Shown: in pieces, positions 1 through 64,000 of the stretch
How the letters are laid out: the number at the start of each line of letters is the position of its first letter
How positions within the stretch are numbered: the stretch's first letter is position 1
DNA from: Halomonas caseinilytica
GTDB lineage: Bacteria; Pseudomonadota; Gammaproteobacteria; Pseudomonadales; Halomonadaceae
Length of the DNA stretch: 64,000 nt
Reading direction: 5' to 3'
Assembly: GCF_001662305.1 (NCBI RefSeq)
Contig: NZ_BDEP01000016.1
Coordinates: forward strand, 124,001-188,000
The notes under the pieces: generated by a model
What the model saw: the letters and a program-made list of their open reading frames with translations, nothing else
Databases searched by the model: none
What the model was told of the DNA's origin: nothing
Program-made: the position numbers and the translations under genes

Positions 1-253
1 CACCGACGGCATGCTGATGGCGGCTTCCCGTGCCCTGGCGGCGGAAGCGCCGGTGGCCAAGACCGGTGAAGGGTCGGTGTTGCCGGCCCTGTCGAAGATC
101 CGGGATCTGTCCAAGGCGATCGCCTTCGAAGTGGCCGCCCAGGCGCAGAAGGAGGAAGTGGCCCTGAAAAGCGATGAAAAGGCCATCCGTGCCGCCATCG
201 AGCGCCACTTCTGGTATCCGGAGTATCGGGATTATCGGCGCCGTTCCTTCTGA
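1..253 (+). CDS. maeA: NAD-dependent malic enzyme, C-terminal fragment
   Basis: This is the last ~83 codons of a gene that begins before the window (reading frame at base 2). NAD-malic enzyme decarboxylates malate to pyruvate and CO2. The fragment starts with TDGMLMAASRALA and ends with FWYPEYRDYRR, which I recognise as the conserved tail of the large single-domain SfcA/MaeA-type enzyme. The ATG at base 11 is an internal methionine, not the start. It converges on acnA and shares a strong terminator with it. A second, NADP-type malic enzyme (maeB) lies at the other end of the window. No catalytic residues are in view, so the assignment rests on the C-terminal motif only. Confidence 0.8.
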   Translation, partial: TDGMLMAASRALAAEAPVAKTGEGSVLPALSKIRDLSKAIAFEVAAQAQKEEVALKSDEKAIRAAIERHFWYPEYRDYRRRSF

Positions 254-327
254 CATCGTCGGCGTGCGGTGATGTGCCCCTGCTGCGCGTTGGCGTTGCT
301 CGCAAGATAGCGACCCGCCACAAAGAA

Positions 328-357
328 GCCCCCGCCGGTGAACCGGCGGGGGCTTTT
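328..357. terminator. Bidirectional Rho-independent terminator between maeA and acnA
   Basis: Perfect 11-bp stem (328-338 with 343-353), TGAA loop, followed by TTTT on the plus strand. On the minus strand the stem is followed by a weaker T-rich stretch. It sits between the two convergent stop codons and probably serves both genes. Confidence 0.85.
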
Positions 358-380
358 GCGTCAAGGGGGAAAGGCGGCGA

Positions 381-3125
<2,745 letters not shown>

Positions 3126-3283
3126 TGCTATCCTCCTGTCACGGGGAGTGTCGAACCATCCTGGGTTCGTAGTCTTACATGGTCATGATAGAAGGGGTTT
3201 TCAACCATTGCGCCAGGGCGTTGGCCTTGAAACGGCGCCTGTCATCCCCATTTCCGTTGGATTGAATGTTGGTCGGAGGAGCC

Positions 3284-3493
3284 GTGCACGAGGACGCGCT
3301 GGAGAGCCGATCGGTTCGTTGTCCCTACTGCGACACGCCCTTTGCGTTGCTGGTCGATGCCTCCCAGGGGAGCCACGCGACCTGGGAGGATTGCCCGCGC
3401 TGCTGTGCCCCGATCCAGGTGCGTATCGAGGTGTCGTCGATCAGCGGGGACATCGTGTCGGTCACCCTGGGGCGCGACGATGATGTACTGTGA
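3284..3493 (+). CDS. CPXCG-motif cysteine-rich small protein
   Basis: Small 69-residue protein with two paired cysteine motifs, CPYC near the N-terminus and CPRCC about 25 residues later, typical of the CPXCG family of presumed zinc-binding proteins of unknown function. I chose the GTG at 3284 because GGAGGA (3275-3280) lies just before it. The in-frame ATG at 3266 would place that ribosome-binding site inside the gene. The short spacing leaves the start moderately uncertain. It lies between divergent acnA and the OxyR-type site of the peroxiredoxin gene. The function is not known. Confidence 0.75.
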   Translation: MHEDALESRSVRCPYCDTPFALLVDASQGSHATWEDCPRCCAPIQVRIEVSSISGDIVSVTLGRDDDVL

Positions 3494-3532
3494 GGCGTGC
3501 CGATCTGGTGAATCCCTGTTGTGCACGGCACA

Positions 3533-3569
3533 ATAGGTTGCGGCTATGCATGCCATAGCGTCGAGCCAA
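3533..3569 (+). promoter_or_regulatory. OxyR-type operator upstream of the peroxiredoxin gene
   Basis: The spacing is exactly ATAG-N7-CTAT-N7-ATAG-N7-CCAA: boxes at 3533-3536, 3544-3547, 3555-3558 and 3566-3569. The first three match the known OxyR tetranucleotides perfectly and the fourth matches CTAT at two of four positions. It ends about 80 bases before the peroxiredoxin start, with a possible -10 (TAGTGT, 3593-3598) between. OxyR control is inferred from the motif and the target gene. Confidence 0.75.
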
Positions 3570-3650
3570 TGGTTCGGCGGTCGTGGCTGGCCTAGTGTGA
3601 TATCCCCTTTTTCATCATCGTTGACACTTCTACGACTGCAAGGAGCTCCA

Positions 3651-4253
3651 ATGAGCGTACTGGTTGGACGTCAAGCGCCCGATTTCGAAGCCGCGGCTGT
3701 CCTCGGCAACGGCGAGATCGTCGAGAACTTCAAGCTTTCCGACAGCCACGGCAAGTTGCGCGTGCTGTTCTTCTGGCCGCTGGACTTTACCTTCGTCTGC
3801 CCCTCCGAGATCATCGCCCATGACAATCGTTTGGCGCAGTTCAAGGAGCTCGGTGTCGAGGTGATCGGCGTGTCCATCGATTCTCAGTTCACCCACCACG
3901 CCTGGCGCCGGACCTCTCCCGAGAAGGGTGGCATCGGTGAGGTTGGCTTCCCGATCGTGGCCGATGTCAAGCACGAGGTCACCAATGCCTACGGCATCGA
4001 GCATCCGGATGCCGGCGTGGCGATGCGTGCTTCCTTCCTGATCGACGAGAATGGCGTCGTCCAGCACCAGGTGGTCAACAACCTGCCGCTGGGCCGCAAC
4101 GTCGACGAGATGCTGCGCATGGTCAAGGCGCTCAAGTTCCACCAGCAGCATGGCGAAGTCTGCCCGGCTGGCTGGGACGAAGGCCAGGAAGGCATGAAAG
4201 ACACCGCCGAGGGGGTCGCCAAGTACCTGGGCAACCACGCCGAGGCGCTCTGA
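3651..4253 (+). CDS. AhpC/Prx1-type 2-Cys peroxiredoxin
   Basis: Thiol peroxidase that reduces hydrogen peroxide and organic peroxides, with electrons normally from thioredoxin or AhpF. It has 200 residues, the usual AhpC/Tsa length. The peroxidatic cysteine is Cys50 in FVCPSE and the resolving cysteine is Cys171 in EVCPAGW. The GGIGEV segment is also present. I chose the ATG at 3651 behind AAGGAG (3640-3645); longer frames reaching back to 3546 run through the OxyR-type site and are rejected. trxB follows 137 bases later, so this looks like a peroxide-reduction pair, with TrxB regenerating the thioredoxin that feeds this enzyme. No ahpF is present here. Confidence 0.92.
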   Translation: MSVLVGRQAPDFEAAAVLGNGEIVENFKLSDSHGKLRVLFFWPLDFTFVCPSEIIAHDNRLAQFKELGVEVIGVSIDSQFTHHAWRRTSPEKGGIGEVGFPIVADVKHEVTNAYGIEHPDAGVAMRASFLIDENGVVQHQVVNNLPLGRNVDEMLRMVKALKFHQQHGEVCPAGWDEGQEGMKDTAEGVAKYLGNHAEAL

Positions 4254-4312
4254 GCGCCGCAGGGCAAGTTCGGGGGCGGCGGTTGCCGCTCCCGGCAGCG
4301 GCCCGACCGTAG

Positions 4313-5341
<1,029 letters not shown>

Positions 5342-5360
5342 AAGCGTGTGGCTGACGCTG

Positions 5361-5407
5361 CCAGAAGAATGAAGACCGGCGCTGCGCGTCTGGAAGGGAG
5401 AAGACGA
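5361..5407 (+). repeat. REP-like hairpin element, copy C
   Basis: Contains AGAAGAATGAAGACCGG, then CGCTGCGCG and TCTGGAAGGGAG. It matches the family consensus (G)GAAGAnCGGCGC-TTC-GCGCCTGGAAG also seen at 47791, 53350 (minus) and 58001. It sits in the short space between convergent trxB and slyX. The identity is by eye and this is a degenerate copy. Confidence 0.5.
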
Positions 5408-5459
5408 CCCTGCCCCTAAGTCCTGGAGCTAACCTGTCTTTCTTCTTCCTTCTTGGGTC

Positions 5460-5705
5460 TCAATAATGCGGCGGTAGTTCGTCCTCGGGGCCAGGGAGCG
5501 CCATGTCGTTTTCCTGCAGGGCTTGTTGCTGGTCACGAATCTTGCGTTGCATCAGTTCGTTGAGTCGCTCGAGTTGGGCCAGGCGTTTTTCCTGCTGTGC
5601 CACGCTGCGGTCCAAGGTGTCCAGCCAGTCCTCCTGATAGGCGTATCGGCTTTCCAGGGCGGTCAGGCGTGCCTGGAGATCGGAAAGCGTGTCATCTTGC
5701 TTCAT
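5460..5705 (-). CDS. slyX: SlyX family protein
   Basis: Short, almost wholly coiled-coil protein of 81 residues ending in PPHY, the hallmark C-terminus of SlyX. The function is unknown; in E. coli the gene lies near slyD. Heptad-like content runs through LSDLQARLTALESR and LEERLAQLERL-type segments. I chose the ATG at 5705 because AAGGA lies about 7-8 bases before it; an in-frame start at 5771 would add 22 residues with no good ribosome-binding site. It is divergent from the cold-shock-domain gene and convergent with trxB. Confidence 0.85.
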   Translation of the reverse strand: MKQDDTLSDLQARLTALESRYAYQEDWLDTLDRSVAQQEKRLAQLERLNELMQRKIRDQQQALQENDMALPGPEDELPPHY

Positions 5706-5790
5706 GATAGAATCCTTGTGCTGCATGCCACCGTTCATCGTGGCATCGGTCTCGGTTCGGGGGCGGTGCATCGCGCCGTGAAGTGCCTCG

Positions 5791-5819
5791 TTACCGCGTT
5801 ATTCCTTCCTTTCTATTAC
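5791..5819 (+). promoter_or_regulatory. Candidate sigma-70 promoter for the cold-shock-domain gene
   Basis: TTACCG (5791-5796), 17-bp spacer, TATTAC (5814-5819), 24 bases before the start codon. Both boxes are imperfect. Confidence 0.45.
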
Positions 5820-5842
5820 GACAAAGAGAGCATCAGACGTTT

Positions 5843-6307
5843 ATGAATCGAAAGGTCGTGTTGCGTTGCAGTCTCATCAGCCTGTTGCTGGCCGCGCCGT
5901 CACCGTTACTGGTGGCCTTGTTCGTTTATCTCGCCGGTGGCGCCATGTCCAGGGAGATAGCCGCCAGTCTCGAGATAGGGGGCGTGGGCATCGTCTATCT
6001 GGCCGTGGCTCTGGCGGTTTTCGTTCTTTTGCTGATCGCCACCCTGGCAGTCAATGCCCTGACGCCTCAGTTGGTCAACCTGGCCGAGGTCGAGGACGAT
6101 GATCGCGAGATCGGCGAGGTCAAGTGGTTCAATGTCAACAAGGGGTACGGTTTCATCACTCGCGACAGTGGCGAGGACGTGTTCGTGCATTTTCGAGCCA
6201 TTCGCGGCCGTGGGCATCGCACCCTGGCCGAGGGCCAGAAGGTGAAGTACCAGGTGTCGCGCAATGAGCGGGGCTTGCAGGCCGACGATGTCACCGTGAT
6301 TACCTGA
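5843..6307 (+). CDS. Membrane-anchored cold-shock-domain protein
   Basis: 154-residue protein with two parts. Residues ~8-32 and ~46-72 are two hydrophobic helices, predicted to span the inner membrane. Residues ~88-154 are a CspA-type cold-shock domain with RNP1 (KGYGFI, 100-105) and RNP2 (VFVHF, 113-117), which normally binds single-stranded RNA or DNA. A short acidic linker (EVEDDD) joins them. Topology by inspection puts the nucleic-acid-binding domain on the cytoplasmic face. The ATG at 5843 fits the hydrophobic N-terminus; the longer frame from 5783 overlaps the promoter. It is followed by a structured repeat element (6335) and a terminator (6455). The role is unknown; membrane-localised RNA binding is inferred. 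Confidence 0.8.
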
Positions 6308-6334
6308 AAACCGGCCTGCACTTGATCATACTGT

Positions 6335-6426
6335 GTTGGAAGGTCGTCTCGAGATGCTCATTTAGCAGCTAGCAAACTCCGCTCTCTCGACGACCTTCCG
6401 CCTTGTCTGATCTTCGTTCGGCGCGG
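6335..6426 (+). repeat. 3' stem-loop repeat element, copy 1
   Basis: Starts with GTTGGA 28 nt after the preceding stop codon. The outer arms GGAAGGTCGTC (6338-6348) and GACGACCTTCC (6389-6399) pair perfectly over 11 bp. The interior has TGCTCATTTA and CAAACTCCGC, and the 3' flank has CGCCTTGTCT and TCTTCG. It is shared with the elements at 33991 and 38764, whose arms differ in sequence but remain complementary. Confidence 0.75.
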
Positions 6427-6454
6427 TTTGTCTTCCACCTGAACCAGCGTTGCT

Positions 6455-6487
6455 GAAAGAGGGGGAGAAATATCTTCCCTCTTTTTT
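6455..6487. terminator. Rho-independent terminator after the cold-shock-domain gene
   Basis: AAAGAGGG (6456-6463) pairs with CCCTCTTT (6477-6484), with an extra inner AGA/TCT pairing, followed by a run of T to 6487. The gene at 6515 converges on it. The following 6488-6514 is pyrimidine-rich with no further feature. Confidence 0.75.
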
Positions 6488-6514
6488 GCTTTCTTTCCTT
6501 CCCCTTCTTCCCTC

Positions 6515-6901
6515 TTACTGCCCTGAATCCGGCCAGTCGATGGTCGCTTCCTGGCCATCGGGCAGGACCTGGAGGAAGCGGTCCGGATCGTCGCCGGGCT
6601 GCCAGCCGCCAAGGGAGCAGCGGACCTCGCAGCCAAGCTTGCTCGCCGCCTCGCGAGCGCAGTCGCTATCCGTCGTCCAGGGCGTGTCGGGGCTGTCGAA
6701 CCACAGGCTGGCGAAGCCGTCGGCGGCCTTGACGACGAGCAGGATAGCGATGGCATGGCCGTCATGCTGGGCCTGTGTGCGCCAGCGGTGCTTGCCGGCC
6801 GAGGCCAGGGGCGGGGCGCCGAGGGCATGGCCCAGCCAGGCATTCAGTGCCTCGAGGTCGGCATTGGCCAGGTAAATCTCGATATCGGGATACGCTTCCA
6901 T
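6515..6901 (-). CDS. Conserved hypothetical protein downstream of dapE
   Basis: 128-residue soluble protein with no motif I recognise. It starts MEAYPDIEIYLAN and is acidic and rich in Trp/Asp near the C-terminus. It has no signal peptide or membrane segment. The start at 6901 is 13 bases after the dapE stop, so it is probably the last gene of the dapC-dapD-dapE transcription unit. Codon use looks like that of the neighbours. No function can be assigned. Confidence 0.65.
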   Translation of the reverse strand: MEAYPDIEIYLANADLEALNAWLGHALGAPPLASAGKHRWRTQAQHDGHAIAILLVVKAADGFASLWFDSPDTPWTTDSDCAREAASKLGCEVRCSLGGWQPGDDPDRFLQVLPDGQEATIDWPDSGQ

Positions 6902-6914
6902 GACTACCTCCGGC

Positions 6915-8090
6915 TCAGGACCGTGATGCGCCGTTGATGAACAGGCGAGCGAGCACGGCCTCGTAGATCCGGCTCAGATCGTCGAGGTCGGCGGCCCTGA
7001 CGCGTTCGTCTACCTTGTGGATGGTGGCGTTCAGGGGGCCCAGCTCGACCACCTGGCTGCCGAGGGTGGCGATGAAGCGACCATCCGAGGTGCCACCGGA
7101 GGTGGAAAGCTCGGGCCGACGTGACATGACGTCCTCGACGCTGGCCAGAGCGGCATCCACCAGCTCGCCCTCGGCGGTCAGGAAAGGTTCGCCGTTGAGG
7201 GTCCAGTCGATGTGGAAGTCCAGGCCGTGTGCCTCGAGGATGGCTTCGGTGCGCTGACGCAGCGCCTCGTGTGTGACCTCGGTGGAGTAGCGGAAGTTGA
7301 AGGTCGCTTCCACATCGCCGGGAATCACGTTGGTGGCTCCGGTGCCGGCGCGCAGGTTGGAGATCTGGAAGCTGGTGGCCGGGAAGAAGGCGTTGCCACC
7401 GTCCCAGTGCTCGCGCACCAGAGCGTCCAGCGCCGGTACGACTTGGTGGATGGGGTTGCGGGCCAGGTGAGGGTAGGCCACGTGGCCCTGGATACCACGA
7501 ACATGCAGCACGCCGCCGAGCGAGCCGCGACGGCCGTTCTTGATGACGTCGCCCAACCACTCGGTGGAGGAGGGCTCGCCGACGATGCAGTAATCCAGGC
7601 GGTCGTGAGACTCGCGCAGGTGCTCGACCACCGCGCGGGTGCCATCCACGGCCGGGCCTTCCTCGTCGGAGGTGATCAGAAAGGCGATACGGCCGGGATG
7701 ATCCGGGTGCTCGGTGACGAAGCGCTCCACGGCAGTGAGCATGGCGGCCAGGCTACCCTTCATGTCTGCCGCGCCACGTCCGCACAGCATGCCGTCGTCG
7801 TCGATGCGGGGCTCGAAGGGCGGATATTGCCAGTGTACCTCGGGGCCGCTGGGTACCACGTCGGTATGGCCGGCGAATGCCAGTACCGGGCCATGATGGC
7901 CGTGTACGGCCCAGAAGTTCTCGACATCGCCGAACGGCAGTCGCTCGATCTGGAAGCCGAGGCGAGCGAGTCGCTCGATCATCAGTGCCTGACATCCCTG
8001 ATCATCGGGGGTGACGGAGGGACGTCGCATGAGCTCCATGGCGAGTTCGAGCGTGGGGGACAGGGTCTTGGCGGTCTCGGATGAGGTCAT
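6915..8090 (-). CDS. dapE: Succinyl-diaminopimelate desuccinylase
   Basis: Zinc metallopeptidase (M20 family) that hydrolyses N-succinyl-LL-diaminopimelate to LL-diaminopimelate and succinate in lysine and peptidoglycan synthesis. It has 391 residues against about 377 usual. Metal and catalytic residues are visible: His75 and Asp77 in AGHTDVVP, Asp109 in [10 protein letters not shown], and Glu143-Glu144 in SDEEGPA. The C-terminal half carries the SGGTSDGRF signature. I chose ATG 8090; longer frames reach into dapD territory. It follows dapD with a 50-base gap that contains a perfect hairpin. Confidence 0.95.
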
Positions 8091-8110
8091 GCGGGATTCC
8101 GGCGGGCCGG

Positions 8111-8134
8111 CCCCGGGCGCGTCAGCGCCCGGGG
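8111..8134. other. Perfect GC-rich hairpin between dapD and dapE
   Basis: CCCCGGGCGC, GTCA loop, GCGCCCGGGG: 10 bp with no mismatch and no U tract. It probably tunes mRNA stability or dapE expression relative to dapD. Confidence 0.55.
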
Positions 8135-8140
8135 AGCGAC

Positions 8141-9166
8141 TCAGTTGTGGGCGTGTAGCGCTTCGTTCAGGGCGATGGCGCTCTTGTTGGTCAGGCACTC
8201 GATGCGGCCGTTCAGGGAGTTGCGACGCAGCAGCAGGTCGTCCTGGCCGGCCAGCTCGCGTGCCGCCACAGAGCGGACCTCCTTGCCCTGGTCGTCGAGC
8301 AGGGTGACCTTGGCGCCGGCGGTGATGTAGAGCCCGGCTTCGACCGTGCAGCGATCCCCCAGCGGGATGCCGATGCCGGCGTTGGCGCCGATCAGGCAAC
8401 CTTCACCGACCTTGATGACGATGTTGCCGCCGCCGGACAGGGTGCCCATGGTGGAGCAGCCGCCGCCAAGGTCGGAGCCCTTGCCGACCACCACGCCGGC
8501 GGAGATCCGACCCTCGACCATGCCGGGACCTTCGGCACCGGCGTTGAAGTTGACGAAACCTTCGTGCATCACCGTGGTGCCTTCGCCGAGGTAGGCGCCG
8601 AGGCGCACCCGGGCGGTATCGCCGATGCGCACGCCACTGGGGACCACGTAGTCGGTCATCTTGGGGAACTTGTCGACGCAGTCCACCGAGAGGGTGCGCC
8701 CCTCGAGACGGGCCTTGAGACGCCGTGCCGGCAACTCCTCGATGTCGATAGGGCCTTCGTTGGTCCAGGCGATGTTGCGCAGCAGCCCGAACATCCCGGT
8801 CAGGTCGGTGCCATGTGGCTTGACCAGGCGATGAGAAAGCAGATGCAGCTTGAGATAGACCTCAGGCGCGCTCTGAGGCGCGTCGTCCTCGGCGATGAAG
8901 GTGGCGACCAACGGTCGTTGGCTGGCGGCCAGGGATTCGGCGAGCTCGGCCTGGGCCTCGTGGCCGGCGGCCTTGAATGCCTCGGCAAGCTCGGCGCAGT
9001 GTTCCGGCAGGAAACTGACAGCGGCGTTGCCGGCGGGGGCATCGAGCACCTTGGCGGCGGCTTCGACCAGGCTGGCATCGGGGTTCAGCAGGGGCGCCGG
9101 ATAATAGATTTCCAGCCAGTCGCCCTGAGTGTTCTGGGTGCCGATTCCGAGTGCAAAGCTGAGCAT
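8141..9166 (-). CDS. dapD: Tetrahydrodipicolinate N-succinyltransferase
   Basis: Succinylates tetrahydrodipicolinate with succinyl-CoA, the branch step of the succinylase route to diaminopimelate. It has 341 residues, matching the longer Pseudomonas-type DapD rather than the 274-residue E. coli form. The C-terminal half is a left-handed beta-helix with hexapeptide-like repeats, including [33 protein letters not shown] and [12 protein letters not shown]. The ATG at 9166 has AGAGGA upstream. It is part of the minus-strand dapC-(ArsC-like)-dapD-dapE unit. Confidence 0.95.
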
Positions 9167-9202
9167 GTGGGGTCCTCTCGAATGAAGAGGCGCCGGAGCG
9201 CC

Positions 9203-9541
9203 TTACAGATTGTCGTAGTCGCCATCGCGGAAGCCGACGAGAATATCGTCGCCGGTGTCCAGCAGCGGGCGCTTGAGCAGAGTGGGGTTGGCCAGCATCA
9301 ACTCGCGGGCCTTGTTGGCATCGATGTCGGCCTTGTCGGCGTCGTCGAGCTGCCGCCAGGTGGTGCTGCGCTTGTTGAGCAGGGTCATGACCGGCACGTG
9401 CTCGAGGATGTGCTCGAGCAATGGGGCGGAAAGGCCATCCTCGCGCAGATCATGGGTCTGGAAGGGAATGCCCTTGCCTTCGAGAGCCTTGCGGGCGCGG
9501 CGGCAGGTATCGCAGTTCTTGATCATCATCAGCGTCATCAT
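9203..9541 (-). CDS. ArsC/Spx-family putative reductase (YffB-like)
   Basis: 112-residue thioredoxin-fold protein of the ArsC/Spx superfamily, with NCDTCRRARKAL carrying a CxxC pair near the N-terminus, and TLLKRPLLDTG, the usual 'PxLxxRPLL'-type motif of the family. Members next to dap genes are commonly annotated as arsenate reductase-related; the substrate is not known. The ATG at 9541 overlaps the dapC stop as ATGA, which supports translational coupling. An upstream in-frame start at 9556 is possible but would overlap dapC more. Confidence 0.85.
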   Translation of the reverse strand: MMTLMMIKNCDTCRRARKALEGKGIPFQTHDLREDGLSAPLLEHILEHVPVMTLLNKRSTTWRQLDDADKADIDANKARELMLANPTLLKRPLLDTGDDILVGFRDGDYDNL

Positions 9542-10755
9542 GGATTCGTCTCCCATCCGACGGTTTGTTCGATCAGGTGGCGCATGCGCTGCGCCGCTTG
9601 TGTGGTGGCGTCGAGGTCATCGACCAGGGCCAGGCGCACTCGACCGGCGCCAGGGTTGTGGCCGTCGGTGCCAGGCCGGCCCATGTAGCTGCCCGGCAGC
9701 ACGCTGACGTGCTGCTCGGCATAGAGTGCTCGGGTGAAGGCTTCGTCATCGCCACCGGGCACCGCCGGCCAGAGATAGAAGCTGGCCTCAGGCGAGGGAA
9801 AGTCCATCACCGGAGCGAGGATCTCGGTGACGGCGGCGAACTTCTCCCGATAGGCATCGCGGTTGGCGCGAACGTGCGTCTCGTCGCGCCAGGCGGCGAT
9901 GGAGGCGCGTTGCAGCGGCAGCGACATGGCACAGCCATGGTAGGTGCGATAGCGGCGGAAGGCCGAGATCAGATCGCTGTCGCCGGCCACGAACCCTGAG
10001 CGCAGTCCCGGCAGGTTGGAGCGCTTGGAGAGCGAATGGAAAACCAGGCAGCGCCGATAGTCATGGCGCCCGAGACGCGCGCAGGCCTGCAGAAGTCCTG
10101 GCGGCGGGGCGGATTCGTCCAGGTAGAGTTCCGAGTAGCACTCGTCGGCGGCGACGATGAAGTCATGTTCGTCCGCCAGCCGGATCAGGCGCTCGAGCTC
10201 CTCGAGCGGGGTCACCGCGCCGGTGGGATTGCCCGGCGAGCAGACGAAGACGATCTGTACCTCGCGCCATGTCTCGGCCGAGACGGCTTCCAGGTCCGGT
10301 CGGAAGTCGTGCTCGGCACGGCAGTCCAGGGTGAGCGTCGTGCCGCCGGCCAGCAGAGTGGCGCCCTCGTAGATCTGGTAGAAGGGATTGGGTACGGCGA
10401 CCCGGGCTGGGCGTGTCCGGTCCAAGGCTGCCTGAACGAAGGCAAAGATCGCCTCCCGCGTGCCGTTGACCGGCAGTACCTGATGGTCGGGGTCGAGGGC
10501 GTCGAGCTCGAAACGCCGGCACGCCCAGTCGGCAATGGCCTCGCGTAGCTCGGCGAGGCCTCCGGTGGCCGGGTAGCTGGCCATCTCATGACGGTGATCG
10601 ACGAGGGCTCGCAGTGCGCCATAGAAGGGGGCATGGCGAGGCTCTCCGATGGTCAGCGGGATAGGGGGAAGCGACTCGGGCGGTGCAATGCCGGCCTTGA
10701 GGGCGGCGAGTCGCTCGAACGGATAGGGCTGGAGCGCGTCGAGGTCGGGATTCAT
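9538..10755 (-). CDS. dapC: Succinyldiaminopimelate transaminase
   Basis: PLP-dependent aminotransferase of fold type I that forms N-succinyl-diaminopimelate from the keto precursor and glutamate. It has 405 residues. The PLP lysine is in FHSLSKRSNLPGLRSG, with the FVCSPGNPTGAV and AADECYSELY segments of class I aminotransferases. Context (dapD and dapE downstream) selects the dapC assignment over generic aspartate or argD-type aminotransferases. A sigma-70 promoter lies just upstream. Confidence 0.92.
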   Translation of the reverse strand: MNPDLDALQPYPFERLAALKAGIAPPESLPPIPLTIGEPRHAPFYGALRALVDHRHEMASYPATGGLAELREAIADWACRRFELDALDPDHQVLPVNGTREAIFAFVQAALDRTRPARVAVPNPFYQIYEGATLLAGGTTLTLDCRAEHDFRPDLEAVSAETWREVQIVFVCSPGNPTGAVTPLEELERLIRLADEHDFIVAADECYSELYLDESAPPPGLLQACARLGRHDYRRCLVFHSLSKRSNLPGLRSGFVAGDSDLISAFRRYRTYHGCAMSLPLQRASIAAWRDETHVRANRDAYREKFAAVTEILAPVMDFPSPEASFYLWPAVPGGDDEAFTRALYAEQHVSVLPGSYMGRPGTDGHNPGAGRVRLALVDDLDATTQAAQRMRHLIEQTVGWETNP

Positions 10756-10820
10756 GAGTGTCCAGTCGGAGCCTTGATCGGCGTCGTTGTGTTGTTTCGC
10801 GTCGCGCGGGCAGGAGGTCG

Positions 10821-10849
10821 ATTATAGGGAAGCCCCGGTAGGGCCTCAA
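10821..10849 (-). promoter_or_regulatory. Sigma-70 promoter of the dapC-dapD-dapE unit
   Basis: On the minus strand, TTGAGG (10844-10849), a 17-bp spacer and a perfect TATAAT (10821-10826), about 65 bases upstream of dapC. It lies directly after the glnD stop, so the dap genes need not be read from glnD. Confidence 0.85.
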
Positions 10850-10858
10850 ACGCGCCGG

Positions 10859-13540
10859 TCAGCCTCGCACGTCGAGCACCTCGATCAGGCGCTCGCGCAG
10901 GCGACGCTGACGCTCGGGATCGGTGAGCGGCGCTCCGGCCTTGTCGGTGATGAAGAAGACGTCCTCGACGCGCTCGCCCAGGGTGGCGATCTTGGCCGCC
11001 GAGAGCGCGATGTCCTGCTCCATGAAAATACGACCGACGCGCGCCAGCAGCCCGGGGCGGTCCGGGGCGGTCAGCTCGAGCAGGGTGCGTTCGTTGGCCG
11101 GGTCCTGCCGGATGATGACCTCGGTGGGTACGCGAAAATGCTTGAGTTGCCTCGGTGTGTGTCGGGTGACGATCTGCGGGTAGTCGTCGGGATCGTCGAG
11201 CTCTTCCACCAGGTGGCGGCGAATTTCCTCCAGCCGGCCGGGCTCGCGAATGGCATGGCCATGATCGTCGAGGACGATGAAGGTGTTGAGGGTCCAGTTG
11301 TTGCTCGAGGTGGCGATGCGGGCGTCGTGGATCGACAGCCCCAGTTGTTCCATGGCCGCCGAGGTGGCAGCGAAAAGATCGTCCACCGAGCGGGTATGGA
11401 TGAAGACCTTGGTGCCGCCTTCGGCCATGTCGGCAGTGGGAGCGCTGAGCAGGATCAGCGGCAGTTCGCTACCGTCGTGGGCGAGGATGCCCTGGGTCTG
11501 CCAGGCAATCTCGCTGGGGGCGTACTGCAGGAAGTAGTCCTCGCCCAGCGAGGCCCACAGACGGTCCACCCGCGCCATGTCGGCCCCGACCGTGGTCAGC
11601 AGGGAGTGGGCCTCGTCGCGTGTCTCACGCACCGAGTCGTCGCGTTCCATGGGGTTCTCGAGACCGCGACGCAGGGCGCGCCGGGTTTCGCCATGGAGCT
11701 GGCGAAGCAGGGAGGCGCGCCAGCCGTTCCACAGTGTCGGGTTGGTGGCATTGATGTCGGCCACCGTCAGCACGTAGAGGTAGTCGAGCCGTGTCTCGTC
11801 GCCGACGCTGCGGGCGAAGTCGCTGATGACTTCGGGATCGGTGATGTCGCGCTTCTGGGCCACCATGGACATCAGCAGGTGATTTTCGACCAGCCAGCTC
11901 ACCAGGCGGGTATCGCGTTCCGAAAGGTCGTGCTCCCAGGCGAAGGCCTCGACGTCCCGGGCGCCGATCAGGGAATGGTCTCCGCCGCGTCCCTTGCCGA
12001 TGTCGTGGAACAGGCCGGCGATCCACAGCAGGTCCAGTCGGGGCAGTTGCTGGACTAGGTCGGCGGCGACGGGGAAGTTCTCACGCGCCTCGGGCTTGCG
12101 GAAACCATGGATGCACTTCAGCAGTCGCAGGGTATGGGCGTCCACGGTGTAGATGTGGAAGAGATCGTGCTGCATCAGTCCGACCGCCTGCCCGAAGACC
12201 GGCAGGTACTTGCCGAGCACGCCGTAGCGGTTCATGCGCCGGAGCTGGCGGGCCACGTTGCCCCTGGAGCGCAGCAGCGCCATGAACAGGCGCTTGTGGT
12301 GAGGGTCGGCTCGGTAGCGGTCGTCGATCAGATGGCGATGATCGCGGATCAGGCGAATGGTGTCGGCGCGCACGCCCTCGATCTCGGGATGTTCGGCCAT
12401 CAACAGGAAGAGCTCGAGCAGTGCCGAGGGAGATTCCTGAAACAGCGTCCGGGAGCGGGCCTGGATGTAGCCGCCCTTGATCTCGAAGCGCTCGTTGAGA
12501 GGCACGGTCTCGAGCGACTCGCCGCCACGCAGGATGGCTTCGTCGAAGTGCTGCAGCAGCATGTCGTTGAGCCTGGCGAGCGCGGTGACGTGCCGGTAGT
12601 AGCGTTTCATGAACTGTTCGACGGCCAGACGCTCCGGCGTATCGTGGTAGCCGAACATTTCAGCGATGGTGCGCTGGTGGTCGAACAGGAGCCGGTCCTC
12701 GGCGCGTCCGCTGAGCATGTGCAGTGCATAGCGCACCTGCCAGAGGAAGGCCTGGCCCTGGCTGAGAATGTGCAGTTCGGCATCGTTCATGAAGCCGTGG
12801 GCCACCAGATCTTCGTAGCGCTGGGTGGCGAAATGGCGCTTGGCCACCCAGCCGATCATCTGGATGTCGCGCAGCCCGCCCGGGGAGCTCTTGATGTTGG
12901 GCTCCAGGTGGTACTCGGAGTTGTTGAAGCGATAGTGGCGGCTGATCTGCTCCTGCCACTTGGCCTCGAAGAAATGGTCCGCCGGCCACAACCGTTCCGG
13001 CGACAGACGGTGCTGCATGGCCTCGCGCAGCCGTTCGGGGCCGGCCAGGGTGCGGGACTCGATCAGGTTGGTGATCACCGTGACATCGGCGGCGGCCTCG
13101 TGGGAGCAGTCCGAGAGCGAGCGCACGCTGTGGCCGATCTCCAGGCCAATGTCCCACAGGAAGGTGATGAAAGCGGTCAGGGGTTCGCGGTAGGGGGTGT
13201 CGTCGTCCCGTTCGAGCAGCAGCAGTAGGTCGATGTCCGAATGGGGATGCAGTTCGCCCCGGCCATAGCCGCCCACGGCCAGCAGGGCGATGCCGTCGTC
13301 GGGCCAGTCATGCTGCTCCCAGGCGATCGCCAGCAGGCGATCCAGGCAGTGGGCGCGCCCATGCACCAGGTCGCGAATGTCGGCGCCGGCGCGGAAGCGT
13401 TCGTCGAGCCGTGCCTGGATCTCGCCCAGCGCGGCCTTGAAGGGCGCGATGGGCGAGCGGCTGCCGCCGAGCTCGGTACGGAACTTCTCGATGTCGAACA
13501 GCGTCTCGTCGGGCTCGAAACGGTAGTGGTGGAGCAGCAT
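10859..13540 (-). CDS. glnD: Bifunctional [protein-PII] uridylyltransferase / uridylyl-removing enzyme
   Basis: Nitrogen sensor that uridylylates PII when glutamine is low and deuridylylates it when glutamine is high. It has 893 residues, the full family length. The nucleotidyltransferase site is at residues ~90-108 (GGYGRGELHPHSDIDLLL), the HD hydrolase motif is near 508 (LFHDIGKGRGGDHS), and two C-terminal ACT domains cover ~700-890, including LELTAPDRPGLLARVGRIF in the second. It lies 10 bases after map and is co-directional, the E. coli order map-glnD-dapD with dapC and the ArsC-like gene added here. Confidence 0.97.
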   Translation of the reverse strand: MLLHHYRFEPDETLFDIEKFRTELGGSRSPIAPFKAALGEIQARLDERFRAGADIRDLVHGRAHCLDRLLAIAWEQHDWPDDGIALLAVGGYGRGELHPHSDIDLLLLLERDDDTPYREPLTAFITFLWDIGLEIGHSVRSLSDCSHEAAADVTVITNLIESRTLAGPERLREAMQHRLSPERLWPADHFFEAKWQEQISRHYRFNNSEYHLEPNIKSSPGGLRDIQMIGWVAKRHFATQRYEDLVAHGFMNDAELHILSQGQAFLWQVRYALHMLSGRAEDRLLFDHQRTIAEMFGYHDTPERLAVEQFMKRYYRHVTALARLNDMLLQHFDEAILRGGESLETVPLNERFEIKGGYIQARSRTLFQESPSALLELFLLMAEHPEIEGVRADTIRLIRDHRHLIDDRYRADPHHKRLFMALLRSRGNVARQLRRMNRYGVLGKYLPVFGQAVGLMQHDLFHIYTVDAHTLRLLKCIHGFRKPEARENFPVAADLVQQLPRLDLLWIAGLFHDIGKGRGGDHSLIGARDVEAFAWEHDLSERDTRLVSWLVENHLLMSMVAQKRDITDPEVISDFARSVGDETRLDYLYVLTVADINATNPTLWNGWRASLLRQLHGETRRALRRGLENPMERDDSVRETRDEAHSLLTTVGADMARVDRLWASLGEDYFLQYAPSEIAWQTQGILAHDGSELPLILLSAPTADMAEGGTKVFIHTRSVDDLFAATSAAMEQLGLSIHDARIATSSNNWTLNTFIVLDDHGHAIREPGRLEEIRRHLVEELDDPDDYPQIVTRHTPRQLKHFRVPTEVIIRQDPANERTLLELTAPDRPGLLARVGRIFMEQDIALSAAKIATLGERVEDVFFITDKAGAPLTDPERQRRLRERLIEVLDVRG

Positions 13541-13550
13541 GATGGCCGGC

Positions 13551-14342
13551 TCAGCGGTCGAGGAACGAGAGGTCTTCGTCGCGACGAGCGGTGAGGACCT
13601 CCACGCCGTTGGCGGTGACCAGCAGGGTGTGCTCCCACTGGGCGGTGAGTCCCTTGTCCTTGGTCACGGCGGTCCAGCCATCCCGGAGAACCTTGGTGCG
13701 ATGATCGCCGACGTTGATCATCGGCTCGATGGTGAAACACATGCCTTCCGCGAGGGTGATATCCGCCTCGGGGGCATAGCCATCGTAGTGGAGGATCTGC
13801 GGCTCCTCATGGAAACCGGCACCGATGCCGTGCCCGCAGAAGTCGCGCACCACCGAATAGCCGTTGGCCTCGGCGTGCTGCTCGATGACCCGGGCGAGGG
13901 TCGAGAGCCGCACGCCCGGGCGAACCTCGGCGATGCTCTTGTACAGACACTCCTGGGTGACGCGCGACAGCCGCTCGCCCTGGATGGTCTCGCCGATGAT
14001 GAACATCATGCTGGAATCGCCGTGATAGCCGTCGGCGGTCTTCACCGTGATGTCGATGTTCATGATGTCGCCTTTCTTCAGCTTCTTGGCGTCATCGGGG
14101 ATGCCGTGGCAGACCACGTGATTGATCGAGGTACAGATCGACTTGGGAAAGCCATGGTAGTTCAACGGGGCAGGGGTGGAGCCCAGCTCGTTGACGATAT
14201 AGTCGTGGCAACGCCGGTCGAGTTCGCCGGTGCTGACACCGGCCTGCACGTGAGGGGTGATCATTTCCAGCACACTGGCGGCCTGTCGGCCCGCCTCGCG
14301 CATCTTCTCGATCTCGTCGGGCGTCTTGATGGGTACGTTCAT
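13551..14342 (-). CDS. map: Methionine aminopeptidase, type I
   Basis: Removes the initiator methionine from new proteins. It has 263 residues, the standard type Ia length without N-terminal extension. The five metal ligands are visible in order: the two Asp in NIDITVKTADGYHGDSS, His in GHGIGAGFHE, Glu in FTIEPMINVG and Glu in QWEHTLLV. It is divergent from rpsB, as in E. coli, and leads the map-glnD pair. Confidence 0.97.
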   Translation of the reverse strand: MNVPIKTPDEIEKMREAGRQAASVLEMITPHVQAGVSTGELDRRCHDYIVNELGSTPAPLNYHGFPKSICTSINHVVCHGIPDDAKKLKKGDIMNIDITVKTADGYHGDSSMMFIIGETIQGERLSRVTQECLYKSIAEVRPGVRLSTLARVIEQHAEANGYSVVRDFCGHGIGAGFHEEPQILHYDGYAPEADITLAEGMCFTIEPMINVGDHRTKVLRDGWTAVTKDKGLTAQWEHTLLVTANGVEVLTARRDEDLSFLDR

Positions 14343-14412
14343 GGAAGCTCGGATTCAGGGGTGGCATCGCCGCCGATCAACGCGTCGGTCACGGTGGAGG
14401 CGCGTCGGCGAC

Positions 14413-14441
14413 TTCATCTCGAAGGTAATCCATGGTATAAA
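14413..14441 (+). promoter_or_regulatory. Candidate rpsB-tsf promoter
   Basis: TTCATC (14413-14418), 17-bp spacer, TATAAA (14436-14441), followed by a GC-rich stretch (GCTGCGCGCC) like the discriminators of stringently controlled ribosomal promoters. The 35 box is poor, so this rests mostly on the -10 and position. Confidence 0.5.
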
Positions 14442-14451
14442 GCTGCGCGCC

Positions 14452-14639
14452 TTCCTGCAATCGCCGATCCCGTTCGTCCCCAAGGTGTCGGGCGGAGGTA
14501 CGGTCGGAAGGTGTGAATGCAAATGCAACGCCTTGAAAACACACATGCACCGGCACATGGTCCCGGGTGCCGTCGGCGCGACCGGCGGTCGGATCCATGG
14601 GGTGCATGGAGGCCTAACCCGATTTTTCAGGAGTCATCC
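14452..14639 (+). promoter_or_regulatory. rpsB 5' leader (S2 autoregulatory leader / t44 position)
   Basis: About 190 nt of untranslated leader between the putative promoter and rpsB. It has paired segments near the gene (GGTCGGATCC, then GGTGCATGGAGGCCTAACCC just before the ribosome-binding site). In E. coli the rpsB leader is where protein S2 represses rpsB-tsf and where t44 RNA maps. The GGAGGCCTAACCC block resembles that region from memory; no covariance search was run. Confidence 0.5.
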
Positions 14640-15386
14640 ATGGCACACGTCAATATGCGTGACCTGCTGAAGGCAGGCGCTCACTTCGGTCACCAGACCC
14701 GTTACTGGAACCCGAAGATGGGCAAGTACATCTTCGGCGCACGTAACAAGATTCACATCATCAACCTCGAGCATACCCTTCCGGCCCTGAACGAGGCCAT
14801 CGATGTGGTCGAGAAGATGGCGGCCGCGAACAACAAGATCCTGTTCGTGGGCACCAAGCGCAGCGCCAGCAAGATCATCAAGGAAGAGGCCAATCGCGTC
14901 GGCCAGCCGTTCGTCAACCATCGCTGGCTGGGCGGCATGCTGACCAACTTCAAGACGATTCGTCAGTCCATCAAGCGCCTGCGCGAACTCGAGTCCATGC
15001 ACGAGGATGGCACCTTCGAGAAGTTGACCAAGAAGGAAGTGCTGATGGCGACTCGCGAGCAGGACAAGCTCGAGCGTTCCATCGGTGGTATCAAGAACAT
15101 GGGTGGTCTGCCCGATGCGCTGTTCGTGATCGACGTCGACCATGAGCGGATCGCCATCAACGAGGCGAACAAGCTGGGCATTCCGGTCATCGGCGTGGTG
15201 GATACCAACTCCGATCCGGATGGCGTCGACTACGTGATCCCGGGCAACGATGACTCCATCCGCGCCATTCAGATCTACGTCAAGGCCGTCGCCGACGCCT
15301 GCGCCCGTGCGAAGGAAGGTCGTCCCGACGAATTCGTCGAGGTCACCGAGGAAAGCGCTGGCGACGACGCCGCCGCTGCCGAGTGA
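14640..15386 (+). CDS. rpsB: 30S ribosomal protein S2
   Basis: Ribosomal protein of the small subunit, 248 residues. It starts [26 protein letters not shown], the universal S2 N-terminus, and contains the [12 protein letters not shown] and [18 protein letters not shown] signatures. The ATG at 14640 has CAGGAG upstream; the longer open frame from 14517 is the leader. It heads the rpsB-tsf-pyrH-frr run. Confidence 0.98.
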
Positions 15387-15448
15387 TCGAGGGCCCGGCA
15401 GGGCCGTGAATATCGCGCCGCTTGCCGGCGATCCGTCGCCGTGACGGT

Positions 15449-15472
15449 GCAAGGGGGCTCCGGCCCCCTTGC
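15449..15472 (+). terminator. Partial terminator/attenuator between rpsB and tsf
   Basis: Perfect 10-bp stem GCAAGGGGGC / GCCCCCTTGC with a TCCG tetraloop and only a short U-poor tail. In E. coli a similar attenuator sets the rpsB:tsf ratio, and this one is in the same place. Confidence 0.65.
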
Positions 15473-15554
15473 TTGCGCCCCGGGGCGGAAACGGGATGCG
15501 CCGGGCCTTGCCCGGCCCCCATCTTCCAGGTCGAACCATTCAGAGGACACTACC

Positions 15555-16430
15555 ATGGCAGCTATCAGCGCCTCTCAGGTCAAGGAACTGCGCGAGCGTA
15601 CCGGGCTCGGCATGATGGAGTGCAAGAAGGCACTCACCGAAGCCGGTGGCGACATCGACACCGCCATCGAGAACCTGCGCAAGAACTCCGGTCTCAAGGC
15701 CGCCAAGAAGGCTGGTCGTACCGCCGCCGAAGGCGCCATCGTCACCCGCGTCGCGGAAGACGGCAGCTATGGCGTGATGGTCGAGATCAACTCCGAGACC
15801 GACTTCGTGGCTCGTGACGACAACTTCACCGCGTTCGCCGACAAGGTGGCCGATGCCTTCTTCGCCGCCAAGAGCGAAGACGTCGCCGCCATCATGGAAG
15901 GTGAGCTGGAGGCTGATCGCGAGCAGCTGGTACAGAAGATCGGCGAGAACATCGGCGTGCGCCGCAGTGTGGTCGTCGAAGCGGCATCCCAGGGTGGCAG
16001 CCTGGTCGGCGCCTATGTCCATGGCGGCCGTATCGGCGTGCTGACCGTGCTCAACGGCGGCAATGACGAGACCGCCAAGGATGTGGCCATGCACGTCGCA
16101 GCACTCAACCCGGCCGTCGCACTTCCCGAGAATATGCCTCAGGAAAAGCTGGACGCCGAGAAAGCGATCATCCTGGCTCAGCCGGACATGGCCGGCAAGC
16201 CGGAGCAGATCGCCGAGAAGATGGTCCAGGGCCGTCTGAAGAAGTACCTGGCCGAGAACAGCTTGACCGAACAGGCCTTCGTCAAGGATCCGAACCAGAC
16301 CGTCGCCGAGTATGTCAAGGCTGCCGGTGGCGAAGTGGTCAGCTTCACCCGTTTCGAGGTGGGCGAGGGCATCGAGAAGGAAGAAGTCGATTTTGCCCAG
16401 GAAGTGATGGAACAGGCCAAGCGTAGCTGA
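15555..16430 (+). CDS. tsf: Elongation factor Ts
   Basis: Guanine nucleotide exchange factor for EF-Tu, 291 residues. The N-terminal UBA-like domain starts [26 protein letters not shown], followed by the conserved core [10 protein letters not shown] near residue 79. The ATG at 15555 is preceded by GAGGACACTACC (GAGGA ribosome-binding site). The gap to rpsB holds an attenuator hairpin and the gap to pyrH a long perfect inverted repeat. Confidence 0.97.
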
Positions 16431-16451
16431 GGTCAGAGGTTCCAGCATGAC

Positions 16452-16481
16452 GATGGCGTGCGCGATGGCGCACGCCATCGC
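16452..16481. other. 13-bp perfect inverted repeat between tsf and pyrH
   Basis: CGATGGCGTGCGC (16452-16464), GATG loop, GCGCACGCCATCG (16469-16481), with no mismatch and no U tract. It is likely a stable mRNA hairpin protecting the tsf 3' end or limiting read-through into pyrH. Confidence 0.6.
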
Positions 16482-16541
16482 GTATCCGGTCGGTGTATCC
16501 GGCCACCCACGTCCATTCGCCGAGTTCCGGGAGATCCACGC

Positions 16542-17309
16542 ATGAGCAGTGCCGAGCAAACCGCTTCAGCCAAGTCCGACAAGCCCCGCGCCGACGTCTC
16601 GAAGTACAAGCGCATCCTGCTCAAGCTTTCCGGCGAGGCCCTGACCGGCGACGCCGAGTTCGGCATCGATCCCAAGGTGCTGGACCGCATGGCCCTGGAG
16701 ATCGGGCAGCTGGTCGGTATCGGGGTTCAGGTCGGCATCGTGGTCGGCGGTGGTAACCTGTTCCGTGGCGCCGCCTTGCATGAAGCCGGCATGGAGCGTG
16801 TCACCGGCGACCACATGGGCATGCTGGCCACGGTCATGAATGCCCTGGCCATGCGTGATGCCCTCGAGCGCTCCAACATCCGTTCGCGCGTGATGTCGGC
16901 GATTCCCATGAGCGGTGTGGTGGAACATTATGATCGTCGGACGGCCATCCGCTACCTGACATCCGGCGATGTGGTGATCTTCTCCGCGGGAACGGGCAAT
17001 CCCTTCTTCACCACCGATTCTGCGGCCTGTCTGCGCGGGATCGAGATCGATGCCGATGTCGTGGTCAAGGCCACCAAGGTGGACGGTGTCTACGACAAGG
17101 ACCCGGTCCGGCACCCCGATGCGGTCAAGTACGAACAGCTTTCCTATGATGACGCGCTGGACCAGAAGCTCGGTGTCATGGATTTGACCGCCATCTGCCT
17201 GGTGCGGGACCATGACATGCCGGTTCGCGTGTTCAACATGAACAAGTCTGGGGCGCTGCTGAACCTGGTGGTGGGCGGCAGGGAAGGCACGCTGATTGAT
17301 AGAGGGTGA
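16542..17309 (+). CDS. pyrH: UMP kinase
   Basis: Phosphorylates UMP to UDP. It is a hexameric amino-acid-kinase-fold enzyme of 255 residues. The [12 protein letters not shown] substrate/ATP loop is near residue 23, and [10 protein letters not shown] and [20 protein letters not shown]-type segments follow. The ATG at 16542 gives an N-terminal extension of about 20 residues relative to E. coli PyrH, rich in Ser/Lys/Asp. It is followed 4 bases later by frr. Confidence 0.97.
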
Positions 17310-17313
17310 CATC

Positions 17314-17871
17314 GTGATTGACGATATCAAGAAGGATGCGGAAAGCCGCATGAAGAAGAGCCTCGACGCTCTTCACCACAACTTCAACAAGATCCGCACC
17401 GGTCGGGCTCACCCGAGCATCCTGGATGCGGTGACCGTTGAGTATTACGGCAGCCAGATGCCGATCAACCAGGTGGCATCGGTCAATGTCGAGGACGCCA
17501 GGACCCTGACCGTGGTTCCCTGGGAGCAGAGCATGGTGCCGAAGGTGGAAAAGGCCATCATGACGGCCGAGCTGGGCCTCAATCCGGCCAGCGCCGGCAA
17601 CGTCATCCGGGTGCCGATGCCGATGCTCACCGAGGAAACCCGCAAGGGCTACATCAAGCAGGCGCGCCAGGAAGCCGAAAATGCTCGGGTGGCAGTGCGC
17701 AATGTGCGTCGCGATGCCAACCATGAGCTCAAGGCGATGCTCAAGGACAAGGAAATCACCGAGGACGATCAACGTCAGGGTGAGGACGAGATTCAGAAAC
17801 TCACCGACAAGATCGTCGGAGAGATCGACAAGGCACTGGAGTCCAAGGAGCATGACCTGATGCAGGTCTGA
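17314..17871 (+). CDS. frr: Ribosome recycling factor
   Basis: Splits post-termination ribosomes together with EF-G. The GTG start at 17314 gives 185 residues, exactly the family length, beginning (V)IDDIKKDAESRMKKSL. An ATG at 17296 would overlap pyrH and add six residues, so the GTG behind AGAGGGTGA is preferred. The conserved KIRTGRAHPSILD and TEETRKGYIKQARQEAENARVAVRN-type segments are present. Confidence 0.95.
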   Translation: MIDDIKKDAESRMKKSLDALHHNFNKIRTGRAHPSILDAVTVEYYGSQMPINQVASVNVEDARTLTVVPWEQSMVPKVEKAIMTAELGLNPASAGNVIRVPMPMLTEETRKGYIKQARQEAENARVAVRNVRRDANHELKAMLKDKEITEDDQRQGEDEIQKLTDKIVGEIDKALESKEHDLMQV

Positions 17872-17942
17872 GGGCGTGGCGGTGCCTTGCAAGGGCGCCG
17901 CCGCCACCGCACGCTTGTATTCCATTCGCCATGCGAGACATC

Positions 17943-18710
17943 ATGACGTCACCGCAGTCCCTTCATCTCCCGCTCTCCGGGGACGCCCCCCTGCCACGTC
18001 ACGTGGCCATCATCATGGACGGCAACAATCGCTGGGCCAAGGCGCATGGCCTGTCCGGCGTGCGTGGCCATCATGCCGGTGTCGAGGCCGTGCGCGCCGT
18101 CATCCGCCGAGCCGCCGAGCGGGGCGTGGGCACCCTGACGCTCTTTGCCTTCTCCAGCGAGAACTGGCGGCGGCCGGCCACCGAGGTCCAGGCTTTGATG
18201 GAGCTGTTCCTGATGGCGCTCAAGCGTGAAGTCAAGAAGCTTCACGAGCATGACATCCGCCTGTCGGTCATCGGGGAGCGCGAAGGATTCTCGTCGACGA
18301 TCCAGAAGCATATCGAGGCGGCGGAGGCCTTGACCGCCGACAATACCGGACTGCACCTGGTGGTCGCCGCCAACTACGGCGGTCGCTGGGATGTCACGCG
18401 GGCCGCACGGCGGCTCGGGGAACGTGTCAGTGCCGGTGAGCTGGATCCGAGTCACATCGATGAGTCGGCCATGGAAACGGAGCTGTGCCTCGGCGATGCT
18501 CCGCCGGTGGATCTATGCATTCGCACCAGTGGCGAGTGTCGCATCTCCAACTTTCTGCTGTGGCAGATGGCCTACGCCGAACTCTATTTCACACCGGTGC
18601 TGTGGCCCGACTTCGGGGGCGAAGCCTTCGACGAGGCCCTGGCGGATTTCGCCGGTCGGCAGCGGCGCTTCGGCATGACCGATGAACAGGTCGAGGCGCA
18701 AGGTGCTTAG
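17943..18710 (+). CDS. uppS: Undecaprenyl diphosphate synthase (cis-prenyltransferase)
   Basis: Condenses isopentenyl diphosphate onto farnesyl diphosphate to make the C55 carrier for peptidoglycan and O-antigen. It has 255 residues. The catalytic Asp26 is in HVAIIMDGNNRWAK, and FAFSSENW and RTSGECRISNFLLWQ follow. ATG 17943 is chosen; an ATG at 17931 is four codons earlier and neither has a strong ribosome-binding site. It overlaps cdsA, next in the lipid/envelope run. Confidence 0.95.
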   Translation: MTSPQSLHLPLSGDAPLPRHVAIIMDGNNRWAKAHGLSGVRGHHAGVEAVRAVIRRAAERGVGTLTLFAFSSENWRRPATEVQALMELFLMALKREVKKLHEHDIRLSVIGEREGFSSTIQKHIEAAEALTADNTGLHLVVAANYGGRWDVTRAARRLGERVSAGELDPSHIDESAMETELCLGDAPPVDLCIRTSGECRISNFLLWQMAYAELYFTPVLWPDFGGEAFDEALADFAGRQRRFGMTDEQVEAQGA

Positions 18711-19503
18711 ACAACGTGTCATCACCGCTGCCTGGCTGGCACCGCTGACCTTGGCGGGTCTGTTTGGCCTCGAGGGCATCGCCTTCGCGCTGTTCACGGC
18801 ATTCGTGGTGCTGCTGGCCGGTTGGGAGTGGACCCGGCTGGCCGGCCTGACGTCGCTGCGCTGCCGTGGGCTGGCGATCGCCGGCCTGGGAGTTGCCCTC
18901 CTGTTGCTCGGCCTGGTGGGCGCCACCCATGCCGTCTGGCCGCTGTATCTCGGTGCCGCGGGTTGGCTGCTCAATCTCTACTGGGTGACGGGCTATCCGG
19001 CACGCCTGGCGCAGTGGCGTTCCACTGGCGTGCGGCTGGCGATGGGCGCCTGGGTGCTCCTGCCGACCTGGGTGGGCTTCAATGTGCTGCGCGAAAGCGG
19101 GGCGGTCTGGCTGCTGTTCGTGCTGCTCCTGGTCTGGGGCGCCGATATCGGTGCCTATTTCGTCGGGCGGGCGTTGGGGCGGCGTAAGCTGGCCCCGAGC
19201 GTCAGTCCCGGTAAATCCTGGGAAGGCGTGGCGGGTGGCGTGCTGGTCAGCTCGTTGCTGGCGGTGGCATTCGCCATCTGGCAGGGCCTGGGAGCGGTCG
19301 GCGGCCTGGGGCTGCTTGCCGTGACGATCATCGTGACCCTGGCTTCCGTGCTGGGCGATCTGCTGGAAAGCATGCTCAAGCGCCATCAGGGCCTGAAGGA
19401 CTCCAGTCAGCTGTTGCCCGGCCATGGCGGTGTTCTGGATCGCATCGATAGCCTGACCGCTGCCGTGCCCTTGTTTGCCCTGCTGCACCTGGGAGTCTCC
19501 TGA
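18703..19503 (+). CDS. cdsA: Phosphatidate cytidylyltransferase
   Basis: Integral inner-membrane enzyme that makes CDP-diacylglycerol from phosphatidate and CTP, the entry to all phospholipids. It has about 266 residues and 7-8 hydrophobic segments. The family signature is [20 protein letters not shown] followed by LDRIDS near the C-terminus. The GTG at 18703, inside the uppS end and behind GAGG, aligns the mature start (LRQRVITA) with E. coli CdsA. An ATG at 18682 adds seven residues and is the alternative. Confidence 0.93.
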
Positions 19504-19505
19504 CC

Positions 19506-20696
19506 ATGTCCAACGCCTCGCCGCTTGCCGTCACCGTGCTGGGGGCTACCGGTTCCATCGGGACCAGCACCCTCGATGTCATCGCCCGCCACCCGAGCCG
19601 CTATCGGATTCATGCACTGTCGGCGAACCGGGCCCGGCATCGTCTCCTGGAGCAGTGCAGGGCGCACCGGCCACGGCTGGCCGTGCTGGAACGGGAAGAG
19701 GACGCCGCCTGGTTGCGTGAACAGCTCGCCGACGCAAGGCTGGATACCGAGGTGCGCGCCGGTGCCGAGGCGCTGGTCGAGATCAGCGAGGCGCGCGAGG
19801 TCGATGTGGTGATGGCCGCCATTGTCGGGGCCGCCGGCCTGCTGCCGACCCTGGCGGCGGTGCGGGCCGGCAAGCGGGTCCTACTGGCCAACAAGGAAGC
19901 CTTGGTGATGTCGGGGGGGCTGTTCATGGAAGCGGTGGCCCGCTCCGGGGCCACCTTGTTGCCCATCGATTCCGAACACAATGCCATTTATCAGTGTCTA
20001 CCCACCGAGCATCGCGGAGGGCTGGCGCAACATGGCGTCACGCAACTCCTGCTGACGGCCTCCGGTGGCCCTTTCCGCGGCTGGAGTGCGGCGCGACTGG
20101 CAGACGTGACGCCCGAGCAGGCCTGTGCCCATCCCAACTGGTCGATGGGACGCAAGATCTCGGTCGACAGCGCCACTCTGATGAACAAGGGGCTCGAGTT
20201 GATCGAGGCATGCTGGTTGTTCGACGCGCGCCCGGACCAGGTGCAGGTCGTGGTGCACCCGCAGAGCGTGATCCACTCCATGGCCGCCTACAACGACGGC
20301 TCGGTGATCGCCCAGTTGGGGAATCCCGACATGCGGACGCCGATCGCCCACGGGCTGGCCTGGCCGGAGCGCATCGAGTCCGGCGTGCAGGCACTGGACC
20401 TGTTCGACGTGGCGCGCCTCGACTTCGAGCGGCCCGATGAAGCGGCGTTTCCTTGCCTGCGTCTGGCCCGTGAGGCCATTGCTGCCGGCGGGACGGCGCC
20501 GGCGGTGCTCAATGCGGCCAATGAGGTTGCCGTCGAGGCCTTTCTCGATAGACAACTGGGCTTTGCCGGAATTGGCGAGCTGGTGGCGCGAGTTCGGGAT
20601 ATCTGCCCGGTGGAGCCGGCCAGTGAACTCGGTGGCATCCTCGAGGCTGATGAACGGGCGCGACGTGAAGCGCGGGAGTGGCTGGCATGCCGTTGA
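19506..20696 (+). CDS. dxr: 1-deoxy-D-xylulose 5-phosphate reductoisomerase
   Basis: Second step of the MEP isoprenoid pathway, which supplies the precursors used by UppS just upstream. It has 396 residues. The NADPH-binding GATGSIG is at residues 14-20 and the metal/substrate motif [14 protein letters not shown] is near 153-166; [13 protein letters not shown] and HPQSVIHSM are also conserved. It starts two bases after the cdsA stop. Confidence 0.96.
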
Positions 20697-20826
20697 TGCC
20701 ACTGTCTGACCGCCTGACCGGTGCGTGCCCTTGTCATGTCGGTGGATTCCGGCGCCGGAAGGGCGCCGTCGGTAATCCGAGAGATCGGGATGATTGCCTG
20801 GGCTGCCAGGCTGACAGGAGACTGCC

Positions 20827-22185
20827 GTGGGCCTGATCCAGAATGTGCTGGCCGTGATCGTGGTGCTCGGCCTGCTGATCACTTTCCATGAATTCGGCCA
20901 CTTCTGGGTCGCGCGCCGCTGTGGCGTCAAGGTACTGCGTTTTTCGGTCGGGTTCGGCAAGCCGTTGTGGTCGCGCTACGACCGTCATGGGACCGAATTC
21001 GCCGTGGCGGCGATTCCCCTGGGCGGCTATGTCAAGATGCTCGACGAGCGCGAGGGGCCGGTGCCACCCGAGGAGCGGCACCGTGCGTTCAATCACAAGA
21101 ACGTCTGGCAGCGTATCGCCATCGTGGCTGCCGGCCCCTTGGCCAATTTTCTGCTGGCGCTGGTCGCCTACTGGGCGCTGTTCGTCGTTGGCACCACGAC
21201 CGTGGTTCCGGTGATCGGCGAGGTGACGCCCGGCTCGCCGGCTGCCGAGGGCGGGCTTGCGACCGGCCAGGAGATCACAGCGATCGAAGGCGAGGCCGTG
21301 CGCTCCTGGGAAGAGGTCAACCTCGAGCTGGTCTCGGTGATCGGCGCCAGTGGCGACTTGACCGTCGCCACTCGGGATGAGGGTGACAGTGTCGCCCGCG
21401 AGCATCGCCTGCCCGTGCAGGATTGGCTGGTGCGCCAGGACCCGCCCCGTCCGCTGGAGACGCTGGGTATTGCGCCCTGGCGTCCCGAGGTGCCGGCGGT
21501 GATCGATCGCCTTGCCGATGGCGAACCGGCCGCTGAGGCCGGCCTGGCGAGCGGCGACAAGATCCTGTCGCTCGACGGCCAACCGGTGGATTCCTGGTCG
21601 CACTTCGTCGAGCAAGTGCAGGCCCGCCCTGGGGAGCGCCTCGACATCGAGGTGGCGCGCGATGGCGAGACGCTGACATTACCCCTGACACCGCGGGCCA
21701 GGGAGCAGGAGGATGGCACGCGCGTCGGTTATATCGGCGCCGGCGTGGCACCGGTCGCCTGGCCGGAGGAATATCGCCGTGATATCCGTTACGGCCCTCT
21801 GGCGGCATTGGGGCAGGCGGCGAATCGCACCGGCGACATGACGCTGTTGACCCTGGATGCCATCCGCAAGATGCTGGTGGGACTCATCTCTCCCTCCAAT
21901 CTTTCCGGTCCCATCACCATCGCGCGTATCGCTGGCGACTCGGCGCGTTCCGGGATGGAAAGTTTCGTCAGCTTCCTGGCCTATCTGTCGATCAGCCTGG
22001 GAGTACTCAACCTGTTGCCCATTCCGGTGCTGGATGGTGGGCATCTGCTCTACTACATCGTCGAGGTGGTACGTGGCCGGCCCGTCTCCGAACGTGCACA
22101 GGCCCTCGGTCTGCGGATCGGATTGGCCCTGGTCGGGACCCTGATGCTGATGGCGCTGTATTTCGACCTGATGCGGCTCTGGTAA
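20827..22185 (+). CDS. rseP: Site-2 protease (sigma-E pathway RIP metalloprotease)
   Basis: Inner-membrane zinc protease that cleaves RseA within the membrane after DegS, releasing sigma-E in response to outer-membrane stress. It has 452 residues. The zinc motif HEFGH is at residues 21-25 in the first membrane segment, two PDZ domains lie at ~115-190 and ~220-300, and the second ligand motif LDGGHL is near 401. The GTG at 20827 is behind AGGAG (20816-20820). It sits immediately upstream of bamA and skp, targets of the same stress response. Confidence 0.96.
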   Translation: MGLIQNVLAVIVVLGLLITFHEFGHFWVARRCGVKVLRFSVGFGKPLWSRYDRHGTEFAVAAIPLGGYVKMLDEREGPVPPEERHRAFNHKNVWQRIAIVAAGPLANFLLALVAYWALFVVGTTTVVPVIGEVTPGSPAAEGGLATGQEITAIEGEAVRSWEEVNLELVSVIGASGDLTVATRDEGDSVAREHRLPVQDWLVRQDPPRPLETLGIAPWRPEVPAVIDRLADGEPAAEAGLASGDKILSLDGQPVDSWSHFVEQVQARPGERLDIEVARDGETLTLPLTPRAREQEDGTRVGYIGAGVAPVAWPEEYRRDIRYGPLAALGQAANRTGDMTLLTLDAIRKMLVGLISPSNLSGPITIARIAGDSARSGMESFVSFLAYLSISLGVLNLLPIPVLDGGHLLYYIVEVVRGRPVSERAQALGLRIGLALVGTLMLMALYFDLMRLW

Positions 22186-22273
22186 AACCGCGCTGCGGCT
22201 TGTCAGTTGCCCGTACAAATGTATAAGGTGCCTGTCTGGACAGGTAGGCAGATCAACGCGAGCGAATGACTGC

Positions 22274-24616
22274 ATGAAGATCAAGACCATCGGAATGGCG
22301 GCGCTGCTGCTTGCCGGTGCCAATACGGCACAGGCCGAATCCTTTGAAGTTTCCGACATCCGGGTGGAAGGCCTGCAGCGGGTCTCGGCCGCTTCGGTGT
22401 TCAATGCCTTTCCTGTCAGCGCCCGGGAGCGGGTCGATGACCGCGAGCTGGCGGAGGCAGCGCGCGACCTGTTCGCGACCGGGCTCTTCGACGACATTCA
22501 CCTGGCACGCGAAGGCGATGTGCTGATCATCCAGGTGGAAGAGCGGCCGACCATCTCCCGCCTCAACATCGAGGGCAACCAGCAGATCCAGGACGAGGAC
22601 CTGCGGAATGGGTTGAGTCAGGCCGGGCTGGTCGAAGGCCAGGTCCTGCAGCTTTCCACTCTCGAGGAGATCCAGCGTGAGCTGGCCGGGCTCTATCAGT
22701 CCCAGGGGCGCTACAACGCCACCATCGATACCGAGGTCGAGCAGGTCGGCGCGGGGCAGGTGCAGGTCAACATCGACATCGATGAGGGCGATGTGACCAA
22801 GATCCGCCAGATCAATATCGTCGGCAACGAAGCCTTCGACGACGAGACGCTGCGCGATGTCTTCGAGCTGGAGGATCAGCCCGGCTGGTTCTTCGGCTGG
22901 TTCACCAACGATTCCTATTCCCGTGAGGCATTGTCCGGGGACCTGGAACGTCTGCGTTCCTTCTACATGGATCGTGGCTACGTCAACTTCGACATCGATT
23001 CCACCCAGGTCTCCGTGGCGCCGGACAAGTCGCGGATCTTCATCACCATCAACGTCAATGAAGGCAAACGGTACCGAGTGGGCGACGTTCGCTTCGCCGG
23101 GGACTTGCGCATCCCCGAGGACGAGGCGCGGGAGTTGCTTCAGATCCAGAGCGGCGAGGTCTTCTCGCGCAGCGATGCCATTGCCTCTTCCGAGGCGATC
23201 CGCTCGCGGCTGGGGGCCGAAGGCTTCGCCTTCGCCAATGTCGACAGCATTCCCGAAGTCAGCAACGACGGTGAGACGGTGGACCTGACCTTCCAGGTGG
23301 AGCCGGGACGTCGTGCCTATGTGCGACGCATCGAGTTCGTCGGCAACACCACCACCCAGGACGAGGTGCTGCGTCGGGAAATGATCCAGATGGAGGGGGC
23401 GCCGGCCTCCACCGAGTCGATCAGCCAGTCCCGCCAGCGTCTGGAGCGTCTGGGCTTCTTCAAGCAGGTCGAGGTGCAGACCGAGCCGGTGCCGGGCGCC
23501 AATGACCAGTTGGATGTCACCTACGAGGTCGAGGAGCAGCCTTCCGGCTCGATCTCCGCAAGCCTCGGCTTCTCCCAGAGCGCCGGGGTGATCTACGGTG
23601 CCTCGCTGTCCCAGAACAACTTCCTGGGGACCGGTAATCGCGTGAATATCGGTGCGCAGAAGAGTGACACCTACACCAACGTCAACTTCGGCTTCACCGA
23701 CCCCTACTGGACCCTCGACGGCATCTCGCGCGGTTACAATCTGTACTACCGCGAGACCGATTATGAAGATTCCGACATCTCGACCTACTCGACGGATGCG
23801 CTGGGGGCCGGCATCAACTTCGGCTACCCGATCAACGAGCTGACCCGCCTCAACTTCGGGGCGACCGTCGAGGACCTCACGGTCAAGACCTACCGGGATA
23901 CGCCTTCCGAGATCGAACGCTATGTCCAGGATGAGGGCGATCATGCCCAGGCGTTGAAGCTGTCCGCGAGTTGGACACGCAACGAGCTCAACCGGGGCAT
24001 CATGCCCACCGCGGGCAACTATCAGCGTCTGTCGCTGGAGGCGTCGGCGCCGGGCAGCGATGCCGAGTACTACAAGGCACGGGCCCAGGCGCGCCACTTC
24101 TTCCCGCTCAACGAGGAGCAGACCTGGTCGCTCAAGTTCCGTGGCGAGGTCGGCTACGCCGATACTCTGGGAGGCGACGACCCTTATCCGTTCTACGAGA
24201 ACTATCTGGCCGGTGGCCTGGGGTCGGTGCGTGGTTTCACCACCAATACGCTGGGCACGGCGACCACGGAGCGCAATCAGGGCGATGACAAGACGCTCGG
24301 CGGGAACGTGCTGGTCGAGGGCAGTGCCGAACTCATCTTCCCCATGCCCTTCGTCGATGACAAGCGTTCGGTACAGCCGTCGGTCTTCGTGGATGCCGGT
24401 AACACCTTCCTCACCGAGTGCTACCCGGTTCTGGAGGGAGACAGCTCCCAGTGTGATTCCGGCGTCGATCTTGGCGAGCTGCGTTACAGTGTCGGTGTCG
24501 GTGTCTCCTGGTTGACGCCAGTGGGGCCGCTGACCTTCAGCCTGGCCGAGCCGATCAACGACAAGAGCGGCGACGATACCCAGTTCTTCCAGTTCTCGCT
24601 GGGTCAGACCTTCTGA
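22274..24616 (+). CDS. bamA: Outer membrane protein assembly factor BamA
   Basis: Omp85 core subunit of the BAM complex that inserts beta-barrel proteins into the outer membrane. It has 780 residues. The signal peptide (~21 residues) ends ANTAQA, five POTRA domains cover ~22-425, and a 16-strand barrel covers ~430-780. The conserved L6 VRGF motif is at residue ~652 and the last residue is Phe (SLGQTF). The 88-base leader has a partial inverted repeat (TGCCTGTC..GACAGG) but no clear sigma-E promoter was made out. Confidence 0.97.
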   Translation: MKIKTIGMAALLLAGANTAQAESFEVSDIRVEGLQRVSAASVFNAFPVSARERVDDRELAEAARDLFATGLFDDIHLAREGDVLIIQVEERPTISRLNIEGNQQIQDEDLRNGLSQAGLVEGQVLQLSTLEEIQRELAGLYQSQGRYNATIDTEVEQVGAGQVQVNIDIDEGDVTKIRQINIVGNEAFDDETLRDVFELEDQPGWFFGWFTNDSYSREALSGDLERLRSFYMDRGYVNFDIDSTQVSVAPDKSRIFITINVNEGKRYRVGDVRFAGDLRIPEDEARELLQIQSGEVFSRSDAIASSEAIRSRLGAEGFAFANVDSIPEVSNDGETVDLTFQVEPGRRAYVRRIEFVGNTTTQDEVLRREMIQMEGAPASTESISQSRQRLERLGFFKQVEVQTEPVPGANDQLDVTYEVEEQPSGSISASLGFSQSAGVIYGASLSQNNFLGTGNRVNIGAQKSDTYTNVNFGFTDPYWTLDGISRGYNLYYRETDYEDSDISTYSTDALGAGINFGYPINELTRLNFGATVEDLTVKTYRDTPSEIERYVQDEGDHAQALKLSASWTRNELNRGIMPTAGNYQRLSLEASAPGSDAEYYKARAQARHFFPLNEEQTWSLKFRGEVGYADTLGGDDPYPFYENYLAGGLGSVRGFTTNTLGTATTERNQGDDKTLGGNVLVEGSAELIFPMPFVDDKRSVQPSVFVDAGNTFLTECYPVLEGDSSQCDSGVDLGELRYSVGVGVSWLTPVGPLTFSLAEPINDKSGDDTQFFQFSLGQTF

Positions 24617-24647
24617 TCCCCGAGGCACGACACAAGGAGTCGATGAC

Positions 24648-25142
24648 ATGCGCAAGCTGACTGCTGCTCTGTGCCTCGGGGCGATGGGGATCTTCGGATC
24701 CCTGCAGGTCCAGGCCGCCGATGTGGCCATGCTCGATTGGCAAAAGGCGCTGCTCGAGACCGATGCCGCCCAGCGTGCGATGAATCAGTTCCGCAACGGC
24801 ATTCATGCCAAGCAGCAGGAAGCCGAGTCGCTGGGGCAATCCCTGCAGGCGATGCAGCAGAAGTTCCAGGATGGCGGGCAACCGAGCCCGGAAGAGCAAC
24901 AGGCATTTCGGGACAAGGGGCAGCGTTTCGAGCAACTGCGCCAGGAAATCCTCCAGGCGCGCCAGGAGGCGGAACAGCGCTTCATGGAGGGCGCCAAGCC
25001 CAAGCTCGACCGGGCCATTCAACAAGTCATCGATCGTCACGATGTCCAAGTACTGGTGGCTCCGCAGGGGGTGGTGCATGCCGAGGGCGACCTCCCCGAC
25101 CTCACCGGTGAGGTAACCGAGCTACTCAACTCGCTCAACTGA
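24648..25142 (+). CDS. skp: Periplasmic chaperone Skp/OmpH
   Basis: Holds unfolded outer-membrane proteins on their way to BamA. It has 164 residues with a cleavable signal peptide (MRKLTAALCLGAMG..QVQAAD). The body is mostly long charged alpha-helix, rich in Gln and Glu, forming the tentacles of the Skp trimer, with the usual C-terminal hydrophobic strand. It lies 31 bases after bamA, the standard order. Confidence 0.93.
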   Translation: MRKLTAALCLGAMGIFGSLQVQAADVAMLDWQKALLETDAAQRAMNQFRNGIHAKQQEAESLGQSLQAMQQKFQDGGQPSPEEQQAFRDKGQRFEQLRQEILQARQEAEQRFMEGAKPKLDRAIQQVIDRHDVQVLVAPQGVVHAEGDLPDLTGEVTELLNSLN

Positions 25143-25172
25143 CCGGGCCCAGCCTGCCAGAACCGGAATTCC

Positions 25173-26210
25173 ATGAACCAAGACGCCCACTCCCTGACAC
25201 TCACCGAGATTGCCGCACGCCTTGGAGCTGAGCTCCGAGGCGACGGTACCCAGCGGGTGAGTGGCCTGGCAACGTTGCGTGATGCCGGGCCGGAGCACAT
25301 CACTTTCCTGGCCAATCGGGCCTATCTCAAGGATCTGGCGGACACTCGGGCCGCTGCCGTACTGCTTCATCCCAGCCATGCGGCAACCTGTCCGGTGGCC
25401 AGCCTGACGCTGGACAATCCCTATCTCGGCTATGCCGAGCTGTCACGGCTGTTCGACCCGCTGGCCAACCGCGAGTCGGGTGGCGTGCATCCCACGGCGG
25501 TGGTCGCCGAAACCGCCCGACTGGGCAAGGGGGTGAGCATTGGTCCCCAGGCGGTCATCGAGTCCGGCGTGAGCCTCGGTGACGGGGTGATCGTCGGGCC
25601 AGGGTGCGTGATCGGCGCCGATACTCGAGTCGGCGCCCATTCCCGGTTGCATGCCAATGTCACGCTCTATCACGGAGTGATCGTCGGCGCACGGGCCATA
25701 CTGCACAGCGGCTGCGTGATCGGAGGTGATGGGTTCGGCTTCGCTCACGATGGCCGGGAATGGCACAAGATCGCCCAACTGGGCGGTGTGGTGCTCGGCG
25801 ATGATGTCGAGATCGGCAGCTGTTCGAGTATCGACCGAGGTGCTCTCGGCGATACCGTGATCGGCGACGACGTCAAGATTGATAGTCAGGTGCAGATCGC
25901 GCACAACGTGCAGATCGGCGAGCACAGTGCCCTGGCCGGTTGCGTCGGCATCGCCGGCTCCACGCGAGTCGGACGTCACTGCATGCTGGGGGGCGGCGTC
26001 GGGCTGTCGGGCCACCTGACGATCTGTGACGGCGTACAGGTTACCGGCATGAGCCTGGTCACCAATTCCATCCATGAGCCGGGGATCTATTCCTCGGGTA
26101 CCGGTGCGATGGACAACGCTCAGTGGCGGCGCAACGCCGTGCGCTTCAAGCAACTGGACGATATCGCGCGACGCTTGAGCCGCCTGGAAAAAGCCGGGCG
26201 TGACGCTTGA
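25173..26210 (+). CDS. lpxD: UDP-3-O-(3-hydroxyacyl)glucosamine N-acyltransferase
   Basis: Third acylation step of lipid A synthesis. It has 345 residues: an N-terminal uridine-binding domain (FLANRAYLKDLADTRAAAVL) and a C-terminal left-handed beta-helix of hexapeptide repeats from about residue 105 (HPTAVVAETARLGKGVSIGP). The active-site His lies within DGFGFAHDGREWHKI. It precedes fabZ, lpxA and lpxB as in E. coli, with a promoter in the 105-base gap that follows. Confidence 0.96.
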   Translation: MNQDAHSLTLTEIAARLGAELRGDGTQRVSGLATLRDAGPEHITFLANRAYLKDLADTRAAAVLLHPSHAATCPVASLTLDNPYLGYAELSRLFDPLANRESGGVHPTAVVAETARLGKGVSIGPQAVIESGVSLGDGVIVGPGCVIGADTRVGAHSRLHANVTLYHGVIVGARAILHSGCVIGGDGFGFAHDGREWHKIAQLGGVVLGDDVEIGSCSSIDRGALGDTVIGDDVKIDSQVQIAHNVQIGEHSALAGCVGIAGSTRVGRHCMLGGGVGLSGHLTICDGVQVTGMSLVTNSIHEPGIYSSGTGAMDNAQWRRNAVRFKQLDDIARRLSRLEKAGRDA

Positions 26211-26240
26211 GGCCGTGTTGCGGGGCGGTATAATCCCCGC
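26207..26240 (+). promoter_or_regulatory. Internal sigma-70 promoter upstream of fabZ, with palindrome across the -10
   Basis: TTGAGG (26207-26212), 16-bp spacer, TATAAT (26229-26234), overlapping the lpxD stop codon. GCGGGG (26220-26225) and CCCCGC (26235-26240) form an inverted repeat that brackets the -10 box, which could be a repressor site. Confidence 0.75.
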
Positions 26241-26315
26241 CCTCCCGTCGGCCTGGAGCCGATGGTCATGCCCGTCGCGTGGGGCGGGCCACCTGTCATG
26301 TCAGAGGTCGCTACG

Positions 26316-26759
26316 ATGGTAATGGACATCAATGAAATTCGTGAATATCTGCCCCACCGCTACCCCTTTCTGCTGGTGGACAGGGTGACGGAACTTGCCC
26401 TTGGCGAATCCATCGTTGCCTACAAGAATGTCAGCATCAACGAGCCGTTCTTTAACGGCCATTTCCCGCATCACCCGATCATGCCGGGTGTGCTGGTGAT
26501 CGAGGCGATGGCCCAGGCATGCGGTATTCTCGGATTCAAGACTGTGAACAAGCTGCCGGCCGATGGCTATGTGTATTATCTGGTCGGAAGTGACAATGTT
26601 CGCTTCAAGCGCCCGGTGATGCCCGGTGACCAGTTGCGCCTGGAGGCACTGGTGGAACGCGAGAAGCGGGGTATCTGGAAGTTTGCCTGCAAGGCCACCG
26701 TGGACGGCGATGTGGCGTGCGAGGCCGAGATCATCTGTGCCGAGAGGAAGGTCGCTTGA
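26316..26759 (+). CDS. fabZ: 3-hydroxyacyl-ACP dehydratase FabZ
   Basis: Hot-dog-fold dehydratase of fatty-acid elongation that competes with LpxA for 3-hydroxyacyl-ACP. It has 147 residues. The catalytic His and the conserved loop are in [20 protein letters not shown], with the following Glu in IEAMAQ. I chose ATG 26316 because AGAGG (26303-26307) is 8 bases before it; ATG 26322 is too far, and ATG 26262 would include the leader. The stop overlaps the lpxA start. Confidence 0.96.
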
Positions 26760-27523
26760 TTCATCCCACCGCCATCGTCGACCCCGGAGCTCGCCTGGCC
26801 GATGACGTCGAGGTCGGTCCCTTCTCGGTGATCGGCCCGGATGTCGAGATCGGCGCCGGTTCCCGTATCGGGCCTCATGTCGTGCTCAAGGGCCCCACGG
26901 TACTCGGCGAACGTACGCGCATCTTTCAGTTCGCCTCGGTCGGCGAGGACTGTCAGGACAAGAAATATGCGGGCGAGCCGACCCGCCTGGTCATGGGCGA
27001 TGACAACGTGGTGCGCGAAGGCGTCACCCTGCATCGCGGCACTGTCCAGGATCGGGGGGAGACGACCATCGGCTCGCGTAACCTGTTCATGGCCTATGCC
27101 CACGTCGGGCATGACTGCGTGATCGGCGATGACTGCATCCTGGCCAACCAGGTCACCCTGGCCGGTCATGTGACGCTGGGCAATTTCTCCATACTCGGTG
27201 GTCTGTCGGCCGTGCACCAGTTCTGTCATTTCGGCGAGCATGCCATGGCGGGCGGAGGCTCGATCATCACCAAGGACACCCCGGCCTACGTGATGATCAA
27301 CGGCAATCCCGCCCAGGTTCACGGCCTCAACCTGGTGGGGCTGCGGCGCCGCGGGTTCAGCAACGAGTCGCTCAAGGCGCTGGGCGATGCCTATCGCCTG
27401 GTTTACCGCCAGGGGCTGACCGTCGAACAGGCGCTGACCACTATACGTTCGCGCTATTCCCTGCCGGAGACCGAGACCTTCGCGGCCTCCATCGAAGCGT
27501 CGTCACGGGGCATCATTCGCTGA
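26756..27523 (+). CDS. lpxA: UDP-N-acetylglucosamine acyltransferase
   Basis: First step of lipid A synthesis, transferring a 3-hydroxyacyl chain from ACP to UDP-GlcNAc. It has 255 residues of left-handed beta-helix hexapeptide repeats with a short helical C-terminus; the catalytic His lies in the GHDCVIGDD region. The start is TTG at 26756, overlapping the fabZ stop as TTGA and preceded by GAGAGGAAGG, which is the best ribosome-binding site available and gives the expected (L)[11 protein letters not shown] start. Confidence 0.94.
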
Positions 27524-27536
27524 GCGAGGCGGTGCC

Positions 27537-28739
27537 ATGGGCATGCAACGCATCTATGTCGTCGCCGGGGAGCTTTCCGGCGACATCCTCGGTGCCGGGC
27601 TGGTACGTGAGTTCAAGGCGCGTCATCCCGAGGCGGAATTTCGTGGCATCGGCGGGCCGCGCATGATCGCCGAGGGCGTCGACAGTCGCTTCCCCCTGGA
27701 GACTTTGTCCGTGATGGGGCTGGTCGAGGTGCTCAAGCACCTGCCCAGGCTCGTGGGTGTGCGCCGGACCCTGCGGCGAGACGCACTCGACTGGCAGCCC
27801 GACATCATGATCGGCATCGATGCTCCCGACTTCAACCTAGGGCTGGAGCGCCAGTTGCGCGAGGCCGGCCTGACCACGGCGCATTATGTCAGCCCCTCTG
27901 TATGGGCCTGGCGCCAAGGGCGGGTCAAGGGCATCGCGCGCGCCGTGGATGCCATGTTGACCTTCCTGCCTTTCGAGGCGGCCTTCTATGCGCGCCACCG
28001 GGTTCCGGTGGCCTATGTCGGGCATCCCCTGGCCGATGAGCTGCCGCTGACCAACGATAGGGCGGCGGCTCGTGAAGCGCTGGGTCTCCCGGCCCATGGC
28101 ACGCTGCTGGCGGTGTTGCCAGGGTCGCGATCCAATGAAATACGCTTCCTGGGGGCGACCTTCCTGGAGGCTGCCGAGCGGCTATGCACCGAACGCCCGG
28201 AACTGAACGTCGTCATTCCCGCCGCCACGGCGGCTCGTCGGGAAGAGCTGGAAGCCCTGCTGGCCGAGCGCGAGGCCCTGAGCGGTCGCGTGACCCTGGT
28301 CGAGGGACGCTCGCGGGAGGCCATGGTCGCCAGCGACCTGGTGCTCCTGACCTCGGGCACCGCAGCCCTGGAGGCGATGCTGTGTCACCGCGCCATGCTG
28401 GTGGCCTATCGCATGGCCCCCATGACGCACTTTCTGGCCAAGCGTCTGGTCAAGACCGAGTGGATCTCGCTGCCTAACCTGATCGCCCGTGAGACGCTGG
28501 TCCCCGAATTGATTCAGGACGCGGCCAGTGCAGATGCCATTGCCGCCCGACTGGCTGAGTTTCTCGATGATGACGAGGCACGTGCGGCTCTGGAGGAACG
28601 CTTTGCCGCCATGCACGCGGAGCTCCGTCGGGGTGCCAGCCGGCGTGCCTGCGATGCCATCGAGGCACTGGTGGAAGGACGGGCGTTGCCGGCCTCGGTG
28701 GCGCCGGAAGGGGCGCTGCGGGAGGAGACCGGTTCATGA
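27537..28739 (+). CDS. lpxB: Lipid-A-disaccharide synthase
   Basis: Glycosyltransferase (GT19) that joins lipid X to UDP-2,3-diacylglucosamine. It has 400 residues, close to the usual 380. The N-terminus [40 protein letters not shown] and the C-terminal [11 protein letters not shown] are family motifs. The ATG at 27537 has GAGGCGG upstream. Its stop overlaps the rnhB start by four bases. Confidence 0.95.
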
Positions 28740-29347
28740 ATGCCAAGACATTGCCACCTCTGGTCATCGATTACCACGGCGAGCGGTTGGCCGGTGTCGA
28801 CGAGGTGGGGCGAGGCCCCCTGGTCGGGTCCGTGGTAGCGGCGGCGGTGATTCTCGACCCCGCCGATGCCATCACCGGACTGACCGATTCCAAGAAGCTG
28901 ACCGCCCGGCGACGCGAGGCGCTCGATGCCGAGATTCGCGAACGGGCAATGGCCTGGTCGGTTGCCGAGGCCACGGCCGAGGAAATCGACACGCTGAACA
29001 TCTATCACGCCACGCACCTGGCCATGCGGCGAGCCATCGATGCCCTGAGTCCCGCTGCCGAGTATCTGCTGGTGGACGGTAATCGCCTGCCCGGGCATCA
29101 TGTGCCGGGACAGGCGGTGGTCAAGGGCGATGCCCGTCACGCGGCGATTGCCGCCGCCTCGATCCTGGCCAAGGTGGCTCGCGATGCCGGCATGCAGGCC
29201 CTGGATGCCCGATATCCCGATTATGGTTTCGCTCGTCACAAGGGCTATCCGACTCGCGAGCATCTGGCCGCCCTGGAGCGCCTGGGGCCACTGCCCGAGC
29301 ATCGGCGTTCATTTGCGCCGGTGAAACGTCAGCTGGCGCTGTTCTGA
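28736..29347 (+). CDS. rnhB: Ribonuclease HII
   Basis: Removes ribonucleotides from RNA-DNA hybrids and misincorporated ribonucleotides. It has 203 residues. The active-site Asp and Glu are in [14 protein letters not shown] and further acidic residues in LVDGNRLPG and AARDAG-type segments. The start overlaps the lpxB stop (ATGA). Confidence 0.95.
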
Positions 29348-29369
29348 TCCACCAAGCCCCGAGTTCATC

Positions 29370-32879
<3,510 letters not shown>

Positions 32880-32917
32880 TCAGGTGGCGGGCCCGCGTAC
32901 CGTGTACAGGGCCCGTC

Positions 32918-32945
32918 TTGCGTGGGATTGTCAGGGTGCGATAAT
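32918..32945 (+). promoter_or_regulatory. Candidate sigma-70 promoter for accA
   Basis: TTGCGT (32918-32923), 16-bp spacer, GATAAT (32940-32945), 60 bases before accA. A GC-rich inverted repeat (GGGCCC..GGGCCC, 32890-32915) precedes it and may mark the dnaE mRNA end. Confidence 0.65.
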
Positions 32946-33005
32946 GCCCGCCATTCGACGATTTTTCCCTCGGTCATCCCGCGGCCGACGAGACAAGGCT
33001 AGCCC

Positions 33006-33959
33006 ATGAATCCGAATTACCTAGATTTCGAACAGCCCATCGCCGAGCTTCAGGCCAAGATCGAAGAACTGCGCATGGTCGGCAACGACAGCCAGGTCAA
33101 CCTGAGCGATGAGATCGGCCGGCTCGAGGAAAAGAGCCGCAAGCTCACCGAGTCGATCTTCAAGGACCTGAGCGCCTGGCAGGTCTCGCAATTGTCCCGG
33201 CATCCGCAGCGTCCCTATACCCTGGATTATCTGGAGCACGTCTTCACCGACTTCGACGAGCTTCACGGCGATCGTCGCTTCGCCGACGACGCCGCCATCG
33301 TCGGCGGTGTGGCGCGTCTGGATGACAAGCCGGTCATGGTCATTGGCCATCAGAAGGGCCGTGACGTGCACGAGAAGGTGCGTCGCAACTTCGGCATGCC
33401 GCGCCCTGAAGGCTACCGCAAGGCATGTCGCCTGATGGAAATGGCCGAGCGCTTCCGCATGCCGGTGCTGACCTTCATCGATACCCCGGGCGCCTATCCC
33501 GGCATCGATGCGGAAGAGCGGGGGCAGAGCGAGGCCATCGCCTATAACTTGGGCGTGATGTCGCGCCTCAGGACGCCGATCATCTCCACGGTGGTGGGCG
33601 AGGGCGGTTCCGGTGGCGCGCTGGCCATCGGTGTCTGCGATGAACTGGCCATGCTGCAGTATTCCACCTATTCGGTGATCTCGCCGGAGGGCTGTGCTTC
33701 CATCCTGTGGAAGAGCGCCGAGAAGGCTTCGGAAGCGGCCCAGGCCATGGGCATCACGGCCGAACGCCTCAAGGAGCTGGGATTCGTCGATACCTTGATT
33801 CCCGAGCCTCTGGGCGGCGCCCATCGTCAGCCAGCGGTCACCGCCGACCGGATCAAGACCGCGCTGCTGGAGAGCCTGGATCGCCTCGAGGCCATGGAGA
33901 CCGATGTGCTGCTGGAGCGGCGGTATGAGCGGTTGATGTCTTACGGCGCCCCTGTTTGA
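33006..33959 (+). CDS. accA: Acetyl-CoA carboxylase carboxyltransferase subunit alpha
   Basis: Alpha half of the carboxyltransferase that makes malonyl-CoA with AccD. It has 317 residues, the standard length. The crotonase-like core has [37 protein letters not shown] and [12 protein letters not shown]. The start ATG at 33006 fits [16 protein letters not shown]. It follows dnaE as in E. coli, with its own promoter, and ends 32 bases before a 3' stem-loop element. Confidence 0.97.
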
Positions 33960-33990
33960 TATCGAGCCTTTCGGCGCTCGACCAGGCGGC

Positions 33991-34065
33991 GTTGGAGACG
34001 ACCTCAGCCTGCTCCTCTGCCCGCCTGTGAACGCCGCGGCTTCGGTCTTCACCGCCTTGCGACCC
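33991..34065 (+). repeat. 3' stem-loop repeat element, copy 2 (diverged)
   Basis: Begins GTTGGAG 32 nt after the accA stop. The arms GGAGACGACC and GGTCTTCACC pair at 8 of 10 positions. It shares the GCGGC-GTTGGA entry, CTGCTC interior and ACCGCCTTG exit with the copies at 6335 and 38764. The rest of the accA-tilS gap (34066-34220) holds a CCCACA/TGTGGG hairpin and a GGCCCGT/ACGGGCC hairpin (34089-34107). Confidence 0.6.
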
Positions 34066-34220
34066 ACAGGGATGTGGGAAGTGCGTTGGCCCGTCGGGAA
34101 CGGGCCTAGCCCTGATCGTCGCTCGAAGAGGCCACGGGGTCGCTGGATGGTCGCGATGCTTGGAGCAAGGTTCAGCGAGCCCATTCATCGCTTCGTTTCG
34201 TCCGAGCGGTTTCCCTGCCC

Positions 34221-35501
34221 ATGAGCGCCGAGCCTTCTTCCCTGCAAGCCTTGATCGACGATGCCCTGGCGGCGACGCCGCCGGGGCGTACGGTCTGGGT
34301 GGCGCTGTCCGGTGGACTCGATTCTTCCCTTCTGTTGACGCTGGCGGTGGAGGCGAGCCGACGCCATCCACGGCCGCTGCGTGCCTTGCACGTTCATCAT
34401 GGCCTGCAGGCCGCTGCCGACGACTTCGAGTGCCATTGTCGCGAGCTTTGCGAGCGCCTGGGCGTGTCGCTGTGCGTCGAGCGGGTGAATGTCGAGGTGT
34501 CGAGTGGCGAGGGCCTGGAAGGTGCGGCACGGCGCGCCCGCTATGCAGCCTTTGCGCGTTGCGTGGGAGAGGGCGATACCCTCTGGTTGGCCCAGCATCG
34601 TGACGATCAGGCTGAAACCTTCCTGCTGGCGGCACTGCGTGGTGCTGGCCTGCGCGGCCTGGCCGCCATGCCTGTCGAGCGTGAGCAGGCCGGGGCGCGG
34701 CTGGCACGCCCCTGGCTCGGGGTTTCCCGGGCAGCCCTGGAGGCCGAGGCGGCGCGCCGAGCGCTTGCCTGGGTCGAGGATCCGAGCAACGCCGAGACTC
34801 ACCAGGATCGCAACTTTCTGCGTCATCGCGTGATGCCGGTACTGGCGCGGCGCTGGCCCGAAGCCAGTGCGTCGCTGGCGCGCAGTGCCGAATTGGCCGG
34901 CGAGGCCGATGGCCTGCTCGATGAGTTCGCCAGTGAGGATCTGGCGCGCTTGGGCGGGAATCCGGGCTGTCTGGCTGTCGATGCCCTGCAAGCCTTCTCG
35001 GCGCCGCGCTGTCGCCTGTTGATTCGCCATTGCCTGAGTCGCCAGGGGTTGCCAGCGCCGCCGGCCAGGCGACTGGATAGCCTGCTCGACCAGCTCGAGG
35101 CGCGCCGCGATGCCGAGGTGCGGGTCGCCTGGTCGGGAGGTGAGGCTCGGATCTGGCGCAAGACGCTGTACTTGATGGCACCTCCCGTGTCGCTGCCGCC
35201 TGACTGGCGAGGCGAATGGGACGGTCGGTCGCCGCTGGTGACGCCGCTGGGTGAATTCCGCATGGGGCTCGTTCGCGAGGATGGCTCACCCGCGCGCCTG
35301 ACGCTGGCGCCTCGTCTCGGTGGAGAGCACTTGCGACTGCCGGGGCGGGGGGCGCGCGATCTCAAGCGCGTGCTGCAGGAGCGCGAAGTGCCTCCCTGGG
35401 AGAGGGCGCGAGCATGGGTGGTCTGGCAGGGCGAATGCGTGGTGGCGGTAGGCGGCCCCGCGGGGTGGCTGGCGCTCGCCGAGGGATGGCGAGCGCCCTG
35501 A
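34221..35501 (+). CDS. tilS: tRNA(Ile)-lysidine synthase
   Basis: Converts C34 of the CAU-anticodon tRNA-Ile to lysidine. It has 426 residues, similar to E. coli TilS. The PP-loop ATPase motif is SGGLDSSLLL near residues 30-40, AQHRDDQAETFLL follows, and the C-terminal tRNA-binding domain includes RLPGRGARDLKRVLQEREVPPWER. The ribosome-binding site is weak. It is convergent with ppx with only two bases between stop codons. Confidence 0.94.
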   Translation: MSAEPSSLQALIDDALAATPPGRTVWVALSGGLDSSLLLTLAVEASRRHPRPLRALHVHHGLQAAADDFECHCRELCERLGVSLCVERVNVEVSSGEGLEGAARRARYAAFARCVGEGDTLWLAQHRDDQAETFLLAALRGAGLRGLAAMPVEREQAGARLARPWLGVSRAALEAEAARRALAWVEDPSNAETHQDRNFLRHRVMPVLARRWPEASASLARSAELAGEADGLLDEFASEDLARLGGNPGCLAVDALQAFSAPRCRLLIRHCLSRQGLPAPPARRLDSLLDQLEARRDAEVRVAWSGGEARIWRKTLYLMAPPVSLPPDWRGEWDGRSPLVTPLGEFRMGLVREDGSPARLTLAPRLGGEHLRLPGRGARDLKRVLQEREVPPWERARAWVVWQGECVVAVGGPAGWLALAEGWRAP

Positions 35502-35503
35502 GC

Positions 35504-37036
35504 TCAGATCAGCGTCAGTTCCAGGCCGGCGGCATGCTGGTAGGCGACTTCTTGCTCGAGATCGGCCAGCAACAGGTTGAGATCGTCACTCTCGTCGCAG
35601 TGCAGGGTCAGCGCCTCGCCCGAGGCGCGAAGCTCGGGTTGGGCGGGCGGCTGCTCGGGACGCGAGTGGTTGAGCAGCACCGCCAGGCGCAACAGGCGTG
35701 CCAGGCGTCCATGGGGAACCTGCTCGGACGAGGGCAGGGCCTGCCATTCCTTGGTCGGGAACTTGCGTCGGTGGGCGCGGACGAGAAAGGCGAGCAGCCG
35801 CTGTTCGGGACGCGAGAACCCTGACAGATCGGAGTGTTCCAGCAGGTAGGCGCCATGTCGATGGAACTGGCTGTGCGAGATGGCCAGCCCGATCTCGTGC
35901 AGCCGGCTTGCCCATTCAAGGAAGCGAGCCTGGTCATCGTCCAGCGCCCAGGCATCGCGGACCTGCGCCAGCAGTCCCAGGGCCGTGGCGGCGACGTTGT
36001 CGGCCTGCCGGCGGTCGACGTCGTAACGTTGTATCAGGGCATCCAGCGTTTTCAGGCGTGGGTCTTCCGGGCTGTTGCGGCCGACGAGGTCGTAGAGCAC
36101 ACCTTCGCGCAGGGCGCCGTCGGCATAGCGCATTTCCTCAAGGTCGAAGGCTTCGAAGATGGCGACGAGAATCGCCACCCCGGCGGGAAAGACGCGTGCG
36201 CGGTCCGCCTTGAGTCCGGTCAGGGAAACCTTGTCCAGGCGCTTGGTCTTGATCAGGCGCTTGCGCAGGTCGAGCAGGCCCTGGCGGGTTATCACCCCTT
36301 CGGGAGACTTGCCGGCGGCGGCGATCACGGCGGCGGCCGCCTTGATGGTGCCACTGGAGCCGACCGGATCCAGCCAGCCGATCTTCTGGTAGGGGCGGCG
36401 GATGTTGGCGAGCTCCGAGAGCGCGGCCAGCTCGGCGCGTCGCATGCGCTTCTCGCTGAGTTCGCCGTTGTTGAAGAAGCGGCGGGTAAAGGTCACGCAC
36501 CCCATGCTGAGACTTTCCAGGGCCAGGGGGTCGAAGTGCTCGCCGATGATGAGTTCCGTGGAGCCGCCGCCGATGTCGACGATCAGCCGGCGACCGTCCT
36601 CGGCCAGGGCGTGCGCCGCGCCAAGGTAGATCAGACGCGCTTCCTCGCGACCGGCGATGATCTCGATGCGGGTGCCCAGCAGGGCCTCGGCCCGATCGAT
36701 GAACGCCTGGCTGTTGTCGGCGCTGCGCAGGGCGTTGGTGCCGACGACCCGCAGGTTACGTGGCGTGATGTCTTCGAGAAAGGGCGCGAAGCGGGCCAGG
36801 CAGTCCAGGGCTCGCGTCATGGCGGCCTCGTCGAGCAGGCCGTCCTCGCCGACGCCATCGGCCAGCTGCACCTTTTCTCCTTTGCGGGCAACCACCTGCA
36901 GCCGGTCATGCTGATAGTTGGCGACCAGCAGGTGGAAGCTGTTGGAGCCGAGGTCGATGGCGGCGAGGCGTCGCGGCTCTTCCTGTGTCGTCGTGCCGCT
37001 CGGGGCGGCGTCCGGTCTGTCCTTGAGCGCTGTCAT
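35504..37036 (-). CDS. ppx: Exopolyphosphatase
   Basis: Hydrolyses terminal phosphates of polyphosphate, and can act on pppGpp (Ppx/GppA family). It has 510 residues, with the ASKHA fold motifs DLGSNSFHLLVANY near residue 30 and DIGGGSTELIIG near 155, and a C-terminal HD-type helical domain. ATG 37036 is chosen behind AAGGA (about 7 bases away); an open frame to 37225 adds 63 unrelated residues. It is divergent from rho. The polyphosphate kinase gene lies 6.6 kb away, not adjacent as in E. coli. Confidence 0.95.
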   Translation of the reverse strand: MTALKDRPDAAPSGTTTQEEPRRLAAIDLGSNSFHLLVANYQHDRLQVVARKGEKVQLADGVGEDGLLDEAAMTRALDCLARFAPFLEDITPRNLRVVGTNALRSADNSQAFIDRAEALLGTRIEIIAGREEARLIYLGAAHALAEDGRRLIVDIGGGSTELIIGEHFDPLALESLSMGCVTFTRRFFNNGELSEKRMRRAELAALSELANIRRPYQKIGWLDPVGSSGTIKAAAAVIAAAGKSPEGVITRQGLLDLRKRLIKTKRLDKVSLTGLKADRARVFPAGVAILVAIFEAFDLEEMRYADGALREGVLYDLVGRNSPEDPRLKTLDALIQRYDVDRRQADNVAATALGLLAQVRDAWALDDDQARFLEWASRLHEIGLAISHSQFHRHGAYLLEHSDLSGFSRPEQRLLAFLVRAHRRKFPTKEWQALPSSEQVPHGRLARLLRLAVLLNHSRPEQPPAQPELRASGEALTLHCDESDDLNLLLADLEQEVAYQHAAGLELTLI

Positions 37037-37111
37037 GACGGGTCCTTCAGGGTGACAGGTCAAAGGTTGCGGGCCCCCGTGGAGCTTGTCAATCGTCGAA
37101 CGCATGGGGGC

Positions 37112-37140
37112 TTGCGTTTCGCCGCGGCGTTGACTAGTAT
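37112..37140 (+). promoter_or_regulatory. Candidate rho promoter
   Basis: TTGCGT (37112-37117), exactly 17 bp, TAGTAT (37135-37140). It would give a leader of about 330 nt before rho. Confidence 0.6.
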
Positions 37141-37474
37141 CGGGGCGTTCGCCTGTTCCGAATGCTTTCCGACCGCTCAACGGCGACTGCGCCGCGGTCA
37201 AACTCCAAGTCGTCAGATAGCCCACTGCATCAGCCCGTGATATTGGTCTTCGGCCAGATCCGCTGATTCAGGCGAAACTAACCTGCTCCCTCGATATACG
37301 TTCATGGTCGACATCCCCGTACTTGGCGGTTGTCCCTCCATGGCCATAGGATCCGCGCAAACGAGAGCAGCCTGTCCGGGCTCTGAACGCACCCAACTAT
37401 GGCGTTTCCGTCTCGCCTTCTGTCCATCACGGCGCATATCGCCCGGCTTTCAAGAGCAACGTCTGAACACACCG
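37141..37474 (+). other. Long rho leader with no thioredoxin gene
   Basis: The 438-nt ppx-rho gap holds no gene I can support. In E. coli and Pseudomonas trxA lies here; neither strand encodes a WCGPC-type active site. Much of 37300-37474 is C- and U-rich with few G runs, as expected for Rho autoregulation through rut sites. The in-frame opening of rho back to 37304 lacks a ribosome-binding site and is taken as leader. Confidence 0.5.
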
Positions 37475-38734
37475 ATGAATCTTACCGAACTCAAGCAAAA
37501 GCCCGTGCCGGAACTCCTGGAGATTGCCCGCGAAATGGGCATCGACAATCTGGCGCGCTCCCGTAAGCAGGACATCATCTTTGCCATTCTCAAGAAGCAC
37601 GCCAAGAGCGGCGAGGCCATCTACGGGGATGGTGTGCTGGAGATCCTGCAGGACGGGTTCGGCTTCCTGCGTAGCGCCGACAGTTCCTATCTGGCCGGCC
37701 CCGATGACATCTACGTCTCGCCTTCTCAGATCCGGCGCTTCAATCTGCGCAAGGGCGACTCCATTTCCGGCAAGATTCGTCCGCCCAAGGAAGGGGAGCG
37801 TTACTTCGCGCTGTTGAAGGTCAGTCAGATCAACTTCGACAAGCCGGAAAACGCCAAGCACAAGATCCTCTTCGAGAACCTCACGCCGCTGTTCCCCCAG
37901 GAACGACTGCGCATGGAGATCGGCAACGGCTCCACTGAGGATCTGACGGCGCGGATCATCGACCTGACCTCGCCCATTGGCAAGGGACAGCGTGGCCTTC
38001 TGGTGTCTCCGCCCAAGGCGGGCAAGACGCTGATGTTGCAGAACATCGCCACGTCCATCACCCGCAACAATCCCGAGTGTCACCTGATCGTGCTGCTGAT
38101 CGACGAGCGGCCCGAGGAGGTCACCGAGATGTCGCGCACGGTGCGTGGCGAGGTGGTGGCCTCGACCTTCGACGAGCCGCCGGCACGTCACGTGCAGGTC
38201 GCCGAAATGGTCATCGAGAAGGCCAAGCGACTGGTCGAGCACAAGCGTGACGTGGTGGTCCTGCTCGACTCCATCACGCGCCTGGCCCGGGCCTACAACA
38301 CCGTCGTGCCGTCCTCGGGCAAGGTGCTGACCGGTGGTGTCGACGCCCATGCCCTCGAGAAGCCCAAGCGCTTCTTCGGTGCGGCACGTAACATCGAGGA
38401 AGGCGGCAGCCTGACCATCATCGCCACGGCGCTGGTCGATACCGGCTCCAAGATGGACGAGGTGATCTTCGAGGAGTTCAAGGGCACCGGCAATATGGAG
38501 GCCCACCTGGACCGCAAGCTGGCCGAGAAGCGTGTCTATCCGGCGCTCAACATCCGTCGCTCCGGCACCCGCCGCGAAGATCTCATTGCCTCCGAGGAGG
38601 AAATGCAGCGCATGTGGATCCTGCGCAAGCTGCTCAATCCCATGGAAGACGTGGCGGCCACCGAGTTCCTGATCGATCGCTTGAAGGATACCAAGACCAA
38701 CCTGGAATTCTTCGAGGCCATGAAAAGACGTTGA
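37475..38734 (+). CDS. rho: Transcription termination factor Rho
   Basis: Hexameric RNA-dependent ATPase/translocase that ends transcription. From ATG 37475 it has 419 residues, exactly the E. coli length, starting [18 protein letters not shown]. The N-terminal OB RNA-binding domain ([16 protein letters not shown]), Walker [10 protein letters not shown] near 178-186, Walker [10 protein letters not shown] and the Q and R loops are all visible. It is followed 30 nt later by a 3' stem-loop repeat element and then ubiD. Confidence 0.98.
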
Positions 38735-38763
38735 TTCTGGCCTGCAGCACTCGACGATGCGGC

Positions 38764-38838
38764 GTTGGAAAACAGCTCAAGCTGCTCATTTACTAAAGTA
38801 AACTCCGCACTTTCGCTGTTTTCCGCCTTGTCTCGTCT
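38764..38838 (+). repeat. 3' stem-loop repeat element, copy 3
   Basis: Begins GTTGGA 30 nt after the rho stop. The arms GGAAAACAGC (38767-38776) and GCTGTTTTCC (38815-38824) pair over 10 bp. The interior has TGCTCATTTA, then a TTTA/TAAA mini-stem, then AAACTCCGC. The 3' flank has CGCCTTGTCT and TCTTCG. It is the closest relative of copy 1 at 6335. Confidence 0.75.
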
Positions 38839-38939
38839 TCGCTCGCAACGGCCAGCTCTCAACGCCTCGCCGCTCTTCTTCATTTTCGGGTCGATCGGCG
38901 CAGGGGTGTCGGGCAATGGCGCCCAGGCGCAGCATCCCG

Positions 38940-38968
38940 AAGGGGCAGCATGATATGCTGCCCCTTTT
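38940..38968 (+). terminator. Rho-independent terminator upstream of ubiD
   Basis: 12-bp perfect stem AAGGGGCAGCAT (38940-38951) and ATGCTGCCCCTT (38955-38966), GAT loop, ending in TTTT. It lies 32 nt before the ubiD start. It ends rho transcripts or acts as a leader terminator for ubiD; I could not place a ubiD promoter after it. The stretch between the repeat and this hairpin holds nothing else. Confidence 0.8.
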
Positions 38969-39000
38969 GCTGTGTGTCGTTCGGGAAACGGGAAGGCCGC

Positions 39001-40494
39001 ATGAAGTACAAGGATCTGCGCGAGTTCATCGCGGTGCTGGAGCAACAGGGCGAGCTCACGCGCGTCACTGCCGAGGTGGATCCCTATCTCGAGATCACCG
39101 AAATCTGTGACCGCACTCTGCGTGCCGGTGGCCCGGCGCTGCTGTTCGAGAACGTCAAGGGACACGACATGCCGCTGCTCGGCAATCTGTTCGGAACGCC
39201 GAGGCGGGTTGCCATGGGCATGGGGCAGGAGTCGGTGAGCGCGCTCGGCGAGGTGGGCGAGCTGCTGGCCTTCCTCAAGGAGCCCGAGCCGCCCAAGGGG
39301 TTCCGCGATGCGCTGGACAAGCTGCCGGTCTTCAAGCAGGTCATGCGCATGGGCCCCAAGACGGTTCGCAAGGCGCCGGTCCAGGAGCTGGTGTATGAGG
39401 GCGACGAGGTCGATCTCGACCGCTTGCCCATCCAGCATTGCTGGCCAGGCGATGCCGCGCCGCTGATCACCTGGCCGCTGGTGGTGACCCGGGGGCCGAA
39501 CAAGTCGCGCCAGAATCTGGGCATCTATCGGCAGCAGAAGCTCTCGCGCAATCGCTTGATCATGCGCTGGCTGTCCCATCGAGGCGGTGCGCTGGACTAT
39601 CAGGAGTGGCGCGAGTCGCATCCCGGCGAGCCTTTCCCGGTGGCGGTGGCGCTGGGGGCCGACCCGGCGACCATTCTCGGCGCCGTGACGCCGGTGCCCG
39701 ATACGCTCTCCGAGTACGCCTTCGCTGGCCTGCTGCGCGGGTCGCGCACCGAATTGGTCAAGGGCGGGCATGTCGACCTCGAGGTGCCCGCCTCGGCGGA
39801 GATCATCCTCGAAGGCGTCATTCATCCCGACGACACGGCGCCGGAAGGCCCCTACGGCGACCATACCGGCTACTACAACGAGGTGGAGGAGTTTCCGGTC
39901 TTCACCGTGACGCGCATGACCATGCGACGCGACGCCATCTATCACTCCACCTATACAGGACGCCCTCCGGACGAGCCGGCGGTGCTCGGGCTGGCGCTCA
40001 ATGAAGTGTTCGTGCCCATCCTGCGCAAGCAGTTTCCCGAGATCGTCGACTTCTATCTACCGCCCGAAGGGTGCTCTTACCGCATGGCGGTGGTGACCAT
40101 GAAGAAGCAGTATCCGGGCCATGCCAAGCGGGTGATGATGGGCGTGTGGAGCTTCCTGCGCCAGTTCATGTACACCAAATTCGTGGTGGTGCTCGACGAT
40201 GACGTGAACGCCCGAGACTGGCGGGATGTCATCTGGGCGATCACTACGCGCATGGACCCTGCCCGGGATACCGTGATGGTCGAAAACACGCCCATCGATT
40301 ATCTGGACTTCGCCTCCCCGGTGGCGGGGCTCGGTTCCAAGATGGGGCTGGATGCCACCAGCAAGTGGCCAGGTGAGACCGAGCGCGAGTGGGGCCGACC
40401 CATCGTCATGGACGAGGCGGTGAAGGCCAGGGTCAGCGAGCGCTGGGCAGAGCTTGGCATCGAATTCCCCGACACCGACAAGAGGCATGCATGA
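39001..40494 (+). CDS. ubiD: 4-hydroxy-3-polyprenylbenzoate decarboxylase
   Basis: Prenylated-FMN-dependent decarboxylase of ubiquinone synthesis (needs UbiX for its cofactor). It has 497 residues, exactly the E. coli length, starting [19 protein letters not shown]. The UbiD-family region with the catalytic Glu/Arg network ([11 protein letters not shown] and the surrounding segment) is present. Downstream fre and folM overlap in ATGA pairs, so ubiD-fre-folM is one unit. The ATG at 39001 is behind GGAAGG. Confidence 0.96.
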
Positions 40495-41270
40495 CAGCCA
40501 GAACCCTGACTTGCCGGGTAGCAGAGGTCGAGGACCTCACGCCCGACGTCTTTCGCGTTTATCTGGAAGGCCGTGCCGAGGCCGTGGCCCACGCGGCCGG
40601 CCAGTATCTCGAACTCGATATCGGTGAGGGGGAATGGGTGCCTTTCTCCATTGCCAATGCCCATGGCGGGGATGGGCGCATCGAGCTGCATATCCAGCAT
40701 TGGCCGGAACGCAGCAACTCAGCCAAGCTGCGTGAGTTACTGGTGGAGGCCGAGCAGCTCAGGCTGCGCCTTCCCAGCGGCGACTGCATCATCGATCCCG
40801 ACAGTCGGCGCCCCTTGCTGCTGGTGGCTGCCGGCACCGGCTTCGCACAGATGAAGGCCATCGTGGAGTCGGCCCTGGCCGAAGACCCCGAGCGTCATGT
40901 CGAGCTGTGGTGGGCGGCCAAGGAGCGTCGGGATTTCTACCTGGAACGCTTGCCCCGGGAGTGGGCTGCGGCGTATCCCCATGTCCACTTTCACGGCGTC
41001 AGCGAGGCCGGGGTGGCGGCGGATTTCGATGACGAACGGGTGAGTGGACACCGTGGGCGCGTGGACGAGGTGCTGGCACAGCGGCTTGCCGATGTCTCCG
41101 CCCACGATGTCTACCTGTCCGGCTCGCCGGGCATGGTCTATGCCTGTGTCGATGTCCTGGCATCGCTTGGGTTGGTGCCGTCCCGGGTGTTTTCCGATGT
41201 CTTTGCCTACGCGCCGAGAGAGCCTCTGGTGCCGACCGTAGGGAGTCTGGTCAAGGAGAGAAGGGCATGA
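40491..41270 (+). CDS. Fre-like NAD(P)H-flavin reductase (ferredoxin-NADP reductase family)
   Basis: 259-residue FNR-family protein with an FAD-binding beta-barrel, then a nucleotide-binding domain with [13 protein letters not shown] near 110-125 and a C-terminal [15 protein letters not shown]-type segment. It has no [2Fe-2S] domain. E. coli has fre at the same place after ubiD. The usual RPFS flavin-binding motif reads VPFSIANA here (the Arg is Val), so flavin binding may differ. ATG 40491 overlaps the ubiD stop. I infer a flavin reductase; the substrate is not shown. Confidence 0.82.
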
Positions 41271-41980
41271 GCGCGGCACCGATCCTGATCACCGGCGGGG
41301 CACAGCGACTCGGTCGGCACTGTGCCGAGCGGTTGTGTGACGATGGCCATCCGGTGATCGTCACCTATCGTCGCGAACGGCCGGCACTGGATGCCCTGCG
41401 CGAGCGTGGCATCGTGACGCTGCAGGCCGATTTCGGTGACGAGGCGGGCATTCGCGATTTCATGGCGCGGCTTCGGGAAACCACCTCGTCGCTGCGGGCC
41501 ATCGTCCATAATGCCAGCGACTGGTTACCCGATGCCGAGGGCGGTGAGGCCGGCACCAACTTCGAGCACCTGTTCCGGGTGCACATGCTGGCGCCTTACC
41601 TGATCAACCTCGAGGCGCGCGAGCTTCTCGAGGCGTGCGGCGAGCCGTTGCGCGACATCGTGCACATGACCGACTACGTGGCGACCCGAGGATCGCGCAA
41701 GCATATCGCCTATGCGGCTTCCAAGGCGGGGCTGGAGAACCTGACGCTGTCCTTTGCCGCCCGCTATGCCCCCACGATCCAGGTCAACGCCATCGCGCCG
41801 GCCATGATCATGCTGGGCGAGAACGACGATGAGGCCTATGCGGAGAAGGCCAGGGCCAAGTCGGCGATGGCCACGATTCCCGGCCCCGGCGTGATCTACG
41901 AGAGCCTGCGCTATCTGCTCGACAACCGCTATGTGACCGGGACGACACTGCCGGTGGATGGCGGCCGACACCTGCGCTAG
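41267..41980 (+). CDS. folM: Short-chain dehydrogenase, FolM-type dihydromonapterin/dihydrofolate reductase
   Basis: 237-residue SDR-fold NADPH enzyme. The cofactor motif reads TGGAQRLG near residues 9-16, in the FolM style rather than the usual TGxxxGIG. The catalytic region has HMTDYVATRG and YAASKAG. FolM reduces dihydromonapterin (and weakly dihydrofolate). It overlaps fre by four bases and closes the ubiD-fre-folM unit. The call rests on the TGGAQRLG motif and length; another SDR substrate is possible. Confidence 0.82.
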   Translation: MSAAPILITGGAQRLGRHCAERLCDDGHPVIVTYRRERPALDALRERGIVTLQADFGDEAGIRDFMARLRETTSSLRAIVHNASDWLPDAEGGEAGTNFEHLFRVHMLAPYLINLEARELLEACGEPLRDIVHMTDYVATRGSRKHIAYAASKAGLENLTLSFAARYAPTIQVNAIAPAMIMLGENDDEAYAEKARAKSAMATIPGPGVIYESLRYLLDNRYVTGTTLPVDGGRHLR

Positions 41981-42013
41981 TGATGCCATCGACGGTGTGG
42001 AGCACATGAGCGC

Positions 42014-42042
42014 TTGTCATCGGCGTCACGACACGGCAGGAT
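42014..42042 (+). promoter_or_regulatory. Candidate promoter for the aroG leader
   Basis: TTGTCA (42014-42019), 17-bp spacer, CAGGAT (42037-42042). The -35 is good and the -10 is poor. It would start RNA just before the ribosome-binding site of leader peptide 1. Confidence 0.4.
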
Positions 42043-42067
42043 GTTGGGGAGATTTCAGGAGACGACC

Positions 42068-42202
42068 ATGCCCGCGAGCCCTTGCACCCGATTCCTACGT
42101 TCCGCCCCGCAGGCGGCGTATGGTCGTGGGCAGCGTTTCGAGGGCCGGTGGCCCGGCTATCGCTATTGGTTTAGCGACGGCGTGCCGGCGGTCGTGTCCT
42201 GA
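42068..42202 (+). CDS. Putative aromatic leader peptide 1 (attenuator)
   Basis: 44-codon ORF behind a strong AGGAG (42057-42061, 6-base spacing). It has 8 aromatic residues, four of them in the run GYRYWFS (residues 30-36: Tyr, Tyr, Trp, Phe). It is not recognised as any protein family. It is followed 63 nt later by the start of a Rho-independent terminator and then the DAHP-synthase gene. This is the layout of translational attenuation by charged tRNA-Tyr/Trp/Phe, as in trp and phe leaders. Inference only; no expression data. Confidence 0.6.
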   Translation: MPASPCTRFLRSAPQAAYGRGQRFEGRWPGYRYWFSDGVPAVVS

Positions 42203-42299
42203 CGCCAAGACAGCGAAGGACACCACCGCGAGGCTCGCCCCACCCAGGGTTGCCTCCATCGACGAAACCCCCGGACGGCAACCCCGCCCGGGGGTTTTG
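42190..42299 (+). promoter_or_regulatory. Attenuator RNA with alternative pairings upstream of aroG
   Basis: The terminator arms are 42265-42274 and 42288-42297 (AAACCCCCGG / CCGGGGGTTT, 10 bp) followed by TTTTGTGTTTTGT. GGGTTGCC (42247-42254) pairs perfectly with GGCAACCC (42277-42284) in the terminator loop, an antiterminator that interleaves with the terminator. GAGGC/GCCTC (42230-42234 with 42252-42256) could sequester that antiterminator. A further 9-of-10 pairing (42190-42199 with 42218-42227) spans the leader stop codon. Pairings were found by eye; no energies were calculated. Confidence 0.6.
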
Positions 42300-42334
42300 T
42301 GTTTTGTCCCATGCATTCATCGAGGAGAACGACC

Positions 42335-42502
42335 ATGACCGTCAACCATCGCTTCCATGCCGACCGCCGTATCCTGGGACGGGACTATTACGGTTACGGC
42401 TGGCGATTTAGCGTTGCGTGGTCGGGCCTGGATGCCACCTCCGACCGTGAGCTTGCCGGTGGCACGACGACAGCCAATCGATGTTCACGCTCACGGAGTT
42501 GA
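42335..42502 (+). CDS. Putative aromatic leader peptide 2
   Basis: 55-codon ORF behind GAGGAG (42322-42327). Both leaders share the AGGAGA(A)CGACCATG context. Aromatic residues cluster at 18-29 (DYYGYGWRFSVAW), and GYGWRFS resembles GYRYWFS of leader 1. It stops 5 nt before the aroG start. GGTCGG (42420-42425, touching Trp29) can pair with CCGACC (42441-42446), exclusive of TGCCACC (42433-42439) with GGTGGCA (42458-42464); neither has a U tract, so control could be of translation rather than termination. Length and overlap with the end of the leader make this less certain than leader 1. Confidence 0.5.
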   Translation: MTVNHRFHADRRILGRDYYGYGWRFSVAWSGLDATSDRELAGGTTTANRCSRSRS

Positions 42503-42507
42503 AGCTC

Positions 42508-43590
42508 ATGAATGCCCCCGTTTCCTCGCTTTCTCGACACGCCCTGACCGACCGTACCGGCGAGACTGTCTTGCCAACCCCGGAAGCACTTCGTCACGAC
42601 GTCTCGCTTGCCACGCCGCTCGCCGGTCGTATCCAGCAACACCGCCAGGCCATCCGTGACATCCTTGCCGGCCGCGATGACCGTCTGCTGGTGATCGTCG
42701 GCCCCTGTTCGATTCATGATCCCGTCGCCGCCCTCGACTATGCTCGCCGCCTGGCCGAGCTGGCACCGCGTATCGACGATCGCATCCTACCGGTGATGCG
42801 GGTCTATGTAGAAAAACCTCGCACTACCGTGGGCTGGAAGGGGCTGGCCTATGACCCGGATCTCAATGGTCGCGGTGACATGGCGCGGGGCCTTTCGCTG
42901 TCGCGCCGACTGATGCGAGACATCGCTGAACTGGGGCTGCCGGTCGCCACCGAACTCTTGCAGCCGATGCTGGCCGCCTATCTGGACGACCTGCTGTCCT
43001 GGGTCGCCATCGGGGCGCGTACCACGGAGTCCCAGCTGCATCGGGAACTGGCTAGCGGGCTCGAGGCCGTCGTGGGGTTCAAGAATGCCACCAGCGGAGA
43101 CATCGGAGTCGCGCTGGATGCCATGCATGCCGCTCGGCACCCTCATCAGCATTTCGCCATGGCGCCGGATGGAAGCCCGGTGGTGCGCGAGACTGCCGGC
43201 AATCCTCACACCCATGTGGTCCTGCGGGGCGGGCACGGTGAACCCAATTACCGGGCTCCCCAGGTGGCGGCGAGTCGCCGGGCCCTGGCGGACGCGGGTC
43301 TCTCGCCGCGCCTGATGGTGGACTGCAGCCATGCCAATGCCCGCAAGGACCATCGACGCCAGAGCGAAGTGATGCTCGACGTGCTGGGGCAACGCCTGGC
43401 GGGCGACGATGCCTTGATCGGCCTGATGCTCGAGAGCCACATCCACGAGGGCAAGCAGCCTCTCGAACCCGATCATCTACGCTATGGCGTCTCGGTGACC
43501 GATGCCTGCATCGGCTGGGAGACGACCGAGCACCTGTTGCTGACGGCGGCCGAGAAGTTGCGCCGGGCTTCGCCCGGCGCTGGAAGTTGA
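42508..43590 (+). CDS. aroG: 3-deoxy-7-phosphoheptulonate (DAHP) synthase, class I
   Basis: First step of the shikimate pathway, joining phosphoenolpyruvate and erythrose 4-phosphate. It has 360 residues, the length of AroF/G/H. Typical motifs are VIVGPCSIHDP, RVYVEKPRTTVGWKGLAYDP, ELLQPMLAAY, GARTTESQ, KNATSGD and VDCSHANARKDH. I chose ATG 42508 because GGAG (42495-42498) lies 9 bases before it; ATG 42481 has none. The isozyme (Phe-, Tyr- or Trp-sensitive) is not resolved. It is preceded by a 527-nt leader region with two aromatic-rich small ORFs. Confidence 0.93.
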   Translation: MNAPVSSLSRHALTDRTGETVLPTPEALRHDVSLATPLAGRIQQHRQAIRDILAGRDDRLLVIVGPCSIHDPVAALDYARRLAELAPRIDDRILPVMRVYVEKPRTTVGWKGLAYDPDLNGRGDMARGLSLSRRLMRDIAELGLPVATELLQPMLAAYLDDLLSWVAIGARTTESQLHRELASGLEAVVGFKNATSGDIGVALDAMHAARHPHQHFAMAPDGSPVVRETAGNPHTHVVLRGGHGEPNYRAPQVAASRRALADAGLSPRLMVDCSHANARKDHRRQSEVMLDVLGQRLAGDDALIGLMLESHIHEGKQPLEPDHLRYGVSVTDACIGWETTEHLLLTAAEKLRRASPGAGS

Positions 43591-43655
43591 GAGCTGTAAG
43601 CTTTAAGTAAAACTTTTCTCGTCGTCCTGGGTGGCCGCATGCCGGCTTACGGCTT

Positions 43656-45848
43656 TCAGGCACGCGCCGCGTAGGCGTAAAGCAGCGTTTCCTGGGCGCT
43701 GATCGGGGCGGCGTCGCCGGGCGTCTGCTTGACGTAGGTGCCGTCGCCCTGCAGCAGCCAGCTCTGGCAGTTGTCCACCAGATAGGTCTCGAGATCCTTG
43801 CGCACCCGTGCGGCCAGTTTCTTGTCGAGCAACGGGAAGCAGGTCTCCACGCGATGGAACATGTTGCGTGCCATGAAGTCGGCGCTTGACCCCCAGGTTT
43901 CCGGCTTGCCGTCGTTGTGGAAGTGGAACACCCGGGTGTGCTCGAGGAAGCGGCCGATGATCGAGCGCACGCGAATGGATTCGGAAATGCCGGGCAGGCC
44001 GGGGCGCAGGCAGCACATGCCGCGGATGATCAGATCACATTCCACGCCGGCCTGGGAGGCGCGGTAAAGCGCCTGTATCAGCTTGGGCTCGGTGAGTGAA
44101 TTGCACTTGATGATCAGGTGAGCCCGCTTGCCCTTGCGGGCATGCGCGGCTTCGCGATCGATCATTTCCACCAGGCGCTCGTGCAGGGTGAAGGGCGCGT
44201 GCAGCAGCTTTTCGATCTTGCGTGCCCGGCCCATGCCGGAGAGCTGCTGGAAGACCTTGTGGACGTCGGCGCACAATACCGGGTTGGCGGTGAGCAGGCT
44301 GTAGTCGGTATACAGCTTGGCGGTCTTGGAGTGGTAGTTGCCGGTGCCGAGGTGGGCGTAGTGGCGCAGTTCGCCGCGCTCGCGACGCACGATGTGCATC
44401 ATCTTGGCGTGGGTCTTGTAGGCCATCACGCCGTAGATGACGATGGCGCCGGCCTCCTGCAGCCGCGAGGCGAGAGCCAGGTTGTCGGCTTCGTCGAACC
44501 GCGCCCGCAGTTCGATCACCACGGTTACTTCCTTGCCGTTGCCAGCGGCTTCCACCAGTGCATTGACGATCGGCGAGTCAGCGCCGGTGCGGTAGAGCGT
44601 CTGCTTGATGGCCAGTACATCCGGGTCCCGCGCCGCCTCGCGCAGCAGTTCTTCCACGGGGGCGAAGGACTGGAAGGGGTGATGAAGCAGGATGTCGCCC
44701 TCGGCCATGGCGTGCAGCACGCTGTCGCGCTTGCTCAGCGCCTTGGTCTGGCCGGGGATGAAGGCGCGGTAGAGCAGTTCGGGACGATCCACTTCGCCGA
44801 GCACCGACATCATGCGGGTCAGGTTCACCGGGCCATTGACCCGGTAGAGGTCCGCCTCGCCCAGTTCGAACTGCTTGAGCAGGAAGTCGACGAGTTCGTC
44901 GGGACAGTTGTCGGCTACCTCGAGGCGCACGCCGCTGCCGTAACGGCGTGACAGTAGCTCGCCACGCAGCGCGGAGGCCAGGTCGGAGACGTCCTCGGGA
45001 TCCACGGAGAGATCGGCATTGCGGGTCAGCCGGAACTGGTAGCAACCGCGCACCGACATGCCTGGGAAGACCTCTTCGGCATGGGCGTGGATCATCGATG
45101 ACAGGAAAACGTACTCGGTGAAGCCTTCCTCGCACAGCTCACCGGGCAGGGCGATCACTCGGGGCAGGGAGCGTGGCGCCGGCAGGATCGCCATGCCGCC
45201 CTCGCGGCCGAAGGCATCCTTGCCTTCCAGCTCGACGATGAAGTTCAGGCTCTTGTTGACCAGCCGCGGGAAGGGGTGTGACGGGTCCAGGCCGATGGGG
45301 CTGATCACTGGCATGATCTCGGACTCGAAATAGTCACGGACCCATTCGCGTTGTGCCTCGCTCCAGTCGCCGCGGCGCCGGAACCTCAGGCCCTGCTGCT
45401 CCAGTGCCGGGATGAGATGCTCGTTGAGGATGCGATACTGGCGCTCGACCTGCTCATGAGCGATCTGGGAGATCTCGGCCAGTACCGAGCGGGGCGGTCG
45501 GCCATCGGCGCCGGTCGTCTCGTCGCCCAGGGCCACCTGGTTCTTGAGGCCCGCTACCCGGATCTCGAAGAACTCGTCCATGTTCGACGAGAAGATCAGC
45601 AGGAACATCAGTCGATTGAGGAGCGGATGCGCCTCGTCCAGTGCCTGCTCGAGGACCCGTACGTTGAACTGCAGATGCGACAGTTCGCGATTGAAGTACA
45701 GACCCGGGTCGGTGAGATCGGCTTCCGGGTCCGGCATCGCCTTGGGCTTGATGCCGGTGCGTGTCTGGTTGAGTCGAGGTACCGGGGCCTCGCCGCTCGG
45801 GGTGATGTCCAGCTCGCTTTTGGCCTCTGGGCGATGCGATTCTTCCAT
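43656..45848 (-). CDS. ppk: Polyphosphate kinase 1
   Basis: Makes inorganic polyphosphate from ATP. It has 730 residues; E. coli Ppk is 688 and the extra residues are an N-terminal extension of about 40. The conserved core starts YFNRELSHLQFNVRVLEQA. The phosphohistidine region has THAKMMHIVRR, RHYAHLGTGNYHSKTAKLYTDY, and the C-terminus has LTEPKLIQALYRAS. In Pseudomonas ppk is next to ppx; here they are about 6.6 kb apart. It lies beside hemB as in Pseudomonas. Confidence 0.96.
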   Translation of the reverse strand: MEESHRPEAKSELDITPSGEAPVPRLNQTRTGIKPKAMPDPEADLTDPGLYFNRELSHLQFNVRVLEQALDEAHPLLNRLMFLLIFSSNMDEFFEIRVAGLKNQVALGDETTGADGRPPRSVLAEISQIAHEQVERQYRILNEHLIPALEQQGLRFRRRGDWSEAQREWVRDYFESEIMPVISPIGLDPSHPFPRLVNKSLNFIVELEGKDAFGREGGMAILPAPRSLPRVIALPGELCEEGFTEYVFLSSMIHAHAEEVFPGMSVRGCYQFRLTRNADLSVDPEDVSDLASALRGELLSRRYGSGVRLEVADNCPDELVDFLLKQFELGEADLYRVNGPVNLTRMMSVLGEVDRPELLYRAFIPGQTKALSKRDSVLHAMAEGDILLHHPFQSFAPVEELLREAARDPDVLAIKQTLYRTGADSPIVNALVEAAGNGKEVTVVIELRARFDEADNLALASRLQEAGAIVIYGVMAYKTHAKMMHIVRRERGELRHYAHLGTGNYHSKTAKLYTDYSLLTANPVLCADVHKVFQQLSGMGRARKIEKLLHAPFTLHERLVEMIDREAAHARKGKRAHLIIKCNSLTEPKLIQALYRASQAGVECDLIIRGMCCLRPGLPGISESIRVRSIIGRFLEHTRVFHFHNDGKPETWGSSADFMARNMFHRVETCFPLLDKKLAARVRKDLETYLVDNCQSWLLQGDGTYVKQTPGDAAPISAQETLLYAYAARA

Positions 45849-45893
45849 GGGAGATCCCTGCTGTCGTCAGCCGGCGGGGCTCCCGTCCGGCGT

Positions 45894-47061
<1,168 letters not shown>

Positions 47062-47127
47062 GAAGGGTTCACATTGACTGACCCCGCCCGGCGAAACCGG
47101 TGGGAGCACGCGTTCAAGGAGACGAGC

Positions 47128-47790
47128 ATGAGCAAGCAGGTGGCAGTGATTCTGTCGGGGTGCGGGGTGCAGGACGGCTCGGAGATCTACGAGACCACCC
47201 TGACCCTGCTGCGTCTGGACCAACTGGGCATCGGATATCGCTGCTTCGCCCCGAACATCGATCAGCACGATGTGATCGACCACCGCAATGGGGAGTCCCA
47301 GAGCGAGGAGCGTCGCAACGTGCTCGTCGAATCGGCACGGCTTGCCCGAGGTGATGTCGCGCCACTCGAGGAGCTGGAGGCCGATGAGTTCGACGCCGTG
47401 ATTCTGCCGGGTGGCTTCGGGGTGGCCAAGAACCTTTCCACCTTTGCCGAAGACGGTGCCGATCTGGTCATCCAGGCTGGGCTCGGGGAAGCGCTGGCGG
47501 ACTTCTACGAGGATCGCAAGCCGATCGGCCTGATGTGCATCGCTCCCGTCATGGTGCCGCGACTGCTGGGGCCGGGGATTGCCGTGACCGTCGGTCACGA
47601 TCCGAGCGTGGCCGGCGCGATCAGCGCCATGGGCGGGCTGCACCGCAGCTGCGGTGTCGAGGACATCGTCGTGGATTTCGAGAACCGTGTCGTCACCACG
47701 CCGGCCTACATGCTGGCAACCCGCATCGGCGAAGCCGCCACCGGGATCTTCAAGCTGGTCGACCGTATCGATGAGCTGATGGATCTTTAA
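47128..47790 (+). CDS. elbB: ElbB-type DJ-1/PfpI-superfamily glyoxalase
   Basis: 220-residue class I glutamine amidotransferase-like protein. Motifs are ILSGCGVQDGSEIYE at the N-terminus, PGGFGVAKNLS, and GLMCIAPVM with the nucleophile Cys, typical of ElbB (sigma cross-reacting protein 27A), reported as a glyoxalase III. The ATG at 47128 has AAGGAG upstream; the frame from 47074 has none. It is convergent with the tat genes. Confidence 0.9.
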   Translation: MSKQVAVILSGCGVQDGSEIYETTLTLLRLDQLGIGYRCFAPNIDQHDVIDHRNGESQSEERRNVLVESARLARGDVAPLEELEADEFDAVILPGGFGVAKNLSTFAEDGADLVIQAGLGEALADFYEDRKPIGLMCIAPVMVPRLLGPGIAVTVGHDPSVAGAISAMGGLHRSCGVEDIVVDFENRVVTTPAYMLATRIGEAATGIFKLVDRIDELMDL

Positions 47791-47834
47791 GCTGGAAGAG
47801 CGGTGCTTCGCGCCTGGAAGCTTCAAGCGGGAGG
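47791..47834 (+). repeat. REP-like hairpin element, copy A
   Basis: GCTGGAAGAGCGGTGC-TTC-GCGCCTGGAAGCTTCAAG, directly after the elbB stop codon. Same family as copies at 5361, 53350 (minus) and 58001. Confidence 0.55.
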
Positions 47835-47840
47835 AACAGT

Positions 47841-47868
47841 GCCTCGATGGCTTTGCTATCGAGGCGCT
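47841..47868. terminator. Terminator between elbB and tatC
   Basis: GCCTCGAT (47841-47848) pairs with ATCGAGGC (47858-47865), 8 bp perfect with a 9-nt loop, followed by a T-containing stretch (GCTTTGCATTCATTTG) on the plus strand. The genes are convergent. Confidence 0.6.
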
Positions 47869-47897
47869 TTGCATTCATTTGCCTTTGAGCTTAGAGC

Positions 47898-48650
47898 TTA
47901 TGGCTCGTCGGCCGCATCCGCGTCGCGCTTTCGCTTGATCAGCCGGCCGAACAGCAGCCCCACTTCGTAGAGCAGATACATCGGTATCGCCAACAGGCTT
48001 TGCGAAACGACGTCAGGTGGGGTCAGCAGCATGCCGATGACGAAGCAGCCGAGCACGACGTAGGGGCGTTTGCGGGACAGGCTCTCCACGGTGGTGGCGC
48101 CAGAGAGGATCAGCAGGAAGGTGGCGATGGGAATCTCGAAGGCCACGCCGAAGGCGAAGAACAGCTTGAGGACAAAGTTGAGGTACTGCTGGATGTCGGT
48201 CATCACCGCGACGTTCTCGGGCCCGGCCTGGGTAAAGAACTGGAACAGCAGCGGGAAGACCACGTAGTAGGCGAAGGCGGCGCCGGCGTAGAAAAGCGCG
48301 ATGCTCGAGGCCAGCAGCGGGAGGGCCAGCTTCTTTTCGTTGTCGTACAGGCCCGGGGCGATGAAGGCCCAGGCCTGGTGGAGCACGAAAGGTACGGCAA
48401 TGAAGACCGCCACCATCAGGGTCAGCTTGAACGGCGCGAGGAAGGGCGAGGCCACTTCGGTGGCGATCATCTGCGAGCCTTCCGGCAGCAGCGCCATCAA
48501 GGGGGTGGCAACGAAGGTGTAGATGTCGTTGGCGAAGGCGTAGAGCCCGAGGAATATCACCAGGATGACCACCACGGCGCGCATCAGTCGTGAGCGCAGC
48601 TCGATCAGGTGCTCGATCAGCGGGGCGTGCTTTTGCTCCTGTTGGCTCAT
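47898..48650 (-). CDS. tatC: Sec-independent protein translocase TatC
   Basis: Receptor core of the Tat pathway, which exports folded proteins with twin-arginine signals. It has 250 residues and six membrane segments. Motifs are [16 protein letters not shown] near the N-terminus and [16 protein letters not shown] near 160. The start overlaps the tatB stop by four bases (ATGA). It is the last gene of hisE-tatA-tatB-tatC. Confidence 0.97.
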
Positions 48651-49030
48651 CGGGAGGCGGCGTCCTTGTCGGCATCTTTAGAAGTGGATTCGTCGGAGCG
48701 ACGCTCGATGCCTGTGTCGTGGGAGGGCTCATGGCCCGTGGAAGGGGCGTCATCGGTGCTGGGGGTGTCGGTCTTGGCGAGGCCTTCCACATCGCGCTTG
48801 ACGCGATCGACACTCTCGTCGAGCTTTTTCTGCTGCTCGTCGAGCTTGCGGCGCAGCTCTTCTGCCTCGAGCTGGCTGTTGATCTCCCGCTGCATGTCGG
48901 AGACGGAACGCTTGATGCGGCCGATCCAGAGTCCAGCGGTACGGGCCGCGCGAGGCAGGCGCTCGGGACCCAGCACCAGCAGGCCGACGACGGCGAGGAT
49001 CAGGAGTTCGAGAAAGCCGATGTCGAACAT
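48647..49030 (-). CDS. tatB: Sec-independent protein translocase TatB
   Basis: 127 residues. The N-terminal membrane helix ([26 protein letters not shown]) is followed by an amphipathic helix and a long charged C-terminal tail rich in Asp, Lys and Ser. GPERLP is the family landmark. It partners TatC in signal-peptide binding. Confidence 0.95.
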
Positions 49031-49036
49031 GGCGGC

Positions 49037-49297
49037 TTACTTGCGCTCGTCCTGTTCCTCTGCCTTGCGCTCGGCCTTGACGTCGTAGGTCGTGCCTTCG
49101 TCGTCGTGGCTGACGCGCGCCTGAGGATCGTCCGTGCTCTTGTCGTTGCCCTTTTCGTCCTCGTTCATCGCCTTCTTGAAGCCTTTCACGGCACCGCCCA
49201 GGTCGCCGCCCACATTGCGCAGTTTCTTGGTGCCGAAGATCAGGATGATGATGCCGAGCACGATCAGCAGTTGCCAGATACTGATACCACCTAACAT
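49037..49297 (-). CDS. tatA: Sec-independent protein translocase TatA
   Basis: 86 residues: one membrane helix with [23 protein letters not shown], then an amphipathic helix ([18 protein letters not shown]) and an acidic tail. It forms the Tat pore. ATG 49297 is behind GAGGAAG; a frame to 49399 lacks this and would extend through the hisE-tatA gap. It is 6 bases before tatB. Confidence 0.95.
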
Positions 49298-49379
49298 GGA
49301 GACTTCCTCAGGTTTTGGCTTCGGAGCTGCCGAAGCGAAAGTGCGAATCGGGAGCGTCGATACGGCGACGGTGTCGGCG

Positions 49380-49709
49380 TTATCGAGCGGCCTTCTCATC
49401 GTGCCCGGAAACGCCCAAGCGCCGGGCCAGTTCGTCGAGCACCTGGCGATGATCCAGGTCCAGGTGCGAGAGCATCACCAAGCTATGAAACCACAGGTCG
49501 GCGGTCTCGGCGACCAATGCCTGGCGCTGGTCGTCCCCGCCTCCCTCGGCGTCCTTGGCCGCCAGCAGTGTCTCGGTGGCTTCCTCGCCGACTTTCTCGA
49601 GTATCTTGTTCAAGCCCTTGTGATGCAAGGCGGCCACGTAGGAGTCTTCCGGGTCTGCATGGCGACGCTGTTCGAGCACGTCATGAAGGCGTTCGAGAAT
49701 ATCGCTCAT
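49380..49709 (-). CDS. hisE: Phosphoribosyl-ATP pyrophosphatase
   Basis: 109-residue MazG-like enzyme that hydrolyses phosphoribosyl-ATP to phosphoribosyl-AMP in histidine synthesis. The metal-binding [12 protein letters not shown] segment (Glu residues) is present. It is a separate hisE (not fused to hisI). In Pseudomonas hisI lies just upstream, but here ubiB comes directly before with no hisI in the 25-base gap. Confidence 0.92.
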
Positions 49710-49734
49710 TGTTTAAGATTCCGTTACAGGGTGA

Positions 49735-51357
49735 TCAGTTCCAGGCCAACAGCAAGGCGCCCAGCAGGGCGGCGCCGAGCACCGGCCAGGGCTGTCCGTC
49801 GGCCCATTCGGCCAGTGGTTGCCAGGCCAGGGCCACGGCCACCAGCAATATGCCCAGGCGCAAGCGCCGATGACGGCGGCTCTGCCGCCCGAGGCGTTGG
49901 CGGATATCATCCACGGCCTCGGACTGGCGGCGTTGATGCTGATGGCCGCGCTCGGCCCGGGCCAGCGCCTGGTGGGCCAGTACGGGAAGTTCCGGTAGCT
50001 GGCGGGAGAGCTCCGGGGCCTGGCGCTTGAGAGATTCCCAGAACCCGCGTGCGCCGGCACGCTCGCGCATCCACTGCTCGAGGAAGGGCTTGGCCGTGGC
50101 CCACAAGTCCAGGTCTGGATAAAGCTGGCGCCCGAGGCCCTCGATATTGAGCAGGGTCTTCTGCAACAGCACCAGTTGCGGCTGGACTTCCATGTTGAAG
50201 CGCCGTGCGGTCTGGAACAGGCCGAGCAGTACCTGGCCGAAGGAGATGTCCTTCAGCGGTTTCTCGAGAATCGGCTCGCAGACGGTACGCACGGCGGCGG
50301 CGAATTCGTTGGCCCGGGTGTCCTCGCCGACCCAGCCGGACTCGATGTGCAGAGCGGCGACCTCGTAGTAGTCCTGGTGGAAGAAGGCCAGCAGGTTGCG
50401 AGCCAGATAGTCCTGGTCCTCGCGGGTCAGGCTGCCGACGATGCCGCAGTCGATGGCGATGTACTGCGGATCCCGGGGTGTCTCGCGGGCCACGAAGATG
50501 TTGCCCGGGTGCATGTCGGCATGGAAGAAGTTGTCGCGAAAGACCTGGGTGAAGAAGATTTCCACACCGCGTTCGGCGAGTTTCTTGAGGTCGGTGCCCT
50601 GGGCCTCGAGTGCGGCCGTATCGGCCACGGGGACGCCGTGGATGCGTTCCTGGACCATGACCCGATGGCGGGTCAGGTCCCAGTGGATTGCCGGTACGTA
50701 CAGCAGCGGCGAGTACTGGAAGTTGCGCTTGAGCTGGGAAGTATTGGCGGCTTCCTTGGTCAGGTCGAGCTCGTCGAACAGCGTCGATTCGTAGTCGCGC
50801 ACCACCTCGACCGGTCGCAGGCGGCGGGCCTCGGGAATCCGTGCCAGGATGCCGGCGAGCCGGTACAGCAGCGCCATGTCCTGGCGCATGACTCTTTCGA
50901 TGCCGGGGCGGATAATCTTGACTACCACATCCTCGCCGCTGTGAAGGGTCGCGGCGTGAACCTGCGCGATGGAGGCCGATGCCAGGGGCTCGGTGGCGAA
51001 GCGGGCAAAGGCCTCGTCGAGTGACATGCCGAGTTCCTGCTCGACCAGCGCGCTGGCCTGTTCGCCGGGGAAGGGCGGGACCTGGTCCTGGAGACGCTTG
51101 AGCTCATCGGCGATATCCGGCGGCAACAGGTCACGACGCGTCGACAGCACCTGGCCGAACTTGATGAAGATCGGCCCGAGGGTCTCCAGGGCCAGACGCA
51201 ACCGCTCGCCGCGGCAGCGCGGGCCGGTGGGGATCAGGCGCAGCGGCGACACCAGGAAGAGCCCGCGCAGCCACCAGGGCATGCGCGTCAACGGCAGCAG
51301 GGTATCCAGCCGATAGCGGCTGATGACCCAGGTGATGCGCAGCAGGCGCGAGATCAT
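49735..51357 (-). CDS. ubiB: Ubiquinone biosynthesis regulatory protein kinase UbiB
   Basis: 540-residue atypical kinase of the ABC1/ADCK family, needed for ubiquinone synthesis. The family KxGQ motif is in [19 protein letters not shown] near residue 65, the ATP-binding region has [15 protein letters not shown], and [12 protein letters not shown] with [10 protein letters not shown] form the catalytic loop and metal-binding motif. The C-terminus has two membrane segments. It starts four bases inside ubiJ (ATGA overlap). Confidence 0.96.
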
Positions 51358-51989
51358 GCCGAGGTCTCCGGGGCGGTCAGCCGACGGCGCAGCCGTTCGA
51401 GGCGCGCCTCAAGGCGATCGGTGGCGAGTTCCAGTTCGGTGAGGTGGTCTCGCATCACCTCGAACTGATGCTGTCCCGGCAACCACCTGGCCTCTTCGAA
51501 GACATACTCGGCCACGTCGGCGCGTAACTCGCGCTGGGTGCGAAGCCCCCAGCGACCGACGCTGCGCATACCCTCGGCCAGGCTATGGGCGGGCACGTCG
51601 CCGAGCCAGCGTGCCAGTTCGCCTTCCCAATCCAGGTCGAGGTCCAGCAGCAGGTCGCGGACTTCTTCCAGCAGGTGGACGCGGCCTCTGACCGAGAGCT
51701 TGCCCTGAAACATCAGGCGCTCGATGGAGGCGCCGCCGAGCAGCTCGCCGAGGGTCTCGGTGTCGAGCTCGACGATGGCATCGAAGGAGGCTTCATCGGG
51801 CTCGTCCGGGCGCAACAGGTCGATGCCGCCGGAGTGGAAGTGGGCGCTCAGCGCCAGGGAGGGAGCTTCCAGGCGCAGCAGGATGCATTTTCCGGCCAGT
51901 CGCGCCAACCGTGAGGGCGCGGCGGGGTCGCGGGCGAGCAAGGCATTGAGGGTGCGTTCGAGGCCGGCCAGCAAGAGGGTCGATGTCAT
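51354..51989 (-). CDS. ubiJ: Ubiquinone biosynthesis accessory factor UbiJ
   Basis: 211-residue protein with an N-terminal SCP2-type lipid-binding domain (residues ~20-120) and a C-terminal helical/coiled region ending in repeated Arg/Leu heptads ([22 protein letters not shown]). In E. coli UbiJ forms the soluble Ubi metabolon with UbiK. It lies between ubiE and ubiB, the classic order. Confidence 0.92.
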
Positions 51990-51996
51990 CTCGGCC

Positions 51997-52749
51997 TCAC
52001 AGTTTGATGCCGCGATGCAGGGCGACGATGCCGCCGGTGAGGTTGGTGTACTCGACGCGCTCCAGGCCGGCGGTTTCCATCATTCCCTTGAGGGTCTCCT
52101 GGTCGGGGTGCATGCGAATCGACTCGGCCAGATAGCGATAGCTGTCGGCGTCGCCGGCGACGCATTCGCCCATGCGGGGCAACAGGCGGAAGGAATACTC
52201 GTCGTAGGCTCGGTTGAGCAAGGCGCTGCGGGGCTTGGAGAACTCCAGGACCAGCAGTCGGCCACCGGGCTTGAGCACTCGTGTCATGGAACGCAGGGCG
52301 GCGTTCTGGTCGGTGACGTTGCGCAGGCCGAAGGCGATGGTGATGCAGTCGAAGCTGTTGTCGGGAAAGGGCAGGGTCTCGGCGTTGGCCTGCACGTACT
52401 CGACATTGCCGCCCACGCCGCGATCAATCAGCTTGTCACGGCCGACCCGCAGCATGGATTCGTTGATGTCGGCCAGAACCACGCGGCCACGTGGGCCGAC
52501 CAGTCGCGAGAACCTGAAGGTCAAATCGCCCGTGCCGCCGGCGATATCGAGCACGTTGTGGCCGGGTCGTACGCCGGCTCGCTCGATGGTCAGGCGTTTC
52601 CAGACCCGGTGGATGCCAAAGGACATCAGGTCGTTCATCACATCATAGCGGGATGCCACCGAATGGAAGACGTCTGCCACGCGGGAGGCCTTCTCCGTGA
52701 CCGGGACTTCCTGGTAGCCGAAATGCGTGGTGTGCTTGTCGCTGGTCAT
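51997..52749 (-). CDS. ubiE: Ubiquinone/menaquinone biosynthesis C-methyltransferase
   Basis: SAM-dependent C-methyltransferase, 250 residues. The SAM motif [12 protein letters not shown] is near residue 70, preceded by [18 protein letters not shown] (UbiE/COQ5 signature) and followed by AFGLRNVTD and VLEFSKPRS. It heads the ubiE-ubiJ-ubiB-hisE-tat set and is seven bases before ubiJ. Confidence 0.96.
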
Positions 52750-52915
52750 GCGAGGGGCTCCCGAATCAGCTGCACTGAAGGAGGCGAGGCCAGGCCTCGC
52801 TCGATGGGGCGATATTGTAGCGCCCCGTGACCGCCCTTGTCTTGACGCCGATGCCGGTCACCCAGCCGGGGAAGCGGAAGAGTTCTGGGGGCGGCAAGAA
52901 CATCCTCGCTTGTCC

Positions 52916-53302
52916 CTACAGTTGCTTGATCTCGATGCCCATCGGCTCTCGCGAGGCGCCGGCTTCCTCCAGGCGTTTCAGGTAATCGGCCCAGTTGGCG
53001 TCACGGTGCTGGATGAGGTCGTGCAGATAGTCCCAGCTGTACAGGCCGCTGTCGTGGCCATCGTCGAAGTGCAGCTTGATCGCGTAGCGGCCGACCCGCG
53101 AAATGTTGGCCAGACCGACGTCCTTCTTGCCGACCTGCAGGGTGGCGGACTCGGGGCCACCGTGGCCCCGCACCTCGGCGGACGGCGAGAAGACGCGCAG
53201 ATATTCCACCGACAGACGCTGGCTCGTGCCGTCGGCGTAGCCGAGTTCGAGCTCACGGGCCTGCTTGTGGTAGTGGATCTTGGTGGGGATCGGAGCGGAC
53301 AT
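52916..53302 (-). CDS. DUF971 / gamma-butyrobetaine hydroxylase-like N-terminal domain protein
   Basis: 128-residue small protein of the DUF971 family (the N-terminal domain found alone). Motif LSVEYLRVFSPSAEVRGHG and YAIKLHFDDGHDSGLYSWDYL are typical. The role is unknown, with suspected links to iron-sulfur or carnitine-type enzymes. ATG 53302 has GGAGG five bases before it; the upstream in-frame GTG at 53308 is less likely. It follows hslU as in Pseudomonas. The 166-base gap down to ubiE holds no gene; Pseudomonas has the pha cluster there. Confidence 0.88.
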   Translation of the reverse strand: MSAPIPTKIHYHKQARELELGYADGTSQRLSVEYLRVFSPSAEVRGHGGPESATLQVGKKDVGLANISRVGRYAIKLHFDDGHDSGLYSWDYLHDLIQHRDANWADYLKRLEEAGASREPMGIEIKQL

Positions 53303-53349
53303 GGGCACCTCCGGTGAGAGGAAAGACGGAAGAGGGAAGGAAGAAGAAG

Positions 53350-53396
53350 GGCTCCTCTTCTTCCTTCAAGGCGCGAAGCGCCGATCTTCCTTCTCT
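53350..53396 (-). repeat. REP-like hairpin element, copy D
   Basis: On the minus strand: GAAGATCGGCGCTTCG then CGCCTTGAAGGAAGAAG, about 20 nt after the hslU stop. It is the best match to the family consensus (see 5361, 47791, 58001). Flanking purine-rich runs are on both sides. Confidence 0.6.
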
Positions 53397-53414
53397 AAGC
53401 GGCGCGGCCGCAGC

Positions 53415-54737
53415 TTAGAGGATATACCGCGAGAGGTCTTCGTCGACGGCGAGTTCGCCGAGTTGCGAGTCGACGTAGGCGGCGTCGATGGTCAGTGTCT
53501 CACCGAGGTCGGAACCCTTGAAAGAGGCGTCCTCGAGGAGTCGCTCCATCACCGTGTGCAGGCGGCGGGCGCCGATGTTCTCGGTGCCTTCGTTGACCTT
53601 CCAGGCGATCTCGGCAATGCGCTCGATGCCGTCGTCGGTGAATGCCACCTTGAGGCCCTCGGTGGCGAGCAGTGCCTCGTACTGGCGAGTCAGGGCTGCC
53701 GAGGGTTCGGTCAGGATGCGCTTGAAGTCGTCCGGCGTCAGGGCGTTGAGCTCGACGCGGATCGGCAGTCGGCCCTGGAGTTCGGGGATCAGGTCCGAAG
53801 GACGCGACAGGTGAAAGGCGCCGGAGGCAATGAACAGGATATGGTCGGTCTTCACCATGCCGTGCTTGGTGGAGACGCTGGAGCCTTCGATAAGCGGTAG
53901 CAGGTCGCGCTGCACGCCTTCGCGGGAGACCTCACCGCCGCTGGATTGACCGCTTCCCTTGGCGACCTTGTCGAGCTCGTCGAGGAAGACGATGCCATGC
54001 TGCTCCACCGCCTCGATGGCGCGCTGCTTGATGTCGTCCTCGTTGACCAGCTTGGCGGCTTCCTCGTCGCGCAGCAGGGCGAAGGCGTCCTTGACCGCGA
54101 CGCGGCGGGTCTCGGTCTTCTGCTTGCCCATGTTGGAGAACAGGCTCTGCAGCTGACTGGTCATTTCCTCCATGCCGGGCGGCGTCATGATGTCGATGCC
54201 CTGCCCCTGAGGCGTGACCTCGATATCGATTTCCTTGTCGTCGAGCTGGCCTTCACGAAGCTTCTTGCGGAAGGTCTGACGGGTCGCGTTGTCGGTGCGT
54301 GGTTGATCTTCCTGGCCGCGCGGTGGCGGCAGAAGGGCGTCGAGAATGCGATCCTCGGCGGCGTCCTCGGCCCGATGGCGCACTTCATCCTTGGCCTGTT
54401 CGCGGACCAGCTTGATGGCCGCCTCGGTGAGGTCGCGAATGATCGATTCCACGTCGCGGCCCACATAGCCCACCTCGGTGAACTTGGTCGCCTCGATCTT
54501 GATGAAGGGGGCGCCGGAGAGCTTGGCCAGGCGGCGGGCGATCTCGGTCTTGCCCACGCCGGTGGGGCCGATCATCAGGATGTTCTTGGGCGTGACTTCC
54601 TGACGCAGCTCTTCGTCGAGCTGCATGCGGCGCCAGCGGTTGCGCAGGGCGCTGGCCACGGCACGCTTGGCGTCCTGCTGGCCGATGATGTACTGGTCCA
54701 GGGCGTGGACGATCTCGCGGGGGGTCATCTGGGTCAT
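53415..54737 (-). CDS. hslU: HslU ATPase (unfoldase of the HslVU protease)
   Basis: AAA+ unfoldase that feeds HslV. It has 440 residues. Walker A is [14 protein letters not shown] near 56-69, the I-domain insertion covers ~110-240, Walker B is [10 protein letters not shown], and the C-terminal LSRYIL tail docks into HslV. It starts two bases after hslV. Confidence 0.97.
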
Positions 54738-54739
54738 GA

Positions 54740-55258
54740 TCAGAGCTCTTCCAGCGTGACGTGGTGGTTGGTGAACACGCAGATGTCGCCGGCGATCTCC
54801 AGCGACTTCTCGGTGATCTCGCGGGCCGGCAGGTCGGTGTTGTCGAGCAGGGCGCGCGCCGAGGCCAGGGCATAGTTGCCGCCCGAGCCGATGGCGATGA
54901 TGCCGCGCTCGGGTTCGACCACATCACCGTTGCCGGTAATGATCAGCGAGGCGTGCTTGTCGGCCACCGCCAGCAGCGCCTCGAGGCGGCGCAGGGCGCG
55001 GTCGGTTCGCCAGTCCTTGGCCAGCTCGACGGCGGACTTGACCAGATTGCCCTGATACTTCTCGAGCTGGGCCTCGAAGCGCTCGAACAGGGTGAAGGCA
55101 TCGGCGGTGCCGCCGGCAAAGCCGGCCAGTACCTGGCCACGGTAGAGGCGACGCACCTTGCTGGCGTTGCCCTTCATCACGGTGTTGCCCAGAGAAACCT
55201 GGCCATCGCCGGCCAGGGCCACCTGGTCGCCGCGACGCACGGAAACGATCGTGGTCAT
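54740..55258 (-). CDS. hslV: HslV peptidase (proteasome-like)
   Basis: Threonine peptidase partner of HslU, 172 residues. After Met removal the catalytic Thr starts [33 protein letters not shown] follows. The ATG at 55258 has CTAAGGAG upstream. In E. coli hslVU is heat-shock induced; I could not see a sigma-32 promoter here. It is divided from ftsN by 141 bases with a GC-rich inverted repeat. Confidence 0.97.
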
Positions 55259-55298
55259 GGAGGGGACTCCTTAGGGGAGCAGGGCTCCCGATGACTTG

Positions 55299-55320
55299 CG
55301 GCGCCAGCTGGCTGGCGCCG
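55299..55320. other. Inverted repeat between ftsN and hslV
   Basis: CGGCGCCAGC and GCTGGCGCCG around a 2-nt centre, 10 bp, in the 141-nt gap. No U tract follows on the minus strand; likely an mRNA hairpin. Confidence 0.5.
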
Positions 55321-55399
55321 TGAGAATGCGTTGTCCGAGTAGGTGCGGGCGGGGGAGAGGAAATTCAACCGCCTGGCGGGGCGGCAGAGCCGCCGCCAC

Positions 55400-56140
55400 T
55401 CAGTTCTGCAGTTGGATCAGCAAGGGCTCGATGCCCTGGGTGACCATCAGGTCCTGGGCTCGGGTGAGCTCGTTGCGATCAGTATAGGGACCGGCCTGGA
55501 CGCGGTGCCAGGTGGTGCCGTCGCCGGTCTTGACCTCGGTGATATTGGCCAGCAGGCCGAAGTTCTTGAGGCGATCGGCGAGCTGCCTGGCGTCGGCGGT
55601 CGAGCGGAAGGAGGCGGCCTGAAGCATGTAGCGTCCATCGGCCTCGATCTCCGGTTCGTCGGCCGAGGCTTCCGAGGATTGGGTAGTATTGGCGGCGATG
55701 ACCTGGGCGATGGGATCGTCCGCCGAGGCCTGTGACTCGGAGGCCTCGTCCTGCGACGTCGACTCTTTACGTTTCGGCCGTGACGGCGGTGAGTCGGGCA
55801 CCTGCCCGCCCGGCGCGACCACTTCGGATTCCGGCAGCAGGGTATAGAATTCGAAGGTCGGCATGGGCGACTCGTCCGATTTTGCGTCCTGTTCCTTGGA
55901 CGTGTCGTCCTCCGGCGGCGTCTCGGATGACGGGGACTCCGACCTGGCCAGGGGCGTCTCCGGCGCCTCCTGCCAGGGCGCGGTGCCATGCTGGTGCTGG
56001 GAGATCAGAAAGCCGGCCACCAGACCGGCCAGCCCCCATAGCCATCCCGGCAGGCCACGACGTGGCGCCTTGCCCTTGGACGAGCGGCGTTGGCTGGTGG
56101 CGCCGCGCTTGCGTGGCGGGGTCTTCTTGCGGGTCGCCAT
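55400..56140 (-). CDS. ftsN: SPOR-domain cell division protein (FtsN-like)
   Basis: 246-residue inner-membrane protein: cytoplasmic basic N-terminus (KKTPPRKRG), one membrane helix (LPGWLWGLAGLVAGFLIS, ~30-47), a long low-complexity Ser/Glu/Pro/Asp periplasmic linker, then a C-terminal SPOR domain (residues ~168-244; YMLQAASFRSTADARQLADRL) that binds denuded septal peptidoglycan. The same organisation and place (between argS and hslV) as the Pseudomonas FtsN homologue. Confidence 0.88.
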   Translation of the reverse strand: MATRKKTPPRKRGATSQRRSSKGKAPRRGLPGWLWGLAGLVAGFLISQHQHGTAPWQEAPETPLARSESPSSETPPEDDTSKEQDAKSDESPMPTFEFYTLLPESEVVAPGGQVPDSPPSRPKRKESTSQDEASESQASADDPIAQVIAANTTQSSEASADEPEIEADGRYMLQAASFRSTADARQLADRLKNFGLLANITEVKTGDGTTWHRVQAGPYTDRNELTRAQDLMVTQGIEPLLIQLQN

Positions 56141-56143
56141 GGA

Positions 56144-57829
56144 TTACATCTCCTCGGGGGCGCTGACGCCCAGCAAGTCGAGTCCGTTGCGCAGTACCTG
56201 GCGCGCGGCCAGGCCCAGAGCCAGGCGGGCGTTGCGTTGAGCATCGTCCTCGACCATCACCTTCACCGCGTTGTAGCAGGTGTGGAATTCGGCAGCGAGA
56301 TCCTGGAGGTACTGGGCGATCTGCTGGGGTTCCCGGGAAAGGGCGGCGCGCTCGACGACCTCGGGGTAGCGGGCCAGCCGGTTGAGCAGGGTCTTTTCCT
56401 GTTCGGCGTCGAGCAGGGCCAGGTTGTCGATGGCGAGTTCATGATCGAAGGGACGCTCATCGGCCTCGGCCTTGCGCAGCATGCTGCAGACCCGAGCGTG
56501 GGCGTACTGGACGTAATAGACAGGGTTGTCGTTGGACTGGGAACGGGCCAGGTCGATGTCGAAGGTCAACTGGGAGTCGGCGCGACGCGCGGCGAGGAAG
56601 AAGCGTGTGGCATCGCGTCCCACCTCGTCGATCAGGTCGCGCAGCGTGACGTAGCTGCCGGCGCGCTTGGAGAGCTTCACCTCGACGCCGGAGCGGGTGA
56701 CCAGCACCATCTGGTGCAGTACATAGTCGGGCCAGCCGTCGGGGATGCCGGCTTCCAGTGCCTGGAGCCCGGCACGCACCCGGGTCACCGTGGAATGGTG
56801 GTCGGCTCCCTGCTCGTTGATTACGGTGGTGAAGCCACGCTCCCACTTGTTCAGGTGATAGGCGACGTCGGGCAGGAAGTAGGTGTAGTCGCCGTCGCGC
56901 TTGCGCATCACCCGGTCCTTGTCATCACCGAAATCGGTGGTGCGCAGCCAGGTGGCGCCCTCGTGCTCGTAGGTATGCCCCTTCTCCGCCAGGCGTTCGG
57001 CGGTGGCCGCGACCTTGCCGTCTCGATACAGCGAGGATTCCAGGAAGTAGACGTCGAACTCGACGCCGAAGGCGCGCAGGTCCAGATCCTGTTCGCGGCG
57101 CAGATAGGCCACGGCGAAGTCGCGAATGGCGTCCAGGTCGTCCGGGTCGGACTTGGCGGTGACATGTCGGTCATCGGCGTGGACGGTCTCGCCGGCCAGG
57201 TAGGCCTTGGCCACGTCGGTAATATAGTCGCCCCGGTAGCCGTCGGCGGGCCAGGCGTCGTCTTCGGGGGTGACGCCCCGGGCTCGGGCCTGCACCGATA
57301 GGGCCAGGTTGGTGATCTGGGCGCCGGCGTCGTTGTAGTAGAACTCGCGGGTGACATCGAAGCCCGAGGCTTCCAGCAGCCGGCTCAGGCAGTCGCCGAT
57401 CGCGGCACCGCGGCCGTGACCGACGTGCAGCGGTCCTGTCGGGTTGGCAGAGACGAACTCCACCTGGACCTTCTGTCCCTGGCCCACCAGATTGCGCCCG
57501 AAGGCATCACCGCTGTCGAGCACCTCGCGGACCACCTGGGCGGCGGCGTCGGTGGCGGCGAAGAAGTTGATGAAACCGGGGCCGGCGATCTCGACCTTGC
57601 TGACGGCCTCGCTGGCGGGCAGGGCAGCCACCAGCTTCTCGGCCAGCTCGCGGGGCTTCAGGCCGGCTGGCTTGGCCAGCATCAACGCCAGATTGGTGGC
57701 GTAGTCACCGTGGGCCTTGTCCTTGGCGGGATCGACCTTGATGGTCGGGGCGAGCTCGGAGGGCAATACCGCCTGGCGCTGGAGGTCTTCCAGGGCGCGC
57801 TCCAGAAGCGAGATGATGGTGTCTTTCAT
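56144..57829 (-). CDS. argS: Arginine--tRNA ligase
   Basis: Class I aminoacyl-tRNA synthetase, 561 residues. The HIGH motif is HVGHGRG in [16 protein letters not shown] near residue 128-134, and the KMSKS-like segment is [15 protein letters not shown]. The N-terminal additional domain ([21 protein letters not shown]) and C-terminal anticodon-binding helices are present. It is followed three bases later by ftsN. A sigma-70 promoter lies in the priA-argS gap. Confidence 0.97.
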
Positions 57830-57948
57830 GGAAAGTCTTCGATGTCCTGTGGCGCGGGCAGTCAGGGAGTGGCTGAAGGCATTGCCCGTATGGGCATTGC
57901 GTGCAGTGTCTCCTCGGTGCTCGCCCGTTTGTGGGCAATTGGCCGCAT

Positions 57949-57977
57949 ATTATCGACAATTGTGGGGCGGCTTTAAA
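57949..57977 (-). promoter_or_regulatory. Sigma-70 promoter of argS
   Basis: On the minus strand TTTAAA (57972-57977), 17-bp spacer, GATAAT (57949-57954), about 120 bases upstream of argS. A GCCC/GGGC inverted repeat (57923-57936) lies in the leader. Confidence 0.55.
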
Positions 57978-58000
57978 CCCTCGTCCCGGCTTTGCCGGGA

Positions 58001-58046
58001 GCTAGAAGCTGGAAGAACGGCGCCAGACGCCTTTAAGAGCGAAGGA
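58001..58046 (+). repeat. REP-like hairpin element, copy B
   Basis: GCTGGAAGAACGGCGCC-AGAC-GCC then TTTAAGAGCGAAGG, between argS and priA, preceded by TCCCGG/CCGGGA (57984-58000). A partial match to copies A, C and D. Confidence 0.45.
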
Positions 58047-58092
58047 ATATCTCGACATCTTGGGGGGTGTGGTGGGTTCAGCCTTTCTTCCC

Positions 58093-60309
58093 TCAGGCCA
58101 GCGTCTGCGGGTCGATGTCCAGCGACCAGCGCACGCGCCTTGCGCTGGGTTCGGCTTCGAGCCAAGCGATGAGCCAGGCGCCGGCTTCATGGAGCCGGCT
58201 GCGCTTGTCAGCGCCGAGCATTACCTGCATGTGGTAGCGATTCTGGCGGCGCTCCATGGGCGCGGGGACGGGGCCGAGACAGTCGACGTTCAGGCCGCGT
58301 TGCTCGATATGCTCTCGGGTCGCCTCGGCGACTCGCTCGCCGAGTGCGTTGACGTCGCTGTCGCGTGGGCTCTCCAGTCGCAGCAGGGCCAGAAAGCGAA
58401 AAGGGGGCAGGCTGGCGGCGCGCCTTTCCTCGAGCAGTTGTTCGGCCAGGGCGTCGTATCCCCGGTCCGCCAGGAGCTTGAGATTGGGGTCGTCGGGATG
58501 CAGGGTCTGCACCAGGACGCGGCCGGGATGGGAGGCCCGGCCGGCGCGGCCGGCGACCTGCTCGAGAAGCTGGGCGCTGTGCTCCAGGGCGCGGAAGTCG
58601 CTGGCATAGAGGCCGGCGTCGGCATTGACCACGACCACCAGGTTGACGTGGGGCAGATGGTGGCCCTTGGCCAGCATCTGAGTGCCTACCAATAGGCAGG
58701 GCTCGCCCCGGCGCACTTCGCCGAGGGTGCGCTCCAGGGCGTCGCGTCGCCGGGTGCTGTCGCGATCGATGCGATGCACCGGTAGGTCGGGGAAGCGTTG
58801 CGCCAGGGTTTCCTCGGTGCGTTCGGTGCCGCTGCCCAGCGGGCGGAGGTCGGCGCTGCCACAATCGGGGCAGGCGTCGGGCAGGCCCTGTCGATGGTCG
58901 CAATGGTGGCAGGCCAGCATCGCTGGCTGGCGATGCAGGGTCATGTGGGCATCACAGTGAGTACACTCGGCCAGCCAGCCACAGGCGTGGCAGGCCAGCG
59001 TGGGAGCGAAACCGCGGCGGTTGATGAATACCAGCACCTGGTGGCCGGCGTTCAGTGTCGTCGTGATGGCGTCGAGCACCGGAGCGATCAGGCCGCCTTG
59101 GCGAGGGCGGCCGCGCAGATCGACCAGTTCCAGGCGGGACGGGGCGTGGCGGCTGGCACGGCGCGTCAGGCGCAGGTGGCGATAATCGCCGGCCCGCGCG
59201 CGCTGCAGTGACTCCAGAGACGGCGTGGCGCTGCCCAGCACCACCGGAATGCCGTGGTGGTGGGCGCGGATCACCGCCAGGTCCCGAGCGTGATAGCGCA
59301 GCCCTTCCTGTTGCTTGAAGGAGCCGTCGTGTTCTTCGTCGACAATGATTGCGCCGGGGCGGGCCAGGGGGGTGAAGATCGCCGAGCGGGTGCCGATGAC
59401 GATGGGCGCCCGACCGCTGGCAGCGGCTTCCCAGGCATCCAGGCGTTCATGATCGGTGAGGCCGGAGTGCAGTGCCACCACCGGTACCTGAAAGCGTTTC
59501 CGGAAGCGTTCCAGGGTCTGGGGCGTCAGTCCGATCTCAGGGACCAGGACCAGGGCCTGGCGTTGTCGTCCGACGACCGCTTCGATCAGTTGTAGGTAGA
59601 CCTCGGTCTTGCCGCTGCCCGTGACACCGTGCAGCAGGCAAGGGTGGAAGCGGTCCAGCCCTTCGTGGAGCGCCGCCATGGCGGCGGCCTGCTCGCCGTT
59701 CAAGGGCAAGGCCGGCTCGGCAAGCGAGGGACCTTTCGGTGGGCCGCTGCCGGTGACGGGCTCTTCGTGACGCTCGATGAGCCCCTTGTTGACCAGTGCC
59801 TTGAGTTGGTCGCGGGTGAAGGACTGGGCCAGTACGGCCTGGGTGACCAGGCCATGCGGGTGCTGGCGCAGCATGGTCAGCAAAGCGGCCTGCCGCGGGG
59901 CGCGCTCGAGTCCTGCCGGAGCGTCGGCTTGCCCTGCCGGCGTCACGGTCCAGCGCTCGCGGGTGCGTGCCGTCAGGGCACGGCCCTGTCGCAGCAGGGC
60001 GGGCATGGCATGGTGCAGGGTATCGCCGGGGGCGTGCTGATAGTAGCGAGCGGTGAAGCGGCACAGCCATAGCCAGTCGTCGGGCAAGGGAACGTCGTCC
60101 AGGCGGGCGTCGATCGGTTTGAGGTCGGACAACGGGAGCTCGCTGTCGTCACGACATTCGATGACCACGCCGACCACCTGGCGTCGCCCGAAGGGCACGC
60201 GTACTCGCAGGCCCGGTTGCCAGCCGTCCGACGGGGCCGGCCCCGTCGGGCGATAGTCGAACAACCGGCGCAATGGCGAAGGAATGGCGACACTCAATAC
60301 ACGGGGCAT
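58093..60309 (-). CDS. priA: Primosomal replication restart helicase PriA
   Basis: 3'-5' helicase that restarts stalled forks by loading DnaB. It has 738 residues. The Walker A motif is GVTGSGKTEVYL and the DEAH-type box is IIVDEEHDGSF. The zinc-binding cysteine cluster has LACHACGWLAECTHCD and LACHHCDHRQGLPDACPDCGS. The start ATG 60309 (MPRVLSVAIPSPLRRLFDY) is supported by alignment of the N-terminus with the family; a frame to 60456 runs into the rpmE promoter. It is divergent from rpmE as in Pseudomonas. Confidence 0.96.
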   Translation of the reverse strand: MPRVLSVAIPSPLRRLFDYRPTGPAPSDGWQPGLRVRVPFGRRQVVGVVIECRDDSELPLSDLKPIDARLDDVPLPDDWLWLCRFTARYYQHAPGDTLHHAMPALLRQGRALTARTRERWTVTPAGQADAPAGLERAPRQAALLTMLRQHPHGLVTQAVLAQSFTRDQLKALVNKGLIERHEEPVTGSGPPKGPSLAEPALPLNGEQAAAMAALHEGLDRFHPCLLHGVTGSGKTEVYLQLIEAVVGRQRQALVLVPEIGLTPQTLERFRKRFQVPVVALHSGLTDHERLDAWEAAASGRAPIVIGTRSAIFTPLARPGAIIVDEEHDGSFKQQEGLRYHARDLAVIRAHHHGIPVVLGSATPSLESLQRARAGDYRHLRLTRRASRHAPSRLELVDLRGRPRQGGLIAPVLDAITTTLNAGHQVLVFINRRGFAPTLACHACGWLAECTHCDAHMTLHRQPAMLACHHCDHRQGLPDACPDCGSADLRPLGSGTERTEETLAQRFPDLPVHRIDRDSTRRRDALERTLGEVRRGEPCLLVGTQMLAKGHHLPHVNLVVVVNADAGLYASDFRALEHSAQLLEQVAGRAGRASHPGRVLVQTLHPDDPNLKLLADRGYDALAEQLLEERRAASLPPFRFLALLRLESPRDSDVNALGERVAEATREHIEQRGLNVDCLGPVPAPMERRQNRYHMQVMLGADKRSRLHEAGAWLIAWLEAEPSARRVRWSLDIDPQTLA

Positions 60310-60330
60310 GGAGCGGGGAGAATCGGACAA

Positions 60331-60359
60331 TTGGCCTCCGGTGCCGGCTCTGCTAGAAT
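60331..60359 (+). promoter_or_regulatory. Sigma-70 promoter of rpmE
   Basis: TTGGCC (60331-60336), exactly 17 bp, TAGAAT (60354-60359). It gives a 5' leader of about 110 nt; rpmE leaders in gammaproteobacteria are known to hold L31-binding structures, which would have to be tested by a covariance search. Confidence 0.75.
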
Positions 60360-60476
60360 GCTCCGCCGCCGCGTCACCCTGTGATGATGCGGGCAGCCGG
60401 TTTGCACGTTCCGATAAACCGTATGCGGTGCCTGGCAGAAGATCAGGTGGCGGCATACAGCTTTGCGAGGCTCAAG

Positions 60477-60689
60477 ATGAAACAAGGTATCCACCCGAAT
60501 TACAAGACGGTCAGCGCGACCTGTTCCTGCGGCGCCACCTTCGAGGTGGGCTCCACTGCCGGCCAGGAGCTGTACCTGGACGTCTGCTCTCAGTGCCATC
60601 CCTTCTACACGGGCAAGCAGAAGCAGGCCACTACCGGTGGCCGTGTCGAGCGCTTCAACAAGCGCTTTGGTGCTGCTCTCAAGCGCTGA
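60477..60689 (+). CDS. rpmE: 50S ribosomal protein L31
   Basis: 70-residue ribosomal protein of the large subunit. The zinc-binding Cys set is present: CSCG (16, 18) and CSQC (37, 40), so this is the C+ zinc-binding form rather than the Zur-regulated C- paralogue. ATG 60477 gives the usual [10 protein letters not shown] start behind GAGG. It is followed by a strong terminator. Confidence 0.97.
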
Positions 60690-60728
60690 GCCGATCCTTT
60701 GCGGCCGCTTGCCGCCGCGATGGACGAG

Positions 60729-60762
60729 AAGAACCCGCCCCTTGGAGGCGGGTTCTTTTTTT
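60729..60762 (+). terminator. Rho-independent terminator of rpmE
   Basis: AAGAACCCGCC (60729-60739) pairs with GGCGGGTTCTT (60747-60757), 11 bp, followed by TTTTTTT. The following 60763-60833 holds nothing I can name; it is AT-rich. Confidence 0.92.
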
Positions 60763-60833
60763 GCCGGTGACATCGTGTCGGCAGGTTGCGGCGCAGCAAT
60801 AAAGAATGCGTTATGGCTAAGCTGTTTGTCATA

Positions 60834-60923
60834 AGTTTCATCAAATGGATGTCATCATCGCTGAATTGGCGGAAAAACTTGCTTAGTTTCATTAAGTTGA
60901 GAAATGGAAGTTTTTTCTATAAT
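60834..60923 (+). promoter_or_regulatory. maeB promoter region with direct repeats
   Basis: A perfect -10 TATAAT (60918-60923) lies 37 bases before maeB. A -35 is uncertain (TTGAGA at 60897 leaves only 15 bp). AGTTTCA occurs at 60834-60840 and 60885-60891, 51 bases apart, each followed by AAATGGA-type sequence. The region is much more AT-rich than its surroundings. Confidence 0.55.
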
Positions 60924-60959
60924 CTGGATATCCATTGAATCGCAGATCGGATCCTCAGC

Positions 60960-62228
60960 ATGACAGACGCGAAGAGACAGGCAGCGCTGGACTATCACGC
61001 GAAACCCATTCCCGGGAAGCTGTCGGTGGAGTTGACCAAGCCCACCGCTACCGCACGGGATCTCGCCCTGGCCTACAGCCCGGGCGTGGCGGAGCCGGTC
61101 CGCGAGATCGCGCGAGACCCGGAAAATGCCTATCTCTATACCGGCAAGGGAAATCTCGTTGCTGTCATTTCCGACGGTAGCGCCATTCTAGGCCTGGGCA
61201 ATCTCGGGCCCCTGGCCAGCAAGCCGGTCATGGAAGGCAAGGGCGTGTTGTTCAAGCGCTTCGCCGGCATCAATTCCATCGATCTCGAGGTCAATGCCGA
61301 GAGCCCCCAGGCCTTCATCGATACCGTGGCACGCATCGCCGATAGCTGGGGCGGCATCAATCTCGAGGACATCAAGGCGCCGGAATGTTTCGAGATCGAG
61401 CGCGCCCTGGTCGAGCAGTGCAACATCCCGGTATTCCACGATGACCAGCATGGCACTGCCATCGTGACCGCGGCAGGAATGCTCAATGCCCTGGACATCG
61501 CCGGCAAGTCGCTGGAGAACGCCAAGATCGTCTGCCTGGGCGCCGGTGCGGCGGCCATCGCTTGCATGAAGCTGCTGGTTGCCTGCGGGGCGCACGCCGA
61601 GAACCTGGTGATGCTGGATCGCAAGGGGGTGATCCACAGCGGTCGCGAGGATCTCAATCAGTACAAGGCGATGTTCGCCGTCGATACCGACAAGCGCACC
61701 CTGGATGACGCCATTGAAGGGGCCGATGTCTTTGTCGGGCTGTCCGGTCCTGGTCTGATGAACGAAGAGCATATCCGCCGGATGGCGGACAATCCGGTTG
61801 TGTTTGCCTGCACCAATCCCGATCCGGAGATTCATCCTGATCTGGCACGGGAGACGCGCCCGGACGTGATCATGGCCACGGGGCGCTCGGATTATCCCAA
61901 TCAGGTCAATAACGTGCTGGGCTTTCCCTTCATCTTCCGGGGGGCCCTGGATGTGCGAGCGACCCGTATCAACGAGGAAATGAAGGTGGCGGCGGTCCAT
62001 GCGTTGAAGGACCTGGCCCGCGAGCCCGTGCCTCAGGCGGTGCTGGAGGCCTACGACAAGGAATCCATGAGCTTTGGTCGTGACTACATCATTCCCACGC
62101 CGGTCGATGTCCGCTTGCTCGAGCGGGTTTCCTCGGCGGTCGCGCAGGCGGCGGTGGATTCCGGCGTGGCACGTCGCCCTTATCCTGCCCATTATCCGCT
62201 GAAGACGGTGGATGATGTCTATGGGTAG
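60960..62228 (+). CDS. maeB: NADP-dependent malic enzyme (single-domain)
   Basis: Oxidatively decarboxylates malate to pyruvate, giving NADPH. It has 422 residues and lacks the phosphotransacetylase-like C-terminal domain of E. coli MaeB. N-terminal [55 protein letters not shown], and the nucleotide-binding [14 protein letters not shown] (~189-202) are the family landmarks. It is placed between rpmE and the ponA-type gene as in Pseudomonas. The other malic enzyme (maeA) starts the window. Confidence 0.95.
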
Positions 62229-62478
62229 TACTGCTTAAACGCCTGCGCGTGCAAATCACTGGTTTATAGTCGCCATCCTTGGCGACTACCCTACGAGCCC
62301 GTCTAAAAGACGGTTCAAATTCGCTCCTGGCGAATTGGTACGCGGTGCGCGAAAGCTCGCCTAACGACATGTTATGTCTCGCTTTCTGTGCTCCGGGCAC
62401 CTTGTGCTTCGCGACGCTCGGCTATTTATTCAGCATTTCCATGCGGCGGCTGACCCGTGATTCCGTGTAATGCATGTC
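62229..62478. other. AT-rich, multi-hairpin intergenic block downstream of maeB
   Basis: This 250-nt block contains three consecutive perfect hairpins: TAGTCGCC/GGCGACTA (62267-62274, 62281-62288), CCGTCT/AGACGG (62299-62304, 62308-62313), AATTCGC/GCGAATT (62318-62324, 62330-62336). GCCTAAC (62359-62365) and GTTATGT (62371-62377) follow; the former matches the integron core RYYYAAC. The base composition is lower in GC than the neighbours. I could not identify it; it may be an attC-like remnant, a mobile-element end or a structured RNA. Confidence 0.45.
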
Positions 62479-62508
62479 GACGCCGCCGGCCCCAGGGCCG
62501 GTGGCGTC
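62479..62508. terminator. GC-rich hairpin at the end of the DUF481 gene
   Basis: GACGCCGCCGGCCC pairs with GGGCCGGTGGCGTC over 14 bp with one G.U pair and a 2-nt loop. There is no T tract on either side, so termination is uncertain. It lies 11 nt beyond the stop of the minus-strand gene. Confidence 0.5.
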
Positions 62509-62519
62509 GTCATTATGGT

Positions 62520-63272
62520 TCACCAGTCGTAGACCAGCGAGGCGGTGGTGGTGTGATCGGTCTTGGCCATTGCATCCTCGGGAGGTCGAGAGTTGTGCTC
62601 GATCTCATGAGAGAGCTTGAGGGCCAGATGATCGTTGAGACTGGCGGTCAGCGAGGACAGGGCGCGCGATGTGAGGTTCTCGCGCGTGTGTTCGAGAGAG
62701 AGCTCCTGGCCGAAGGAGGCCGTCTCGGAAATCTTCCACTGATAATCCAGGGCGCCGTAGGCCACGGCCAGGTTGCGATCATCCGTATCCGGCAAGCTGT
62801 CGTGACGGTAGCCCGGCCCGACTTCCAGGGCCAGCGTCTGTCGGTCGTCGTTCAGCATGCGGCGACCATAACCGGCGATGGCGGTGATCTGGTAGTTGTA
62901 GCCACTGAAGCGATCCTTGTCCCAGCGCGTGAAACCAAACAGATAATCCGAGCCGTTGAGATCGTAGCGCTCGCGGGCGGTCGCCTGATAGCGTTCGGCA
63001 CTGGTCTCGTCGTCCTGAGTGACGTGGCGTATTTCGCCGCGCAGGCTGTGCGTGAAGGGGCCTGTCAGCCAGGCCAGGTGGCCCTTGGTGATCAGTGTCT
63101 GGCTATCGGTGTTGCCGGAAAGGCTGGTGTAGCCGAGCTCAGCCGTACCACTCCAGGTGGGGGCGTCCTGCTCGGGTGGCGGTGGCGAATAGAAGGGGCG
63201 GGCGCTGGCATCGCCGACGAGCGCCAGCAATCCCAGGCCGGCCCACAGGAAATGGCGCACCTTGAGACGCAT
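62520..63272 (-). CDS. DUF481 outer membrane protein (YdiY-like)
   Basis: 250-residue secreted protein with a signal peptide (MRLKVRHFLWAGLGLLALVGDASA) and then a beta-barrel-like body with alternating hydrophobic residues ending in Trp (SLVYDW). Motifs TAELGYTSLSGNTDSQTLITKG and RYEATARERYDLN-type segments are typical of the DUF481 family, one member of which was named salt-induced outer membrane protein. The exact role is unknown. It is 87 bases upstream of the mrcA end and co-directional with it. Confidence 0.85.
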   Translation of the reverse strand: MRLKVRHFLWAGLGLLALVGDASARPFYSPPPPEQDAPTWSGTAELGYTSLSGNTDSQTLITKGHLAWLTGPFTHSLRGEIRHVTQDDETSAERYQATARERYDLNGSDYLFGFTRWDKDRFSGYNYQITAIAGYGRRMLNDDRQTLALEVGPGYRHDSLPDTDDRNLAVAYGALDYQWKISETASFGQELSLEHTRENLTSRALSSLTASLNDHLALKLSHEIEHNSRPPEDAMAKTDHTTTASLVYDW

Positions 63273-63325
63273 GATGATCTCCCGGTCATCGTGAATGAAA
63301 GCGGGGTGACGTCCAGGCGATGAGA

Positions 63326-63346
63326 GGGGCGGCGTCCTGCCGCCCC
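63326..63346 (-). terminator. Possible mrcA terminator hairpin
   Basis: GGGGCGGC (63326-63333) pairs with GCCGCCCC (63339-63346), 8 bp, 5-nt loop, in the mrcA-DUF481 gap. The following bases on the minus strand (TCTCATCG) are only weakly U-rich. Confidence 0.45.
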
Positions 63347-63359
63347 ATCCATGGGTGGA

Positions 63360-64000
63360 TCAGAAGATGGCTTCGTAGATGCCGGTACCCTGTGAGCCGC
63401 TTTCTTGCTCGACTTCCCGTTCCACGCGACGTGGCTGGTAGCCGGGCAGGTGGTCGGCGCGGAACAGCTCCGTTATGCCGCCGCCCTGGTCATCACGCAG
63501 CAGGCGGCCGGTGTCGGGGTCCACGCGTCTTTCGACGACATCCTCGGGGCGCTCGGGAATCCGCTCCGGGCGACCGTCGAGGGCCTGTCCCATGAAATCG
63601 ACCCAGATCGGCAGGGCGGCCTGTGAGCCGTATTCGGCGGTGGGCGAGTTGTCGTCCTTGCCCACCCAGACGGTCGTCGCGAGGTCCATGTTGAAACCGG
63701 CGAACCAGGCGTCGCGCTGGTCGTTGGTGGTGCCGGTCTTGCCGACGATGTCTTCTCGTTCCAGGGCCAGGGCGCCTCGTGCGGTGCCGCTTTCGACCAC
63801 TTCACGAAGCATGTCGCGGAGGATGTAGACCGAGGATGGAGCGGCGACGCGCGGTGCGACCCGATAAGTCTCGCCATCGATCTCGGTGGTCGTCTGGTCG
63901 GACGTGCAATCGCGGCAGGCCACCTTGGGGTCGGCCTTCTCCACCAGGGAATGGTGTTCGCCGCGGGTCACGCGCTGGATGAACCAGGGCTGGATGCGGA
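63360..64000 (-). CDS. mrcA: Penicillin-binding protein 1A, C-terminal part
   Basis: The C-terminal ~213 codons of a class A penicillin-binding protein, which polymerises and cross-links peptidoglycan; the start lies outside the window. The transpeptidase KTGTT motif (in GKTGTTNDQRDAWFAG) and WVGKDDNSPT are visible, and the upstream frame continues as RIQPWFIQRVTRGE. The GTG at 63971 is an internal codon. In Pseudomonas ponA lies beside this maeB. Confidence 0.9.
   Translation of the reverse strand, partial: RIQPWFIQRVTRGEHHSLVEKADPKVACRDCTSDQTTTEIDGETYRVAPRVAAPSSVYILRDMLREVVESGTARGALALEREDIVGKTGTTNDQRDAWFAGFNMDLATTVWVGKDDNSPTAEYGSQAALPIWVDFMGQALDGRPERIPERPEDVVERRVDPDTGRLLRDDQGGGITELFRADHLPGYQPRRVEREVEQESGSQGTGIYEAIF

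Follow-up and report, generated by a model that had tools for sequence, protein, structure and literature searches.

The locus upstream of the DAHP synthase gene

The window, by which we mean the whole 64,000-nt stretch of Halomonas caseinilytica DNA that was analysed, contains a gene for a class-I DAHP synthase (432 bits against TIGR00034, with a cut-off of 173). Since the gene reaches neither the AroG-specific nor the AroH-specific cut-off, "aroG" is used here as a convenience label; an earlier reading of this DNA from its letters alone (the sequence-only reading) had named an aroG-type gene, which stands as regards a class-I DAHP synthase and is not supported as regards an AroG-specific assignment. 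A homologue of the gene (E 0.001 or better) is present in 275 out of 275 genomes of the family Halomonadaceae, in some of them perhaps only as a paralogue. The second DAHP synthase gene of the window's genome (L031) is without a leader of the kind described below, by the rule that we applied. The features of the region, in order, are these:

42057-42061, plus strand: Shine-Dalgarno site AGGAG of leader 1, from the sequence
42068-42202, plus strand: candidate leader 1 ORF, 44 aa, with control codons GYRYWFS at 42155-42175
42179-42186, plus strand: segment 1, GGCGTGCC, the 5' arm of helix 1:2, within the GVP codons
42232-42239, plus strand: segment 2, GGCTCGCC, the partner of segment 1
42247-42254, plus strand: antiterminator 5' arm a, GGGTTGCC
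42262-42300, plus strand: intrinsic terminator hairpin, with a U-rich run that extends to 42305
42277-42284, plus strand: antiterminator 3' arm a', GGCAACCC, within the terminator loop
42323-42327, plus strand: Shine-Dalgarno site AGGAG of leader 2, from the sequence
42335-42502, plus strand: leader 2 ORF, 55 aa, with control codons YYGYGWRF at 42386-42409 (run YYGYGWRFS)
42401-42410, plus strand: near-invariant TGGCGATTTA (Trp-Arg-Phe codons plus A), from the comparison of loci
42419-42425, plus strand: 5' arm of predicted pseudoknot stem S1, TGGTCGG (CGGTCGG in most relatives)
42434-42439, plus strand: 5' arm of predicted pseudoknot stem S2, GCCACC
42441-42447, plus strand: 3' arm of S1, CCGACCG, overlapping the 5' arm of S3
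42445-42452, plus strand: 5' arm of helix S3, CCGTGAGC, which pairs with the Shine-Dalgarno region
42458-42463, plus strand: 3' arm of S2, GGTGGC
42489-42496, plus strand: 3' arm of S3, GCTCACGG, extending into the aroG Shine-Dalgarno site GGAG at 42495-42498
42508-43590, plus strand: DAHP synthase (3-deoxy-7-phosphoheptulonate synthase) gene, 360 aa, TIGR00034

The sequence-only reading had placed here two tandem leaders, each with a ribosome-binding site (RBS) and a dense run of aromatic codons, the first followed by a terminator and an exact antiterminator pairing and the second ending just before aroG. The window sequence bears this out: both leaders lie where they had been put with their RBSs and their runs (GYRYWFS in leader 1), the terminator is present with a hairpin that we measure slightly differently, the two antiterminator arms are exact 8-bp complements of each other, and 5 nt separate the end of leader 2 from the start of aroG. 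When 42000-42507 was shuffled with its dinucleotides preserved, none of 2000 shuffles gave an RBS-preceded ORF with at least five aromatic residues in nine, and two such ORFs are observed.

Within Halomonadaceae, we compared 90 aroG loci, namely the 30 top-scoring ones and 60 selected from the list of 275 genomes, with some loci near contig ends omitted. Both ORFs, their control codons, their RBSs and the paired segments are kept across these loci, and the paired segments of both leaders covary, which were the two comparisons that the sequence-only reading had proposed as its checks. Leader 1 was found at 89 of the 90 loci (it was missed at L057), a terminator hairpin after leader 1 at all 90, and leader 2 at 87, the other three (L026, L080 and L083) having leader 1 and the terminator only; leader 2 is likewise missing at locus L102. 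By the motif used, an RBS precedes leader 1 at 75 of 89 loci and is absent at 14, and one precedes leader 2 at 87 of 87, in the form AGGAG at 79. The aromatic run of leader 2 has at least four aromatic residues in nine at 83 of 87 loci. The terminator count comes from a hairpin search, substituted for a first rule based on a T-rich window that gave only 52 out of 89, and this search places the hairpin wrongly in L061 and L067. The U tract is good in the window and poor (at most four T in 12 nt) at 48 of the 90 loci.

Over the six codons before the core of each leader, the synonymous fraction in the leader's own frame is 0.47 against 0.20 expected for leader 1 and 0.52 against 0.23 for leader 2, and in the other two frames 0.25 against 0.29 and 0.43 against 0.33 for leader 1 (the latter a mild excess) and 0.15 against 0.27 and 0.35 against 0.35 for leader 2, figures that are descriptions and not tests because the sequence pairs are not independent. 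The frame of leader 2 is free of stops at 87 of 87 loci, which defines the stretch, and its other two frames at 38 and 5; the frames of leader 1 are stop-free at 89, 59 and 26 of 89 loci, so the openness of its own frame is not distinctive. From the substitution pattern we infer that leader 1, a candidate ORF with an RBS, is translated. Its last Phe codon is TTT at 88 of 89 loci, the other Phe codons there being TTT in 30 cases and TTC in 32, and this bias suggests that the final control codon has a role of its own.

Competing helices of the first leader

The antiterminator of the sequence-only reading, interleaved with the terminator, is present, but the claim was incomplete, as two further helices upstream, 1:2 and 2:a, appear to govern it. 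Helix 1:2 joins segment 1 (mostly GGYGTGCC among the loci) to segment 2 (mostly GGCACRCC), with one mismatch in the window at a position where most relatives have A. Helix 2:a pairs GAGGC at 42230-42234 with GCCTC at 42252-42256 in the window, the latter overlapping arm a. The RNA from 42050 to 42300 folds better than 200 out of 200 shuffles (z -5.0).

The pairing of each helix was examined by comparing the energy of every segment with its own partner and with two kinds of partner swapped in from other species at 85 of 89 loci (n=60 after removal of redundancy); L006, L059, L080 and L083 are without the pattern, and the segments of L061 are misplaced. Helix 1:2 reached -16.7 kcal/mol with its own partner against -13.5 and -12.9 with swapped ones, its own being lower in 98% and 95% of cases, and helix 2:a reached -14.0 against -12.4 and -12.1 (lower in 87% and 80%). 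For helix a:a', the values were -15.1 against -12.4 and -13.1 kcal/mol, and its own was lower in just 70% and 80%.

The alignment of leader 1 (A2) holds 58 of the 63 non-redundant loci among the 89, with L026, L061, L080, L083 and L086 omitted. Run unaided on it, RNAalifold returned the second half of helix 1:2 (columns 47-50 with 125-128) and the terminator, together with an extension of 1:2 (columns 53-56 with 117-120) in which, for example, C-G is replaced by U-A in 13 sequences; changes on both sides were seen in 7 of 19 pairs. Columns 43-46, which make up the first half of segment 1, were joined by it to bases of a (144-147) instead of to segment 2, and the idea that helix 1:2 frees a is therefore not a clean one. 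Attenuator 1 is, as predicted from these alignments, a succession of helices that compete with one another (1:2, 2:a, a:a' and the terminator) and show correlated changes. Leader 1 unites the sequence features expected of a transcription attenuator: an ORF, control codons for the amino acids of the pathway, a terminator, and competing helices that covary.

The stop of leader 1 falls within the loop of helix 1:2, so segment 1 would be expected to be masked by a ribosome that finishes the leader and left open by a ribosome stalled at the Tyr or Trp codons. From this anatomy we infer the following logic for a first stage. When charged Tyr-, Trp- or Phe-tRNA is scarce, the ribosome would stall in leader 1 upstream of segment 1, segments 1 and 2 would pair, arm a would be left free for a', and the polymerase would read through. 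When these tRNAs are plentiful, the ribosome at the GVP codons and the stop would mask segment 1, which would let 2:a form and then the terminator.

A predicted pseudoknot in the second leader

The sequence-only reading had seen two mutually exclusive pairings after the aromatic run of leader 2, neither with a U tract. The pairings are there, but they are not simple alternatives: a predicted H-type pseudoknot (S1 and S2) competes with a helix that involves the Shine-Dalgarno site of aroG (S3). This pseudoknot, missed earlier, is by the comparative evidence inside the leader 2 ORF, and its S1 3' arm also takes part in the aroG Shine-Dalgarno helix. In a nested model, the RNA from 42300 to 42560 folds no better than its shuffles (z +1.4; 187 of 200 shuffles do equally well or better), a value that cannot score a pseudoknot and that is expected if the structure is one. 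An anti-Shine-Dalgarno-like ACCUCCG is present in the pseudoknot.

The alignment of this element (A1) holds 58 non-redundant loci out of the 87 with leader 2, and a further one (A3) holds 41 of 58 rows. In all 58 rows of A1, the core of S1 begins 9 nt past the last Phe codon, and the order is the core GGCGATTT, 9 nt, CGGTCGG or a near variant, a loop containing GCCACC, CCGACCG, and downstream GGTGGC. Across S1 (7 bp) and S2 (6 bp), 98.3% of 754 cells pair, both-side changes occur in 6 of 13 pairs, and none of 500 shuffles matches the observed values on any of five measures, whereas slid versions of the pairing pair in just 25-52% of cells. When S1 is lengthened to 11 bp, 92.2% of cells are paired and 10 of 17 pairs, with 65 cells, are changed on both sides; no shuffle in 500 equals this on four measures, and 47 in 500 do on the number of pair types. 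These shuffle statistics are inflated by the relatedness of the sequences.

Helix S3 is weak on the fixed alignment (69%, and a slide of -2 has more both-side cells) because indels shift the register between clades, and per-sequence tests were used instead. With its own partner, the S3 duplex reached -11.7 kcal/mol against -8.8 and -8.9 with partners from other sequences, its own being lower in 86% and 82% of 84 loci (of the 87, L075 is without the S1 pattern, and L084 and L087 are without a Shine-Dalgarno site by our rule); among 56 non-redundant loci, the values were -11.5 against -8.8 kcal/mol, lower in 80% and 79%. The control-codon run showed no such preference for its own Shine-Dalgarno region (-10.9 against -11.3 kcal/mol when swapped, lower in 36% of 56). 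S1 and S3 share a strand and exclude each other at the shared bases, and both covary. Leader 2 is thus an ORF that precedes a helix involving the Shine-Dalgarno site, with an alternative that excludes that helix, which is the arrangement of a translational attenuator; in this light, the competition of S1 with S3 is what a switch would be expected to show, and leader 2 looks like a translational one. In 52 of the 58 rows, the computed accessibility of the Shine-Dalgarno site is 0.35 with the pseudoknot imposed against 0.20 with the 5' arm of S1 masked (79% of 52), but hardly exceeds the 0.32 of the RNA from the 3' arm of S1 on (63% of 52); the measure is a weak and blunt one since S3 covers only part of the site.

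We consider it probable, judging from these comparisons, that the two leaders form a two-stage attenuator of DAHP synthase that is read by ribosomes, with transcription attenuation followed by translational attenuation and both stages sensing Tyr, Trp and Phe. In the second stage, under shortage, a ribosome stalled at the Tyr, Trp or Phe codons of leader 2 would allow the S1/S2 pseudoknot to fold; since S1 uses the strand of S3, S3 could not then close the aroG Shine-Dalgarno site, and aroG would be translated. With plenty, the advancing ribosome would cover the 5' arm of S1 and S3 would form. The directions of both responses, their kinetic order and the action of leader 2 on translation are those that the anatomy suggests. 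The helices agree with the division of labour offered by the sequence-only reading, in which leader 1 would control termination and leader 2 ribosome access.

In a different account, leader 1 attenuates transcription, the main task of leader 2 is to supply aroG with ribosomes by termination and reinitiation, the pseudoknot tunes this coupling, and stalling lowers aroG translation. The stop of leader 2 does lie within -7 to +7 nt of the in-frame aroG ATG at 85 of 87 family loci, and nearby leader genes were proposed to raise translation of the next gene, and stalling to lower it, in the text of Korolev 2016 (PMC4833913). We nevertheless regard this account as unlikely: it has the wrong sign for feedback, it leaves the competition of S1 and S3 for one strand unexplained, and at the loci matching Rfam P15 (described below) the stop lies 29-84 nt before the nominal aroG start, so that tight coupling is not the conserved feature. 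As a separate observation, leader 2 reaches the aroG start, so S3 is also opened by ribosomes that complete the leader, and this could link the two genes positively.

The core at the end of the aromatic run is present in 87 of 87 family leader 2s, in rows that were located by an exact match to GGCGATTTA, and a looser amino-acid search of the family found 85, all with TGGCGATTT. Absolute invariance was dropped as a claim: L006 has GGG for TGG, and outside the family the core has CGC in one Denitrificimonas genome and two MAGs, Halopseudomonas and its neighbours have TTTTGC or other codons, several Alcanivorax have CGATTTAGC or CTATTTAGC followed by Trp, and TGGCTGTTTATC occurs in two Salinisphaera. 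No pairing was found that explains the core UGG-CGA-UUU-A or the CGA-UGU downstream of it; slow codons or a tertiary contact are our guesses. We also weighed TGGCGATTTA as a frameshift site and set the idea aside. The TAG stop of the -1 frame is missing from some loci, which have TTTATC, TTTACC or TTTAAC; the codons as we read them offer no convincing re-pairing at -1; and the spacing between the stop of leader 2 and aroG varies in frame.

Strong conservation at unpaired columns (GGCGATTTA and CGATGT) would also be expected of a ligand-binding riboswitch, and one could suppose that the pseudoknot binds an aromatic amino acid or a shikimate intermediate and that leader 2 is a translated platform only. 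Four loci (L006, L059, L068 and L079) retain the pseudoknot although their aromatic run is sparse (two or three aromatic residues in nine), which also favours this supposition. It seems to us very unlikely, as the codons preceding the core show frame-specific substitutions, the dense run is kept at the remaining 83 of 87 loci, no Rfam riboswitch matches the locus up to E=5, and the pseudoknot is unrecognised in many Pseudomonas that keep an aromatic leader 2. The TGG..TTTAGC core is common to both leaders, and leader 2 is absent in several lineages, which could make leader 2 a functionless, decaying duplicate of leader 1; its retention at 87 of 90 family loci, its covarying helices and its coding substitution pattern render this scarcely credible.

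A fuller version of the two-stage attenuator, which we put forward tentatively and at a little under an even chance, is that the leaders are two checkpoints in series, that a single tRNA-charging signal is read at transcription and then at translation through the pseudoknot in leader 2, and that UGG-CGA-UUU-A is a programmed slow site that would position the ribosome relative to the pseudoknot.

Distribution and relation to known systems

A covariance model of the leader-2 element, built with S1 only, gave one match per matching genome in 207 out of 275 family genomes (E 0.001), and it matched only 5 out of 99 genomes of the Pseudomonas family (E 0.01); among 229 genomes of the class, it matched only the window's own. 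The segment 42157-42294 matches the Rfam family RF00627 (P15) at 24.1 bits, below the gathering cut-off of 70. P15 was found in 8 of 115 genomes of the order (4 above the cut-off), in 70 of 99 genomes of the Pseudomonas family (67 above the cut-off) and in 0 of 14 control genomes. We examined the 36 best-scoring of the P15 loci listed, 31 from the 70 matching Pseudomonas family genomes and five others from the genomes of the order, four of the 36 being below the cut-off, and each of the 36 precedes a homologue of DAHP synthase. In one examined set, the exact leader-2 core GGCGATTTA is present at 32 of 33 P15 loci.

P15 and the first half of our element share their position, the succession from leader-1 codons to terminator, and an orthologous gene next to them; they differ in that Rfam describes P15 as a small RNA of Pseudomonas (type "Gene") and not as an attenuator. 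P15 was also proposed to correspond to a riboswitch (PMC2527527). One may therefore ask whether the terminated leader-1 transcript acts mainly as a trans-acting small RNA, as the Rfam type has it, or as a riboswitch (Livny 2008). We hold this to be highly improbable, given that all 36 loci checked precede a DAHP synthase gene and that the segment holds a conserved aromatic-rich ORF and the attenuator helices; the released leader-1 RNA may have a side role as well.

When named genomes were scanned for the core of leader 1 followed by a terminator, 92 stretches matched. Among the 80 of them listed as loci, DAHP synthase lies downstream at 75, and the other five end 13-395 nt past the match. The pattern loci belong to Pseudomonas, Stutzerimonas, Halopseudomonas, Denitrificimonas, Alcanivorax, Alloalcanivorax, Salinisphaera, Halotalea and Vreelandella. 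The exact leader-2 core is found at 48 of the 80; Denitrificimonas, Halopseudomonas, Alcanivorax and Salinisphaera have codon variants of leader 2, and at five Alloalcanivorax or Alcanivorax loci (L193, L194, L198, L209 and L228) the interval is only 28-62 nt long and leader 2 is absent. A pseudoknot built on this plan can be made out in some Pseudomonas and in loci of Halotalea and Vreelandella, and most of the Pseudomonas loci in the pseudoknot list form 6 of the 7 pairs of S1. By this distribution, the first leader is probably the older and more widespread of the two; the second, together with its pseudoknot, may have existed before Pseudomonas and Halomonadaceae split and may have undergone several losses or remodellings. 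The tandem arrangement spans Halomonadaceae to Pseudomonas, and Rfam lists its first half among the small RNAs.

If the two-stage attenuator is real, a single metabolic signal would be read twice during gene expression, at consecutive steps, and the second reading would be done by a pseudoknot that lies within a leader ORF. The Rfam "sRNA" P15 would become an attenuator that acts in cis on the gene for the entry enzyme of the aromatic pathway in Pseudomonas and its relatives, and the region would offer a defined, swappable control element for engineering aromatic production in such hosts.

The classical trp, pheA, his and leu attenuators have, as here, a leader ORF with codons for the amino acid of the pathway, alternative helices and an intrinsic terminator (PMC2659441); here, by contrast, a single leader combines all three aromatic amino acids, another leader follows the terminator, and a pseudoknot lies within that second leader. 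Closer in function is the aroR leader peptide (Phe-Tyr-Phe) of C. glutamicum, which controls the DAHP synthase gene aroF and is reported to answer limitation for Phe and not for Tyr (Neshat 2014, as cited in PMC11802643 and PMC7356990); its control is transcriptional according to one of these sources and translational according to the other. It likewise precedes a DAHP synthase gene, but as a single leader and in another phylum. Attenuation of DAHP synthase that senses Phe or Tyr was also predicted for the uORFC-13-1 motif before aroF in Acholeplasma (PMC8632094) and hypothesised for E. coli aroF (PMC8632094, PMC2659441), in both cases with one leader, in other bacteria, and with no second stage in the descriptions that these sources give.

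Tandem leader ORFs before one gene are known from the mgtM and mgtP attenuators of Salmonella mgtCBR, which read ATP and proline signals and which their authors call a singular example (PMC3641672). The signals there are distinct, whereas both leaders here carry the same kinds of codon, Tyr, Trp and Phe, which speaks against different signals as in mgtCBR, and the second leader here is without a terminator. The LEU element predicted before leuA in Actinobacteria likewise combines a leader peptide with a pseudoknot and with pairing of the Shine-Dalgarno box for which there is an alternative fold (PMC1262725). In that element, it is the run of Leu codons that pairs with the box, a preference that the control codons here do not show, and its description there includes no transcription attenuator upstream, unlike the present locus. 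In the open-licence literature, we found no report of the combined two-leader system before DAHP synthase; its parts are known separately, as single attenuators of DAHP synthase, as tandem attenuators, and as a leader peptide with a pseudoknot.

Gene context and a second DAHP synthase

The gene immediately upstream of the leader region encodes dihydromonapterin reductase (NF005066, 335 bits against a cut-off of 249), and the same genome encodes a second DAHP synthase (L031, 51% identical), upstream of which the report's leader rule detected no aromatic leader.

Window 41267-41980: dihydromonapterin reductase gene (NF005066)
G000:C4:127373-128383 (in the window's own genome): second DAHP synthase, L031

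Near-invariant codons and variation of the leader pair

Two segments of leader 2 are nearly invariant at the nucleotide level across the window's family, namely GGCGATTTA and CGATGT, and a search for a pairing partner found none for either of them.

Window 42401-42410, plus strand: GGCGATTTA in leader 2, with Arg CGA and Phe TTT
Window 42479-42484, plus strand: CGATGT, the second in-frame CGA of leader 2

In four members of this family (L006, L059, L068 and L079), the leader-2 run has only 2-3 aromatic residues in 9, and the pseudoknot inside leader 2 and the core are retained. In the more distant family f20 (L111, L112, L113 and L116), a leader ORF upstream of the homologous gene carries a still denser aromatic run, WWFGYGFYFS; the exact leader-2 core was not found in these four loci.

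The interval from terminator to leader 2 is ~140 nt longer in three Pseudomonas loci (L174, L197 and L206), all of which share the extra stretch; it may be a small mobile repeat. L217, whose record bears the name Endozoicomonas sp. G2_2, has both leaders and DAHP synthase as well, although the remaining named members of the set belong to other genera; this may reflect either horizontal transfer or a misnamed genome.

Correspondence of leader 1 to Rfam P15

At all 36 loci examined (L092-L099 and L129-L156), RF00627 (P15) corresponds to the segment of leader 1 running from control codons to terminator, upstream of DAHP synthase.

Window 42157-42294, plus strand: RF00627 (P15) segment, control codons to terminator of leader 1

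RF00627 is entered in Rfam as a Pseudomonas sRNA, a description that probably needs to be changed.
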